From: Hypomyces perniciosus
Taxonomy: Eukaryota; Ascomycota; Sordariomycetes; Hypocreales; Hypocreaceae
NCBI GenBank assembly: GCA_008477525.1
Contig: SPDT01000002.1
Location: 2,480,001 to 2,544,000 of the forward strand
Length of the DNA: 64,000 bases
Reading direction: 5' to 3'
This document shows positions 1 to 64,000 of the stretch, piece by piece. The notes below the pieces were generated by a model. It did not search any database and was not told where the DNA came from. It saw nothing but the letters and a program-made list of their open reading frames with translations. The position numbers and the translations under genes are program-made. Position 1 is the first letter of the stretch, and every line of letters begins with the position of its first letter.

Positions 1-3000
1 TGCCGGCATTGCCTTCCACCAAGGGGAGACGTTGGGCACTGGGTCTCGGCAGATAGTTGATGAGGCCGGCTTACCATGGCGTTAGTTTAACGATGTCTCG
101 AGCATGAACAACAGACGGCATTGATCGCCCAATGGGAGAAAAAAACAATGAAAAGAACGAAAACCAACATGGTGAAAAGCAAGGCGAAATCAAGAGGTAT
201 TGCCCCTCCCCCACAAAGACGCAAGATGAACTGAACTAATAGTAGTGTAATGAGCGGGAACCCACTCGGGTTCTGACCCGAGGAATGACTCGTGGTAAAG
301 CGAAGCGAAACGTTTGCAGGCACAAAGCCGTCCACTCGGGAGCTCATGATGCAAGGGATGGATAGACTAACGCACGTGTGGCGCCCCGGCCAACTCCCAA
401 GAATCCACAGCAACAATCATAGGGTAAAGGAATGGAAAGGAAATAGTTGACATGCTATAAGGCTGACATACCGTGCTGGAGAACGACTGGCTGATAGCGA
501 TAGAACGATTGACTGCCGGTGTCGTTGGGTCCCCGTCTCCGTTTGTTGGGGTCATTGCGGCCCGGAGCATGTGCCATGATAGCGATGTCTTGTTCGTGCC
601 TTGGTGAGGGACAGATGGGCGAGAGCTGAGAGCTAGGCTAAAGACGAGGACAAGAGTGAGAACGATGGCGAGTGAGAGCACAGGTGCAATGGTGAGGGCC
701 GAAGCGCTCTTCTTGTATTCACCTACCGACCAGATGTCCGGACGATGATTGGAAGCCCGCCTGACCAGCCGCGAGACGAAGAGGAGAGCTGTAGCAGATG
801 CAGTTTGACGCAGTCGATAAGGGCCAGACCGGCAGGCAGACAGGTGGGATGTAGGACGGGCGAGTCAGAAGAGAGCAGAAGATGTACAGGAGGGGAGAAG
901 CTCATAAACAAAATTGAGGTATCATCTGCGGCGTGGCAGCATGGCAGATAAAAAGCCAGCGCAACAAACAGGTGACAGTGGGTCGGCTGCAGACAGGCGG
1001 CCACGGGGGGTGTTTGGAGGAACAGGCTCGGCTGTCTTCAGTGCATTCGTATTTTATAATAGCAATACTAATAGCAAATGCTTACGGAGAATGGAGAAGT
1101 GGCGGCTTATACACGGATTGCGTATCTGTCTACAGAGGCAGCAGGGTGAAGGCGGGAATTTTTATTAGTGACAGACAGACGATAGACAACAAACAGCAGA
1201 CAACAATAACAAAACAAAAGTAAACGTGAGAGAGGCATACAAAAAAGTGTGGACAGCGGAAACAACACCAGTAGTAGCAACACGGGAGGACGCATCCTCC
1301 TGCTAGATACTAGAGGCCGAAATGGGGGGGATCGGGCGTCTTAAGGCACGGCATGGCACAACGTGGCATAACAATGACGTGGCTATGGCACGGCGCGTGG
1401 TGTCAGGGCCCATGATAGGGTGTCTTTTCTGTCTAGTTGGGCAGTTGGGCGGGATTTGAAAGACTGCATGCCATCCATCATGGAGGGTTGTGTTATAATA
1501 TTGTAGATACAGCACAAGGCGAGAGAGAGGCAAAGAGGGTGTTGAATGAAAGAGGAAATGATGTGCGCTGCAAGAGAGCCTTGTCTCGACTAGAAGAAGC
1601 GAGTAAGCAACCTAGACGAATGTACTCCGTAGAGGATAGATAGATACCGAGTAGTTATGCAGGCCATGCTCCATATTATCATTTCTTCAATGCTAATACC
1701 ATTGTGAGACGACCAAGAGAGCATAAATAAGCCAACACACAGAGACAGAGTGCACGCATGCCTTGGCACATATGCGTACCTATGTATGAACGGAAAATGT
1801 ATGGAGCACTCAGACAATAGGCCATACGCCACGATGCAAGAGGGACCAAAAAATATAGGACGAGTGATGATTGTCAATAGCAATAGTAATAGTAGTGGAA
1901 TCCACACTCATTCCCCGCAGACTCTCCCGCTTTGCTGGCTAATAGCACATGCTACTACTAGTAACTGCAAGACAGTCATACAGACCAGGAGTCAGGTCCA
2001 CTGATCAGACGTAACGCATGTCGCGACACATGAGAAAAAAAAGAGAGAGAAAGAAAAGAAAAAGTCCCTCAGTTGTCGGTGGGACATGGAAGAGGAGGGG
2101 AGAAGTCAAGAGAAGAGAAGAGAAGAAGATCGGAGGAGAGAAGAGAAGAGAAGAGGAGCAGAAACAGGAATGCTGCTGCGAGAGGAGAGAGGAGAGAGGG
2201 GAACATGAGCTTCCCACACCACCCGACTCGCCTCTATTTACCGAACACATACATATCATATATTATGTGCTTCTGCCGGATGCGAGCCGTCTCGCTGCAG
2301 ATCGACACGATGGAGCCGGCGAGATCGTCGTTGGCTGCTGCGATGCAATGGTCACAGGCGTGTGCATCTCTCTCCATGTTGCATATTTTAGCTCATTTCC
2401 AAGCTTGCCTTGCTCTGCAGCACAGAGTTGGGGAGGTCAAGCAAAGCATGCCAGAGCAAAAAAAAAACCGTGCTATAAGTTGGGCAGAGAGGCATATGGG
2501 CAGTTACAGTTAGGCAGCAGTGGCATCAATGCTGTACTTAATCAATAATGGAGCCCTCGGGAACGCTTCCAAGTCCTCGAGCTGCAGCCGTTTGTGCGGC
2601 CAGGCGTGTAAGAAGATATTAGTGGCCGTGGCAATGTAACCTCGACGGAGTGTCTGAAATGCATCTCGATTTCAAAACATATATACGCGGAGTCGTGTGG
2701 ATGAGTTGGCAATACATGTCGTGAGGAGAAGATTCGTGGTTCTTGCTGAATGGTTCACTGCATGTCGATGCTCCGTCGACAGCCTTGAGCCCAGGTTTAC
2801 ATGATGTGACTCCTCCATATATACTACACAATTTAATCACTCACCACCCAATCAACTCCATTAATATTTTTGACAAGATCACTTGAATCGACGAGTATCA
2901 AGTCCAAGATAAATAAAAAACAAAAAAAACAAAAGACAGGTTAACTGCCATGACAATTCAGATATTATTACCACTTTCAAACTTGCTCTGATATTAAACC

Positions 3001-3156
3001 CGTCTCATCCCGCCCTAATCCCAAACAGGAACAGCCCCTCCCCCTCCAAACCGCCGCATCAAGCTTTACCCGAATATCTCCAGCTCTCCCAACTTTCCCA
3101 CTTTCTCTTACCCCCCCCCAAACACAACCCCATACATAAAAACCACCCAATGCGCC
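1..3156. other. No confident gene; probable long promoter/leader region
   Basis: No open frame here has a recognisable domain, and the longer ones start at GTG or overlap low-complexity sequence. A minus-strand frame at about 480-700 encodes a hydrophobic stretch followed by a GTATGT donor-like site near 472, so a 5' exon of a gene lying off the left edge is possible but unproven. Positions about 2030-2200 are a purine-rich GA tract (repeated GAGAAGA units) like those in fungal promoters. Positions 2900-2940 are A-rich, just upstream of LSM7. Confidence 0.5.
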
Positions 3157-3659
3157 ATGTCCGATAGACCCATGCACCGAGGAGGATCCCGCGGGGGGAG
3201 GGGCGGCGGCCGTGGAGGTGCCGCGGGAGGCGCCCAGGGCGAGAGGCCCAAGAAGGAGAACATCCTGGATCTGGGGAAGTACATGGATAAGCAGATTACC
3301 GTCAAGTTCAATGGCGGACGAGAGGGTGAGTCTGCCCTCAGCCATTTGCCGCACGCCGGAGCGCCAGCCTTGCTAACAACTGCTCTCCCGCAATGCAGTC
3401 CGGGGCACGCTCAAGGGCTATGACGCTCTCATGAACCTCGTCCTCGACGACGTACACGAAACAGTCAGAGGTCAGTGGCCCTCCTTACTCCCTCTGTAAG
3501 CAATCCCCCCAGCTGACAACTCCACCAGACGACGAAGGCAACGAATCCACCCGCCCTCTTGGCCTCGTCGTCGCCCGCGGCACCCTCCTTGTCCTCGTCA
3601 GCCCGGTCGACGGCAGTGAAGAAATCGCCAACCCCTTCGCCCAACCCGACGAGGACTGA
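3157..3659 (+). CDS. LSM7: U6 snRNA-associated Sm-like protein LSm7
   Basis: Predicted 123-residue protein from three exons: 3157-3325, 3399-3470 and 3529-3659. Both introns use clean GT...AG borders (GTGAGT and GTCAGT donors) and both are phase 1, so the frame closes exactly at the TGA. An RGG-rich N-terminus (residues 5-30) precedes the Sm fold. Sm1 includes LGKYMDKQITVKFNGGR and the loop RGTLKGYDALMNLVLDD; Sm2 includes LGLVVARGTLLVLVSPVDG. LSm7 is part of the cytoplasmic Lsm1-7 ring, which promotes decapping and decay of mRNA, and of the nuclear Lsm2-8 ring, which binds the U6 snRNA 3' end. It is convergent with PAN3, another mRNA-decay gene, but nothing in the sequence shows co-regulation. 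The identification is strong. Confidence 0.95.
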
Positions 3660-4381
3660 ACAAGTTGAGAGCTATCCACGAAATGAAACAATTATGAACA
3701 CATGATAAACAACAACAACAACAACAACAACAAAAAAGGGCTTTTTCTCTGCTAGATACCCCCACGAAATTTAGGTCTAGGTCGACGAGAAAGTAAGGAA
3801 AATGGAGGGGTGGCTGTGGTGTATTTATTTGACGAAGCTATGACGATGATGAAGCAGGATAGGAGGGAAAGGATCAAGAGGAACGTGTATCCTCATCGTG
3901 TCATCCGGTGAGCTCATGCTGAGCCATCTCCTTCTGGAACCTACACCTACTTGATGCCCATCGCATTCATCAACCCGTAGACACGTCATGAACAAATGCA
4001 TTTGCACTATATATATATATGTATATCTCCCGCTCAATCTTCTCGACTTGTCTCTCTTGCTCTCGGCGCACTCCCGCAGCGAGGTACTGGCCTCAAATTC
4101 ATCCAATGTCAACATATTGTTCAACTCTCATGACCCATATGTTTGTCATCCCCAAGTAATTTTCTCATCCAGGGGGGCGGTAGACCTGCACCACCCGAAA
4201 GCCCATGCACAAAATCCAACCCCGCATATCTGATAACCAACCTCCGAGTCGCCGTACCATGCCTGATCATGCAATGTCGCCTTCTAAAAGTGGCATTCCC
4301 GGGTGCGCCTCATGCCCTGGTCCCCGCCCCTGTCCCAAGCTGTTTGCGCCACAAAGTCACACGATCCCTCCTTTTCCATTC
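3660..4381. other. Intergenic 3' regions between convergent LSM7 and PAN3, with a CAA microsatellite
   Basis: About 720 bp of 3'-flanking sequence. A (CAA)n microsatellite of about eight units lies at 3708-3733, roughly 50 bp after the LSM7 stop. A short AT dinucleotide run (TATATATATATG) is at about 4009-4022. No coding signal is seen. Confidence 0.6.
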
Positions 4382-6589
4382 TTAAAAGCTTCTCCCCGGC
4401 TTGCTGGCCTTTTGCAGGTCTCCGAATGCATTTGCCAGCTGCTTCTTCAGCTCCTTATAGCTGACAAGAAAGCTGGTCTGTTCATCCCTGCTTGTAAGAC
4501 AGACCCGCTCATCGACCCCGGCATCGAGCTTGTTGAGACAACGTATCATGTGTCCCGCATCTAGCACAGGGCTCCCATTGCTGTCCACCTGATGGAAGAC
4601 GTAGTCTCTGAAAAGCTTCAACATATACCGTTCTCCGTTCTCTGACCAGGAACGGTCGCCCTCAAACTCCTGTCGCTCGTTAATCACTCCGAGCTTCATC
4701 ATGAGCCTGGCAATCCTCCCATTTTCGAGTTCACGGAACAATTCCGAATTGAGTCCATCCGCCCTCTGCTGGCTCTGGTCGAGCGCCGCCACAATGTGGG
4801 TTGCGATTCCTTGGATGAATTCATCGATTGACTTTGATGTGGGCGACGGGGCTGGCGTCAACAGCCACGTTATCGTGTCACTCATCTCGGCCGAGTATGT
4901 CCGGCTCATCTGCTCAATGGCTAGGCTCAAGTTGCCGAGCTGCATTGTTGGCGTGTTAGTAGCAAGACACAGAATGGCACGGCCGAAATGCATGAGATCC
5001 TCCTGTTGGAGCTCCTGCATCGGCCGCCTAACATCGAACTGGGCCACATCCAGCACGGAGCATGCATTGAGGCGGACGCGATGCTTGTCTGTTAAGATAA
5101 TTTTGCTCACATCGACACAACGAGCTGCCAGGTTGTTCGAGTGGATTGATTTAAGGGCATTGGCTATCTGGGAAATGTAACCCCACAGCACCGCCTCGGC
5201 AATTGGTGACTTGGCCTGATATCGGTTGCTGTGGCTGGCATTGGAGTTGAGATGTACTTCGGCGAGGGTTTTCGACAAAGGATGGTAATCCTGAACAAAG
5301 ATTAGAGAGCTGTCCCCGAATGCCCTGGTAGTAAAGGCGTCATGAATAGTGACCACGTTGGCATTGTCAACGCGTCTCCATTCTTTGACGGATCGAATAG
5401 CATGCTCGTTTGAGAGGCGAAAGCCTTCAAGCCTCCGCAGGCAGTAGAGATTTCCCGTCTTGGAAGATGTTGCCTTGTACACCCAACTGGGGTACCCAAA
5501 GATGTTAGCATTCTTACGGTGCGTTGTATCCAGGGCCACCAGAGAGTGATAGTTGTCGAGCTGCGGTAGTTGCGAGTTCGGCATTACTTGTAGCGATGCT
5601 TCTGCTTTCTTTTGCAGCTCCTCCCTCAGCTTCTCTGACAGAAAGAAGTCGCGTGTTAAACGGTGATAGGGCATCAAATCCTCTCTGTAGGGCCCAACAG
5701 GGGCATATAGGTGGTGTTGGAGAGGTTGTAAAGATGTGTTAAAGGCGTTTTGAGCCTGATAAAAGGTTGGTCCCGCCGCGCCGGCCAGGGCGTTGTGATC
5801 ATCAGCATAGGGGTTAAACGGGGTTGGGGGGATGCTTTGGCCGGCCATCCCGAAGGGGTCGAAGGGGACTGCTCCATCCTGTGTAGTTCCATTTGAGGTC
5901 GTCTTACTAAAATTAGCATGGATCGGACACGGTATGGAATATGCACTGCACCGTACCGACGAGCTTAGGTCAAAGCTAGGCGTGAATTCACGAATGGAAG
6001 CTGGATTGAATACGGGAGCGTCAGCATCTGCAATTGCTGCCGGTGTGGTTGCTAGATATTGACCCGTCAGCGCTGGGTCGTTTGGCCTCTGGCCATGCCC
6101 CTCACCTCCAAGCCCTCGCGGGGTAAAGGACGGGGCAGTGACGGCCTGCGAGGAGAATGTTGCTTTCTTGCTGGCCGATGATAGGAGCGAAGGCGTGAAG
6201 GATGGAGATTCGACGTTGAGAGACTTCTTTGAGCTAGAGGAGTGTTTGTTAGCCATGGCGCAAGAGACAACCACTAGCACATACATATCTGTTTGGTTTT
6301 GGTTGGCCTTGTTTTGCTCGTGTGAGAAGGTGCAGCCCTGGTCTTCGTAGCGACAGTGACCGTATATGAGAACATTTCGGCAGAGCGTTTCCTTGGTTTC
6401 TTCGGCGCACAGTCAAGTCAGTTGCACGTTTCGATTTGGTCGACCAGACAGGCGTCTCCGTCTCATAGAAACAAGATCCGCCCGCCCGCCATCGGAAAGC
6501 CAAAAACAAAACAACCCACCGCGTCCTTTCGGCCTGGGGGAGCCAACCTGGCGCCGCAGATCGGACGACTGATACCGCGACGTCGCCAT
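4382..6589 (-). CDS. PAN3: PAN2-PAN3 deadenylase regulatory subunit PAN3
   Basis: Predicted 678-residue protein from three exons on the minus strand: 6589-6520, 6399-6285 and 6233-4382. Phases are 1 and 2 and close exactly. The longest open frame alone misses the N-terminus, which I recovered upstream: exon 1 encodes MATSRYQSSDLRRQVGSPRP and exon 2 a CCCH zinc finger with Cys30, Cys39, Cys46 and His50. A PAM2-like motif for poly(A)-binding protein lies near residues 130-147 (APVFNPASIREFTP). The pseudokinase region follows at about 270-520, and then the coiled coil and C-terminal knob. PAN3 dimerises and recruits the PAN2 nuclease to poly(A) tails, starting cytoplasmic mRNA deadenylation. The length agrees with fungal orthologues (about 640-680). 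Confidence 0.95.
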
Positions 6590-8549
6590 GGCTCCAATTA
6601 TGTGTCCTGAAAGAGTGCGTCGTCCCCGGGGCCGGATCTACGACATCTGCGCAAGAGTCAGCTGGAGGGCGCGACGAGGCAGACAGGCTGCGCGATAGCG
6701 ATTGACGAGAGGTTGAGAGGTTGAGAAGAGTGGAGTCGACGGGACGGGCGCCCCTCGCGGGCGGGAATGTATGTATTATGTGTGTGATGGTGATTACGAT
6801 GTGGGACAGACGACAGAACAGGGACAGGGACACACAGGACATACTGGACTGCAGCAATCGTCTCCCATGGCTCAATTGATCGGGGCGACTGGGCACCCAT
6901 GGACAAGGAGGAGTCGACGCTTGAGGCCCGCTGGCGAGAGGGAAGCCTAGCCTGGAGGCGGAGGGAGAGGAGAGGAGTATCTTTTGTCGAAGGACGCCGG
7001 TCCGCTGGCTGTCTCTCCTGTGAGTGGGGGTGGACAAGGCGGCGCGATCTTGTCTGAATTGGCGCTGCCTTTGCGGAACCTGGAAAATGCCATCATCCGA
7101 CAGCCGCCGCGTAATAATTTAGGCCCTTGTTGATGTACCCCACAGTTGTAAGGCTTAGGCACATTCTGCCGCATGTGACCGCCTTCGGAGTGTAGTCATG
7201 TCATGTTGATGAGGGTTGGGGTTCGTTTTGATGCTTCTTCGTATCTGCCACTGGTTAATCCGTATTATCTACTGGCTGTTCACAAGCTTTCAGCTCAGAT
7301 TGGCATCTTCGGGGTGATTGGTGTATCATGTTTTGATCAACCGATTAATTTATTTTGCATCATGTAGCAGCAAGGTATGCCAACCGACTCCAATGTTTGT
7401 CTGCAGGATCACCACTCCTTTCTCCTATCACGTTGGTGATAGGCCGCAAGTCGTAACCAATGATCAGGCCAATCATCGCGTCAACTCCTCTCTCGTGTTT
7501 ACTTGGATCCGGTTCACATCAATGTACAGCTTCTTGTGAGGGCGAGCTCAACCCATTGGCGGCCGGCAGCGCAAGTCTTCTTTTGTCAAAGAGAAAATGA
7601 TGTGCCATTGCTCCTCGTCGTAAAGATAGAAGCTTGCATCGCATAAGCAGCTCCCCTCACTCTAGCTACGCCTTACTTCCGTGACATCGATGGAATGCCG
7701 CTCGTTCCCTTCATCGTGATCCCAAGCATGACCCAATCAGGGTCCAATCCCGATTGGCCAGTCGGTCTGGCTGTTGTTCCAGATTCCCGCCAATAGCCAA
7801 CTCGGTTTTTCCCTTACCCGCGTAACACAATAGTAAGCATACATACCTAGGTAGGTATACGAAGTACTACTTATACTATTTCCCACGCCACAAGGATCAA
7901 ATAGCACAACGAAGTGCTTATTTCACCATCATCCCTTTTCCACAGCATTTACCTAAATAATCCTCTTGCTATATTATGCGTGCGTGGTAAAGTATAGCGA
8001 CTTGATCAACTTAAGATCAGCGTAACCATGATTGTATCTCCATACAGAGTCACCAATTGGCAGATTTCCTCGTCTCCATAAGCCAATCAATATTGGCCTC
8101 CCGGAGCTATGATATATAAATCCAGTAAGTCCTTCGCTGTGTTATTTGGTCCGTGTAGGATTTACTAAAGGCAGAGTGATGTTTTAAAATTAGAATAGAT
8201 GGTCGGGAAGTTACCAATCAGGAATCAAGAGCACTCGGGCCGGTTTGATCAGCCTATAGAGCAGAGCATACTCGAGTCGGCTTAGTTTACCTGCCGAATA
8301 GCCAAGCCGGATACCCAGCCTGTAGGTCTAGGCTCTGCAAACGGATATCAAGAAGTCGAGAGAGTAGACGGAGAGGTTCTACATCAAGATAATAAATACA
8401 GCCGCTTTCCTCTGTATTTCCAAGTAGATAGATACACTATCAGCCTTATCATCTCTGTCCTCTCACATCAGCTTGCATTTGCAATTCTTCACATAATCCC
8501 ACTATATATGTTTCTCCTTCAGCACAGACTACGCTACTCTATTGACAAC
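6590..8549. other. Divergent intergenic region between PAN3 and an alpha/beta hydrolase gene
   Basis: Nearly 2 kb between two divergently transcribed genes. The PAN3-proximal 500 bp is GC-rich and looks like a 5' UTR and promoter. The remainder is mixed, with AT-rich patches at about 7830-8010. Short open frames show no family resemblance and lack consistent splice structure. No RNA gene was recognised. Confidence 0.5.
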
Positions 8550-9299
8550 ATGGCTACACAAGCAACTGTCCTTATTTTGACCGGAGCGTGGCATGTTCCT
8601 GAGCACTATCAGAAGGTGGTTCACGAACTCGAATCCAGGGGCATACGAGTGATATGTCCTTGCCTTCCAACCAACAACAACAGCGTACCACCAAACAAGA
8701 GCCTTGAAGATGACGTCGCTCTCATCAAGGCCGTCGTTGCGGAAGAAGCAGCCAAGGGCACTCACCTCTACGTCCTTGCGCACTCCTACGGAGGTATTGT
8801 TGCCAGCGACGCCCTCGGCGAATTTGCCATCCAGCCCAACTCTGGCAAAGGCGGCGTAGCCAATATCATATACATGGCCGCCTTCATACCTTCCGAGGGA
8901 CAATCCTTGGTCGGCATATTTGGTGGACATCTCCCGCCGTACCTGAGTACTGATCCGGTTACACAAACTGTCTTGTGGATGGATCCAATCCAGCACTTGT
9001 TCAACGGCATGTCCAAGGAAGATGCTCAATGGGCTGAAGATCTCAGAGTTGTGCACCCACACGATGCACAACATACACCAATTAGCTGTGAGACGGTGGC
9101 CTGGAGGGCAGTTCCAGTGACTTACTTGGTCTGTGAAAGTGACCAGGCGATTCCGCCGCCAGTTCAGGAAGGTATGATCGAGAAGATGAGGGAGAATAAT
9201 GTGGATATCAAGGTGTATCGTTGCCGAGGGGGTCATAGCCTGTTCTTGAGCATGCCGGACAAGGTTGCCGACGTTGTTGAGGCTGTCATGAGTGCCTGA
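8550..9299 (+). CDS. Small alpha/beta hydrolase (esterase/lipase-like)
   Basis: Intronless, 249 residues. I chose the ATG at 8550 (MATQATVLIL) rather than one 42 bp upstream because the hydrolase fold begins immediately with the beta strand TVLILTGAWH, as in family members. The nucleophile elbow is LAHSYGG with Ser79; the acid is probably the Asp of CESDQAIP; the catalytic His is His229 in RGGHSLF. The architecture matches the compact alpha/beta-hydrolase group (AB_hydrolase_6 type) that includes plant methyl-ester esterases and many fungal proteins of unknown substrate. There is no signal peptide, so it is probably cytosolic. The substrate cannot be read from the sequence. Confidence 0.85.
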   Translation: MATQATVLILTGAWHVPEHYQKVVHELESRGIRVICPCLPTNNNSVPPNKSLEDDVALIKAVVAEEAAKGTHLYVLAHSYGGIVASDALGEFAIQPNSGKGGVANIIYMAAFIPSEGQSLVGIFGGHLPPYLSTDPVTQTVLWMDPIQHLFNGMSKEDAQWAEDLRVVHPHDAQHTPISCETVAWRAVPVTYLVCESDQAIPPPVQEGMIEKMRENNVDIKVYRCRGGHSLFLSMPDKVADVVEAVMSA

Positions 9300-9413
9300 G
9301 GGCACTGGATCACCAATATGACGAGAAAGTAATGTGTATTCCTAAAATTCAGAATCTATAGATGAAGTATCCTTAGCGGTCAATTACTCAAATGCCATTT
9401 ATCGATTAAGCGC

Positions 9414-9998
9414 TCAGTAGCCGTCAGCACGCTTCTCCAGTCTTAATTTCTTTGTAAAGTAGATGGTTCCATGAAGCGGACTTGCGTAGTATGGCTCTGT
9501 CTCAGTGAACCCCTCTGCCTTATACAAACTGATGGCTGCTTTCATTCTGGAGAGCGTGTCAAGGAGCGCCTCATCATAGCCCTCGCTCACGGCACGTTTC
9601 AACGCCTCTCTGACAAGGCTTCTCGCAACCTGTCGCCCACGAGCTTCAGGGTAGACAAAAAGGCGTTTGAGCTCACAATATCGCCTATTATTCAGATGCG
9701 ACCTGCGATATTCGAGGGCTATCTCGATGGGCCGTAGGGCAATGCAACCGAGAACAGTGTCTGTCGTTGCATCGACTGCAAGAAGCAGAGCGCCTGTCGG
9801 TGGTGCGTACTTTCCAGGGAGTCCGTTCAGCTCGGCGGCATAGTTTTGATAGGTGAGGTCTTCGTCAAGCCATGTTGTATATACTCTGAAGCACTCGACG
9901 ATGGCGGCTACGTCGGCCGGCGAAGACGCCTGGCGGACTGTAACAGGTGAGGTTGCTGGTTTGGTATTAATAAACGATTGGCTGAATGTTTTGGCCAT
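9414..9998 (-). CDS. GNAT-family N-acetyltransferase
   Basis: Intronless, 194 residues with an ATG start. The GNAT fold is visible: an N-terminal strand-helix around residues 18-45, then LGCIALRP, the LKRLFVYPEARG segment (strand beta4), the acetyl-CoA pyrophosphate loop in RGRQVARSLVREAL (a variant of the usual R/Q-x-x-G-x-G/A), and a C-terminal LYKAEGFTETEPYY segment typical of GNATs. It should transfer acetyl from acetyl-CoA to an unknown amine. The 3' end faces the neighbouring hydrolase gene about 115 bp away. The acceptor is unknown. Confidence 0.85.
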   Translation of the reverse strand: MAKTFSQSFINTKPATSPVTVRQASSPADVAAIVECFRVYTTWLDEDLTYQNYAAELNGLPGKYAPPTGALLLAVDATTDTVLGCIALRPIEIALEYRRSHLNNRRYCELKRLFVYPEARGRQVARSLVREALKRAVSEGYDEALLDTLSRMKAAISLYKAEGFTETEPYYASPLHGTIYFTKKLRLEKRADGY

Positions 9999-10586
9999 TC
10001 TCGGGGGTTGCTTTTATAAACGAGTGGCTAGAAAGCGTAATACTAGTAGTAGGAGTAGTGTCATGCTATCGCGAATGGAGAGCTAGGTGAACTCCAAAAA
10101 AAAAGGACTCACTCGATATTAATACTCGCAGAGTTGGTGCCGGCTGACTCAAGCCGAGGAGGACAAGGTGGGATTGGCATCTTAAATCGGTAATTGCAAA
10201 TCTTCAATATGCAGACATTAATAAATCTTTCCGTATAAAGTCAGGGTGTTACGGAGTAATACTATTACTCGTATTACGTGTGTTCCGTCTGATGTGAGGA
10301 ATCATGAGAGGGGTGGTTTACCTGGTCCGTGTTGTGGCGTGTGAAACTGTGGCTGGTGACTGCAAGGTGAGGTAATGCGGCTTGAGGAACGAGTTAACCA
10401 CCTTGCAACAAAGACAGGCATTGCCCAATCCGCCTTGAAGTCCGTCACCACGTCGCCCTCAGAGAACAGCCCAATCTTTAATCTCGAGTATATCATCGCG
10501 GCCTCCCAAGTGCCCCGTTGGTTGGCCGCAGGTCGGACGATCGGACACTCTCAATCCTGGGGTAATACAGAGTGACGCCACTGAAG
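9999..10586. other. Divergent promoter region
   Basis: About 590 bp separate the divergent GNAT and UBX-protein genes. It contains a poly(A) run at 10097-10105 and the 9-mer TACGGAGTA at 10250, a motif that recurs through the window. No gene is seen. Confidence 0.5.
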
Positions 10587-12220
10587 ATGGCCGACACCAG
10601 CAATGGCGAGGGAGAGTTGTCTCCAAGTCAGCAGGATGCCCTACAGCAATACCTACAAGTGACAAATCAAGAGGCAAAAGATGCGATTCCTCTACTTCGG
10701 AGGTCAGAATGGAATGTTCAAGTATGAGCTTGTCTAACTCACCAAGTACAAGTCGCATCTTGCTAATCTTGGACATTCAGATTGCCATCGCCAAGTTCTT
10801 TGATGGTGAAGGGCCCGATCTCGTCGCCGAGGCCCTGGCGGCACAGGAAGCCCCCAGAACAACAGCACGACATGAAAACCTGCAAGAGAGCCTGATGGCT
10901 TCGTCGTCACATCTGCCACCAATGGCGAGCCGGAGAGATCGAACCGACGCAGCCCCAAGGATCGTGCCGCCGCAACCCATTATCCACCGAACGCCCTGGC
11001 TTATAGGCCTCCTGCTCGCGCCGTTGGGCTGGGGATGGCGAGCGGCATCCACCTTGCTGCGCACCATCACCTACATACTGTCGTTCCTGCCCGCTGCGAT
11101 ACGACCTCGAGCCGTTACGAACAGAATATCAACGGGTTTCCGAAGCACGAGTGGGCGGCGGATGCTCATGCCTCGCGATGCGGCCGCCAGATTCAAACGA
11201 GAATTCGACGAGGAGTACGGCGCCAACGATCTGCCATTTTTCGAAGGCGGCATAGCGCAGGCCCATGATCTTGCCAAGAAGGAGCTGAAATTCCTCTTGG
11301 TCATCCTCATGTCTCCCGAGCACGATGACACCGAACCATTTATCAAGAGTACCCTGCTGGCACCAGAGGTTGTTCAGTTTATCAACGACCCCACCAACAA
11401 CATCATCCTCTGGGGAGGCAATGTTCTAGACTCAGAAGCCTACCAAGCCGCGACCGAGTATTCCTGCACCAAGTACCCTTTCTCGGCCTTGGTCTGCCTA
11501 ACTCCAAAGGAGGGCAGCACGCGCATGGGGATTATCAAGCGCTTGGTTGGCCCTATGCCGCCTACCGCCTACCTATCGGACATGCAAACCGCCATGGAAA
11601 AGTACGGGGCTGACCTGGATGGTGTGCGCGCGGAACGAACTGCCCAGGAAGTGGCTCGAAACATTCGCAATCAACAGGACTCGGCCTACGAGCGCTCTCT
11701 AGCTATCGACCGCGAGCGCGCACGAGAGAGAAGAGAGGCGGCAGCGGCAGCGGCGGCAGCCGAGAAGAAGGCATTAGAAGAAGCCGAAGCAGCCGCGTTG
11801 TTGGCCGAGAAGCGTCAGCAGTGGAGATCGTGGAGAGCTCTTAGCATCATACCCGAGCCACCTACAACCGACAAGAACGTGGTCCGAGTTGCGCTGAAAA
11901 TGCCTGAAGAGTTTGGGGTTGGTCGAATTGTTCGACGGTTCCAACAAGATGCACCAGTCGAAGAGCTCTACGCCTTCGTTGAGTGCTATGATATCATACA
12001 GGGCGATGCCCTAGGGGAGAAGCCAGAGAAGCCAGACAACTACGAGCACAAGTACGAATTCAGGATAGCATCAACGCTTCCACGAGTAGTCTACGAGGCC
12101 AGTACGACGACGACGATGGTGGAGACGATCGGAAAATCAGGGAATCTCATCGTGGAGGGTGTTTTGGACGATGACGAAGATGATGATGAAGATAACGATG
12201 GTGATGGATCACAAGGATAG
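10587..12220 (+). CDS. UBA-UAS-UBX protein, Ubx2/FAF2 (UBXD8) type ERAD factor
   Basis: Predicted 524 residues from two exons, 10587-10721 and 10781-12220, with a phase 0 intron (GTATGA...TTCAG). Exon 1 supplies MADTSNGEGE and the first two helices of the UBA domain, completed by IAIAKFFDGEGPDLVAEAL after the intron. A hydrophobic hairpin at about residues 117-152 should insert into the ER or lipid-droplet membrane. A thioredoxin-like UAS domain spans about 165-320, an acidic/alanine-rich coiled coil about 325-400 (RERARERREAAAAAAAAEKK), and a UBX domain about 405-490. The tail is Asp-rich. The family recruits Cdc48/p97 to ubiquitinated membrane proteins and regulates lipid droplets. Domain order matches yeast Ubx2 and human FAF2, so the orthology call is good. 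Confidence 0.92.
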
Positions 12221-13272
12221 ATTTGCCCCTTAGAAAGAATCAAATAATGAATGCTGACACCTGCTGCGGCCACAGTCCGCGTGTGCACAATCCAAAAGGT
12301 GATGCTCCATATCGCCGCTCATTCGACGACTTTGAATCGACAATACTATTGGGACTAGGGCATAATGATTCGGGGATAAGTCAAAGAGTTTAAAGGAAAT
12401 GCCGAGAACGCCGCATGTCATGTGTGTGTGAGACTGGCGACTCAACGTCAGGAGAACGCGTAAGATCTGCCGCCAAAAGTGAGGCTGTGCGCGAGAAAAA
12501 GCTGCGTGGAGAAGTGACAAGAGTGGCGCATGTCTTGCCCAAAGCAGCACTGGAGAGAGACAGCGCCAAAAGCCGCGAGTTCGGGAGGGGTTCTGGCGGG
12601 TTTTTTGGCGTCTCTCGATAGTACTACTAGTACTACTCTATCTCCAGCATCCCAACCAATATCCCACCTCTTATCTCGGAATCTACTCCATTCAGGCATC
12701 GTCGATATACGTACGCGCACACAACACCTCTGTGGACAGACGGACAGACAGACAGACAGACAGGACCCGGTCCGACCAACCAAGAGAGACGATTTCCGAG
12801 TCAGTATTTGCCATGTTGGTTGGGGGCGTCGTCACCCGATAGTACTATCCTACCATTCATTAACTATTAATTCTCCGAACCATAGGCTGTGACGAGACCC
12901 TCCCCCCTGTTCGACCCCCCGACTTTTGGACAGCGTGAATGTGGTACGAAAAGGAACCGAAGGAATAGACAGCAGGCGAGACAAAAAAACCATCAACTGC
13001 TGTGACCAAAGACATACATATTTAATATCGAGCCTCCTGCAAGCACGCGGCTTGGCGCATTGTCCTACGAACCGGTTCTGTTCGGGTTCCCGCGTTTCCC
13101 TGAACGCATCGATCGGTCCTATCCCCATCTCTATCACTGTCACACACGCCATCGTTGGTTTGATTGGGCGGCACCAGGCGGCACCACACGGCCTCGTCTT
13201 CAACTTGACAACCCCCCTTTCGCGCCCAACGCGTTCTTCCTTGTCCGTTGTCGATTCCCGCGAGCCGCCAAG
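12221..13272. other. Intergenic region with GACA microsatellite, promoter of the VHS-GAT gene
   Basis: About 1.05 kb without a supported gene. A (GACA)n microsatellite of about six units lies at about 12737-12762. The sequence before 13273 is pyrimidine-rich on the plus strand, consistent with a promoter and 5' leader. Confidence 0.5.
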
Positions 13273-15006
13273 ATGAAGTCGATGAAGGGACTCAGTATGA
13301 ATAGGATGCTGGGGAGCATCAAGAAGAAGACGAACAGTATGTGTCCTGCCGTTCGCACTTCTCCCCCGAGTTTGCGGGGAGAGTGGTGGACGTGTAAACG
13401 AGACGAGACTGGGACTGACCATGGCAAGTCGGCTCTGATGCCACAGGTTCAGCACCCATGACTCCTGGAGAGACACCAGAGGTTACAGCTCACAACAATG
13501 TGGTATGTCCTGGCTTGGGACTTGACCGTGTGCGTCTCGCCGCGCGCATCCGCTAACCTAATGACCCCAGAAAGCTTTCTGTGAATCCGGCGGAAACGCC
13601 AAGGTAATGTCATTCTCCGGGTTCGCCCAGTTCCAGCTCAAATTGGCGGGTCGCTGACCTTGGCTTCCGCACAGACCGACGAGGTGCTCTTCCTCCCCCC
13701 GATCGTCGATGCCGCCGAGTCGTCGCCCACTGCCGCTGCCGAATGCGCACGCCTGGTCCGCAAGTACTTGGCCAAGGAATATTCGTCGAGGCCGTCATAC
13801 CAGTACAACGCCATCATGCTGCTGCGAATACTGGTGGACAACCCGGGCCCGACATTTACGAGGAATCTCGATGTCAAGTTTGTCGATACGATCAAGGCGA
13901 TGCTGAAGAACACGCGAGACCCAAGTGTGCGGCAGATCCTCATGGAGACTCTGGATGACTTTGAACGAAACAAATTCTACGACGAGAACTTGACTGTGCT
14001 CATCCAGATTTGGCAAAAGGAGAAAGAGAAGGCGTTGAAAGAGAATGGGGTATGTCCAGGCTGGTTGTATGAATACTGACAGTGAACTGACGCTTGCTCT
14101 TGACAGGGTCGAATACCACCTCCACCGTTGCCACATCGCCCGCCTCCAGTGATGCCTCCCCACCAAATCAGCGGATATTCGCAAAACTACTTCTCAAGGC
14201 ATCATACCAACCTACGTCTGCCTGGCCCCGTCGAACTCTCCAGCAGATTGGAGGAGGCACGAACATCTGCCAAGTTGCTCGAGCAGGTGGTCATGAACAC
14301 GCCACCGGGAGAGATACCGGAGAACGAGTTAATCAAGGAGTTTGCAAACCGATGCATGAGTGCGTCAAGGAGCATTCAGGGATACATGGTGTCAACCGAC
14401 CCAACTCCAGACAATGACACCATGGAAAGCCTCATCGATACCAATGAGCAGTTACAAACGGCACTCAACCAGCATCAGCGCGCAGTGTTAAATGCCAAGA
14501 AACAGCTGGGTCTGGGTGAGCGATCTGAGAACCCCTCGCCTGCCCCAGAGCAGCAGTCAGTCCATACCTCAATTGGCACACCTGACTGGCAGGTCGCGAA
14601 TGCTGCCGCGTCTATGAGCAACACTGCATTCCCTCTTGTTTCGGGAGGCAATGGCAAGGGTAAAGAGACAGAGGCTTACAGCGCCCCGTTTGGGCCCCCA
14701 CCAGGAGCTGGATCCTCGGACCCAGGTCGGGGCAGAGCGCCGCTGTTGGATCCACCGTCCCCCTTGGAGAATCCTTTCCAAGACCCGCAGCCGGGCAGCT
14801 TTGGTTCCGATGGTCATGAGCGGTTCGCCGACGAGCCTTTCCATCCTGGCTTCGGCGGCGTCAACACCGGCTATGCGGGACAAGGTGCTGCATCGTCAAA
14901 GGCAGTTGAAGGGAAGACTTCACACTTGCAGCCCAGTGGGGAGGTCTCAGATGACGATGATCTTTATGCGTCACCCAAGAGCAAGGAACCCGTCCACCGG
15001 AATTAG
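13273..15006 (+). CDS. VHS and GAT domain protein, Lsb5-like endocytic adaptor
   Basis: Predicted 475 residues from five exons: 13273-13336, 13447-13502, 13571-13603, 13675-14049 and 14107-15006. All four introns have GT...AG borders and the phases close. The N-terminus is MKSMKGLSMNRMLGSIKKKT. A VHS superhelix spans about residues 30-165 (TDEVLFLPPIVDAAES to WQKEKEKALKENG). After a proline-rich linker, a GAT three-helix bundle runs about 215-300 (LSSRLEEARTSAKLLEQVV to NAKKQLGLG). The C-terminal third is low-complexity and Pro/Gly-rich. Yeast Lsb5 has the same VHS-GAT order, binds ubiquitin, Las17 and Arf3, and acts at sites of actin-linked endocytosis and sorting. I infer the same class of role here. 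Confidence 0.9.
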
Positions 15007-15624
15007 GCATGTCGCAAGACATAAGCCAAAGCGTGTGGGGGCCCTGGTGCAAAGAAATCCGCATTTTGTTTGATCTGCCCTTTCTTTCCAATCTTTTATT
15101 GTCGTCAAAAATGACCAGTTATGTTTGTTATGTGCTTCTTCGAAATACCACCGGACAGATACTATGCAAAAGGCAAGCATGGCGAATAGGAACAAGAGAG
15201 GTGTTCCACATAGCGAGCTTATCTCATGAACCTGCTACGCATGATACATACCAATACCAATGTTGTTTTTGTTTCCTTGTTGCGTTGCTAGTCTGTTGAT
15301 CTCGATTTATGCTTTATTCACGCCTGGTATGCCCACGTTAAGAGTTGAGTAGAACCTTGAGCAACTGAAAACTCACGTCGGCACCATTTACTCGCATTGA
15401 ACTTATTAGGCCATCCGATATGATTCACCTTTACTGAGTGTAGGTGCAAATCTAATGTAGATTTGAACCTTTTTGCCCTCTCCTTCATGTATCTTCAAAG
15501 TAAAATATTGATTCCCCTCCCAGCAATTCATATTTCAGGCCGCGCTGCCGCCTCATTTCTTACCATTTTCTTTTTTCATCTTTGTCTATGTTTTCACAAG
15601 GTAACATCAGCCAAACAAAACATC

Positions 15625-16485
15625 ATGGCGTTGCTTAGTTCCCTCCGGCACCTTCTTTGTGCCTTGGCCTTCCTCTCTCCCTTAGTCGCAGCCTCTCCTG
15701 ACGGCCTCTATGTTCCCGACAAACTGCCCGATGGCGTGTACGAAATCAGCCCTGCCATAGGATCGCAGGGCAAACATATCATTGTCACACAATACGACAT
15801 CAACGCCCTCATGAACCAGAACGTCACAGCCAAGGACAACGACGACCGGTACGCACCCCCCATCACCCTCAGCAACTGCCCCTACCAGAGGGAAACCGAC
15901 CTCGACTACAACCACATGGAGATTGCGCGGGAGATGCTGGGCTCGTGGTGCGAGATGTACAGTCCGCACGTGGGCACCATCGCCCTGGCTGTGTACGGCA
16001 ACGCGACGTGGTACGTGTGCGAGTGGAACAACCCGCCGATCGAGGGCGACGCCGTGAGGTCATGCTCGCGCTGGGAGCTGGGCTTTGCGGCGAAGAAGAT
16101 CGATCAGTGGTGCGGGAAGCAGAAGAATGGGTTTATCCAGATGTTGGATTGGGGCATGGACTACGGGCGGAGCGAGCGAGGGGCGCCGATCTGTCCGATG
16201 TTGGAGTTTCACGACCGGCGCATGGATCTGACGCTGGCTTCGAAGCAGAGGCACAGGATCAGGCCACTGAGAGGGAGTGGTTTGGAGAAGGGGGATGTCA
16301 AGATCTGGGGGAAGGACGCTGCTGGGAAGAATGGCTTGAAGAATATCGGGGAGACGAGTTGGAGAGGCCCGAAGAACGGTGATCTGGGATCGAGCGGAGG
16401 CCGTGGACCGTCGGATAGGCCATGGATCGAGAAGCAAGGTTGGGTCGGGCCGTTGCGAGGAGAGGATGATGGAAGGATTAGCTGA
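15625..16485 (+). CDS. Secreted protein of unknown function with six mature cysteines
   Basis: Intronless, 286 residues from the ATG at 15625. A signal peptide is evident (LLCALAFLSPLVAAS). An upstream in-frame extension lacks family logic and would bury the signal peptide. The central part has six Cys spread through SNCPYQ, SWCEMY, YVCEWN, RSCSRW, QWCGKQ and PICPML, which could form three disulfides, and two N-glycosylation sequons (NVT and NAT). The C-terminal 80 residues are basic, Gly-rich and probably disordered. I do not recognise the family. Size and cysteine content would fit a conserved secreted or effector-like protein of ascomycetes, but function is open. Confidence 0.7.
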   Translation: MALLSSLRHLLCALAFLSPLVAASPDGLYVPDKLPDGVYEISPAIGSQGKHIIVTQYDINALMNQNVTAKDNDDRYAPPITLSNCPYQRETDLDYNHMEIAREMLGSWCEMYSPHVGTIALAVYGNATWYVCEWNNPPIEGDAVRSCSRWELGFAAKKIDQWCGKQKNGFIQMLDWGMDYGRSERGAPICPMLEFHDRRMDLTLASKQRHRIRPLRGSGLEKGDVKIWGKDAAGKNGLKNIGETSWRGPKNGDLGSSGGRGPSDRPWIEKQGWVGPLRGEDDGRIS

Positions 16486-17906
16486 GGGTATGTTACTTCG
16501 TACACGCTCCTGAGCGATATGAATGCTGTTGAGAGGTCCCAGGAGCTCTCTCTCGGGGGGATAAGGTTGCACACATCAGTGAGGCATATGGAAATACAAC
16601 ACGTTCAACGGATCTTTCGTTATGGGTTGAGACAAGTTAACTTGTTTCTTTTTACCTGATGCTGTGAGTAGAGAGGTTGGATGTTAGTGCGCAAAATGCG
16701 GTATGACAGGTGGTTTTCTCAATTGATGAGCGCCTTGGGAATGCAGTACTCCGTAGCAGTAGCGGTATTCATAACTTCAAAGGCCTTGAATTTGAGCTAT
16801 TTGGATATCCTTAACCGTCTGCGTGTGTCTCCCTGAGAAGAATCTCGATAAAATTGGCCTTATTGGGATAAAGGCAGCTCGACTCACTACCCTCCACGAT
16901 AAGCCTGAAGCCTAGGATTCAATCTGAAAGCTTTAAATAGGACATAGACAGGCAAACTAGGTGTGCTGGAAAAGGAGTTAAGGGAGTGAATGAGCCTATA
17001 ATTCTTGGGCGAATTGTAGATCTAGTAAGGCTAAAGTTTCTTCTTTTTTCCTTCTTCACATGGTTACAAAGTCCTCCCATAGCCAAGTTATCTACGAAGA
17101 TATGGTCGTGGTCGAAATATGTTCTTATGAGTGATTTAGGTACGGCCTATGCAACTAGGGTTAGTTATAGACGAGAATTCACAATTGCTATACGTTAATC
17201 ATGTAAAAAATCGCATAATCACCCAAGGAAGAATACGCTTTCGAATTGATATATAGGTGATAAGCGCAAGATCGCAGAGGGCTTTAGCCATGTCCCAGGG
17301 TAACTGGAAGTGGGACAAAATAAATGAGTAATGCTATTGGAACAGATAAAAGTTACTACTGGAACAGATGGTCCGTGCGCACACACAGAAATTCTCCCAG
17401 CAACTTCCCTCAACACATAACTTACTCCGTTACTTCGTACTCCATACATCGCATTCAGTTACAGCATATCTACAGCTAGCTATTCCAGTATCATTACATT
17501 GCTTTAAATAACTGGTCTTTGGCATACATTCTAGTAATTATACAGGCGACCGCAGCTAATCTTCAATTTCGCTATTAAAATCGAAAGAACCTAGCAGCTT
17601 AGAGTTATCTGCAGCGTCGCTATACTAGGCCAATAACGGGCTAATAGGAAATCTATCACGACGTATAGAATTGGTGTTGTTATTGTGATTGAAAGTGTTA
17701 TAGAAGATCGAGGAATTGAAGATTTCTGTGTATGCGCACGGACTAGTAGCAATTTTTGTCTGTTCCAATAGCATTACTCAAATAAATATGTATGTACGAA
17801 GTACTCCGGACGGCGGAGGATTTAAATGCGAGTTGGATAAACTTGCCTTGCGAGTGGGTGGTTATAAACAGATTTTTAACAACGCACATCGAACTCGTCT
17901 GTATTG
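16486..17906. other. Intergenic, AT-leaning, no gene recognised
   Basis: No frame longer than about 75 codons and no domain. TACTCCGTA occurs at 16747 and related TACGAAGTACT at about 17787. Segments 17317-17400 and 17700-17780 resemble each other in opposite orientation (a stretch around acagaaattc/gaatttctgt and a stretch around attggaacagataaaa/ttttgtctgttccaat), suggesting an old inverted repeat. Confidence 0.4.
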
Positions 17907-17978
17907 GGTTCTATGGTCTAACGGTTATGACTCCGGATTTTGATTCCGGCAGCGAGGGTTCGACTCCCCCTAGAACCT
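17907..17978 (+). tRNA. tRNA-Gln (anticodon UUG)
   Basis: A 72-nt cloverleaf without intron. The acceptor stem GGTTCTA pairs with TAGAACC, followed by discriminator T. The D-stem GTC/GAC, the anticodon stem CCGGA/TCCGG with loop TTTTGAT (anticodon TTG, reading CAA) and the T-loop TTCGACT are all present. The T-stem GAGGG/CCCCC contains one A-C mismatch at the second pair. A pyrimidine run with TTTCTTTTTTT about 10 nt after the gene supplies a Pol III terminator. Internal A- and B-box sequences are present (B box GGTTCGACTCC). Confidence 0.9.
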
Positions 17979-19014
17979 AACATACCTTTCTTTTTTTGCA
18001 TTTTTGCGTAAAAAGCAGCAACGACAAAACAACAACTCTAAGCACTAACTTAATGGCACATTGCAATATGGAGCTACTTGGGTCTTATCTAGCCATTGTA
18101 ACATTTTCTACGAATTAGCTAGTATTGCAGTAATTTCTGGCCATTGCAGTCATATATACCTGGCACCTTCTAGGTACGACACGTGACTAGCCTGGCCCTT
18201 ATAAATCCCAAAGCAACCATTCTCGGACTTCTTACTCTTTGCACTGAGTGAACGAGCCAAAATAAATGGCATTCAAAAGCCACAGCGCTCGCTCCGAGAA
18301 GCAGAGCGTCAGCACAACCAGGCTGAAGAACTTTCCATTGAATCGCAGCCACAAACCATCCCCTAATGCATCGAGGCCTGCCACTCGATCGACCTTGCTG
18401 TTGAAGTGGTGACAGAGCGCGGTTTGACCCTAGACGAACGAATCACTCCTTGGAACGAGTTTCCGGCCTTGCGAGAACAGACCTGGGACTAACTCTCGGT
18501 CAGCCCCTCCGGAAGTGCCATTCAATTATTGCTTGGCGTGAGATCTCGACTTGTCTCCATTACTTCATCGATATCATTTTGCTGGGGACTTGGCCCACTC
18601 TATATACCCCTTTGCTTCCTAATGCCCGAAGATAAAAAGGGCTCTAATTCTCACATTTCCTAGATAGCATTTCTTTGGTGTGTTTGAGAGGCCGTCTTAT
18701 ATGGCCTCATCCTGATATTGACTCAACTGAATGATTCTCCGCGCGTCCTATTTCTAGCTGGTAAGCGCTCGGCAGTGAAGGCCGCATGGTGACGGGCGTT
18801 TTTGGTCGCCTGCGGGTCGTTGGATGTCATTGGTTGATTGACATGATCCATCTTCCGGTTTATATGTGATTGATGGGCAGAATAAGCGCCTTCAACGAAA
18901 CATACATAAACTCCGCTTAATCTTGCCGCGAGACAATTGTGTTCTCGCCCAGTCTTTATTGTCGACTTATTCTTCATTCTACCACTCCTCCTGGTTCAGG
19001 AGATACAGTCCGCA
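17979..19014. other. Intergenic, no gene recognised
   Basis: About 1 kb of mixed sequence between the tRNA and the phosphotransferase relic. Short frames only, no domain. Apart from the tRNA terminator at its left edge, nothing specific is seen. Confidence 0.4.
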
Positions 19015-19445
19015 ATGTCGGAAACCACAGCCCAAGACCAAGAGCCCTCATTTCCCCGTGAAATATCCTATTATGATGTGGCGTAAGGCAAAGAACTTTA
19101 CAATTTCTTCGGTAACCGCGTTCTGGAACACACCACCTCGGTAGGCGTTGTTCTAGCAGTCAAAATTAAACCGCTTTCGTTCGACCGCTCTGAGGGCGAC
19201 ATGATGCACCATGCTGCAACAAATGGTGTTTTGGCCCCGAAAGTCCGTGCTGTCTATGACCTTGTTTACACCAAGCCCATGGCGCGTGCCATGGTCAGGC
19301 GAGCGCGTGCCTGGTATGCCGCTTGATGAGGTCTGGGATGACCTTACCGACACTCAGAAGGCCAGCATCAAGGACCAGCTTCGCACCCAGCTCGCCCATA
19401 TGCGCGCCTGTACACAACCCTTTGTCGGACTCATCGGGCAGATGT
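19015..19445 (+). pseudogene. Relic of an aminoglycoside-phosphotransferase-like (APH family) kinase gene
   Basis: Translations in two frames give pieces of the N-lobe of a fungal APH/choline-kinase-like protein. After MSETTAQDQE and a stop (TAA at 19084) comes GKELYNFFGNRVLEHTTS, then FDRSEGDMMHHAATNGVLAPKVRAVYDL. After a frame change comes ERVPGMPLDEVWDDLTDTQKASIKDQL, a segment very typical of this family (hinge and following helix). The frame ends abruptly after FVGLIG, and the catalytic loop H-x-D and the DFG-like metal site are absent. The sequence then turns into ankyrin-like DNA of opposite orientation. It is a truncated, multiply interrupted copy and should make no functional kinase. 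Confidence 0.7.
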
Positions 19446-19942
19446 GGCATCCTCGAGATTTGGCACGTTGACGTCGGCACCGACTCGCAGCAGGATACCC
19501 AGTGAGCTCAGAGGGAGATAACTGGCGGCATTAATGAGCATTAATGAGAGGAGTCGAGGCCCGCCAGTCATCACCAAACTGAGGGCTTGGGCAAAATTGA
19601 ACCCGGACAGAATGTTACCACAGGTTTGGAGCACATACTCGAATATGGAGTTGTAGCCAAGAATGGCCGACACCGACAATAGACGCAGGATCTCTGGAGG
19701 CCCGTCAAAAGTGATACGTTTTTCACCAGAAGCTCCACGGCCTCAAGGTTGCCTGAGAGGGCAACGACGTGACTAACAAGCCCGATATTGTTAGCCCAAC
19801 TATTGTCTTGGGCGTCCATAATCTGGAAATTTCCTTTAAGAGAAGTCTGCTCCCTTCTCATGGGGTTGTTTTCCGTCTTGGTGTTGCAATTGAGCAGCTC
19901 GTCTACGATACTCCCCTTACCCAACCCTGCCGCGAGATGCAA
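19446..19942 (-). pseudogene. Relic of an ankyrin-repeat gene
   Basis: On the minus strand two overlapping frames encode ankyrin-like helices. The first has HLAAGLGKGSIVDELLN and LVSHVVALSGNLEAVELLV; a shifted frame has GPPEILRLLSVSAILGYNSI and LGILLRVGADVNVPN, the GADVN being a hallmark of the ankyrin beta-hairpin. The reading frame changes near 19710 and no start or complete repeat array is visible, so this is a fragment. It directly abuts the phosphotransferase relic. Confidence 0.6.
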
Positions 19943-20182
19943 CTAATATCATAGCCAGCTTGGATACGTATAATACATGCTGGTGAACGGGGATGACTGA
20001 ATTGGGGACCCAGAAGTCACTCTTCAGACTGAGATCATCGGCAATTCAAGGGTCGCCTTGCTGGCATGGTGCAGCCAGTGTTTCACGGGTTGGCCTGTCT
20101 TAAGGGGAAGAAGGATCCAATCTCCAATATAATTATATAACCCTATAAAACATACATCAGAATAAAAGATCTTAGGATTTGT

Positions 20183-23032
20183 TTATTCCTTCTCCGAATC
20201 AACACTTCCTTCCTCTTTCTCCTCTCCATTATTTTCATTCCCAGCGGCATACTTTATATGGAACGCGACTGTCTCACTAACATCCCAGTCCTTCTTCTGC
20301 TTCTCATCGCCAAAGATCCTAAGTGCACGAACGACGATCTTGTACGTGCCTGCAGGAGCATACTTGCCATCGCTAAGCATGCCATCCCAAGGAGTCGGTT
20401 GCTTGCCACGGGACTGGAAACGAAGAGGAAATCCACTGGGCTGGCCAATAGTCTTAGTGCCGAAGAACTCAGTCGAGTTGAGTGAACAGGTGGATAAGGG
20501 CACAATATCGGCACGGATAAGAGGAGAGCCCAGGGTCAGGTTAAGGACCAGAGCAGGGAGAATATCAGCCCCTGTCGAGTTGCCGGCAGGGGGGAGGGTC
20601 CAGGTGATATTGCCAGCGACAGTGCCATTCGTATCAGTCGAGTTGCCGATCCAGGCATCTGTCAGACCTAGAACGGTTTGGTTGTAGAGAGAACCGGTAA
20701 GACCCTGGTAGGGGAGAGATAGCGAGCTCCCGTCAGTGCCATTAAGTGTAATAAATCCAGACCATACGGCTAGGCGCTTGGCATCGGCGTTAGGAGGAGT
20801 AGGGAAGACCTCAATAGTGGCAGACTCGCCAGCAAGCAGGGTCACCTTATTCTCACTGAACTTGAGCTCGGCATGGGCCTCCGTGACTTCATTAGGGAAG
20901 ACATCAGGATAGGTGGTGTTATTGCCCAGGGTATAGACGGTCTTGGTTGGGATATGAGAGAGGTGATAGGTGATCTGCTTATTGTCGGTATTGCTAATAG
21001 TGAAGTTGAGAACCTTAATGAAGTGGTCGGTATCATTAAAGGATAGGCTAGAGCGCGAAAGAATAGTAGTGGCGTAGGCAGCATCGTAGGCCTGGATAAG
21101 GCCACCACCCTGTTGGGGCACAGGGGCAAGGAAGTCGTAGAATTGGTTGCCATCGCTAAACAGCTGCGCATGGGCAGTGGCAGATAAAAGGTTCTCAATA
21201 AGGCGAGGATTGAAAGTTTTGCGGACTTGGGCAATTAGGGCCACAATGCCAGCAGCGAGGGGAGTAGCCATAGAAGTGCCCGAGAGGGTGGCATAGCTAC
21301 CAAGAGCGCGAGGGTAGGTAGATAGTATGTTGCCGCCAGGAGCACCAACCTGGGGCTTAACGTTGACGTCCCAGGTAGGACCCCAAGTGCTGAAGTTACT
21401 CACACCACCGCCGGTTATAGGGTTCTTGATAGTCTTGATCTGTTTGATAGACTTCTTAACACCAGTCATAGACAGAACGACGTTCTTGCCGGCCGTAAGA
21501 GCAGTAACCCAGGCTTCACCAGTCTGCTTCTCAACCATACCGGCGGCTAAAACCTGAGAGACAGCGGAGGTATCGATAGTAAAAGATCTGTCGATGTTGT
21601 TGGAGATCATGATATATTCGGCTCCCTTGTCAGCAGCATTCTGAATCTTTTGCTCAACGGTGCAGTTGCTACCATCGTGGATTAGGACGATGTAGCTGCT
21701 TAGGTCAGGAGTATTTGAGGGGAAAGGGTTACAAGCATCACCAGAAACAGTGGTGTTGAGAATGTCAGTCCACACGGGGAGCTCAACACCGTCCCAGCCA
21801 TCAAGGTCGCTATTAGCATAGGCAAACTGCTGAGTCTGGGCGCCATCGATAGAGTAGGAAGAGAGGGAGAGGACTATAGGGGTCTCCGTATTATCGAAAG
21901 AAGCAATGGCAGTAATGCCCCTCCCACTGGCCGGAGAGCTAGCATAGAAGATTCCCTGATCGCCTTCATTACCAGCGGCAACCATACAGGGAACGCCAGC
22001 ATCGACAATGCGAGAAACTGCAATATCTTGGGCCGCGCTGGGCCAACCAGCGGGGCCACCAAGCGAGGCAGTAATAATGTCGGCGCCGTCTTCATAGGCC
22101 TTAAGGAAGGCATTGGTAATAATGTCGTCACTAGCAGAGCCGTTGCAGCCAAAGATTCGGTAGGCACCGAGGCTGACATCAGGAGCAGCACCGGTAAATC
22201 CATAGTCATTCGGCTGGGCGGCGACAATACCGGCGACATGAGTGCCGTGGCCACCACAGTCCATAGGATCAGGGCCAGGCTGAGGAGTATTGGTTCCATC
22301 ATAGGCATCGCCAACAAAATCAATACCAAATGAGACGAGACAGCCCTTTCCAAAACAGCCTCCTAAGGCAGAGTGCTTATAGTCTATCTAGGAACATGAG
22401 ATATGTTAGTGACGGACAGCATGGAGGGTATAAAAGAAGAACAGGAGAGAGAGCCTCTCAGATGCTTCCACTTACACCACTGTCAATTACGGCAACCTTA
22501 ATGCCTTTGCCTGTAATGCCCTGGGCTCGGAGCTTATCGACCTGAGTCATCAAATGGGGAGAGTAGTTATCCGCCTTCGTGTTGTTTACATCTCTTGTTG
22601 CGATCTTGTTGCCATTGTTGGAACCGGCAATCCATTCAACCCGAGGGTTTGGCGCAGGGATTAGTGTAACCGGCCACATGCTTTTAACCGCGGGCAGATC
22701 AGCAATCTTCGCGGCCGTCCTGTGAGCATTCTCGATGTCATGTAATTGGACTGAAACACCCTTGAAGAGCTTATAGTCGAGATCAAGGCGTTTTATGCCC
22801 TTGGCATTAATCTTGTTATAAACCTCGGAGGTGTCCTGCGAAATTTCTAATTAGCATCCATCTCACAAGAGCTGTAGAGCAATCGCCAAATGCATATTCA
22901 ACTTACATGACCATCCTCGAATTCAAAGATATATGCACCTGGGAGAACAGTTCTAGCCGGAGTGTTTGCCGCCTGAGCCACCGTAGTTGACGCCGTGGCA
23001 AGCAGAAACACTATTGATTTCAAGCACACCAT
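20183..23032 (-). CDS. Secreted subtilisin-like serine protease (S8) with prodomain and PA domain
   Basis: Predicted 896 residues from three exons on the minus strand: 23032-22907, 22835-22476 and 22387-20183, both introns phase 0. The signal peptide is MVCLKSIVFLLATASTTVAQ. An I9-type propeptide follows (about residues 25-110). The catalytic triad is complete: Asp160 in VAVIDSGID, His209 in GGHGTHVAG and Ser534 in SGTSMATP, with oxyanion Asn302 in AAGNEGD. A protease-associated domain interrupts the catalytic domain at about 340-480 and an Fn3-like domain follows at about 600-720. The C-terminus is acidic. This is the large extracellular subtilase type (minor extracellular protease vpr-like), expected to degrade external protein. 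The last 700 residues lie in one uninterrupted exon. Confidence 0.93.
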
Positions 23033-24852
23033 TGTATTAGTTTTCCCCTAGGGAAATAACTAAATACACAGAAAGAACAAGTGATGAAGAAAAACGAAAT
23101 AAAACGTAGGTGTGTTAGTATGACGAAGATTATGTTCCTGGGGGGCTGTTGGGAGATATGATATCCTTTGCACTTTTAGGTGTGGCTGCTGAATATAGCA
23201 TCTACGTGAAAGCTCCACCAACGAAGGAATACCGCATGCCCAAGAGCTCAGCAAGTAAGGGGTAGGCGGGTGGAATGTCCCAACCGTTGTCTAAGCCTTA
23301 TTAACCCCAGCCGAGAGCACTAAAAAGGATACGAGGGTCAGCGTATGATCCTTCATTGCCACGTCGGCGTTTACCCAAGTTGACCAACCACTTTAGGGTA
23401 CATTTTGCTATGAAGGAGCAATTGGGGCCCGGCCTCTTTAGAACAATGGGATATAGACTAATAATAGCTGGGCGGGAAATCAGCACGACCACACTGCGAT
23501 CTCCCGTGTTTGAGTTTAATTTGGTCAAGGTCGCGCAAGTATTAAATCCTATAATTCTTGTTTGAGTACTCCGTAAAGATATACTACTAATATGAAGGAA
23601 TAATTAGTCTTATTACTGTGTTCTCCTTGCTCGTATTGTTATATTGTTATTAGTGGGACGGGGATAGGAGATTACTAGGTCATAGTGCTTGACAAGAAAA
23701 GTGCCTGCTGATCAACCTTGCCAGGACCGAAGTGAGGAAGAGGCAGATAATAGACGGGTGATGGGACTGATACTAACCTATAGGTTTTCACCAACATAGC
23801 CTCATCAATGTGGGGAGCAGACCGAAATTAGCAGCGGCTGCGCCCACGATAGCTTCTATGATCTATTGCATGATTCAGACATCCATTCATTACGCCACTC
23901 CAAATGGTCCAGTGCGCAACTGGCCAAGCTTGGACCAAGGCTGCCTTTGTCCTTATTCCTACATTACTCCCCTGTCCGTAAATACTTTCATATTGCGCCT
24001 TGCTGCTGAACCCCTTTTCAGTTTCTTTCTCAATAATACTATGCATGGTACAACGAGATCTTAGGACATTTCCATGCTCCTACACAGCATACGATAAAAA
24101 AAGTCCGCGATTATTGCGACCGAGGCATTATTTAGAACTGTTCGCCCCGCCAAACCTTACCCTGGTCCCTGCAAAAAAATAAGCTTATACCCCTAGGCGC
24201 ATTGTCTGCTTCAACTGTCCTAAAGCACTACCTCAGATATAATAGTCTAGCGAGGCTATGTATAGGCCGGTCGTTTAATAGGCCTGTGGACAGCGATAAA
24301 TATTCCTTCCATTAGTTCAATTTAAGCCCCGAATACCTACGATCCCCTACTATCTCCCAGCCAGTCAGCACTTGATCCATTTCGAAATGCTTACTGGATG
24401 GTAGCCTAGCCATCGCTCGGTTTTGCTTGCCTCGCTATCCCAAAGTGTCACTAGCAGTCAATGAATAAGATGAGGCGTATCTGATGACCCAGGAGTTTCT
24501 CGTGATGGCGTGTTGTGAGACAGGATCTCTCATCTTTACCCTATGCGTACACTAGTGATAGCCTAGATTGCATGCGGTGAATTTTGGGGCTGTGGATATG
24601 CGTTCGAACGGCTTTACGTGAATGTTTCGCGAAATCTTGAGTTATTAAAAGCCTGTGCACGAGCATAGTGCTGTATAAAATTGAACTGATTTCCTGGCTT
24701 TCCTTGAATCATTGGTCAATATCTTTGTTCAGTCCATTTTCAGCTATGGCACCATTACAATCAACCAATGGTAAATAGAATTTCATCACTAAGAGCATTT
24801 CGATTGACAGAAAAACCAGCTTGACTCATCATCCCCGACAAAATCGCCAAAT
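23033..24852. other. Intergenic, no gene recognised
   Basis: About 1.8 kb between two minus-strand genes. TACTCCGTA occurs at 23567. Short frames lack domains. The 24000-24800 part is AT-leaning without an obvious repeat structure. Confidence 0.4.
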
Positions 24853-26769
24853 TTAGCCCTGCAGTGAGAGATCCGTCCTCAATCTCTCACAGTGAGGTCC
24901 ACACCATACTTCCTGCCATAAAACAGCCCTCAAAGCAGTTTGAAGCTGATTGGTTTCCTCAATCCCAAGTATTGCACACAGTATCCTCAATCGTTGCAAA
25001 AACCACGATACCTCATCACTTCCTGCTGCAGCCCCGTATCCTATAAATAGCATCCATAATAACCAGTTTTGCCTCTCTCGACTGCGAGTCCACCATTCCG
25101 TACACTGAAGTTGTAGGGCAGATCGCAATCGTTGGACAAGTCTGTAGATTACTTTGGATCTGCTTGGAAGCTCCCTTATGACGAGGTAGAGATAGAGGTG
25201 TGTGGCGACACATAAAGGAGCCGCTTCGATTGGGATAGAGCCACTGTCAGGAGTGCTAGGACAGCCTGCTTTGAGAAGGTGTAGCTCGTATTCTAGGCTG
25301 TAGATTTGGCTGCTTGCGTCTGACTTATCAAGCGCCGCAGCACCATTCAGATGCATCGCCGCAGATATGCGGCTAAGGGATTTGAAGATTGGAACGGTAG
25401 GCGAGTCAGGACCAAAAATATCTTCTACAGCAAGGACTGCAGATTCGGGGTTAAGATGTGGGTTAAGTTCCTGACCTGTAGCAATGGTGTTGCGCGGAAA
25501 GTGTGGCGGACAGTTCCAAACACTCGAGTAGCAGAAGTCGGCCCTAGCAAGTGTGAGTTGATAGCAGAATATGGCGTAAATTGAAGAGAGACTTACCACA
25601 TTATTACTCTGCGATTTAGTCCTTGGATATTCTGTATTCCTCCTCGTTTCTCAACCATATCCCTCAGACCCCTCATATGCATTTGGGATACGCCAAACAT
25701 GCCAGAAAGATTCTAGATGTCAATGTCAATTAGCACATCTGAACAAAAGTTATTTCCCCCCTCAAGGATGAGCTCACCTCTTTAATAGCTATCAATGCAA
25801 CTGCCGCAATTGTCGCATCACTCAAGTCTCCATCTTGAAGACGATTGTTGATTATTCGAAATGCTTCTGACGAATGATACAGACAACCCACAGGGTCGGT
25901 CAGTCCGCGCCTAAGATTGTAATCTAGGGCGACGAGATATAGAACAGAATGAAAGAGGGCCTGATCTTCTCTCGCACGAACGAGGCAGGGGTCACCACCC
26001 ATGTTGAGAGCAAGAAAATTCATGGAAAAGTCTGAACTGTCTGTAATACTAGTGTTAGTAATAACATATGCTCGCTACATTATACGGGCCAAAGTCGGAA
26101 TGGTGTGGGGTCTGGGAAGGGCGTGGGTGGCCTGAGAGAGGAGTGATAGGCTGGGAACACGGCGAACTGCATTGATGATAACCCGACTTACAGTAGTAGA
26201 TCAGTGCCATACTTTCAGGTCTCAGCTGAAGTGAGTATGCGTCAAAAGGATCTAAAATCCCACCCCGTATGACTACTGGATTAGGTACCAAAGCACTGCT
26301 TTGACAAAAGCCGATGGAGTTAAGAGCCGAGTTCTTGGGAGCTGATTCCTTGGCATGGCGCTTCCCCTTTTTGCCACTTGTCGTCCGAACCTTTGACTTC
26401 TGTGGCGCCGAATTCAACCGAAACCTGCCTTTATATTCCGATGGTTTAGCAGGATTAGCCTTAGGTGCCTCATCGGCATCATCTTCTTTGCCTTGGCGAT
26501 TCCGTTTCCAAAAGTAATGTCGCATAGCTTGGACGCGAATGGTTCTCGATACATCTTTGCCGGGCTGACTATTTGGCGACAATCCCGTGACCACGATGAA
26601 CTCACGGGGCTCTGTACTATCGCTGCCAGCAATAGTAACAGTCTTATCGATTCCCTCAGAGGCATTGGTTACTGATCACAATCAATACCAGCCACCAAGG
26701 CACAGGGATGGGAAACATACCATTGCCTTCCGAGGACTCCGTATCCCCGGTTGTTCCACTTTTGCGCAT
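24853..26769 (-). CDS. Fungal-specific transcription factor domain protein without zinc cluster
   Basis: Predicted 532 residues from five exons on the minus strand: 26769-26721, 26671-26192, 26040-25778, 25712-25597 and 25543-24853. All junctions are GT...AG and the phases 1, 1, 0, 2 close. The start MRKSGTTGDTESSEGN was chosen because it joins in frame to the conserved block EPREFIVVTGLSPN. That block is followed by the SRTIRVQAMRHYFWKRNRQ motif seen in this family, and the Fungal_trans_2 (DUF3468) helical domain covers about residues 170-500. No Zn(II)2Cys6 motif is present, as is usual for this subgroup, so DNA binding is uncertain. The separate ATG frame at 26884 does not splice in frame and is probably leader sequence. 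The regulatory target is unknown. Confidence 0.8.
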
Positions 26770-28035
26770 ATTGAGAAGTTTTAGGATTAGCGTCTCCCGC
26801 AACGGTTCCCAGGGTGCTGTATGAAGCCGAGTTGCATACGTCGATGGTATGGCGTCGTGAGGAGACGATTATGTCAGGCACCATAAAAGGAGTTGATGTT
26901 GAAGAAGATTAGGAGCAAGGAGTTCAAATGGTAATGATTGGGCTGGTAATAAAATAGAGCGATGACTAGACTGATTGACGCGTTTGACACACGTGATCAA
27001 GACTACTAGCATCTAAATATTGTGTCCTTATCCTTCATAAAGTTCAAGAACCATGTCTTGGGAGGCGCAAGCTAGTCTTCGCCTTGGTGTTTTGGCATTA
27101 ATAATGGGCCGACCAGTTTCCATTTCCGGTAATTTTCTCAATTTATAGACGTACCCGTGAGTGTGGACCTTCGGTAACGCCTTTTAGTTAGGCCCAAAAT
27201 CTCTAAGCCACCCTAAAAATCGAGCCACCAAGACTTTTGTATATAAGTTGGCATCATGCTCTGTATAAGCGAACAGACCGGAATATCAAGACATGCTAGA
27301 AAACCGTTATGTTCTGTATAAGAGAAGAAACCCACCAACCTCTACAACGCGCTCCGAACATCAGATCGCTAGACAACCACTTTGACCCTAGGGACTGGGA
27401 AGATCACTTTACCACTTAATCTAACCTAGACTATTACTCTTCGAGTAAATTCAAAGGTAGGGACTACGCCAATGCACTGAATTCCGACCGGGGCCTGGCG
27501 ATTCCTGCCACAGAACCGCCTAGTTCTTTCAAGGTGTCTATTGATGCTTTTTCTGCCAAATCTCGCATTCTACTTCCAGCTCCAGGCGCGGATTCAATCG
27601 TTTTCGAAAAGGTGGAAGAATGCCTATCCAAAGGATCACGCCACTGTACAGCGAGAAGAGTAACAATTCTACCCGTTTTTCAACGTCACATGGGCCCACG
27701 ACAGTCAGACACATACAGTAGAGATCGACTGTCTCGGCCTCTTTGCACTGACCTCTACCGTGGCGAGCCGTGACAGGCAATGCAGCAAGAGACCTCCCTA
27801 TTCCACAGTACTACTACTACCAGCCCAACTCCCTACCAACGGGAGATACTATAAAGCTTAGGTATCCGACTAACCGCATTGCTTTACGAGATAACGGGAT
27901 ACCAATAATGAATACGCGTGTCCCCTGCAAATAATTGCACTGTACTCCGTGCCTATTAGCCTACTAAATCCTTCCTTTCCCCTCCGTACCTTATACAATT
28001 TCCTTAAATGTTTGAAATTAACCCTAATTTAAGGT
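26770..28035. other. Intergenic, no confident gene
   Basis: A plus-strand stretch near 27560-27780 reads as broken protein-like sequence with stops (for example FFNVTWAHDSQTHTVEID), possibly a decayed gene I cannot name. TACTCCGTG, one base off the recurrent motif, is at about 27944. No complete gene is supported. Confidence 0.35.
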
Positions 28036-29190
28036 GTTAAAAAGGAGGGCTAAAAAGCAAGGATTGCAGTGTAATTGGGTAACCTTCCTATTCCGGCTAG
28101 ACCCGGAATTAGGCCCGACGCTAGGACCGAGTTCCTGGAAGAACTTCGGTGTAAGTCAGGAAATTTCTGTTATCTTCAACCATAACAATTGAGCTAGGAC
28201 CAGCTACCCCGCCTACCCTAGACTCAATACAATGGCTATAATGGCTATTGTGAAAAATCTGACCAAAATGGTTTCCTGTTTGTATGGCCGTGAGTCGATT
28301 TGGCCGATTTCCCATACAAATGAATTTTGCGGAAAATAGGAATGCGGCCACGAACCCAATTCTGCCGCCGCACGCCTATTGTTAGGTCGGAGGACTATTG
28401 TAGAAGACAAAGCATTGTTCTACCATCACTTCTACAAATAGCCGCACATACACTAGATATTCTATAGCTTTTCAGCTATTAGATTAGTTACAATTCAATT
28501 GTTCATCCATTGTTAACCCAACTAGACTCTCAGTCGTTTCCTTATTGCTGCGTTGTATGCAGCTTCCTAGAAGCCATACATAAATGAGGTTCAGTATAAC
28601 CTTGTTATTCAACAAATAATAAAGTTATACTAAACTTTATCTATATATAGCTTTTAGGAAACTATATATAATATTGTAATAAGGAAATAACTAAAAGTTT
28701 ACTAGGTAAATAATAGAATAAATAATTGAAATTGTATTTAATTTAATAACTAAAAGCTATAGAATATCTAGTATATATGCAGCTATTATAAAAGTGATTA
28801 TAAAATAATACTTTATCTTTTATAATAGTCTTCAGACTTAATAATAGGTATATAGTAGCAGAATTAGGTTTATAGCTGCATTTTTATTTTCTATAAAATT
28901 TATTTATATATAAAATCGCTTAAATCAACTTACAGCTATATAAACAGGAAACTATTTTAATCAGATTTCTTATAATGCCTATTATAAGCATTATATTAAG
29001 TCTAGGGTAGGCGGGGTAGCTGGTCTTAGCTTAATTATTATTGTTAAGGATAAGAGAGAATTCCTGACTTATACCGAGGTTCCTCCAGAACTCGGTCCTA
29101 GCATTGGGCCTAATTCTAGGTCTAGCCAGAATAGGAAGGTTATCCAATTACACTAAAATCCTTACTTTTTAGCCCTCCTTTTTAATATAA
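28036..29190. repeat. AT-rich element bounded by about 190-bp inverted repeats
   Basis: The left arm (about 28036-28235, beginning AAAAAGGAGGGCTAAAAAG) reappears inverted at about 28999-29190, ending CTTTTTAGCCCTCCTTTTT. The arms differ by many C-to-T and G-to-A changes, as expected after repeat-induced point mutation. The interior, from about 28550, is extremely AT-rich with no open frame. The structure fits a non-autonomous DNA transposon or MITE-like remnant, but no transposase is present and no clear target duplication was established. Confidence 0.65.
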
Positions 29191-30484
29191 AATAATAAGG
29201 TTATACTAAACTTTATGTAAGTGTAGCATTAAGGAAGGTGCATTTAATATAGTAATAAAGAAACAACTAAAAGTTTACTAAGTAAATAATAAAATAAATA
29301 ATTAAATTATATTTAATTTAATAGCGAAAAGCTATAAAATATTTAATGTTTATATAGTTATTATAAAAGTGATTATATAATAATACTTTATCTTTTATAA
29401 TAGTCCTTTAACTTAATAATAAGTATATAGTAGCAGAATTAGGTGTTAATTATATTTCTATATTCTGTAAAATTTATTTATATATAAAATCGCTTAGATT
29501 AACTTCCAACTATATAAACAGGAAACTATTTTAATTAAATTTCTTATAATACCTATAATAATAATAATAATAATAATAATATATAATTAATTTCTTATGG
29601 TAAAGGCTACTAATCCTAGTAAAGTAAAAGGATATTTTAAGCTAGTATTTAACTACTATTTAGGATTTTATAACTTTAAAGGCAAGGTTATTAAGCTTAA
29701 CTTTTATTAGTAAATTAAAAAGTGCAGTAAAAGCTATAATATAGGCTAAAGCCTATATTAAATATCTTTATAGATATAAATATATACCTGGAAAAACCAA
29801 GACTTTTCTAGCCAGTAATTCCTTTTATAACCCTACTTTGAATTATATACTCTATAACCTTTTAAAATCCCTTTATAACTAGAATTTACATAATAGTAGT
29901 TATAGTATATAAAAAAACTTGAAAAAAAAGGGTTAGCTTTTTTTAATAAAAGAAAAACCTTTATAATTAATGCTGTTTTTTAAATATTAATAAAATCAGT
30001 AGGGGCTTAACCTACTATAAATCCTATTAATATTTAATATTTAAAGTAGCCTAGTTTAAAGGCTATTTAGTTTTTAGATTTAGCGGTTTAAAGTAAATAA
30101 TATAGCGCAAAGTTAACTCTTTAAATATACCTTTACTATATTTTTTAACTGTTAAGTTAGCGATAGCCTAATAGCTATTATACTACTTTTTATAGCCTAT
30201 AAAAGCTCCTGCACTAATAAGCTGCTAATAGCTACTAGTGCAGAAATTTTTTTATAAAGAGAGTTGCTTATAATATTTATTATAAATATTGTATTAAGTT
30301 TAAGGTAGGCAGGGAAGCTAGTCCTAGTTTAATTGTTATTATTAAAGATAAACGAGAATTACTGATTTATATTAAAGTTTATTTAAAACTTGGTCCTGGC
30401 GTTAGGCCTAACTCTGGGTCTAGCTAGAATAGGATAGTTATCCTATTACACTAAAATCCTTACTTTTTAGCCCTCCTTTTAACA
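29190..30484. repeat. Second diverged copy of the AT-rich repeat, with internal insertion
   Basis: About 29190-29560 repeats, in direct orientation, the 28615-28990 segment (shared GTTATACTAAACTTTAT and AACAGGAAACTATTTTAAT blocks). About 30297-30484 is a third copy of the 190-bp arm seen at 28036 and 28999, more mutated and again ending CTTTTTAGCCCTCCTTTT. Between them, about 29567-30260 is unrelated AT-rich sequence, including an (AAT)n run at about 29560-29585. Base bias suggests strong RIP. Confidence 0.6.
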
Positions 30485-31208
30485 AAATAAAAAGGGATTT
30501 AAAAGTTATATATTTATATATAGAAGGAAACTAGGACAGATAAATAAATAAATATAATATAGTTAATATACATAATTAATAATCTTAAATACAGTTAAAT
30601 TTACTATATAATAAGATAATAATAGCTTAAAAGCTATTAATTAAAAAATATACTGTTTAATATATAGAGTAACTTTAGCTAAGACAGTTAATCTTTATTT
30701 CCTACTATACATTAATAATATCATTTATAAAATAGCAATCCAATCCTTAAAGTCTATACTTTAATAAGTAATATTTAGCTAATTGCTTATTTAATATCTG
30801 ATACTGTATATATAGGTCAGGGATTATAGAGCGCGGAAATCCGTTAATCGATAACGGGCGCCACCTCTAAGCGTCTAGAAGCCACCACCCGCATCGGCCC
30901 CACCCACTTTTACAAATGCTTACACAAGGACGACAAAGGAGTCTAATAATAGACTAGAGCGGGGATTTGTCATGGAAGACAAAGACTTACGTACAATGTA
31001 ACGGCGTTCCTTAAAGATCATCCCTGACATAGCTTTCATGCATTTAAAGATCAACAGCTCCTCTCTCTTCTAGCTAGAAATCAAGAGTCTCGAGTTATCC
31101 TGATACACTAGGCGCTATATTCGTTGTTTAGCCATCCTCTTAATCGTTGTTGTGTGATATAACTCTTACAACGCATTTTACCAAGCCGTCACTCTCGATA
31201 CTTAGCTC
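30485..31208. other. AT-rich tail of the repeat block, then promoter of the epoxide hydrolase gene
   Basis: 30485-30830 continues the very AT-rich, apparently RIP-affected DNA. At about 30835 composition changes sharply to normal and remains so. The last 370 bp should hold the promoter of the next gene. Confidence 0.5.
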
Positions 31209-32297
31209 ATGATGACCAAATACGAGGAACATGCAGTCGTCTATGGCAACAGCAAGACAATATTCTATCTGGCGGCCGGTCCCAAATCCGGTCCCCTCAT
31301 AATCTTCATGCACGGCTGGCCTGGAATTGGCAAGACATGGCATCGGCAGCTCGAAACTTTTGCCTCATTGGGCTTCCGCGTCATCGCACCCGACATGCCT
31401 GGATATGGTCAATCAACAGCTCGCAACGTCCACTCCGACTATGCCCAAGAGAACATTATCCAAGGAATGCTCGCCATGCTTGCAGATACCGGGCGTGACC
31501 AGGCCATTTGGGTCGGCCATGATTGGGGCTGCGGTACCCTCTGGACACTTGCAAACACACATCCGCAAGTCTGCAAGGCAGTAGCAGGTCTCTGCGTCCC
31601 TTATGGCGCTCTTGAGCTCGGCCTGGAGGAGTTGCTTAAGACAGTCAACAGGGAAATCTACCCACAGGATCAGTACCCCTACGGCCAATGGAGTTACCAG
31701 GTGTTCTACGAGCAGTCATTCGACAAGGCTACAACTTTCTTTAACAAGAACATCCACGGCCTCCTGAAGGCGTTGCATCGTAGGGGTAGTCCGCTTGATG
31801 TTGGTAAGCCCTCCATGATAGGAGCCAACGTCATGAAAGACGGAGGCTGGATGGGTGGAATAGATAGCCCACCACCCCCTGAAGCCACACCCGATGACAG
31901 CATCTTTGTGGATCTGGACGTGTTGAAGGAGTTTGTCGCAGCGATGGAAAAGACTGGCTTCGGCCCTGGAGATGCTTGGTACATGAACCATAAAGCTAAT
32001 CGGGAGTATAACCTGAAATACTCCACGTATGACAGTAAGTTGAAGATGCCGGTGCTCTTCATCAACGCCCGGTATGATTCGATATGTGAGACTGTTACAG
32101 GGAGGCTTGCGGAGAGGATGAGAAATAGCTGCTTGAATCTCACTGAGACTATTATTGACGCAGGTCACTGGGTTGCTCCAGAAAAGCCTGAAGAGACTAA
32201 CTCAGCGATAACCAGATGGCTGGTCGAGGAGGTGGCGGACTGGTGGCCTGCATTTTGGAGCAATGGGTGGGTGAAGCGTCAGGTCAAGGATCAGTAG
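31209..32297 (+). CDS. Soluble epoxide hydrolase-like alpha/beta hydrolase
   Basis: Intronless, 362 residues. Two tandem ATGs (31209 and 31212) can start it. The epoxide-hydrolase signature is clear: oxyanion motif HGWPG (residues 35-39), nucleophile Asp105 in VGHDWGC instead of the Ser of esterases, and a general-base His in DAGHWVAPEKPEE. A cap domain around residues 150-260 carries the Tyr-rich YPYGQWSYQVFYEQ. The enzyme would add water to an epoxide through an alkyl-enzyme ester, for detoxification or secondary metabolism. No signal peptide. It sits immediately downstream of a repeat block. Confidence 0.9.
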   Translation: MMTKYEEHAVVYGNSKTIFYLAAGPKSGPLIIFMHGWPGIGKTWHRQLETFASLGFRVIAPDMPGYGQSTARNVHSDYAQENIIQGMLAMLADTGRDQAIWVGHDWGCGTLWTLANTHPQVCKAVAGLCVPYGALELGLEELLKTVNREIYPQDQYPYGQWSYQVFYEQSFDKATTFFNKNIHGLLKALHRRGSPLDVGKPSMIGANVMKDGGWMGGIDSPPPPEATPDDSIFVDLDVLKEFVAAMEKTGFGPGDAWYMNHKANREYNLKYSTYDSKLKMPVLFINARYDSICETVTGRLAERMRNSCLNLTETIIDAGHWVAPEKPEETNSAITRWLVEEVADWWPAFWSNGWVKRQVKDQ

Positions 32298-33229
32298 GAC
32301 CGAACCTTGAAAGAAAGGACTGGGGCACTGCAGACTACTTCTAGGAACAGAACGGAGTAGATTATTAATTTCGGGCTCCGACATGTCACCAACATTTAAT
32401 AAGCGTATTATTATTGCCCTAACTTGGTCATTTACACTAGTTTCACCTCAATCGGCGATTAGTAGTTACTGACCTGATTCCCGGTGCCGGTGACAGCGGA
32501 ACATTTGCACCAGCCCAGTGCTCAAGTGCATCCAAGAGAACGGTATGGTGAAGTTCCGGCCACATTTTACATGGGAGACTCCTAGTGTGCACATGCTCGT
32601 CAAGACCAACCCGCAACAAAACACCGTCAGCCATCGAAGAAGACTTGCAACCAGAATGGAGAGATTTGAGACGCTGAAGGAATGCAATGCGGAATGGTCA
32701 GGACGGACAGCCGGGGTTGGATGCAGTCACTATGTGCTGGCTTTCCGCAGTTCTTGCAATGTTCTAGACGGTTGCATATCCTTAGGTCGTGGAATCTAAG
32801 GCATTTAGTGCACTGGGTGACCTGTGTCTTTTTGGTTAACTCACGGGCTGGGCCAGAGCAGTTGAACAGTTTAAAACCAGGCTTGACTGGTTCTTTAAAG
32901 GCAATAACCTAGTCCTGGGAGTTAATCGAGCCTCTATAGGTAGAAGCTCTGCATCTAATTGGGGACGTGTGACGATCCGGGTTGATTCTCAAGGGATAAA
33001 CCGAGGTTCATAGGTTTATGTTGACAGAGAGGTCAGGGATAAATACTAAGCAGGGTAATATAATTACAATTCTATAGAACAGGCAGTTCTAGTGAATGCA
33101 ATTTATTAACGACTGTCTAAGTAACTATACTAATAATTGTAATTTATCCAGTCTTATATATAAAGGAGATATATAGTGAGTGTACTTAGATCGTTTAAAT
33201 TATAGCGATCCTACCGATCCTAGATTATA
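32298..33229. other. Intergenic with possible retrotransposon-related sequence
   Basis: No gene. From about 32967 the sequence begins TGTGACGATCCGGG and ends near 33241 with CTATAGTACA, a TG...CA layout reminiscent of fungal LTRs, but no partner LTR, primer-binding site or target duplication was found, so I do not call it. A LINE relic begins just downstream. Confidence 0.35.
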
Positions 33230-33861
33230 GTTCTATAGTACAGTAATCTTTTTTATGGGATCGCGCTTGTAGCCGCGATCCGTCGTTAATTGGCCGAAGG
33301 CTCCGATATTCTGCCGTGATCCCGTGACCAGGTCTTCGATATGGTCGGGTCGTGACAGGAGGAGGTGGACTTGGCCCGCATTTGCGCTTCTATGGCCCCT
33401 AGCGCATCGATAGGGTAGGTCCTGTCTGAGTCTGTAGTATCGGGGGATACCCAGGATTATAAAAGTCCGCCACGTCTCTGCTTCTTTAAGCGCTAGATTT
33501 TTCATTATAAAAAATTCTTTAAAGCTAAGCAATTTATTGCGCGATAATTTATTTTTAGTTCTGATTATGAAACCTGAGCGGACCTGTTGTACTTTAGTGA
33601 TGTCTTGATATTTGAGGCTATATGCCTTAGTGATACTATTCTTGGTTCCCGCTGCAGTGTTTTTCTTTTAATTATAGTCTAGGGGGACCTGGAGGAAAAT
33701 CCTATTGTCGGTGGCCTTTTTGTCTTTATAAGTTTTATCTTTGCCGGTTTATATATTGCTAACGATTCCTTTCTGTCCCTTGGTGTTTAGGGGGGGGGGA
33801 GTTTTGTTGGTGCTGCGGCTCGGCTGGGCAGCCTCCGCATACGTGGTTTTCCCGGCTTTTA
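33230..33861 (-). mobile_element. Degraded LINE (Tad-like) ORF1 fragment
   Basis: On the minus strand, broken frames resemble the gag-like ORF1 of fungal non-LTR retrotransposons: KTTYAEAAQPS near 33835, a stretch with RIFLQVP, SITKAYSLKYQDITKVQQV and VRSGFIIRTKN, then EAETWRTFIILGIPR near 33470. Stops and frame changes interrupt it and no endonuclease or reverse transcriptase is present. The order and character of these blocks match ORF1 of Tad-clade elements. It abuts the 3' end of the next gene. Confidence is moderate because only short conserved blocks remain. Confidence 0.55.
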
Positions 33862-34848
33862 TTAGCAGGAGTGGGGCCGCTGGGAGTACTCAATCTCCTT
33901 GTCCCACTTGGTTGGTGCAAACAGCAATATTTGGACAGCGTGCACAAGAACTGTGGCAGCGACGCTAATAAAATCATCCCCCAAATCTTCGGTGTAAGAC
34001 AGCGTCCTTGGCGTGATTGGGAGGAACATTGGCTTGTGCAAGGCAGATACGGTGTTGACGATGGTCCTGAGATGAAAATCGGTAGTAAATAATCTGATGA
34101 GCTCGGCGGGGCTGATCAGCTGAAGGGGAATGTCACTTTGCTCAATGCTAGGCAACCTCGAGTTGATCTTGTTGTGAAGTTGCTTGATCCCATCTACAGC
34201 ACGTTCGGCAGTATCCTCGGTCGCCTTTCTGATGGTCTCGTCATTCCATAGCTCTCTTGCCTTCTTGTTCGTGCATTTGTGGGCAATGAGCATCAGGCCT
34301 TCTTGTATGATGTCACACACTGTGCCTTGTCAGTACCCTGGGAAAGTTGAGACCAAAGAGGCCGGTTTCGCCCCAACTCCAGACCTCGTCGGCCGTTGTA
34401 GATCGCACTCACCGACAGTGTCGACAAAGTTGACCGTTGCCTTCTCGTCAAAGCCGATATACGCCGACAGCTCGCTGATATTCTTGGGTTCCGTATCCCA
34501 TCTGTGAAGAACTTGTAGGCCGACGGGCAGGCCGAGCTCATGCCACATGGCCGACCTCTTGCGGATCTCGACATCATCTGACTCGTCGGTTCGTTTTGGA
34601 GTGTACGTGACTTGGAAATTCAGAGCTGCAGGGCTGGTGCGCCAATTCGCAAATTCGATGGACTTTCTCAGGAAAGGTGTAAAGTCAATTATTTTCTCTG
34701 CAGGGGTTTTCTTCTTCGAGCGGACGGGCTTCGGCGCGGCTCCGCTGGTGGACCCTTCCGGGGCATGTTCCGGGGCAAGTTCCGGGTCGGCCCCGCCTTT
34801 GCCGTTCTTGTCCGGAGCTTTGTTTCGGCCGCGAGAGCCACCAGCCAT
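33862..34848 (-). CDS. Protein of unknown function, two exons, possibly 3'-truncated
   Basis: Predicted 297 residues from exons 34848-34413 and 34319-33862 (minus strand). The donor is GTGAGT with a TACTGAC branch site close to the CAG acceptor; the phase 1 junction joins ...NFVDTV to VCDIIQEG.... The N-terminus is basic and disordered (MAGGSRGRNKAPDKNGKGGA). The rest is helical, with TPAEKIIDFTPFLRKSIEFA, RKATEDTAERAVDGIKQLH and a hydrophobic segment FISVAATVLVHAVQILLFA near the C-terminus that could be a membrane anchor. I do not recognise a family. Its stop codon lies within about 10 bp of the start of LINE-like sequence, so the native C-terminus may have been replaced by element sequence. 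Confidence 0.55.
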
Positions 34849-35331
34849 GGCTGACTATACAGCGGCTGACGTTAGTTCACGACGCTGAGGGATCGAACTC
34901 GAATTCAATGAAGTTGAGCGGTTGACGCGGGTAATACTATCGTCACAGAAGGGAAGGTGTGAGGGAGGTTGAAAAAGAAGAAGAGTTTGTGTGACCCGAG
35001 AGATGGTTATATACACCTCGGAACCCGGATAAATATATGGGCGGAGCTGACTGGATGCTGGGCCTAGTGACTAGGACCTGGCTTCACTCCAGTTCAAGTG
35101 AAATAGCAACCTTGAAGTCAATACTCACCAAGACGACTGGCAGGTGTATATCTAGCTTTGCCATGATAGTAACATCTGTATGGGAATACATGTTCCTCCT
35201 GCGCCCTGTCGCATCCGGTGAAGTCCAAGATAGGGATAGAAGCTACATTGTCTCTCTTGCTTATCTCCTAAGAGGACGTCTACTCGAGTTACTATTTCGA
35301 GTCCTTAGTCTATGGACTCTTCGTCTAATTA
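34849..35331. other. Intergenic, no gene recognised
   Basis: About 480 bp between the unknown gene and the chitinase 3' end. It includes the probable promoter of the unknown gene. No other feature seen. Confidence 0.45.
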
Positions 35332-38300
35332 CTACCAATAACATTGTAGCACCGGGGTGATTGTCGACCTACTCAAGTCGCATAAAAGCTGGCCGTACTG
35401 CGGGCTCTTCTCGCACACAATACCAGTGACCCCTGGACATGTCATTGTCCTGATAGTAGTGGCTGTGCCGCCATTGTATGTGCATCCTTTGATTCCGTGC
35501 GAGTCAAAGGGCCCAAGCTCGACGTTGGGATACGCTGGCTTGTCCGCAGTCGTCTCTGCCACCGTCACCGAGCTGGAGGAGGTATCACACACGTCTACAG
35601 CAGGGCTACCCAGGGTCCAATCGAAAGTCATCCAAAACCGCGCGTAGCTGATTATAAGACCGAAGTTGGTGACTTGTTCGAGATTGATGAGAAGGTAGTT
35701 TGATGGCGTGGGTTTGGGCGTGAGCGTAGATGTCAATGAGGGTGTTTTCGAGGACGTCGTCGTACTCGAAGGGGTTAATGTTGACTTGCTTGAGGGGGAT
35801 GACGATGACCTGGAAGTGGGTGTTGGAGAGACAGAAAAGAGTGTCGAAGAGACAGTCCCGGATATTGAGAAGTCTATCGATGTGACCGTGTTATACTGGC
35901 TCCAGACACCCTGAGCAGCCGCCCAGTCAGCGGCCTCGTCAGTCTCAGTAAGCCAATCATCCCAGTCCTCGAACGTGATGGCCCAGATGGGCGCGGGGGT
36001 GAAGATGCTGCTGAGTTCGGTGCCGGTTGTATCGCACCCAACAATTTCTAGAATATTCAGCAAAATCCATTTTCAAACCGGTGGTAATGAGGGATAGCTT
36101 CTACTTACCCTTGCAAGTTGACGAACATGAGGTGGTAGATGCTTCGGAAATACAAGCAGTGCTACAAGAGCTGTACGTGGCCATTTTACACTCAGACGAC
36201 TGGTCCTTATTGTTGTTAGGATTGTTAGGATTATTGGAGTCGTCAAAGTTCGGAGCTAGGTTTCTTTCATTAGCCGCTGTCGGTAAGGCAGCAGGACAAA
36301 ACAAGACGAAAGGGAACCTACAATCGATCCCGCCACAACCAGACCAGCATGGGGTGCAAACCTGAAGGATCCTAAGGACTATTCCTACCAGGCCCTGTGT
36401 ACATCCGACTCCGCAACCTACTACATTCAGGCAAGTCGGAGCAGGCAGTCCACTGTGGTGAGTGACTTGCGGCAAATGCGGATCACTGTAGTGCCAGATA
36501 CCACCGCCACCAATCAAAGAGCTAGTAGTAGTGGACAAAAGTTCGGAAACAGAGGAACCTGGCCATGGCGGTGGGTAGAAGGTACGTGTGTTCGGGGGGT
36601 TAGTAGTTCCATTGATGACTGTGGGATCGGTAATGTTAAAGGCTGGTGCTATGATACTGGGCATCGGGTAGATAACAGTTGAATTATCGCTCACAACCAC
36701 ATTGAATACGGAGATGACCGATGTCGTTACTGGCGGAATAGTGATTGTGGTAGTTATAGTGACACTCTCGTATTCGATCGTCGTTGTTACGCTGCCCAGG
36801 TAGGTGTAAGTGGTTGTCGTGGTCCAGCCAACTAGGATAGGCGTGACCAAGGGAGGATACACGAAGGTCGTATTGGTCGGTAGCGTCATGGGTGGCAAGA
36901 CATATGTGCAAGGCGGGAGGCATGACACATTCACAGCACCGTTAGGCTCTACCCAGATCCTCGGGTCGATGCTTACGAAGCCGGAGCCATTGCTGTCTGA
37001 AGCATTACCACAGGGGCCGGACTGGCAGTGGCCGAGCCCGCAGTACGCTTCTCCAGAGCCGCAAAACCCAGCTTCAGAGCAGCAACTGCCTGGAAGCCGT
37101 CAGCCCCGAATGCGCGTGGGAATGGCCTCACTTACCGGCGCTGAAGTTACCACAGATAGCGTTGTTCCACTGCGCACCGCAAGTGCCGTCCGTTGTCAGG
37201 CCCCCTATGGTGCAGTTTCCGGATTGGCATCCCTGCTGAGAATCAGTATCGAGCACAGGCACAGGCACAGGGGCGAGCAATGAGGGCTACGACGCACATT
37301 TCCACAGTAAGCGGGTGTGCTACCACAGTATCCAGAAGCAGAGCAGCAGTCACCGGTCGGCCAGTTACCACAAACGGTGTTGTTGTTTTGCAGTCCGCAA
37401 GAGCCATCCGTCGTTGCAGTTTCGTTTGGGGTGAGGCCACTGGGGCATATTAAAGAGACGTAATTAGTACAGGATCCTAAGATACTCACCTGCCGATGCC
37501 CGAGTTGAAGTCAACACTCCAGGACATAGTGCCTCCAAAGCACCGCCCGCTTGCCCACGCCTTCTTCAGCGCAAACGTCTCATTGCTGTCATATCCGATC
37601 CACTGGTCAAACCAGGTGATTTGCATCATCATGGCCTCCTCAAGCAAGCTAGACAGTGCGTTAGCCTAGATATCTCAGGACATTTCGACTCGAGATTCTC
37701 AGCTTACGTTGGTGTGAGACTGTATTTCTCGATGAGCTGCTCAATCTCAAGCAACGAGAGTACGCCTGCCGTGTCAGTACACACACCAGGTTTGGACGGA
37801 CCGGAGAATGGGCAGCCCAGCGTCTTGCAGCTGGGTTCTGACAATGTGTAGCCACGGCCGTATAGGGCCAGGCCAAAGTTGATTTTGGACAGGTCCAGGC
37901 CATCGAACCATAGTGGCGCCGAGTCATTGGCGATGTTGCGGATATCTGTCTGGCCGCGCACAATAGCCCCCAGGTTCCGATTTAAGGCGTCCCAGGGGCC
38001 GTGGAGGTCTAATATGCTAGAGATATCTATCAATTCATCCCCAGCTAAAGCAGCACTAACCGTAAGCCATAAACCCGAACCAGCTGACGTATGGCTGCAT
38101 AGCAATGGCGTCGAAGTTGCGGAGGTACCAATAATCGGGGGCCAAGGTAAGACTCAGGCCGTACTGGCCATTAAACGCTGCACTCATCTCCTTAACTAGC
38201 AGCACGTAGTTCTCCGTATCCCTAGGCGCGCCTCCCGGTCTGGGGCACCGGGGTACTCCCAGTCAAGATCAGCCTATAGCCAAGATAGTCAGTGGGGAGC

Positions 38301-39419
38301 TCAGATCGGGATAATGGATTGATCAATGCATATACCCCCTGGAAACCATACTCCTTCATAAATGCTATCGTGGAACTGATAAACGCTGCGCGATTCTCTT
38401 TGGTGCTAGCCATATCGCTCCTGTATACTGTTAGCATCTAGATTCTGTGCATTATCACTTTATCCGTTACCATGTGTAGTGGGTTGCCGTGTCATTATTA
38501 CTGATGTCGAACCCACCAATGGCGATCCATGTCTCAAGCCCGTTGCTTTTCAGCGCTGTGAACTCAGTGTACAGGTTGATCTGCTTGGCGTTGTCGGGCG
38601 TGATATGGAATGTGCCCGGGTCGATAGACGCAAAGGCAAAGTATAGGTGTGTATACCCCGTCGTCACGATCTGAGACGGGGAGATGCGGTTACAACGCCG
38701 GTTATACACGTTGGACGCCTGATAGTAGCCGATCTGACGGCGAGATATCGTCTCTTCGCTCGTCGCACAAACAGGTGGCGGGATAACCTCGCAAAGGCCA
38801 TAGCCCTTCTGGCACGGCAGCAAGCCGCCTCCCGGGTCGGCGTTGATGCAAAAGTCGGCTGTCGTCTAGGTATGTTAGCCGTGGTTTCGGAAGCCCGGGG
38901 GGAGCCCGGTTCTTACTCCACACCACCCAGCCCATGAGCAGCACAGGTTCATGCCGCACGAGATGTTTCCATTGGCGCTATAGATTCCACACATGGCCGT
39001 GGCATCGCAGTTGGACGTACAGTTTCCGGAGCCGCAGAAGTCAGGGCCGAAGCCGCAGATGCCCGAGGTGCCGCAGCAGCTGTTCACGATCAGTATCTGG
39101 CCATACCATAACGGTGGGCTTCATCACTTCCATACCTTCCATCCGGGCATGGGTCGCCCAAGCCGCAAAGCTCGGCGCCAGGCGGCGGCGCACTACCAGC
39201 CATTTTGGCGTTCAGTAGGGCGGGATTTTGTTGGACAGGGCTCGCCTTGGAGGTCCTGCGGGCCAGTTGTAATCCTCGCGAGGCCAGATTCATGAGCGTA
39301 CCATCCAGGAAGTTCATGGGAAAGGTATCGAGGAGACATAGCGACCATAGGAGGGGAATGACGAGGGCGACAAACCCAAAAGCCAAGAGGCCATTTTGCC
39401 CCCCCGCACGCGACATCAT
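35332..39419 (-). pseudogene. Large multi-domain GH18 chitinase (subgroup C type) with one frameshift
   Basis: Eleven exons can be drawn on the minus strand: 39419-39136, 39079-38917, 38865-38471, 38420-38336, 38273-38061, 38008-37708, 37648-37490, 37439-37298, 37235-37136, 37089-36109 and 36047-35332. All junctions are GT...AG. Phases agree everywhere except within exon 5, which is one base short (213 nt where the flanking phases demand 214). The frame is lost at 38234-38236, just after the catalytic DLDWEYP motif, and a stop follows about ten codons later. Otherwise the gene would encode about 1178 residues: an N-terminal hydrophobic anchor or signal, two hevein-like (CBM18) modules, a GH18 barrel, two more CBM18 modules (CCSASGYCG and CCSEAGFCG), a Thr/Pro-rich region and an unidentified C-terminus. 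Subgroup C chitinases act on fungal or arthropod chitin. It may be a young pseudogene or a sequencing error. Confidence 0.85.
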
Positions 39420-39968
39420 GGCCAGCGATAGTCAGAAGGATTAAGTTGGTAATATCGAAGTTTGTCTACAGGCCAGGCCTCAGCTATATATGTATGTATG
39501 GCCTCTGCGTTGCTGAAACCCTGCCCTGAAAAGATATGGCCGCAATGGCCAGGCCCCATGTCCATATCCCAGCCCATAGCTTTCTCAGGGCGGCCGCACT
39601 AGCGGGCGAAAGAGATATACAAGTACGAGGTACGGAGCAGCGGTCGTAGTGCGTTCAATACGTTATAGAGGGAAAAGGGAAAACGGGGAGAATCAGGCGC
39701 ATTAATCACCTCCTTGTAGCTACTAGTCAAGGATCTAGGAACGGCCGCGACCGCTTCGTTCTGCCAATCCGGTCCTTTGGCCCTGCCGAGTGAGGCTATT
39801 TGATATCTCGTCGATAATAACATAAATGCTGCGGAGATAGCGGCACAAATAGCTCAGCACAATCGTCGGAGGATATAGAGGAGGGATAGCCTCAAGCCAA
39901 AGCATAGCCTCGATGGTCACCAGATACAAAATAAGAGCTCAGAGACGACTACGCTAGGATTTCAGTCG
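39420..39968. other. Intergenic, chitinase promoter region
   Basis: About 550 bp between two minus-strand genes. TATA-like TATATATGTATG is at about 39484. No gene seen. Confidence 0.45.
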
Positions 39969-41273
39969 TCAATAAAGTAAATCCCATTCTCTAGGCGGTC
40001 TTGGTTGAAGAGATTCAAGGTACATAGCGTGCACAGCCGCCCAGCTCCGCTTCTCTTCATCCTCGGGGAGCTCTGAGTGTTGTGCAATCTCATCCTCACT
40101 TAGAATGCTGAGCCATCTTGTGTAACAGTCAGTGGCATCAACGAGAGCTGTGCTGGACCAGAATCCTAGATCAATCATTCGTCTCTCGTCCCATAGTATA
40201 AAACCGAACTGTCGATATGGGTGGAAACAGATGTATTGCAGAGAACCTGCCTTTGAATTGTCATAGAAACTCCTATAGAACTCCCAACCGAGAGTTTCTT
40301 TCGCAATGTTTCGCCATTCTGGCCCCGGTGGCTCTCGCCCGAAATTTACGACTGGCTTGTGACGTGGCTCTAAACCCCCAGTGCATCGACCAATTGGGCG
40401 GAAGGAATCCTCTGAATCTGAATCCTCTGGAGAGTTGTTACCGGCAAGGTGCTGCAATGTGCGTCTCCGGCGGTCTTGCTCAAATTCCCGGGGAGCTGGA
40501 TGAGGCTCACAACTCCAGCCAAAGTGGCTTGCCTCAGGAGCGTTGGGTAGTTGAAGTGGATGTGCAGAGAGCGTGCCACCGGAATTGGCCTTTGCTGCCT
40601 CTTCAATGAAGTCCCACGCAGTTAATGTCTGCCCCATTGCAAATCCGTGGTAATAAAAGCAGTCGATAGTCATCCTCCGCAAGTCTCGCAGATCTTCAGA
40701 GTCCCAATCCAGGCGTCCTTCGAGTTCGCATACCTTGAGCTCCATAAAGAACTGCACTCTCCAGAACGCCAAGATTGCTCGTTGTTCTTCGGTCCAAGAT
40801 GGGGCTCCAAGACCCTTAGCGAAATCCCTCTCACTATCAGATACGCCGTCTACAGAGGTATCAGCCTCCATGATGGGTTTAATAGACGAGCACTTATGCA
40901 GACACCAGTCAATGCAAGAGTGTGCGAGCGCATGGATCTTATGTGCTAGCGCGACAAATCTCCATAGCAAAGCGCTAGAAATGGGTGAATCCAACGGCCG
41001 CGATCTGGTCAAGGGGAAACGCTGCACCTCATCCAAAATTTGATACTCAAAAGATCCAGTCCGGATGCGGATGACAGCTCGCATAAGGCACTGGACCTGG
41101 ATAGGGATAGCAGAGTCAAGCACGGCCTCCACTATTTCAAGGGCGCGGGCACGGAACAGTGATGATAAAAGCCCTGATGTGTTGATCAGAGCCCATAAAG
41201 TGCTAAAGTCGGGACATTGCTTGAGGATATCGAATAGTATCTCGCGAGGAAAGCGATCCAGGATATTCGACAT
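39969..41273 (-). CDS. F-box-like protein of unknown function
   Basis: Intronless, 434 residues. The N-terminus MSNILDRFPREILFDILKQC, followed by DFSTLWALINTSGLLSSLFR, fits the F-box fold (L-x-x-x-P-x-E-I/L hallmark), which docks substrate receptors to Skp1 in SCF ubiquitin ligases. The remaining 380 residues show no recognisable repeat (no LRR, WD40 or kelch). They include a Trp-rich helical part and an acidic linker (NSPEDSDSEDSF) near residue 280. Many sordariomycetes carry expanded families of such F-box-only proteins. The substrate is unknown. Confidence 0.65.
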   Translation of the reverse strand: MSNILDRFPREILFDILKQCPDFSTLWALINTSGLLSSLFRARALEIVEAVLDSAIPIQVQCLMRAVIRIRTGSFEYQILDEVQRFPLTRSRPLDSPISSALLWRFVALAHKIHALAHSCIDWCLHKCSSIKPIMEADTSVDGVSDSERDFAKGLGAPSWTEEQRAILAFWRVQFFMELKVCELEGRLDWDSEDLRDLRRMTIDCFYYHGFAMGQTLTAWDFIEEAAKANSGGTLSAHPLQLPNAPEASHFGWSCEPHPAPREFEQDRRRRTLQHLAGNNSPEDSDSEDSFRPIGRCTGGLEPRHKPVVNFGREPPGPEWRNIAKETLGWEFYRSFYDNSKAGSLQYICFHPYRQFGFILWDERRMIDLGFWSSTALVDATDCYTRWLSILSEDEIAQHSELPEDEEKRSWAAVHAMYLESLQPRPPREWDLLY

Positions 41274-42398
41274 GGTAATTTAATGATAGGCTGGGTAGAT
41301 ATGATAGCTTGATCTATTAAAGATTGGAGAAGATCCGGGTATAGGGCCGGCTGGGTCACGTTGGCAGACCAAGACGTGTTGACTGGTGCAATAGAGATAA
41401 TATGGCTCTAGGACTGCATGATTGCCTAAACAGAGTTAGCATGATGTTTGACGCAAAGGACACAGCTATCTATACATACTGAGAAGCGACAGTGTGAGAA
41501 ATTGCAAATGAGTAGATATTGGTGGTAAGTGGCTAAACGGCGAGGTGAGGTTTTAAATAACGTGATATCTTGCAGGAAAGCAATATTTGCCCCAACCTTA
41601 GGCAGCAATGGTTGTCTATTAAATACGTATGTTGGATAGTAGGTTATGTAGCAGGGGCGTATGCCGCCTCTATCCCGAAGTTGGTGTAGAAATAGCAAGA
41701 AATGGCCCACAAGAAGGAAAGGGGGCCAGGGGAGAAAAGCCTCATCGTCGAAAGCAGGAGACAGAGAAAACACGCACGAATACTCCGTACACATATCAGC
41801 GATTTCTGCTGGTCCCCAATAGATTCAACCCATCGATCTGTATACACCTCCCTCGTGCATCTAACAACGTATGTACTCCGTGGTAGTACCTAAATAGGGA
41901 TCCGTTGGTACAACGGCCCTCGTATTAGTCTAGCACACACCCCTTGCTCGTATTTAGTAAACGTGAATATTAATGTAGTTCTACTAGTTATACGAAGTCG
42001 TCGCGAATTTGGCTATGATTGCGCCTGGATTTCAAGCGCTGTGGCTAACTCTACCAGCCGTTTTTTACAATTTCCTCCAGTCCGATGCCCACCCAGAGTG
42101 GAATATTGGCTCGTCTGATCTGACTGTCCCCGACTGAGGCTGGGGGAGTTTTTGGTGAGAGTTGGGCGTCTAGCAAGATATTGGTCATAGCTCATAAGGG
42201 GTATAAACTGCCATAAGAGTCCTATCCGAGTTCTAATAAGCTTCTTTTGCTCCATCATCGCTACTAGAAGGTCTGACCTGCTTCAGTCTCCTAGGCAGTA
42301 TACATACACTCCGCCAGAGAAGAATATTGTTGTCTCCCATCTCCTCCCTCCCCAGTTGATGCTTTCCAAAACAAACGCATCGCGAATTTTCCTTCATA
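41274..42398. other. Intergenic, no gene recognised
   Basis: About 1.1 kb. TACTCCGTA is at 41781 and the related GTACTCCGTGG at about 41873. Short frames on both strands have no family resemblance. Confidence 0.4.
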
Positions 42399-43677
42399 GT
42401 GTCGATAATACGGGCGCTTTCGCCTGTGATAGTCACAGCTGTCGCTTGGCATTGGCAACTTGCTGTAGCTGTAGCCATCACTGACCGTTTTACCATCAGC
42501 TTCAATCCAGGCGACGCTGGAAACTGTGCTACTTATGGAATAGCCACCTTGAACTCGATCCTTGACGATGCCACCATCCTGGCCAGCTCCGGTGTTGCGG
42601 CTATAAATGACGTTCTCACCGGACCGTCTGTACCTACGTATGAGCAGGACGCCAGACTTATAGACACCTTCTTCCGGGACCCTTCCTCTCCCAAAACTTC
42701 TAGGGACTTACTAAGTGAGCAGCTTGTTCTGAGAATACAGAGGCAACGGAGTGCAAAATAGCTAACGCTGAAGCTGCAGATAAATTTCAGGATGTGTATG
42801 ACTGGATCGTCAACGGCGGCGCGGTGAACAACGGCGCCTTGTCACAGAGGCCTTATCTCTTCTGTGGAGACTCGTGGGCCATTCGCGTGACCATGAACAC
42901 CCAAATGTTAGACGTACAGGGCAACCCTATGACCAACAATGATGGGACTCCATATTTAATCAGCCAGAACTCCGAAGCGCTGGAAGCCCAGAGAAAGGCT
43001 GCTAAGGCTACTAACGTGGCGGTTAACAAGGTCTATCCGGTACGTTCCTAGGAAGGGCAAATATGTTGTATTGCTAACGACCTGTTGTCATCAGTACTGG
43101 AGTAGGACAGTTGGAATGTACGTTTTCAATGTGAAATATGGCGCCTCTATAGATGCAGGCTTCTGCGACAATAGCGATGCGATTGGTTTTACAGACTGGG
43201 GATCCCGCGGCAGCTTCATAGTTCTGTGCCCAAAGTCCTTATCTGGTGTTGCTCTGAACTCGGTAGCTGCTCGTCCAGTCCCTTATAGCCTGTTCATTAA
43301 CGACTAGCCGCCAGTTGGCAGCAAACTGCAGACCCTGAGAGACATCGCACCCCAGGCCACGACATTATACCACGAATTATTCCATCTTGTCTGGGGAGAT
43401 CTCATGAACCCCATAGGTGGAGAGCAATACGATCCTCAACGGATCATGGGGAAGAAGAAAATCAAGGGTAGAGAACTCAAGTACACAAAGGCCGAGGCCC
43501 GAGTGAACCCGCACACGTACACTCTCGTGGCGTGAGTAACCCCTTCACTGTACTCATGGAGAGCTTGGTTGTGGTTGACGTGCAGCGCTTAGCATCGCCT
43601 ATGAGTATACCCGCCACGTTCAGTATAAGAAGTACCCGGTCGAATTCTATACTGGATATGCCACTATACAAACCTAA
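42399..43677 (+). pseudogene. Broken secreted zinc metalloprotease-like gene (HEXXH)
   Basis: Pieces of one protein run in order on the plus strand: a hydrophobic leader, DRFTISFNPGDAGNCATYG, FQDVYDWIVNGGAVNNGAL, YLFCGDSWAIRVTMN, YWSRTVGMYVFNVKYG, then YHELFHLVWGD with the HEXXH zinc motif, and a tail ending GYATIQT. Two introns fit (43039-43094 and about 43534-43593). Three defects are visible: no ATG opens the first frame (it begins at GTG after a stop), the frame shifts between about 42710 and 42760 with no usable intron (the only GT...AG there would be 26 nt), and an in-frame TAG lies at 43305. Intact relatives are secreted putative metallopeptidases of ascomycetes with unknown substrates. 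Confidence 0.75.
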
Positions 43678-44981
43678 CGCAGGTTACTCCTGGTAATTTT
43701 TGTAGTGACTTTGAATCAAATGTACTGGCTGTTCCAAGTTGTTGCCTTGGTACATAATTAGTGGCTTTTTCCATGAGCATAGGCAGTTGCCTAGGGGCAG
43801 GCAGTCATGAGAGGTTGGGATGTGATAACGGGAACTGTGTATTTTTTACTTGTTTGAGATATACTACAACCTGGAAATAATTCGAATTCTCTATGTATAA
43901 TAGAAACATTCGCTTGCCTGATATCTCCGGCGGGCATTCTTATATCAGAAATGGACCGCTTAGTTAACTTAACAGCCGGTGGCTTGTCAATCTAGTGGCT
44001 GTATTAGCAAGAAGGCCTAATGAAGCAAATCTAGCAGCTAAGCTTTACTCGGTCACTTTCTTCGTTACCTTTGCAAAGCTGCGAACTTGATCACTACAGC
44101 TTAGTGCCGAGCTAACCACTTCTTTATATATAGATCCTTCCTAAAGCTACTCCATGAATGAGTAGGGAGTAACAGAAAGTATGTTAAGCTGCTATTCACG
44201 AGTTTAATGATTATTAACATGACTCAGAATGAATCAGCGACTGCGCCCGCACTAGGGGATGACGCATCTAATGTTGGTATGGGCGACCCAACAGTAGATA
44301 GAGGGAAGAAGCAGATGATGTGACTGGTTTCCTAGCTTCGGGATTTCAAGGCTTGCATATCCCCGGCCACAACAGACTGTTTGTTTGTGAAAGAAGAAAT
44401 AGCCGAACTGGCCCACTTCGTAGCCATTGAGTGGCGTGCCTATACGAGCAGTTGGCGTATCAGCGGCCTGAAGTGGAGGCAGAACACCACTTATCTGGCA
44501 TGTTTGCAGCAGCGTTGCGTATCTTTTGGAGGTCCGAATTACGAAGTACGGAGTACGAAGGACACTTCTATTGTTTGAGAATCCTGGTCTCGAATAACTT
44601 TTCTTCATCAATGAGCGCCGGATGTACGAAGCACAGAGGGGGGTATATCTCAAAAGAATTGTCCTGCCAAGCCACTAGTAGAAAATAAGCCACTTCATAT
44701 AAGAATGGAGGTCTATTTACTTCGTATGGTAAATCTATACTTATTCGATAAAATGTCTCGGGCTTATTCCTCAAGGGTCGTCTCTAGCTTGAGTACCCGA
44801 AGTTATGGAGGAAGGTATTGCGACTGCCTTGTCGCCTGCAGTCGATCGAACTCGCAGTCAGGCTGTACGACAATAATGCTAGGATCTCAATACATCTATA
44901 GATTGCATATACACACTTTTGTTAATTGGACTTTTACTATCTCTATTCAAAATTAGAATCAATTAGACCAAATATGGCCAG
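43678..44981. other. Intergenic, no gene recognised
   Basis: About 1.3 kb. TACGGAGTA is at 44547, within a run of TACGAAGTACGGAGTACGAAG. No coding signal. Confidence 0.4.
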
Positions 44982-46665
44982 CTATTCCTTAGCACAGAGA
45001 CTCCTAATAATCTGCACTAGCCTGCTTCTCGTCTCCTTCTTGTGGAAAATATGTCCATGATCCAAATCTTGAAACCACAGCACATCAAGTCCATCACCCT
45101 TCCATACTCCATCCTCCCAACTCTCAGTCTCCAGAACCCAACTATTAGAGCCCGTCAGATATGCCCCAATTACGTTCGTATCGACTATCGCATCTCTACC
45201 AGCCAATACCACGGTTACACGATGACCCTGGATATCTTCCCTCCATAAGATATTATCAGCCCAGAAAAAGCGTCGGAATAGCGTATGTGCAACACCCATA
45301 TCCTTAGAGCCAAAGTAAGAGAGCAGATATTCATTGGCGCGGCTTGGTTTCCGACTGATCTAGAATATTAAGGAGATTAGCCAAGGTCGTTAATTAGGAG
45401 TCGGGTTGGACGTCACAAAATTATAAGCCACGTCAGGGAGATGTAGTAGAAAAGACACTGGGTCAACAAACAAGACCGGGCCAATCATCCGTGAGATTTG
45501 TGGCGTGCGGAGGAGGTGCGCTGCAATCACGCTTCCGTAACTTCGCATAGTCAATATCAACATAAAACAACCGAGACACAGACAGATATGGAGCAAAAGT
45601 GGACACTTACGAGTGTGATACTAAGACAAATCTTTCCCACCCGTGTGCCTTCAACGTGCAACGAACCTCGTCACACATTTCATCCTTCAGCATTGCTTCA
45701 GTTGTTATCCTAGAGCTTACAGACATGATCTCGATAGCAATGATTCCCACCTGCCCATCCAATGAATCACCGCTATCATCTGCATTGAGTTCGGCCAAGA
45801 GATTTATGTAAGGGTAGAGTCCGATACCGATGCCGTGAATGAACAGGATAGGGAGTCTCGTCTTGGAGGTGTGTGGCCGGTGCCAGTAAGTGAGGGTTTT
45901 GCCGGGTGAGCTATAGGCAGTGAAGAGATTGAGGGGGCGAGGAGGGAAAATAGCGAGAAACCGGAGAAATGACGTGCGGTGGAAGTTGAAGGAGTAGTGT
46001 TGCATATAGATGGACGTTATTGTATCGACAAAAAGCACGCACTAGAGAATAGCAAAGTTAGCAGCCTGAGTGACATGAGCCGATATGTTCATGCGTATTT
46101 CGCTATAGCAACTCACAAGATACCACGTCAAACTTCGGTGTAGCATCTCTATCTTGTCGAGTGTCAATCTAAGGCACTTCACGTTGCCGCGCCCGGGCTC
46201 CAACTTCCGTGCTAACAACTTCTCCATTTCTCCAACATACTCCTCCAGTTCTTCGTCGTATGCCGGATTGGGCTCCCCCGTATTCAAGAACGCCCACCGG
46301 AAGAAGTCCTTGACGTTCTCCCGCTTGATCTCCGCCACCGGCGCGTCTTGGAACCATTTTGATAGGTACCGGACGGGGTCTGGGATATTACTGTGGCAGC
46401 GCCAAAATAACTTGCGACGATCGTCACGGCAGGGAGGGATAGGATGTCTTGCAGCTCTCTGGAGGTATGCTTTGCGCGGAAGGTAAATGACGAGATAGAA
46501 AATGGCCTCAAGAGTGAGCCACACCTCTAACAATCGGGGGGTTTGGAACGGAGGATGGACTAGCGGGTTGACTATTGAATAGACAAGACTGAGTGGTGCG
46601 ACAAGATGCAGGAGGAATATGCATATCCGGATGAAGATGTAGTCCCATACGGATGCTCCTATCAT
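44982..46665 (-). CDS. Membrane-anchored alpha/beta hydrolase
   Basis: Predicted 494 residues or one fewer, from four exons on the minus strand: 46665-46117, 46041-45611, 45540-45417 and 45359-44982. The phases 0, 2, 0 close. The codon before 46665 is GTG, so the start is the ATG. One or two membrane segments lie at residues 8-30 and 45-62 (FIRICIFLLHLVAPLSLVYS). The hydrolase core begins near residue 240 (LPILFIHGIGIGLYPY). The nucleophile elbow is SHSYGS, formed across an exon junction; the acid is probably the Asp in AGRDAIVD and the base the His in DLDHGHIF. Intron 3 has a weak GTGACG donor. It is a member of a fungal family of ER- or lipid-associated hydrolases of unknown substrate. Confidence 0.8.
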
Positions 46666-48066
46666 CACGAAGGTGGATATAATAACACCAGTGGTGGAAA
46701 TTGAGGTAGCTCGGATATGTTTCTTGGTGAGTACGAATTAGTCCCCGAAGGAAAGTATGTGCGTTGCTATAGTCTCCGAGAGTCACTCCAAATCATCTGT
46801 GGAATCATGGTATTTCTAATCGTGAGTCGGCACAGTAATAGGCTGCAATATATGCATTTTTGTTGAACACAACAATGTTGATTTGTTGGGAACTCTCATA
46901 CTAGACTGTCTGTTGCCCTGGAGGTATGTGTAACACTTGGCATGTGAAAGGACAATTTGCAAGATGACTATGATTATATGGTGGCGTCATATCCTGTACG
47001 GTACTCGTGCCTGTCAAACGACTCGCTGCCAAATGACAACCAAGATGAGTATGAACAAAGCATAATAGACGTTGGTCCTCTATAAGGCTCCGTTCCATTA
47101 CGCGCCACATGCATAACTGTTGCGTAAAACTTGAGCCCAGAGCCTGAGCAAGGGGGCAATGTCGCTGAGCCAGATTGGCCGATGTCACATATTCTGGTGC
47201 AATTCGCCTGAACAAATGGTTAAAATCATTAGTTAATAACGAAGTACTATTTAACGATCTGATTCCTGTTGTTTAGAGCAATGAGTTCAATAAGGAGATG
47301 GAGTATTAAATATGTAGCAGGAAGCTGACCTCGTATGAAAGGGTTTAGCAAAGGATGCCTTGCGTCGAGCAAAACCACAAAAAAATAAAGGCAGTCTAGG
47401 GTAAAAACTCAAGATCTTGAAGGAGGATATATTCCGCTTATCAAAACCTGGATAGTAGGAGAATGATGAGATGGTGGGTGTATGACAGAATGCACACTCA
47501 ACTCCTCCCTAGTCTCACATGTATTCGCATCCCGGGATAACCTACGGCAATTCTATGACTAATGGGGCGAGGATCAAGACGAATAAGCATATCTGGCTCG
47601 ATCTGTGCGTCATTACTCATACGGTTTCTCGCCGCGAGTTTTGAAAGCACACGAGGAACATGGTTACATCAAGTAGGTCAGCATTACATTGACAGTATAT
47701 GGTACATCCCTGATCAGACTAGATTAAACTGCATCGGTTTCCATTTCCAGAAATATTGTGTAAAATCATGAAATATACATCGAACAAATCAATACATCGA
47801 GGTTACAATTCTACAAAACGGCTGAGAAAAATATGTTCTCGGCATGTTAATTCGTAAGATATGTGTGCCGCAATCTTCCTTTCGATTTATAATAGAACTG
47901 TATATATAATAAAGAGAACTTGAATCGTTGGAAGAGTTTGGACCTACTGGTTGGTGGAGCAGTATTTAGCTGGACGACCCACGTATCAGTGCTAGTGATA
48001 CGGTTAAACATCAAACCAACCGAATTCTTTTCTCAATCTTTACAGCCCCGAATTCATATATTTGCA
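46666..48066. other. Intergenic, no gene recognised
   Basis: About 1.4 kb. A minus-strand frame at 46901-47215 lacks a recognisable domain and I do not call it. The last 150 bp upstream of 48067 presumably held the promoter of the reductase relic. Confidence 0.4.
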
Positions 48067-48993
48067 ATGGCTACTACTCAAAATGCAATCGCCACTAAAG
48101 GTCCAGGAGTGGCCAAATCAGGCAATGACCAACAGATGCCTAAGCTTCGAGACGATTCCTTGCTTATCAAGACAGTGGCCGTGGCTCTGAACCTATCCCA
48201 TTGGAAGCACATCAAGTACCTTGTAGAACAACCAGGCCCAATGGTAGGCTGCGACTATGCTGGAAACATCGAGGCTGTTTGGTTCTAAGGTATCGAAGAC
48301 CTTCAAAAAAGGCGACAGGGTCTGTGTAGTAGCCCATGGGTCTAATGTCGTCCAGCAAGACGACGGCGCTTCTGTTGAGTACATTACCGTCAGGGGGGAT
48401 CTCCAAATTATGATACCCCACAACATCAGTTTCAAGGAGGCAACGACGTTTGGCATTGGTATCACAACTGTCGGACAATGCATGTACTAGTCGCTTGGTT
48501 TCGCTCTGCCTTCTGCACTTACCAAAGATCCCACCTAAATCTTGATCTGCAGAAGCAGTACAGCAACGGGTGCACTTGGCGTTCAATTTGCCGAGCTGTT
48601 GGACTATACTGTTTTAACAACGTGTTCATCACATAACAGGAATTGGTCAAGCCTGTGGGCGAAGACACTATCTTTGATTATAAGGACCCCGACCACGCGA
48701 AGGAAATTCGTGAATAAATAAATAACAAGCTTAAATTGGCCTGGGATACAATTGCTCTTCCCACATCAATCCAGATCTGTGCCGACTCACTGGCATCGAC
48801 ACCGAACACAAAATATCATTCCCTCCTACTAGTCAAATTCCAGCGCAGCGACGTCAATACATCATTTAAAATGGCATGCACTGCCTTTGGCAAGGAGTTT
48901 TTCTTTGGTGACCAGAAATATGAGGCCAATCAGGAAGAAAGCTTTGGGAACTAATCCGAGAGTTGCTTGGAACCGGCAAGATTAAAGTCCCTT
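48067..48993 (+). pseudogene. Decayed zinc-type oxidoreductase (enoyl-reductase/ToxD-like)
   Basis: The frame from the ATG at 48067 reads MATTQNAIATKGPG, LLIKTVAVALNLSHWKHIKY, then PGPMVGCDYAGNIEAV. An extra T near 48281 shifts it. The next frame continues KVSKTFKKGDRVCVVAHG and FKEATTFGIGITTVGQCMY, then stops at 48535. Later fragments (ILICRSSTATGALGVQFAEL, KLAWDTIALPTSIQICADS, FGKEFFFGDQKYEANQEE) complete the order of a medium-chain reductase with a degraded nucleotide-binding loop. This family includes trans-acting enoyl reductases of polyketide pathways, but no polyketide synthase lies in the window. At least three frame changes or stops make it non-functional. Confidence 0.75.
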
Positions 48994-49561
48994 AACTTTG
49001 CGCGAGAAATAGACTGGAAGGTGTCTTGGATGGCTTCGAGGCTAGAAAAAGAACAAGATCAGCGGTGAAAAGTTGGTGTATAAATTGTGGGCAGTGAGGG
49101 GCGATTATTATAACCGCACGAGTAAGCTGGAATGACCTCTAAATCTTAAGTTCTCAAGCTGTGACGTGTTTTACTGTATTTCCTTTATTCGTTGGTCTTG
49201 GGAAACTCATAGTAGGAGCCTAGGCAATTGCCAAAATCTTAGGTTTGACCTGTTAGATCGTTGCTGAGGCTGACAACGAGACATAATAATTTCATCCTGA
49301 CTTTTTGAAGGGGCATTGTAAACATATTTCAACCCCACATCTGAATCGCGAAGTGCGGCTGCCAGGATGAAAGTGAATCAAGATATTAGAACACTGGTTG
49401 ACCCTATAATCCACCCAACGAATATGCCACCATAGACTTGAGGTTCTGCCCACGCATAAAGTTGAGTTTCAAATATGGTCCAAAAAATGTTTTCAAGTTT
49501 CTGCCTTGCTATTTACAAAACTCATAGATTTCCTTATACAGAAAGCCCTAAGATGACTGCC
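48994..49561. other. Intergenic, no gene recognised
   Basis: About 570 bp between the reductase relic and the GFA gene. No structure seen. Confidence 0.4.
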
Positions 49562-50187
49562 CTAAGAGAGGGTCTGTTTACCATCCACAGACCAGTTGAT
49601 CTGCCGTTGGCCAAAGATATCCATTCTCGCTGGAATGACTTCGTCGAAGAGTGATGCCTTTATCAAAAGTTTTTCCGGCATAGTCACGTCAAGAGAATAG
49701 ACTGGGCTGTATAGTGATTTCAATCTGTTAGCAAACACTGGGCGATTGCATGTTCTAGAACCAATTTGAACATACCTTCCACATGTCTGGCAAAAATATC
49801 GCTAATTATATATACCGTTAGTATGAGTCTCTATAACAAATGAACAGACAGATATAGTTGACTTACCTTTACTACATTTCCCGTGGTCGTGTTGCTGTCT
49901 CTATACTCCTTCAGAGCGCTCTGGGGATCACCAACCACAACATCCCCCTCATTGAGAACATAGTTGATGGAATGTGCTATCTGATGTTAGGTGGTTCGTT
50001 TAGCAGCATTTCATGGTATGTGACGTACGTCCACCCGCACGGCGGCAATTGAGACTATGGCTGTTAGTTGATAAACGGCACAGAGTAGAGGATAGACTTG
50101 CCAATGACAAGCAATAGTCAGTGAAGGGGTCACAGAAAGTGAGATGGTGACTGAGCCACAATTGCAATGTCCCCTTATAGCAGTCAT
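49562..50187 (-). CDS. GFA/CENP-V domain protein (glutathione-dependent formaldehyde-activating enzyme-like)
   Basis: Predicted 130 residues from five small exons on the minus strand: 50187-50102, 50054-50029, 49976-49867, 49801-49776 and 49706-49562. The phases 2, 1, 0, 2 close at a TAG. Intron 1 has a GC donor (GCAAGT), a recognised minor class; the others are GT...AG. The model restores all zinc ligands of the family: Cys8 and Cys10 in GHCNCGS, Cys27, Cys29 and Cys32 in CHCLNCRRAGG, and Cys78 and Cys81 in RYFCQTCGSPVYS. None of the exons is long enough to stand out as an open frame. GFA proteins bind zinc and are linked to thiol-adduct metabolism; most fungal members have no known substrate. 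The exact fit of five exons makes the model convincing. Confidence 0.85.
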
Positions 50188-51013
50188 TTTGGAAATCGTG
50201 TTTGCTGCTTAACAGGGTGCTATATTCGCAATGCTGGATGGCTGTTGGGAGAATTCAATGTATTTTCGGCACTTGGTTGATTGAGTGGCCTTTATACTAG
50301 TAATACAAAAGCTTAGCTGTGGAAAATATCTAGAATATTCCCTCCAATAGTGAATAACAATAGGCCACAGGAGTGCTGCATTGCGAAATACTGACCCAAG
50401 AGTCATAGACGGCTTAATAATGTGGTTTACAAAAATTACCGGAAGTGGAAATCGGTCGATCGGATCTGATCTCGGAGCAAATTTTAGTCTAGTGTGCGTG
50501 CCGCTCGCTAGTACGAATGGTACCGAGCCGTCCAGACCCATCCATAGTTCGGTTTCGAGACAGGTGAACAGGATTCCAGAGGAGAAAGGATTTTCAAGCG
50601 AGATCATGTTAGAATTGGCGCCAAGAACTAAATTATTAAGCACTTACTCCGTACTCTTGATGCGGTAATTGGAAGACTCTGTAGCAGGAAAAGATAGTGT
50701 AAATCTCCGGAAATGGAAATCGGCATACTAGAAACAAGTCTTTGCCGAACGTTTCTGGGGAACATGTCTTGTGGCCTCATCTTACTAATCCTAAGGTTTT
50801 CGAGCCTACATTTCAGCCGAATTCAGATAAAAGTCCATTGAGAATGCAACGATGCTGGAGTCTTTAAAAAGGGCATGAAGCACTTTACCTTCTCCACGAC
50901 ATCATCCCCTGACAACTTCATTCACCTTCTCAACAGCTTGTTTTTGATCCCCATACAGTAATCACCGTATCTTCATCACGCTCTATTACATCCACACTCC
51001 CTCATCTTCTAAT
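50188..51013. other. Divergent promoter region between GFA and alcohol dehydrogenase genes
   Basis: About 825 bp. A minus-strand frame (50209-50643) has no domain and is probably spurious. TACTCCGTA is at 50645. The 100 bp before 51014 are pyrimidine-rich (many CTTC/CATC), typical of a highly expressed fungal promoter. Confidence 0.45.
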
Positions 51014-52036
51014 ATGGCATCACTCCCGAAAACGTACAAGGCCGTCATCCTCCACGAGGCCGACGCACCGTTCAAGCTTCACGATGTAGAGCTTAAGCAC
51101 CCAGGCCCAGGTCACGTCCTCGTCAAGGTTATCGCCTGTGGTGTGTGCTTCTCTGATGTCGCCCTTGCAAGCGGCGACATGGGCAACGACGTCTTCCCTC
51201 GAACTCCCGGACACGAGCTTATCGGCGATATTGTCGAGATTGGTGAAGATGTCAAGCATCTCGTGGTAGGACAGCGAGTTGGAGGCCCTTGGCACGGTGG
51301 CCATGACGGCACTTGCAGACAGTGCCGGCGCGGCCAGTTCCAAATGTGCGATCACCAAGCTATCAACGGCGTGACTCGGGACGGTGGCTTTGCTGAGTAC
51401 GTCCTCCTGCGCCAGGAGAGTGTCGTTCGCGTGCCCAGGGACATCGATCCCGCCGAGGCTACCCCCCTATTGTGCGCGGGAGTTACCGTTTTCAATGGAA
51501 TCCGAAGAATGAACGTTGAACAGGGTGCCCTCGTCGCCGTCCAAGGTCTCGGTGGCTTGGGCCACCTTGCGGTACAGTATGCCAGCAAGATGGGATATGA
51601 AGTCGTGGTTCTTTCATCAGGCGATGATAAGGCCGCCTTGGCCAAGGAGCTCGGCGCTCATCAATACATAAACACCAAGACGACCGACGGCCCTGCTGAA
51701 CTCGCCAAACTCGGGGGAGCCTCCATTATCATTCAAACTGCCCCAAACCCCAAGGTCATAGGCAGACTGGTCAGTGCTCTTGCACCAAATGGCAAACTGT
51801 TGTGCTTGACTCCAGTTGGTGATGTGGATTTTGATACCAATGCGTTGGTTTCGGGCGGCCGGAGTGTTCACGGCTGGCCCAGCGGCCACGCTCTGGATAG
51901 CGAGGATGCTATTCGATTCGCTCAAGTACACAACATCAGGTGCATGATCGAAAAATATGCCCTGGCTGATGTGCAAAAGGCTGTCGACAGTTTGGTAGAG
52001 GGCAAACCTCGTTTCAGGAATATTTTAATGATGTAA
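51014..52036 (+). CDS. Zinc-dependent alcohol dehydrogenase (medium-chain family)
   Basis: Intronless, 340 residues. The GroES-like domain has the catalytic-zinc Cys in ACGVCFSD (residues 41-48) and the GHE motif (His67, Glu68). The structural-zinc lobe HDGTCRQCRRGQFQMCD lacks the first of the four usual cysteines, a variation common in fungal members. The Rossmann fold has GLGGLGHLAVQYASKMG. The C-terminal RFRNILMM is typical. It would interconvert a primary alcohol and an aldehyde with NAD(P)H in the cytosol. Similarity to the fungal ADH/cinnamyl-alcohol-dehydrogenase-like group is clear, but the physiological substrate is not. Confidence 0.92.
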   Translation: MASLPKTYKAVILHEADAPFKLHDVELKHPGPGHVLVKVIACGVCFSDVALASGDMGNDVFPRTPGHELIGDIVEIGEDVKHLVVGQRVGGPWHGGHDGTCRQCRRGQFQMCDHQAINGVTRDGGFAEYVLLRQESVVRVPRDIDPAEATPLLCAGVTVFNGIRRMNVEQGALVAVQGLGGLGHLAVQYASKMGYEVVVLSSGDDKAALAKELGAHQYINTKTTDGPAELAKLGGASIIIQTAPNPKVIGRLVSALAPNGKLLCLTPVGDVDFDTNALVSGGRSVHGWPSGHALDSEDAIRFAQVHNIRCMIEKYALADVQKAVDSLVEGKPRFRNILMM

Positions 52037-53041
52037 TAAATAGCAAATAGAATTAAGATTTTCTGATGGAAAAATTAATGGTAAAGCCAAGCTATTGCTA
52101 TTGCAATATGGTTGAATATCTTATGGTGGGCGGAAAACCTACCGTGAATGTTCATGATGTCCTATAAGGGGATGAACTCCTCTTATTATATCTCCTCCTA
52201 TCTCCTCCACATCTGCGTGATCACCCGAGAGGGATCAAAATCCCCCGGGTTGTAAACGCCTGACGCTAAACGTCGAAATGCATATTACTAGTGAAGAAGC
52301 GAGAAGGAAACCCACAATTCTCGACGTTACCTCGGACTGTGTGAGTGACATAATGCGGGTCGGACTTCGTAGTAGCATCTAGATCGTTTTTGTCTCTACT
52401 CATTATCCACTGTAGCATCGCCTCTGATTTATTGAAGAGCTCGTTTTATTTCTCATCGAAGCGTTGTCGGTGCCCGGTTATATGGATTGAATGAAACTCG
52501 TTTATCGGTCTTAGCGGTAACTCCGGGATGATGAAAACACTCGGCGCCCGATCTCCGGCATACGAGACTCGGTGTGGACCGTTGGTCCGTTGATCTGACA
52601 TAAGTGTGGAGCAGGGAACCAGACTATTTCTACTGCTCTCCCGGCGATATCGTCCTGGATAGAGCCGTAATAGCCGCCGGAATCCGTGGAAGTGTGAGAT
52701 GTCTATGCCGGGATGTCTTCTATCACCCCGGAGCAAAAGAGGCTCATATCCGACTTACGAATACGCTGTACTAAAGGACAAACTATCACATCGTATGGAG
52801 CAGTATTTATCAGCAAGCGCGCGGATAGTGTATCTGTTGCTTATATTTAGATTGAGTTCTGTATTAGCTTAGAAATCATTTAGCCTAAAGACAAATTTAA
52901 TTGAGAAAGCAATACATACATACCAGACCGTGCTCAGATATGTATAAGCTCCATGCTCCTTAAAAATAGTGAACCCATTCCATTGCTTGGCAGGAACAGA
53001 GCCCTTCGCCTCCCATACAACACCTTTTACAATTTATAGTC
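52037..53041. other. Intergenic, no gene recognised
   Basis: About 1 kb. Direct repetition TATCTCCTCCTATCTCCTCC is at about 52188-52208. No gene. Confidence 0.4.
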
Positions 53042-53836
53042 ATGATGCATCTCTCATTGCCCAAGAGCATCCTTGCTCTGATGACCACCTTGACTGTTAC
53101 CCTGGCACAGACCCCTCCAGGGTTCGAGCCAGCAACAGCAAATGGCTTACAGGTGCGATACGGCAACCAAACCATAACTGCGGGAGCCATACGGCCTCAA
53201 GCATGTAAGTGTCTAGTTAAGGATTATCATTTCAACTTCACGTATAGCAGAGCTAATTTCTCCGATTTACCAGCTCTCAACGACCAGCCAGTTCTTGCTG
53301 TTACCCCTGCGGACAGCTCCCCATACATCGTATTCATGATAGACACCAGCGTCGTGCTGCAACCAGGATCACCCGCGACAACCCTTATCCACTGGCTTGA
53401 TCCGGGTTTAAGTGCTGCCGGCAGAGAGTCGTCGCTCACCGAGAGCGCTGGTGCGTTGGCGCCATATCTTCCCCCTGCGCCTCCGCCCGGACAAACACAC
53501 ACATACGTCTTCCTGCTGTACAGGCAACCGACTAACTTCACGCTGCCGGATACGTGGACGAGATACTTCTCCAATATTACAGCGAGTACATTTAACCGCA
53601 TTGGCTTCAACCTCACCGAGTTCACAAGAGCAACAGGACTGGGAGGAGAACCCGTTGCCGCCAACTGGCTTCGTGTGTCTTCCGCAACGAATTCGTCAAG
53701 TACCGGTACTGCAACACCAACACGAGGCGGACCAACAAGTGTCCCAACGTCGAGCGCTCCGAGAAGTCTAGTCCTTGGGGACTTGATGAGTTTGGTTTTT
53801 GCTGCTGTTGCGTTGACCATCTTTGGATTTTGTTAG
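53042..53836 (+). CDS. Secreted PEBP-like protein, probably GPI-anchored
   Basis: Predicted 241 residues from exons 53042-53204 and 53274-53836. The GTAAGT donor and the TTACCAG acceptor restore ...IRPQA-SLNDQPVLAV.... Reading straight through also stays open but inserts 23 unlikely residues, so the spliced form is preferred. A signal peptide (LPKSILALMTTLTVTLAQ) is followed by a phosphatidylethanolamine-binding-protein fold: SSPYIVFMIDTSV, a TLIHWLDPG strand, PPGQTHTYVFLLYRQP and FNRIGFNLTEF. A Ser/Thr-rich stretch and a C-terminal hydrophobic segment (LMSLVFAAVALTIFGFC) suggest a GPI anchor. Fungal secreted PEBP-like proteins have no settled role. Confidence 0.85.
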   Translation: MMHLSLPKSILALMTTLTVTLAQTPPGFEPATANGLQVRYGNQTITAGAIRPQACKCLVKDYHFNFTYSRANFSDLPALNDQPVLAVTPADSSPYIVFMIDTSVVLQPGSPATTLIHWLDPGLSAAGRESSLTESAGALAPYLPPAPPPGQTHTYVFLLYRQPTNFTLPDTWTRYFSNITASTFNRIGFNLTEFTRATGLGGEPVAANWLRVSSATNSSSTGTATPTRGGPTSVPTSSAPRSLVLGDLMSLVFAAVALTIFGFC

Positions 53837-54197
53837 TTTGGGCAAGAGGATTCAGATATTCCGCTGGAGCCCGGACACTTTACCATCGCACAATCCCAAT
53901 ATGTCCTTAAGTGACCTAAGCTGGTCAAAATATGCAGCAGTGTTTCTAATCTAATTGCCATTAATAACTGGCCTCGGCTGGCTTATATTATATACTTAAA
54001 ACCTTGATATTTACATAACGCTTCAAGCGCATTTACGACAGTTTGTCTTACACGCTGTACGCCATTCTCATTTTGTTCACGACGTGTAAAAGCGAATAGC
54101 AAGCACTCCAAATTTCGTCAAGATAGCTACATACTCAGTGTTAAAGACCATGGAGCCATGTCTTGATGATTTATGCCAGGTATACGGAGTACTCCGT
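53837..54197. other. Left flank of the integrated Rep element
   Basis: About 360 bp of host-like sequence after the PEBP gene. It ends with the perfect 16-bp palindrome TACGGAGTACTCCGTA at 54183-54198, exactly at the element's left boundary. Confidence 0.6.
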
Positions 54198-54410
54198 AAG
54201 GGTCCCCGATCCCCGTGCCCCAAATTGCGGGTACGCTCGAGAGGGAGAACAGCCAGTAGAAACGAGGGACGAGTTGAGCAATTAGACGTGAGGAATGGAG
54301 TGGATCATGTGGTTCAGTGGACGTGATTGCGTAGCTTTCTTGAGTCCATTGGTTGGTCCGGAGTGTGCTAGCATGGAGGATCCACAAACGACCGTACAAT
54401 GTGGGAGGGA
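54198..54410 (+). repeat. 5' common region, copy 1 (unit B), with three iterons
   Basis: Begins AAGGGTCCCC. Three tandem 7-bp units GGTCCCC, GATCCCC and GTGCCCC lie at 54201-54221. Later blocks shared with copy 2 are AGCCAGTA, CATTGGTTGGT and GGATCCACAAACGACCGTAC followed by GTGGGAGG. Iteron arrays near a nick site are what Rep proteins of geminivirus-type replicons bind, so this is a candidate origin. Confidence 0.7.
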
Positions 54411-54765
54411 GTTCTATTAGGAGGGGTGCGCCCGACTTCTTTCGAGGAGAGTGAACTTGGTTCTGTAAACAATCTTTTGAGCGGAGCGATCATTTGAACA
54501 TAGCAGAGCGATACATTGATTGATGCACTAGGTGAGTACCGATTCTTGTTGGACAGTTTGACTTTTCTTTTTTTCTTTTTATTTCTTGAGAAGATGACTG
54601 ACTGGAGGGAGATACAGATTAGAGATCAGCTGGCTGTTGTTATTCACATTCTGTCCTCTGGTCAGCCTGCACCCAAGGGGGATTGATTCCATAGTCTGAG
54701 AGGGACTGGATTACTGTTGTGAGAGAGTTTGGCTGAGAAGCTTGTTTGATAGCTTGTGGCTGAAG

Positions 54766-55392
54766 ATGGAGTCGGATACCAGTGGTTTGTACTTGACACC
54801 TTGCGAGTCGCAGCCACTAATTGGAGAGAGTGGTGTTCATCCCTCTATTGGATCATTTCGTTCGCCGGAATGTGGTGTAGACTGTGGGAGAGTGTTTGCA
54901 TTGAGTCTCGAGGTGGAACGATTAATTGACCATTATCTGCTTGTTGAAGCAGTTCAAAGGATTGTCAGTGAGACTGTTTGTTCACAACCTGCGGGTAGTT
55001 TATCTTTTGCGTCTTACGGCCGTTATTATGGATGTAGTTCCAGGAGACATCGAGTGTATGATGTTCTTTTTGTATCGGATGCTTGTTTTGTGAGAGAGGA
55101 GGTTCGAGACAGACTTGTGAGAGGACTATCTGAGTATCAATCGTCGTTTGGAATACCGGTTCCTTGTATTGACATGTTTGAGACTAGCTCGCCTGTTCGA
55201 GAGTATCAATTCCCGGAGTGGCTACTCACATGGTTGTATAGATGTTCGTCTAGAGTCCATGGACGAGATGGTGAGACATTTGGTAGTATGGGTGATGTTA
55301 TTAGTCTTTTGATTGGGCGACCTGAGGAGATATGTAGTTTCACTGAGTCATTGGTGAGTTGTATATCCATTCCACTTAGTACAGATAGATAG
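54766..55392 (+). CDS. Unknown 208-residue protein of unit B
   Basis: Open frame from the ATG at 54766 (MESDTSGLYLTPCESQPLIG) to TAG at 55390; the frame extends upstream only to a TTG. No intron is needed. The protein is slightly acidic to neutral and Cys/Ser-rich (about 12 Cys), with predicted helices around LSLEVERLIDHYLLVEAVQR and EEVRDRLVRGLSEYQ, an Arg patch CSSRRHRVYDVLF, and no basic N-terminal arm of the sort expected of a geminivirus capsid protein. No motif of a nuclease, helicase or movement protein is visible. Its position behind a copy of the shared region suggests expression and replication together with the Rep unit. I do not recognise it. It is uninterrupted, arguing for recent integration or constraint. 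Confidence 0.6.
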   Translation: MESDTSGLYLTPCESQPLIGESGVHPSIGSFRSPECGVDCGRVFALSLEVERLIDHYLLVEAVQRIVSETVCSQPAGSLSFASYGRYYGCSSRRHRVYDVLFVSDACFVREEVRDRLVRGLSEYQSSFGIPVPCIDMFETSSPVREYQFPEWLLTWLYRCSSRVHGRDGETFGSMGDVISLLIGRPEEICSFTESLVSCISIPLSTDR

Positions 55393-55435
55393 ATAACCCC
55401 CGGAGGGCCAGTCTTGAGGTATAAAAGGTATCCCC

Positions 55436-56010
55436 TTGGGGTGCAGAGCGGCCGTAGGACGCGATGTGAATAGTTACTTCCTAGTGTTATTGTTTAGATA
55501 GTATTATTTAATTATTATTGTTATTATTTTGACTTTATGTATACGATTTAGAGAGAGTATTTGTGAAATGATTTATTGATGATAATGTAGATGTGATGAT
55601 TATTGTAGATAATGTTGTTGTGATTTTAATTGATGAGAGTGACTGTGTGAGATGTTATTTTGTAGCGACCAGAGGGAGCATGCGAAGCAGTCAAGTGGTG
55701 CAGATAAACACCAAAGAACACGATCCTGGGCACGGGGACCCTTGCGACGAGAGGAGCAAGCAGTGTGAGCGTGGCGAGCACTGAGGAAGAGCGCAGCGAT
55801 GACAAACACGAGTGGGCGAGTGTGAGAGGTTCGGAGAATCTCAGTCGAGTGGGCGAGACGGAACAACCACGAGCCAATAGCGAGATGGGGTGTTTAAATC
55901 TGAGTGAGATTTAATCCGGGATTCGAAACGAGAGAGCGTTTTGATGTCACTTTTAGCTGTACGGAGTATGGCGAGTGACTCCTGGGACCTGATTTCTTAT
56001 GTTTGGTAAT
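55436..56010 (+). repeat. 3' common module, copy 1 (end of unit B)
   Basis: Shares with 57560-57916 the blocks GGACCCTTGCGACGAGAGGA, GCAAGCAGTGTGAGCG, GAGCACTGAGGAAGAGCGCA, and an end that runs CTGATTTCT to GTTTGGT. It contains GGGGACCCTT at 55734-55743, the exact reverse complement of the AAGGGTCCCC that opens each unit. Copy 1 retains about 200 bp (55500-55705) missing in copy 2. TACGGAGTA occurs at 55960. Confidence 0.75.
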
Positions 56011-56200
56011 AAGGGTCCCCGATCCCCGTTCCCCAACGTGCATGAAAAGGGAGTGGGAACCAGCCAATAAAGTGAAGACGACCGGAGGGAGCAACACTAG
56101 TGACTAATGCAGACAGACGAGTGGACACGAGGACCGCAGAACCAGATGCGATTGGTTTACCTTTCAGCAGATCCACTTTCGGCCGTACATAGTGGGAGGA
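56011..56200 (+). repeat. 5' common region, copy 2 (unit A), with three iterons
   Basis: Starts AAGGGTCCCC and carries iterons GGTCCCC, GATCCCC and GTTCCCC at 56014-56034. A GTTCCC...GGGAAC pair could form a hairpin arm at 56029-56060. GATCCACTTTCGGCCGTACA and GTGGGAGG match copy 1. A short palindrome GGGGACAGTCCCC follows at about 56211-56223. Confidence 0.7.
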
Positions 56201-56270
56201 CGATTACTTAGGGGACAGTCCCCCGCCTCTTTTTTTTCTTTCCTTTCAATCTTGGATTGTGGACATTACC

Positions 56271-57467
56271 ATGGATACAGAGTGTATAGTTGGGTCGCCC
56301 GTTAGCGATAGCGGGTATGACACGGTTGATCGTCAGTCAAGTGAGGTAGTTCAGGCAAGTCAGGCAAGTGATGCACCTGGTGCACCTTGTGTGCTCAAGG
56401 AAGATAGGGAGTTTGAACTTCAAGGTGTTACCTTTTTTGTGACATACTCGCGGAGTCGAGTTAGTGATAAGGAAGAGTTTCATAGGTGTTTGCGAGAGTC
56501 ACTTGAACCTCATCTACCTGTCGGGGCCGGCACAGAGAAGGCTACTGTTCAGATTTTCGGTAGTAAGGAACTTCACGCGGATGGGATGCCGCACTATCAC
56601 GTGTTACTCTTTTTTTCGAAAAGGGTGCATTGGAGGCGGGCTCGTTCCTGTCTTTCAGTTTGGATTGATGTTGACGGTCGTCGAGAGATCGACACTCATT
56701 CGATTTATATTCGGAAGAAGCGACGTCGAGAGTTGAACGCCAAGTGGTTTGCATGTGTTGAAGCGTATATCGCCAAGGAGGGAGATGTATTCGGAGCTAG
56801 AATTAGCGACCCTGGAAGCAAAGCTCAAAAAGATGAGGTACTGAAGAAGATTATCCAGGCCGAGTATAGGGAGGAGGCCGATTCATTGATCAAAGAACAT
56901 TACCCGCTGAAGTACATCTTCGGTGCAGTTGGTGTTCAATGTTTTTTGAGTGGCAAGAAGGATCTTCCTGCTCAACCACATGTTCCTGACTATGAGCGTC
57001 TTCCTTGGGTTGTGCCAAAAGCGATGCTAGAGTGGCGGGAGAGCAACTTTCCTCCTCCTAATGGTGGAAGACCTGTTCCCTTAGTGATTGTTGGAGAGCC
57101 AAGATGTGGAAAGACTGAGTGGGCGTTGTCGTGGGGGAGGCCAGCTACGATGACTGGCAATTGGAGTGTGGATGAGATTTTGAAACCCGAAGTCACACAT
57201 CTCGTCTTGAACGATATCAACTTGAAGATTTTCCCCAACAAGCGTGATTTTGCTGGGTGTCAGAAATACATTACAGTTACAGGCAAGTATCGGAAGGAGC
57301 AAACTATTACGTGGGGGAGACCAGTAATTTGGACTTGTAATAGAGACAACGATGTAACTAAAGATAAAGTGATTGGAGAGCACTTAAAGAGTTCAGGAGC
57401 TGTTGTGGTGAGACTTAGAAGTAGGAAGCTATATAGAAGTAGGAAGCTATATAGAAATATTAAATGA
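56271..57467 (+). CDS. CRESS/geminivirus-type replication initiator protein (Rep)
   Basis: 398 residues from the ATG at 56271; the upstream in-frame codon at 56259 is GTG. It carries both Rep halves. HUH endonuclease: motif I FFVTYS (residues 55-60), motif II with His-Tyr-His (108-110) in GMPHYHVLLFF, and motif III VEAYIAKEGDVF with catalytic Tyr166 and Lys169. Superfamily 3 helicase: Walker A GEPRCGKT (275-282), Walker B LVLNDI (311-316), and motif C with Asn357 in WTCNRDND, plus the intervening GCQKYITVTGKYRKE block that resembles geminivirus and genomovirus Reps. It would nick the origin, start rolling-circle replication and unwind DNA. No intron, stop or frameshift. A 40-residue Ser/Asp-rich N-terminal extension precedes the endonuclease. 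The last residues come from a short tandem duplication. Confidence 0.9.
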   Translation: MDTECIVGSPVSDSGYDTVDRQSSEVVQASQASDAPGAPCVLKEDREFELQGVTFFVTYSRSRVSDKEEFHRCLRESLEPHLPVGAGTEKATVQIFGSKELHADGMPHYHVLLFFSKRVHWRRARSCLSVWIDVDGRREIDTHSIYIRKKRRRELNAKWFACVEAYIAKEGDVFGARISDPGSKAQKDEVLKKIIQAEYREEADSLIKEHYPLKYIFGAVGVQCFLSGKKDLPAQPHVPDYERLPWVVPKAMLEWRESNFPPPNGGRPVPLVIVGEPRCGKTEWALSWGRPATMTGNWSVDEILKPEVTHLVLNDINLKIFPNKRDFAGCQKYITVTGKYRKEQTITWGRPVIWTCNRDNDVTKDKVIGEHLKSSGAVVVRLRSRKLYRSRKLYRNIK

Positions 57468-57559
57468 TATAGAAATATTAAATGATTTTATTAATTTTGT
57501 TCCAATTGTAATGTGAGCGCCGCAGGCCCATTCATGACTAGAAGCTGATATTCCGAAGG

Positions 57560-57916
57560 GAGTGCAGACTGGCCATAGGACAGGATATGAATATTTTACT
57601 TGGCGTTATAATAAACCTCCAAGATCTCTGGGCACAGGGACCCTTGCGACGAGAGGAGCAAGCAGTGTGAGCGAGGCGAGCACTGAGGAAGAGCGCAGCA
57701 ATAATAAATACAAGTATAGCGAGTGTAAGAGGTTTAGAGAATCTGTAATCGAGTAGGCGAGATGGAATAACCAGAGAGCTAATAGCGAGCTAGGGCTGTT
57801 AAATCTGAGAAAGATTTTCCGGGATAAGAAATGCGAGAGCGTTTCGAGGTATAGTCACAGCAATGGAGGAGTGTAAAGTGACTTCTGGGGACTGATTTCT
57901 ATATGTTTGGTTTAAG
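57560..57916 (+). repeat. 3' common module, copy 2 (end of unit A, right edge of element)
   Basis: Diverged copy of 55436-56010, with an internal deletion of about 200 bp. It ends GATTTCTATATGTTTGGTTTAAG, where copy 1 continues GATTTCTTATGTTTGGTAATAAGGGTCCCC. Similarity stops at TAAG, so the element ends precisely where a further unit would begin. Several differences are C-to-T/G-to-A. Confidence 0.75.
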
Positions 57917-58131
57917 CCAACTGAGCGCAAAGCATCCACATCGAAAGTTTCACCTCTCCTAGTCACAGTAGGCTGATCAAGTACAGAAAGACCAGAAAGT
58001 CGTTCTATTCTTCAAAGCAATATAACAGCATTTCTACCAATATAAGTAAAATATAGGTTACTGCTTTCTAATTAGAATTACATTATAATTCTACCAAGAG
58101 GCAGAAATGCGTTCAATATATACCTCATAAT
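57917..58131. other. Right flank of the integrated element
   Basis: About 215 bp of AT-leaning sequence between the element and the sedolisin gene's 3' end. No repeat or gene was seen. Confidence 0.5.
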
Positions 58132-59331
58132 TTACAAGCCCAGAGCACTCTTCAGCTTCAGGAAGTTTGGCGTTCCAAGCCCAGTAACTGGATCCCATCC
58201 TTTGGCAGCAGGAAAGCCATTTGTTCCACAGGACGGGTTACTACCCGTGGTGATATCATTCAAGGCTTGGGCGCCACTCGAGTAAAGAAACGGGTTCAAG
58301 AAGCCGGCGGTTGGTTTTCCACTGGCTATGAGCTGGTCATTCAGGAGGGCAATGGTTGACGCAAAGATCACAGCGGCACCCCTATGTCAGATTAGCAGAT
58401 GCGTAAAGACAAGCAGTCTTTAGGGAGCAACTTACGCCGTCCCTTCCACCTCGATGTATTGGCCCTTATGGACGATAAGTAAGCGCTCGGACTGGGCAGA
58501 AACATCTGGATAGGCACGTCCAGAGCTGGTGTATTTTCCACTGTATTGGGATCCGAGCACGTTCAGATAGGCGCTCACAGCATTGCTCTGGTACTGCGGC
58601 CGACTAAAGATAATCGAAAATCCACCTGCAGAGAAGCTCGCACCGGTCTCCTGGACACCGGTTGTACCACCTACAACAGTGACATATGGGCAACTCGCAG
58701 GAAACGTCGACCTAAATGTAGCGCAATTGTTGTCTGGTTCGACACCAGCAACTCCTCCATCTCCACTAGCGACAATGACAGAGACGCCACGGGCACCGAG
58801 CTGCATGAAGAGATCGCAAATTTGGGTTGCCGTTTGAGGATTTATAGATGCTTCGTTGAAGGCGTACGGGAAAACAATAACTGAAGGAGGATTGGGTTGC
58901 GCGAGCAGATAGTTTGCGAAGTCGAACATGCCTGTCGTGTCGTTCCGTCCAACAGAGTAGAACGTAACAGGAACTCCATTTGTGAGGCCAACAGTGTATT
59001 GGATGCCTAGGTTGGCGTCTGCGCTGGGCGAGTCTTGGTCATTTCTCCCACCATCAATGAAGACTTCACTGAACGATGGAGCAGGTGTGAGATCAGGACG
59101 CCTGTCCCTGAGGAATATGGCTAAATCGGCACGATTTGCAAATTCATCCCCACTGCTAAAAACACCCACACCATTGTTCAGTTGGGTGGCACGCGTTTGA
59201 GGTAGGTCGTATAGACTTTGGATACAGTTGGGGGTGGTTTGGCTGTTGCAAGAAGAGGGTGTTTGGCCAGCGACACCCAGCACATTGAGAACCAGCAACG
59301 AGGCCACTGGGGCCAAGAGAAAGCGTACCAT
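58132..59331 (-). CDS. Sedolisin (S53)-like protein lacking prodomain and catalytic residues
   Basis: Predicted 381 residues from exons 59331-58436 and 58381-58132 (minus strand, phase 2 junction). The ATG at 59331 opens a signal peptide (MVRFLLAPVASLLVLNVLGV). The mature protein goes straight into the sedolisin catalytic domain (TTPNCIQSLYDLP...), so the usual prodomain of about 180-200 residues is absent. The family's Glu and Asp of the E-x-x-L-D site appear here as DANLG (Asp and Gly), and the Ser of the GTS-x-x-x-P site is Ala in GTAGAAV, the conserved Pro also being lost. The oxyanion Asp in ASGDGGV and the C-terminal calcium-site region GWDPVTGLGTPNF remain. It is thus an intact frame for a probable pseudoprotease, secreted, of unknown role. 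Confidence 0.85.
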
Positions 59332-60757
59332 TTTGGGGACGATGAATAAAGGATTAGAATGAGTTTTTGATATCAATGCACATAGATCCTGACCACCAGG
59401 GTGGTGAGAAGCATGACCTTTATAGCTCATGGATCGTGCTTTGCCGGTGACGTCTCACCAATGATTTAATAATATCTCTGAAATTCCGATCCACGAGAAA
59501 CGAGATGCTCGTCTCAGTTTTGGCACCCCTTATTGAATAGATGCCAACCGGCAATTGCTTGAATGGCCAGGGACGTCTCTAGTCCGCCACACCTGAGGAC
59601 AATGTCTCACCCGAACACGAGGCCATCTCATGTGTTGTCTCAAGCCCCATAGTCTTGTGTTAGATGTAATCCATAAAAAAGCAAAGTCAAGTAAACGGCT
59701 CCATTAACTAATAGATTTCGATTCCCGCAGTGGCGTCCACAATGTCCCGGTAGCTTGGATATCAGCATACAAATAATAGGGACAGACCATATTGAGCGGA
59801 AAGCCATGTGTCAGATTCTCGGCGACACATGGCGCCACGTGTAGGCTAGGTCCAGATGAAGTATTGAAGCCCAAAGACCTGTTTGTGCTAGCGCAATAGG
59901 AAACAACAACTTGGCCAATGGCTTTGGTACTGTATGTATTGAGTTAACACAGGGTATGGATCTTGGGTGAGTATTAAATAGTGAAATGGTTCCCGTTTAT
60001 ACGCGTTGAAAAGACCCAATAGAAAGAAAGCTAGGAAGAGCAAGATCAAATGGTTCATTCATGAAGGCATATCCTCTTCACTTGGTGTTGAAAGTCACTG
60101 TGATCCTAAGCTCTTATCTTGTCTATAAGACAATTGAAGATGACAAGAAGAGGCATATAGCAGTAGATCCAATCAGTCACGTATTTCTCTGTACCATGAG
60201 CTAGGCTCTCATGCTCTGGGTAACGGACGGCCTTACAGCGCCCGGCTTGTTTTGGTCAGGTTATCGTCTACTCTAGTGCTATCTGGCACATTCTACCACA
60301 TAGCGCCAATACACGTTGTACTCATTCATTCCATAGAATAGAGCTGTTGACACTTGTTCACTAATGTATCTTAATATGTACAAAGAACGCTGCTAACCTG
60401 AAATACACTGTTCAGCCTCCTCGCTTTTCTTGGACGCATTCTGCGACGATGTGGAATTACGCCTTGAAAAGATGAAAGCAAAAAATCCGCAACAGAAAAT
60501 GCAAAGGGGCGAGAAAGGAGTGGCAAGAAATGGGGCTAGTAAAAAGGGGGCACATTGAGACAACTTCGTTTTTCTTTGCAAAGTCCGGGTTCTGTCAAGC
60601 AAGCAGTGTTTGCTGAATCAAGGAACCATCCAATAATCATTCTCATCTGCCATCTTGGAAACGGATATCTGAAGGCGGGGAAGTCCTCGGTGTTCGCTTC
60701 GGAGGTATTTTGAAGCCGAGGATGTGGTTATGACAGTGTTCGGAGCTGGATCATCCA
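59332..60757. other. Intergenic, no gene recognised
   Basis: About 1.4 kb between the sedolisin promoter and the SNX3 3' end. No domain-bearing frame. The left part should hold the sedolisin promoter. Confidence 0.45.
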
Positions 60758-61353
60758 TCACCATGCATTGCGATCCCAGTTGGGGTCTGTGATTCAAGTC
60801 AGTCTCATACAGTCCATAGCTCCTCCCATGTGCAAGACAAGCAGAGAGAGAGAGAGAGGCCTTCACTCACCTTGAACAAACGCAGCCAACACCTTGCTCC
60901 CCGTTTGCAACAGCGGATGTCCCACGACAATCTTCAAAAACTTCTCCAGCCCAGCGCGCCGGCCCTCAATGACGTCGTCGCTAAACCGGTTCGTGAAGAC
61001 CTTCCCCGGCAGTGGCGGGATCGTCACGCGCGCGCTCTCGCGCTCGAGAATGTCGCGGAAGTACTCAAAGTCGGAGTACCGCCGGCGCACGCTGCTCTGG
61101 CGGAGCTTGAAGGCAGGGATGTTGGTGCGGCAGAGGATCTCGTAGTCGGTATACATGGAGCGGCCCATGCCGTGCGTTCGAGGGTTGCGAATCTGCAGAC
61201 GCAGAGCATGGCTGGTTAGTATGCGTTCGTTATTCTAAGCATCATCTTCCGCAGAGAATCAGCAGCCTTCCTCACCTCAATCTCGAGAAAGTTCTCTGGC
61301 GGCCCGTAAATCTCCTCAAAGCTCTGCTGGCGCGTATCCGGCATAGACTGCAT
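60758..61353 (-). CDS. SNX3: Sorting nexin-3 (Grd19/Snx3)
   Basis: Predicted 142 residues from exons 61353-61276, 61192-60871 and 60786-60758 (minus strand; phases 0 and 1). The tiny last exon encodes only DPNWDRNAW and the stop, a conserved ending of fungal Snx3. Frames extending upstream of 61353 open with TTG, so [17 protein letters not shown] is the start. The PX domain covers about residues 20-135: [10 protein letters not shown], the PI3P-binding LPGKVF (P-x-x-P-x-K type) and [18 protein letters not shown]. Snx3 binds PI3P on early endosomes and, with retromer, returns cargo to the Golgi. High confidence. Confidence 0.95.
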
Positions 61354-62278
61354 GATGGGCCGATGCAAGTCCGGCGATCGCACGGGCGACTTTGGCGGCG
61401 CCGAAGCGCGCCCGGGATCCTTGTTGTCCGACAGTTTGGCGGTTGTGATACCCAAAGGATCGATATGGAGAGGAAGAGGGAGAGGGAGCTCCGTTTCGGC
61501 GCTGCAGATGCGTTAAGCCCCCCCTGTAGACGCGCGGCAGACGTTTGGAATCGGGTTCAGCCTTGCGCGCAAAGCGGTGGAAGGCTGACGAGGTGCTCGT
61601 GTGATCGTGGCCTGGAGCTGCAATTGAGGAGGTGGAGATGAGACGGAGATGGAGATGGAGATGATGAGCTGCGCCATCATTATGGCAGCAAACCGAGGTG
61701 GGGTTCACGTGGTGGGGGGCAGAGCTGCACACTCACAGGAGCTGCGAGCTCTCCACTGGTTCTTCCATTAATCTATGGATACTGCTAGGGTCTCTAGAGT
61801 CCGGTTTCAGGGAGTCAAATACGGTATGCATCTGGATTGCTCGTGAAAATTCATCCCTGATGGGCTCATCCTTGGGTAAATGCCTCTATTAATGTACAAA
61901 CCGCCTGCATTTGACGTCCAACATCGTGATATCGCAAATTAGATCCCCAACTGGCTACCACTCTCATCAAGCTACCTATCCATCCCTCATGACTGCTGGC
62001 CTATCAAGCCATCAAACAGACCAGCCGCCCACATGAATGGGATGCCATGGCCCATCTTATTTCACGCTCTTCTGAGCGTATGAGCGAGCAGCTAGCTGGT
62101 TTTGAATGAGCCCCCGAAAACTGCATAATGACGAAAAAGTCGCCTCACCTTGAGCTCCTGAAACTCCATAACTCATGTCCTTCGACTTGCCCCTGGGGCA
62201 TATGGTCAGAGGTCGCTGAAAAGGGACCTCGGACGAGGGCACGGAAAAGACCTCCCATGTAATCCATGTGTCCCTCCC
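61354..62278. other. Promoter of SNX3 and 3' region of SF3A1
   Basis: About 925 bp. The SNX3-proximal half is GC-rich (leader and promoter). A run of GGAGATG repeats is at about 61630-61660. No further gene. Confidence 0.5.
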
Positions 62279-63926
62279 TCACTTCTTACCCGCAAACTTC
62301 TGGTGGATTGCTCGAATCTGCTCATCCACATTGACACTTTGCAAGTGACTGATATGTGCTTGACTCTTCCCGTCCAGGTTTCCGTCGAAGCTTTGAGTGG
62401 CTGCCTTCTTTCGTCTGGCCTGTTCGTCCTCCGATATTGCCTGGCCGGTAGTAGGGTCGAACACATCGCTTCTCTGGCTGGCCAAACGCTTCAAGTTATT
62501 TGCCACATCGGCGTGTGAAATGTTCGATGTCGCGTAGCGAGACTCTGCCTTGGCCTTTTGCTCCTTCCAGCTTGGATCCAAGAGTTCGACTTCACAACAC
62601 GGGTCAGTACAATGTCCAAAAGGGGGTCTTGCCCTATCACAAGAACTTACTTCTCATATGAGCCTCGAGCTCATTCATCGGGATTTGCTGCTTGCAGTTG
62701 GGGCATAGCGCCATCTGCGTGGTTTGCTTGTTTGCTGCCTTCTGTGCCGCCCGAGGCACATAATTTTCCTTGATCTTCATAGGACCCATACCACCCCCGG
62801 CTCCGGAGTGCGCTTGCTGCATACGGGGTTGTGATGCAGCTCTCTCCTGGATGCGTCGCTCGTCTTCTTCATCCTGCCCAGACTGCTGTGGTTGTTGAGG
62901 TGGTGGCTGGGGATATGAAGGTTGTTGTGGCGCGTATCCTGTGTGCACAGGAAGTGGGAAAGATTGCTGCGCGGCCGCACCCGAGTGTCCGTTTTCCACG
63001 TAATCCTCCTCGCCCGGCATAGCCTCCTCGATACGCAAGTTGGCACTGATGGATGCGTTGTTTCGGTCCTCTAGAGAGGCATATTGCAGCTCGGCAAGGT
63101 TGGTCGGCGGTGGAAGGTTCGAAGTCTCGTCTGAATCACTGAATGCAATAGTCTCCACGATGACGAAGTCGCCCCAGTCTATCCGTTCAAACTCAGCCTT
63201 TTGCTCTTCTTCCTCCTCCTCCTTCTTCTTCCTCTCTGCCTCTTGGTGTTTGGCATACTCGGCTCTCTGCTTTGCCCGGTTCAAAACAGGATACTTGTCT
63301 TTCACGTTACGCTCCAGCTCGTCTGTTCGCTCTTTCTGCAGCTTTCCACCCTCACCGCCAAGTCCGCTTGCCCTCAGAAGTGCAGTGTACTGATCGACGA
63401 TATGCTGGAAAAAGTTGTGAAAGGTATGGTTCGGGATCAGGAACTGAAATTGGGGGTTTGCTGTTTCGCGTTGGGCCAGCTGTGTCATAAACTGCCGCCC
63501 ATTTTTAGCCACAAACAGAGCTGTCAACCGAATAACATCCAAATCCTTCTGGTTGATGCGAGGCATGCGGGCAGAAAACTGGAAGTCCGGGGGCTTTGGT
63601 GGACCCTTGGGCTTCTCGGCAACCTGCACCGCCGCTTCTCCAACTCGACCAGCCGCGATGTCGGTTCCGCGACCAGCTCTGATCTCGCTCAATCGCCATT
63701 GGTAGAACGCGTGGTAGGCATCTGAGCTGTTCAGGAAGCTGAACTTAGGGTTCTGGCGCTCCTTGTCGCGGATGCGATCCTCAAACACGGCACCGTTTCG
63801 CGCGACGTAGCCGGCGGTCTTCTCGAGGATGTTTCGAATCTCACGCGGCGGTAGGACGACACCAGGGGGAGCCTTGAGATCGTCGAGCGCGTCCGACGCA
63901 TGGCCATTTGTCGCAGTGGCAGCCAT
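62279..63926 (-). CDS. Splicing factor 3A subunit 1 (SF3A1, Prp21 homologue)
   Basis: Predicted 528 residues from exons 63926-62651 and 62589-62279 (minus strand, phase 1 junction). The longest open frame begins at CTG 39 bp earlier; the ATG at 63926 (MAATATNGHASDALDD) is the start. Two SURP modules lie at about residues 29-80 (LEKTAGYVARNGAVFEDRI) and 128-177 (LTALFVAKNGRQFMTQLAQR). A charged coiled region (about 220-260) and the Prp21 domain follow, then a Pro/Gln-rich segment, a C-x2-C...H zinc-finger-like ALCPNCKQQIPMNELEAHMR and a conserved DPSWKEQKAKAESRYATSN block. The protein is a core U2 snRNP component (SF3a complex) needed for prespliceosome formation in the nucleus. Unlike the metazoan form, no ubiquitin-like C-terminus is seen. 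Confidence 0.93.
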
Positions 63927-64000
63927 CTTCGCAATCGAGATAAGCGGCTGCTGATGATTCAGCACAGGACGAAAAGGCTGCGAAAGTGAAGCTGATGCCA

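Follow-up and report, generated by a model that had tools for sequence, protein, structure and literature searches.

The window analysed here is a 64,000-nt stretch of the Hypomyces perniciosus genome (contig SPDT01000002.1, positions 2,480,001 to 2,544,000). Within it, two units of virus-like DNA with common ends and different genes stand head to tail in the same fungal chromosome; features lie on the plus strand unless stated otherwise. Unit A (54197..56007; 1,811 nt), which is Rep-less, is followed after 2 nt by unit B (56010..57911; 1,902 nt), the Rep unit. Borders were set by the 5' and 3' ends shared in the genome, and unit ends read TAAGGG...TTTGGT. The order of parts (5' region, ORF, 3' module, 5' region, Rep, 3' module) is the one reported in a preliminary description of the locus. 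The short common regions, i.e. the conserved 5' blocks (54197..54228 and 56010..56041, both also recognised from the genome-wide pattern), are 91% identical over 32 nt, and the long common regions, i.e. the 3' modules (55719..56007 and 57620..57911), are 80% identical over 296 columns. The stretches around the 3' modules aligned with a score of 172, whereas 300 dinucleotide shuffles reached no more than 27. For the 5' regions (54197-54442 and 56010-56232) the score was 44 (shuffle maximum 20), and 25 with the first 32 nt removed (shuffle mean 12, sd 2, maximum 20). From these scores the 5' regions are homologous, as had been proposed, with strong likeness limited to about 32 nt. The bodies of the two ORFs, aligned as a control, scored 18 against a shuffle mean of 17.6.

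A 36-nt box precedes the 3' module of unit A (55437..55472). Its second copy lies at 57558-57593, and an inverted copy, 74% complementary, is found in the leader of unit A (54641..54676, minus strand). Counted inward from the 3' end, the inverted partner of the 5' block is reached after about 280 nt; the element ends are asymmetric. At the tandem junction (55984..56019) a GGGACC/GGTCCC stem encloses a 24-nt loop with TTATGTTTGGT-AA-TAAG, a putative origin and nick region.

Besides ORF A and Rep, neither unit holds a frame of more than 125 aa. The uninterrupted Rep gene of unit B (56271..57467; 398 aa) matched Pfam Gemini_AL1_M (E=1.5e-9, 38.3 bits, cut-off 24) and no Helitron domain, which bears out the earlier assignment to the CRESS type. 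Residues H108, H110, Y166, K281, N314 and D315 are invariant or nearly so across 23 sequences; they belong to the HUH endonuclease and SF3 helicase motifs, combined in one protein as in CRESS-type Reps. A profile search of PDB matched geminivirus Rep domains, and a PDB search with the single sequence gave no match. In a structure search with the predicted model (pLDDT 82) a geminivirus Rep ranked first and a Genomoviridae Rep second, at TM-scores of only 0.45-0.49. Compared with the second Rep copy at C9, dN/dS was 0.27 over 390 codons. ORF A (54766..55392; 208 aa) lies in a 230-codon open frame that is longer than those of 300/300 dinucleotide shuffles. It had no Pfam family at E<=1, none of 159 protein-database candidates reached E<=0.01, and the genome holds no second copy; here, too, the preliminary description, which could not name this protein, was accurate. 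A single-sequence structure prediction (mean pLDDT 39) was unusable.

Units elsewhere in the genome

Copies of this 5' end were found at 10 positions, which fall into six loci on five contigs of the 44-Mb genome. A genome search with the first 18 nt of the block produced 17 matches, of which 10 deviate by 0-1 mismatch and the other seven by 3; the reversed control pattern, allowed up to 3 mismatches, matched 23 times. Eleven 3' modules, whole or partial, were found. Some units have lost one common region, while A, B and several others keep both. Beside the 5' ends lie five different sense ORFs, each longer than any shuffle; further bodies, not all with both ends kept, are a second, interrupted Rep, a 106-aa ORF (type c) present at three places and a unit holding a gene of a host family. 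The same 5' border with differing bodies at six loci on five contigs makes it very improbable that an old tandem duplication of a single locus, followed by replacement of one gene and without any mobility, produced the two copies seen in the window, even if their number there, only two, would suit it.

A sense ORF exceeding all shuffles is present in five of the nine Rep-less units (147-240 codons), and no antisense ORF of these five goes beyond chance; the significant unit ORFs and Rep all share one sense. In a Pfam scan of six non-Rep unit ORFs, five had no match at E<=1 and one a sub-cut-off match (E=0.25). No coat-protein-like ORF was recognised among the unit ORFs; a search with Pfam Gemini_coat found no match, and its control was equally silent. 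That the unit ORFs are fast-evolving versions of one gene was rejected, as the only clear match among 21 pairs (blastp, HHalign) was that between two type-c ORFs (90%). Shuffled local scores gave p>0.1 for 14 of 15 unit-ORF pairs and p=0.01 for ORF A and type c; against the other type-c ORF, ORF A reached E=0.007 over 56 aa in blastp. After 15-21 tests we do not count this likeness, yet it speaks against calling the two unrelated. A profile of five ORFs, which are not proven homologues, retrieved 0 of 1496 candidates at E<=0.1. For the type-c ORF, dN/dS was 0.62 in frame and 0.65 and 2.13 in the other frames, so that this comparison across frames gives no sign of selection. C9:611 kb had been considered as a host donor of type c and was rejected: a piece of the stretch preceding the 3' module is also found there, and the place is therefore counted as a third type-c copy, degenerate and without ends. 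A 3'-end match at C9:810 kb (3 mismatches) has no unit around it.

Upstream of the interrupted second Rep, at C9, stands a unit whose tail can be aligned with that of unit A. Identity to window positions 55373-57825 is 83% over about 2.5 kb, junction included; the ORF of this preceding unit is a different one (240 aa, without likeness to ORF A). The pairing of an A-type tail with Rep may be older than both loci. In one C22 unit, the 5' end is retained over 122 nt and the 3' end over 47 nt, and the roughly 2.5 kb between them contain a 418-aa gene whose family has seven further members (E<1e-30); this stretch is 76% identical to C5:588 kb over 1351 nt.

Junctions and insertion sites

Half of the 5' ends (5/10) directly follow the 3' end of another unit. 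Four of these junctions read TTATGTTTGGT-NN-TAAGGG, with 2 nt between the units, and one has diverged. An origin-like stem is possible at three of the five (8, 7 and 6 bp) and absent from two, and the folding energies are no better than those of shuffles (z -1.3 to 0.8; A/B junction -1.1). Unit borders at an origin-like junction are the outcome expected from circles opened at one origin. To this extent the preliminary description holds.

Host sequence resembling the junction was found at one insertion. The left host flank of the C22 insertion, TTATGCTTGGT, agrees with the unit end at 10 of 11 positions (P=2.5e-5). A correctly placed TGGT is present in three of five outer left flanks (P=0.013 each), and two have no likeness; in the left host flank of the window locus a weak origin-like match (54171..54188; 13/18, P=0.024 against window host DNA) is suggestive only. 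Within one mismatch, TTATGTTTGGTATAAGGG matches the genome at the two borders of the C22 insertion only. The 18-base target motif was fitted post hoc, i.e. composed after these borders had been seen, and has one spacer base, against two in each of the four exact junctions, which differ from it by at least 3 mismatches. Within 3 mismatches the motif gives 25 genome matches against 39 for the reversed control. Since ATAAGGG at both C22 borders is common to element and host, host origin is certain for the left 11 bases alone. By eye, right flanks read ATAAGGG (C22), TTAAGCC (window) and CCGATGG (C22:4.01 Mb); the 18-base test of right flanks covers only three unit-end bases and is blind to half matches. 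Joining the C22 flanks yields a 227-codon open frame. We do not claim a clean empty site, because joins shifted by 1 or 2 bases remain open for 181 and 140 codons and because a paralogue separates the two flank parts by about 1 kb.

Origin of the family

Ends common to six loci, the uninterrupted Rep of unit B, the differing bodies elsewhere, the repeated tandem junctions and the one insertion at a junction-like host sequence are best explained, and probably correctly so, if units A and B belong to an endogenous multi-component family, mostly one-gene, replicated by Rep, integrating at origin-like sites and known from its chromosomal copies. A unit is built of a short common region (TAAGGGTCCCCGATCCCC...), one sense gene and a long common region ending ...TTATGTTTGGT. 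Rep would nick the junction at TTTGGT / NTAAGGG, units would be released and copied as unit-length molecules, and the Rep of unit B would serve the Rep-less units in trans. Units would re-enter the chromosome at origins, or sites like them, that Rep has nicked. Each insertion would recreate such a site at the unit border, so that other kinds of unit could then join on head to tail; successive insertions of this sort would leave the same picture as integration of a ready-made heterodimer. Rep-less units would act as segments or satellites able to carry host DNA. The Rep of adeno-associated virus (AAV) directs integration at AAVS1, where host DNA imitates the viral origin. An origin-mimicking host site as target would be common to both systems, here supported strongly at one of five loci and more weakly at two others, although AAV belongs to a different virus family.

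A rolling-circle transposon family, in which the Rep unit is autonomous, the others are non-autonomous with kept ends and other DNA, and no virus stage exists today, is a serious possibility that falls not far short of an even chance. It is favoured by the chromosomal-only copies, by the C22 unit whose ends surround a host-family gene, by the type-c bodies at three places, the third of them degenerate, and by protein-database relatives of Rep on megabase contigs. It also has a precedent in Tuber melanosporum, whose geminivirus-like transposon (Liu et al. 2011, PMC3198968) is described as a multiplied gemini-type Rep with 37-bp terminal inverted repeats, two transposase ORFs, copies >95% alike and no obvious target duplication. 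A gemini-type Rep multiplied in an ascomycete genome and the lack of an obvious target duplication are what our family shares with the element so described; unlike it, our units have asymmetric ends lacking 37-bp terminal inverted repeats, and diverse bodies. The units resemble Helitrons and other HUH rolling-circle transposons in having an HUH enzyme, asymmetric ends, members without Rep, copies in tandem and, in one unit, a host gene. Helitrons encode a Rep/Hel protein, begin with 5' TC, end with 3' CTRR and a hairpin, and insert at AT. Here, the helicase in Rep is SF3 rather than that of Rep/Hel, and the ends and target are unlike those of Helitrons. Captured host genes should have relatives, and the orphan unit ORFs therefore count against a transposon: the five significant ones found none in the protein database (one search using the profile of unproven homologues), and ORF A, the sole ORF searched in this genome, found none there. 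One ORF and two common regions per unit is, moreover, the pattern of multisegmented genomoviruses.

That pattern also suits repeated endogenisation of a genomovirus-like multisegmented mycovirus, with A and the other Rep-less units as segments, a possibility we hold only tentatively. In Botrytis cinerea ssDNA virus 1 (BcssDV1), each of the four segments (1669-1707 nt) carries a single ORF; the long common region measures about 260 nt and the short one, which holds the origin stem-loop, about 38 nt, and the virus encodes a gemini-type Rep and two orphan proteins of 225 and 270 aa (PMC10731770). Our one-gene units of 1.8-1.9 kb, with common regions of about 290 and 32 nt, a gemini-type Rep and significant sense frames of 147-240 codons, resemble this, and the geminivirus and Genomoviridae hits of the structure search, for all their low TM-scores, point the same way. 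Fusarium graminearum gemytripvirus 1 (FgGMTV1) is described as having segments for Rep, CP and p26 (228 aa) (PMC11708013). Unlike the multisegmented genomoviruses, our family is chromosomal, has more than four body kinds, another putative nick sequence and no recognised capsid gene, and virions are unrecorded. In BcssDV1 the Rep runs opposite to the ORFs of DNA-B and DNA-C (PMC10731770), whereas Rep and significant ORFs share one sense here. Searches of viral contigs (Rep alone, two DNA patterns, the 23-sequence alignment) and of phage records by tblastn gave no confirmed relative. Transposon and mycovirus are two ways of sharpening our preferred reading, not exclusive of it, and are not separated by our data. 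A bolder version makes them two states of one chromosomal multi-component replicon: a Rep unit and at least six modules (A, four more orphan ORFs, type c) with common ends, maintained and moved as circles by Rep, integrating at chromosomal copies of the origin and picking up host genes. We consider this rather unlikely.

The preliminary description saw in A and B the two components of one bipartite virus, integrated as a heterodimer. The exact head-to-tail junction at an origin-like sequence fits this, as does the A-type tail before the C9 Rep. Nevertheless, a bipartite virus is improbable: ORF A is single-copy, the C9 Rep is preceded by a different ORF, such ends adjoin at least six other bodies, and the 3' module of unit A is 96% identical (230 aligned bases) to a C8 copy against 85% to that of unit B. 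The earlier interpretation is thus partly supported. Its author knew of no such fungal element, a statement that calls for revision: three- and four-segment genomoviruses and the Tuber geminivirus-like transposon are published, and the body kinds found here are more numerous.

Fungi are already known to host free CRESS viruses with several segments, and a truffle to carry a transposon with a gemini-type Rep. A chromosomal family of segment-like units with origin-to-origin borders and a Rep would, if our preferred reading is true, link virus and transposon. Whether a CRESS Rep can integrate DNA at host sites resembling an origin becomes a question that can be tested with a single protein and a few oligonucleotides, and the family offers a place to study how multipartite genomes acquire segments. 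Genome contigs searched outside this genome gave no confirmed relative; in the protein database, Rep has relatives in Hirsutella, Cosmosporella and Aphanocladium, several of its matches come from contigs 1.0-2.1 kb long, and its relatives include two Tuber species other than Tuber melanosporum.

Two tandem units and their Rep

Two units are arranged head-to-tail at 54197-57911 of the window (G000:C5:2480001-2544000, on contig C5 of a 44.0-Mb genome in 23 contigs), namely the Rep-less unit A (54197-56007) with ORF A (208 aa) and unit B (56010-57911) with a 398-aa Rep. Their 3' modules (A, 55719-56007; B, 57620-57911) show 80% identity over 296 columns. The 5' regions, too, are homologous (alignment score 44; the highest of 300 dinucleotide shuffles scored 20); most of the signal stems from the first 32 nt, beyond which the score is 25 (shuffle mean 12, sd 2, maximum 20). 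As DNA, the ORF bodies are unrelated (score 18, mean 17.6). The preliminary description, which had claimed head-to-tail units with common 5' regions, common 3' modules and different ORFs, is thus confirmed in this respect, for the 5' regions chiefly through the first 32 nt. In most units a 36-nt box lies ahead of the 3' module, and an inverted copy is found in the leaders of the A, C8 and C10 units, so that ORF A sits between inverted copies (54641-54676 and 55437-55472). Perfect 18-bp tandem duplications were seen at 57416-57486, at and after the Rep ORF end. Elsewhere in the window, the AT-rich block 28001-31000 (GC about 26-28%, versus about 40% in overlapping neighbours) has the composition that repeat-induced point mutation or transposon decay would leave.

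The Rep ORF (56271-57467) is uninterrupted. In Pfam, Gemini_AL1_M scored above cut-off, and Gemini_AL1 and two others below it. At E<=0.001, 28 relatives were found in the protein database, the named ones from Hirsutella, Cosmosporella, Aphanocladium, Tuber and one Binatia-labelled bacterial MAG. The latter relative (P0015, 53% identity, 1-kb contig, filed as a Candidatus Binatia bacterial MAG) is probably mis-binned fungal DNA. Taken with the window genes, the Rep relatives suggest that the genome is from a filamentous ascomycete. In an alignment of the window Rep with 22 of the 28 relatives (P0015, P0021, P0023, P0024, P0027 and P0028 were omitted as short or partial), residues H108, H110, Y166, K169, G280, K281, N314, D315, T355 and C356 are invariant or nearly so, at the HUH, YxxK and SF3 motif positions. 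A PDB search with the single sequence gave no match at E<=0.1, and a Rep profile retrieved geminivirus Rep domains (1l2m, E=2.3e-5; 7vg8; 6q1m). In the PDB, the predicted structure (pLDDT 82, pTM 0.54) matched HUH and SF3 structures; in BFVD, the model's top matches were a geminivirus Rep and a Genomoviridae Rep (26% identity), at TM-scores of just 0.45-0.49. A second Rep copy at C9:604 kb is interrupted and 88-91% identical to the window Rep. Over 390 codons, dS between the two is 0.16 and dN 0.044, which suggests that the protein was under selection during most of the period since the copies split.

A family with differing bodies

The 5' block, the short common region, recurs in the genome: its initial 18 nt are present ten times at 0-1 mismatch (C5 twice, C8, C9:603 kb, C9:644 kb, C9:647 kb, C10 twice and C22:1.18 Mb twice). 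This search gave 17 matches in total, the remaining seven with 3 mismatches, and its reversed control 23 within 3 mismatches. From a 601-nt query spanning the A|B junction (17 match rows, self included) 11 whole or partial 3' modules were counted, among them a remnant at C22:4.01 Mb that retains the 3' part alone. The elements form a larger family than the preliminary description saw, not a pair.

The longest frames of nine Rep-less units or part units were compared with 300 shuffles each. In five of the nine a sense frame lies beyond all shuffles (A, 230 codons; C9:602 kb, 240; C22, 147; C9:644 kb, 183; C10, 195), and in these five no antisense frame exceeds chance by the same test. Two units of type c, a body present at C8 and C9:646 kb and, in a degenerate form lacking unit ends, at C9:611 kb, have sense frames of 106 codons (p about 0.1), and the C8 fragment has 62 codons (p 0.63). 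The second C22 unit has 86 sense codons (p 0.52) and 418 antisense, beyond all shuffles. Here, 122 nt of 5' end and 47 nt of 3' end enclose DNA with the 418-aa frame, which has seven genome relatives at E<1e-30; the inner DNA is 76% identical to C5:588 kb over 1351 nt. From these matches, we read this unit as host-type DNA between unit ends. For ORF A, the protein database gave no relative and the genome no second copy (next match E=0.9); relatives of the unit A leader occur at C10 and C8. Among the unit ORFs there is no convincing likeness, only one weak pair (ORF A and type c), and a profile built from the five significant ORFs found no relative in the protein database.

Three family places fall within about 45 kb (C9:602-648 kb) of one 1.36-Mb contig. 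At 3061-6440 of L035 (C9:641000-650500), a plus-strand unit (from 3061) and a minus-strand type-c unit (from 6440) abut tail-to-tail at 4698/4703, each broken within its 3' module, leaving an inverted repeat of about 390 nt. In L036 (C10:1836500-1845500), 5' ends face each other, plus from 3445 and minus from 5340, with no 3' module detected in 3445-5340. A 451-bp repeat in two loci (L033, 2114-2564; L037) has four copies of about 85-90% identity and is unrelated to the elements.

Junctions, insertion sites and a proposed mechanism

In five of ten cases the 5' block directly follows another unit's 3' end, and neighbours differ in body wherever both are readable (A|B, C9:603 kb, C22). Junction A|B reads TTATGTTTGGT-AA-TAAGGG; at C9, C8 and C9:647 kb TTATGTTTGGT is followed by -AG-, -AA- and -TA-, respectively, before TAAGGG, and C22 is diverged (TATATATTTAATA-TAAGGG). 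At three of the five junctions a preceding GGGACC(C) can form a stem with a following GGTCCC(C) (8, 7 and 6 bp, around a loop of 23-24 nt); the stem is missing at two, and no folding energy among the five is better than shuffles. The 5' block has an inverted partner at the 3' module start; its variants (CCCCGTGCCC or CCCCAGTGCCC), judged by eye, agree between arms in 5/7 two-armed units, the two Rep units being those that disagree. We infer a putative origin at the junction, where a nick would separate TTTGGT from the TAAGGG side.

The stretch 55373-57825 (A tail, junction, B) aligns to C9 in one piece at 83%, so that this order is no younger than the separation of the two loci, or else arose twice. 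The alignment slightly raises the odds of the preliminary model, in which A and B are the two components of one replicon, integrated as a head-to-tail heterodimer. Nevertheless, "bipartite" is not borne out by a 5' block at ten places with several differing bodies, and we consider this model improbable.

One good origin-like target was found in the genome, at C22, with left border TTATGCTTGGTATAAGGG and right border ATATGTTTGGTATAAGGG. At <=1 mismatch, TTATGTTTGGTATAAGGG, a motif with one spacer base drawn up post hoc from this locus, matches only these two borders genome-wide; exact tandem junctions have two spacer bases and >=3 mismatches to it, and within 3 mismatches the genome holds 25 matches (39 for the reversed control). 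The left TTATGCTTGGT is surely host and agrees with the unit end at 10/11 positions (P=2.5e-5). The following ATAAGG also fits the host reading frame (FMLGIR where the preceding repeat has VILANR) and therefore could likewise belong to the host. The host gene encodes a CHAT domain (E=1e-13), with a TPR part under the Pfam cut-off. When the flanks are joined, a 227-codon frame stays open (out-of-frame joins, 140-181 codons). Since about 1 kb separates the two flank parts in a paralogue, host DNA was lost before or with the insertion. Among five outer left flanks, TGGT is correctly placed in three (P=0.013 each) and absent in two; the window left flank has just a 13/18 match, farther out than expected (P=0.024).

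Common ends, repeated borders, an uninterrupted Rep, the family size and different bodies are established here. We propose that Rep would nick the junction, copy and release unit-length molecules, act in trans on Rep-less units and insert units at origin or origin-like sites. In tandem pairs, an inserted unit would remake the target site and permit the next insertion; alternatively, two circles may have been joined beforehand.

Comparison with known systems

No capsid gene was recognised in the unit ORFs by Pfam scans or by a Gemini_coat search whose control was silent too, and the family is known here from chromosomal DNA alone; we therefore make no claim of membership in the Genomoviridae. 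Among the matches listed in the open literature, titles and abstract openings report no endogenous multisegmented genomovirus. BcssDV1 is described with four segments of 1669-1707 nt, each with a single ORF, and with a long (about 260 nt) and a short (about 38 nt) common region, the latter holding the origin; its Rep is given in the sense opposite to the ORFs of DNA-B and DNA-C (PMC10731770). The segments of FgGMTV1 carry Rep, CP and p26 (PMC11708013), and the transposon that Liu et al. 2011 describe from Tuber has a Rep, terminal inverted repeats of 37 bp and transposases (PMC3198968). As far as these descriptions go, the present family has its anatomy in common with BcssDV1 and FgGMTV1, and its chromosomal life in common with the Tuber transposon.
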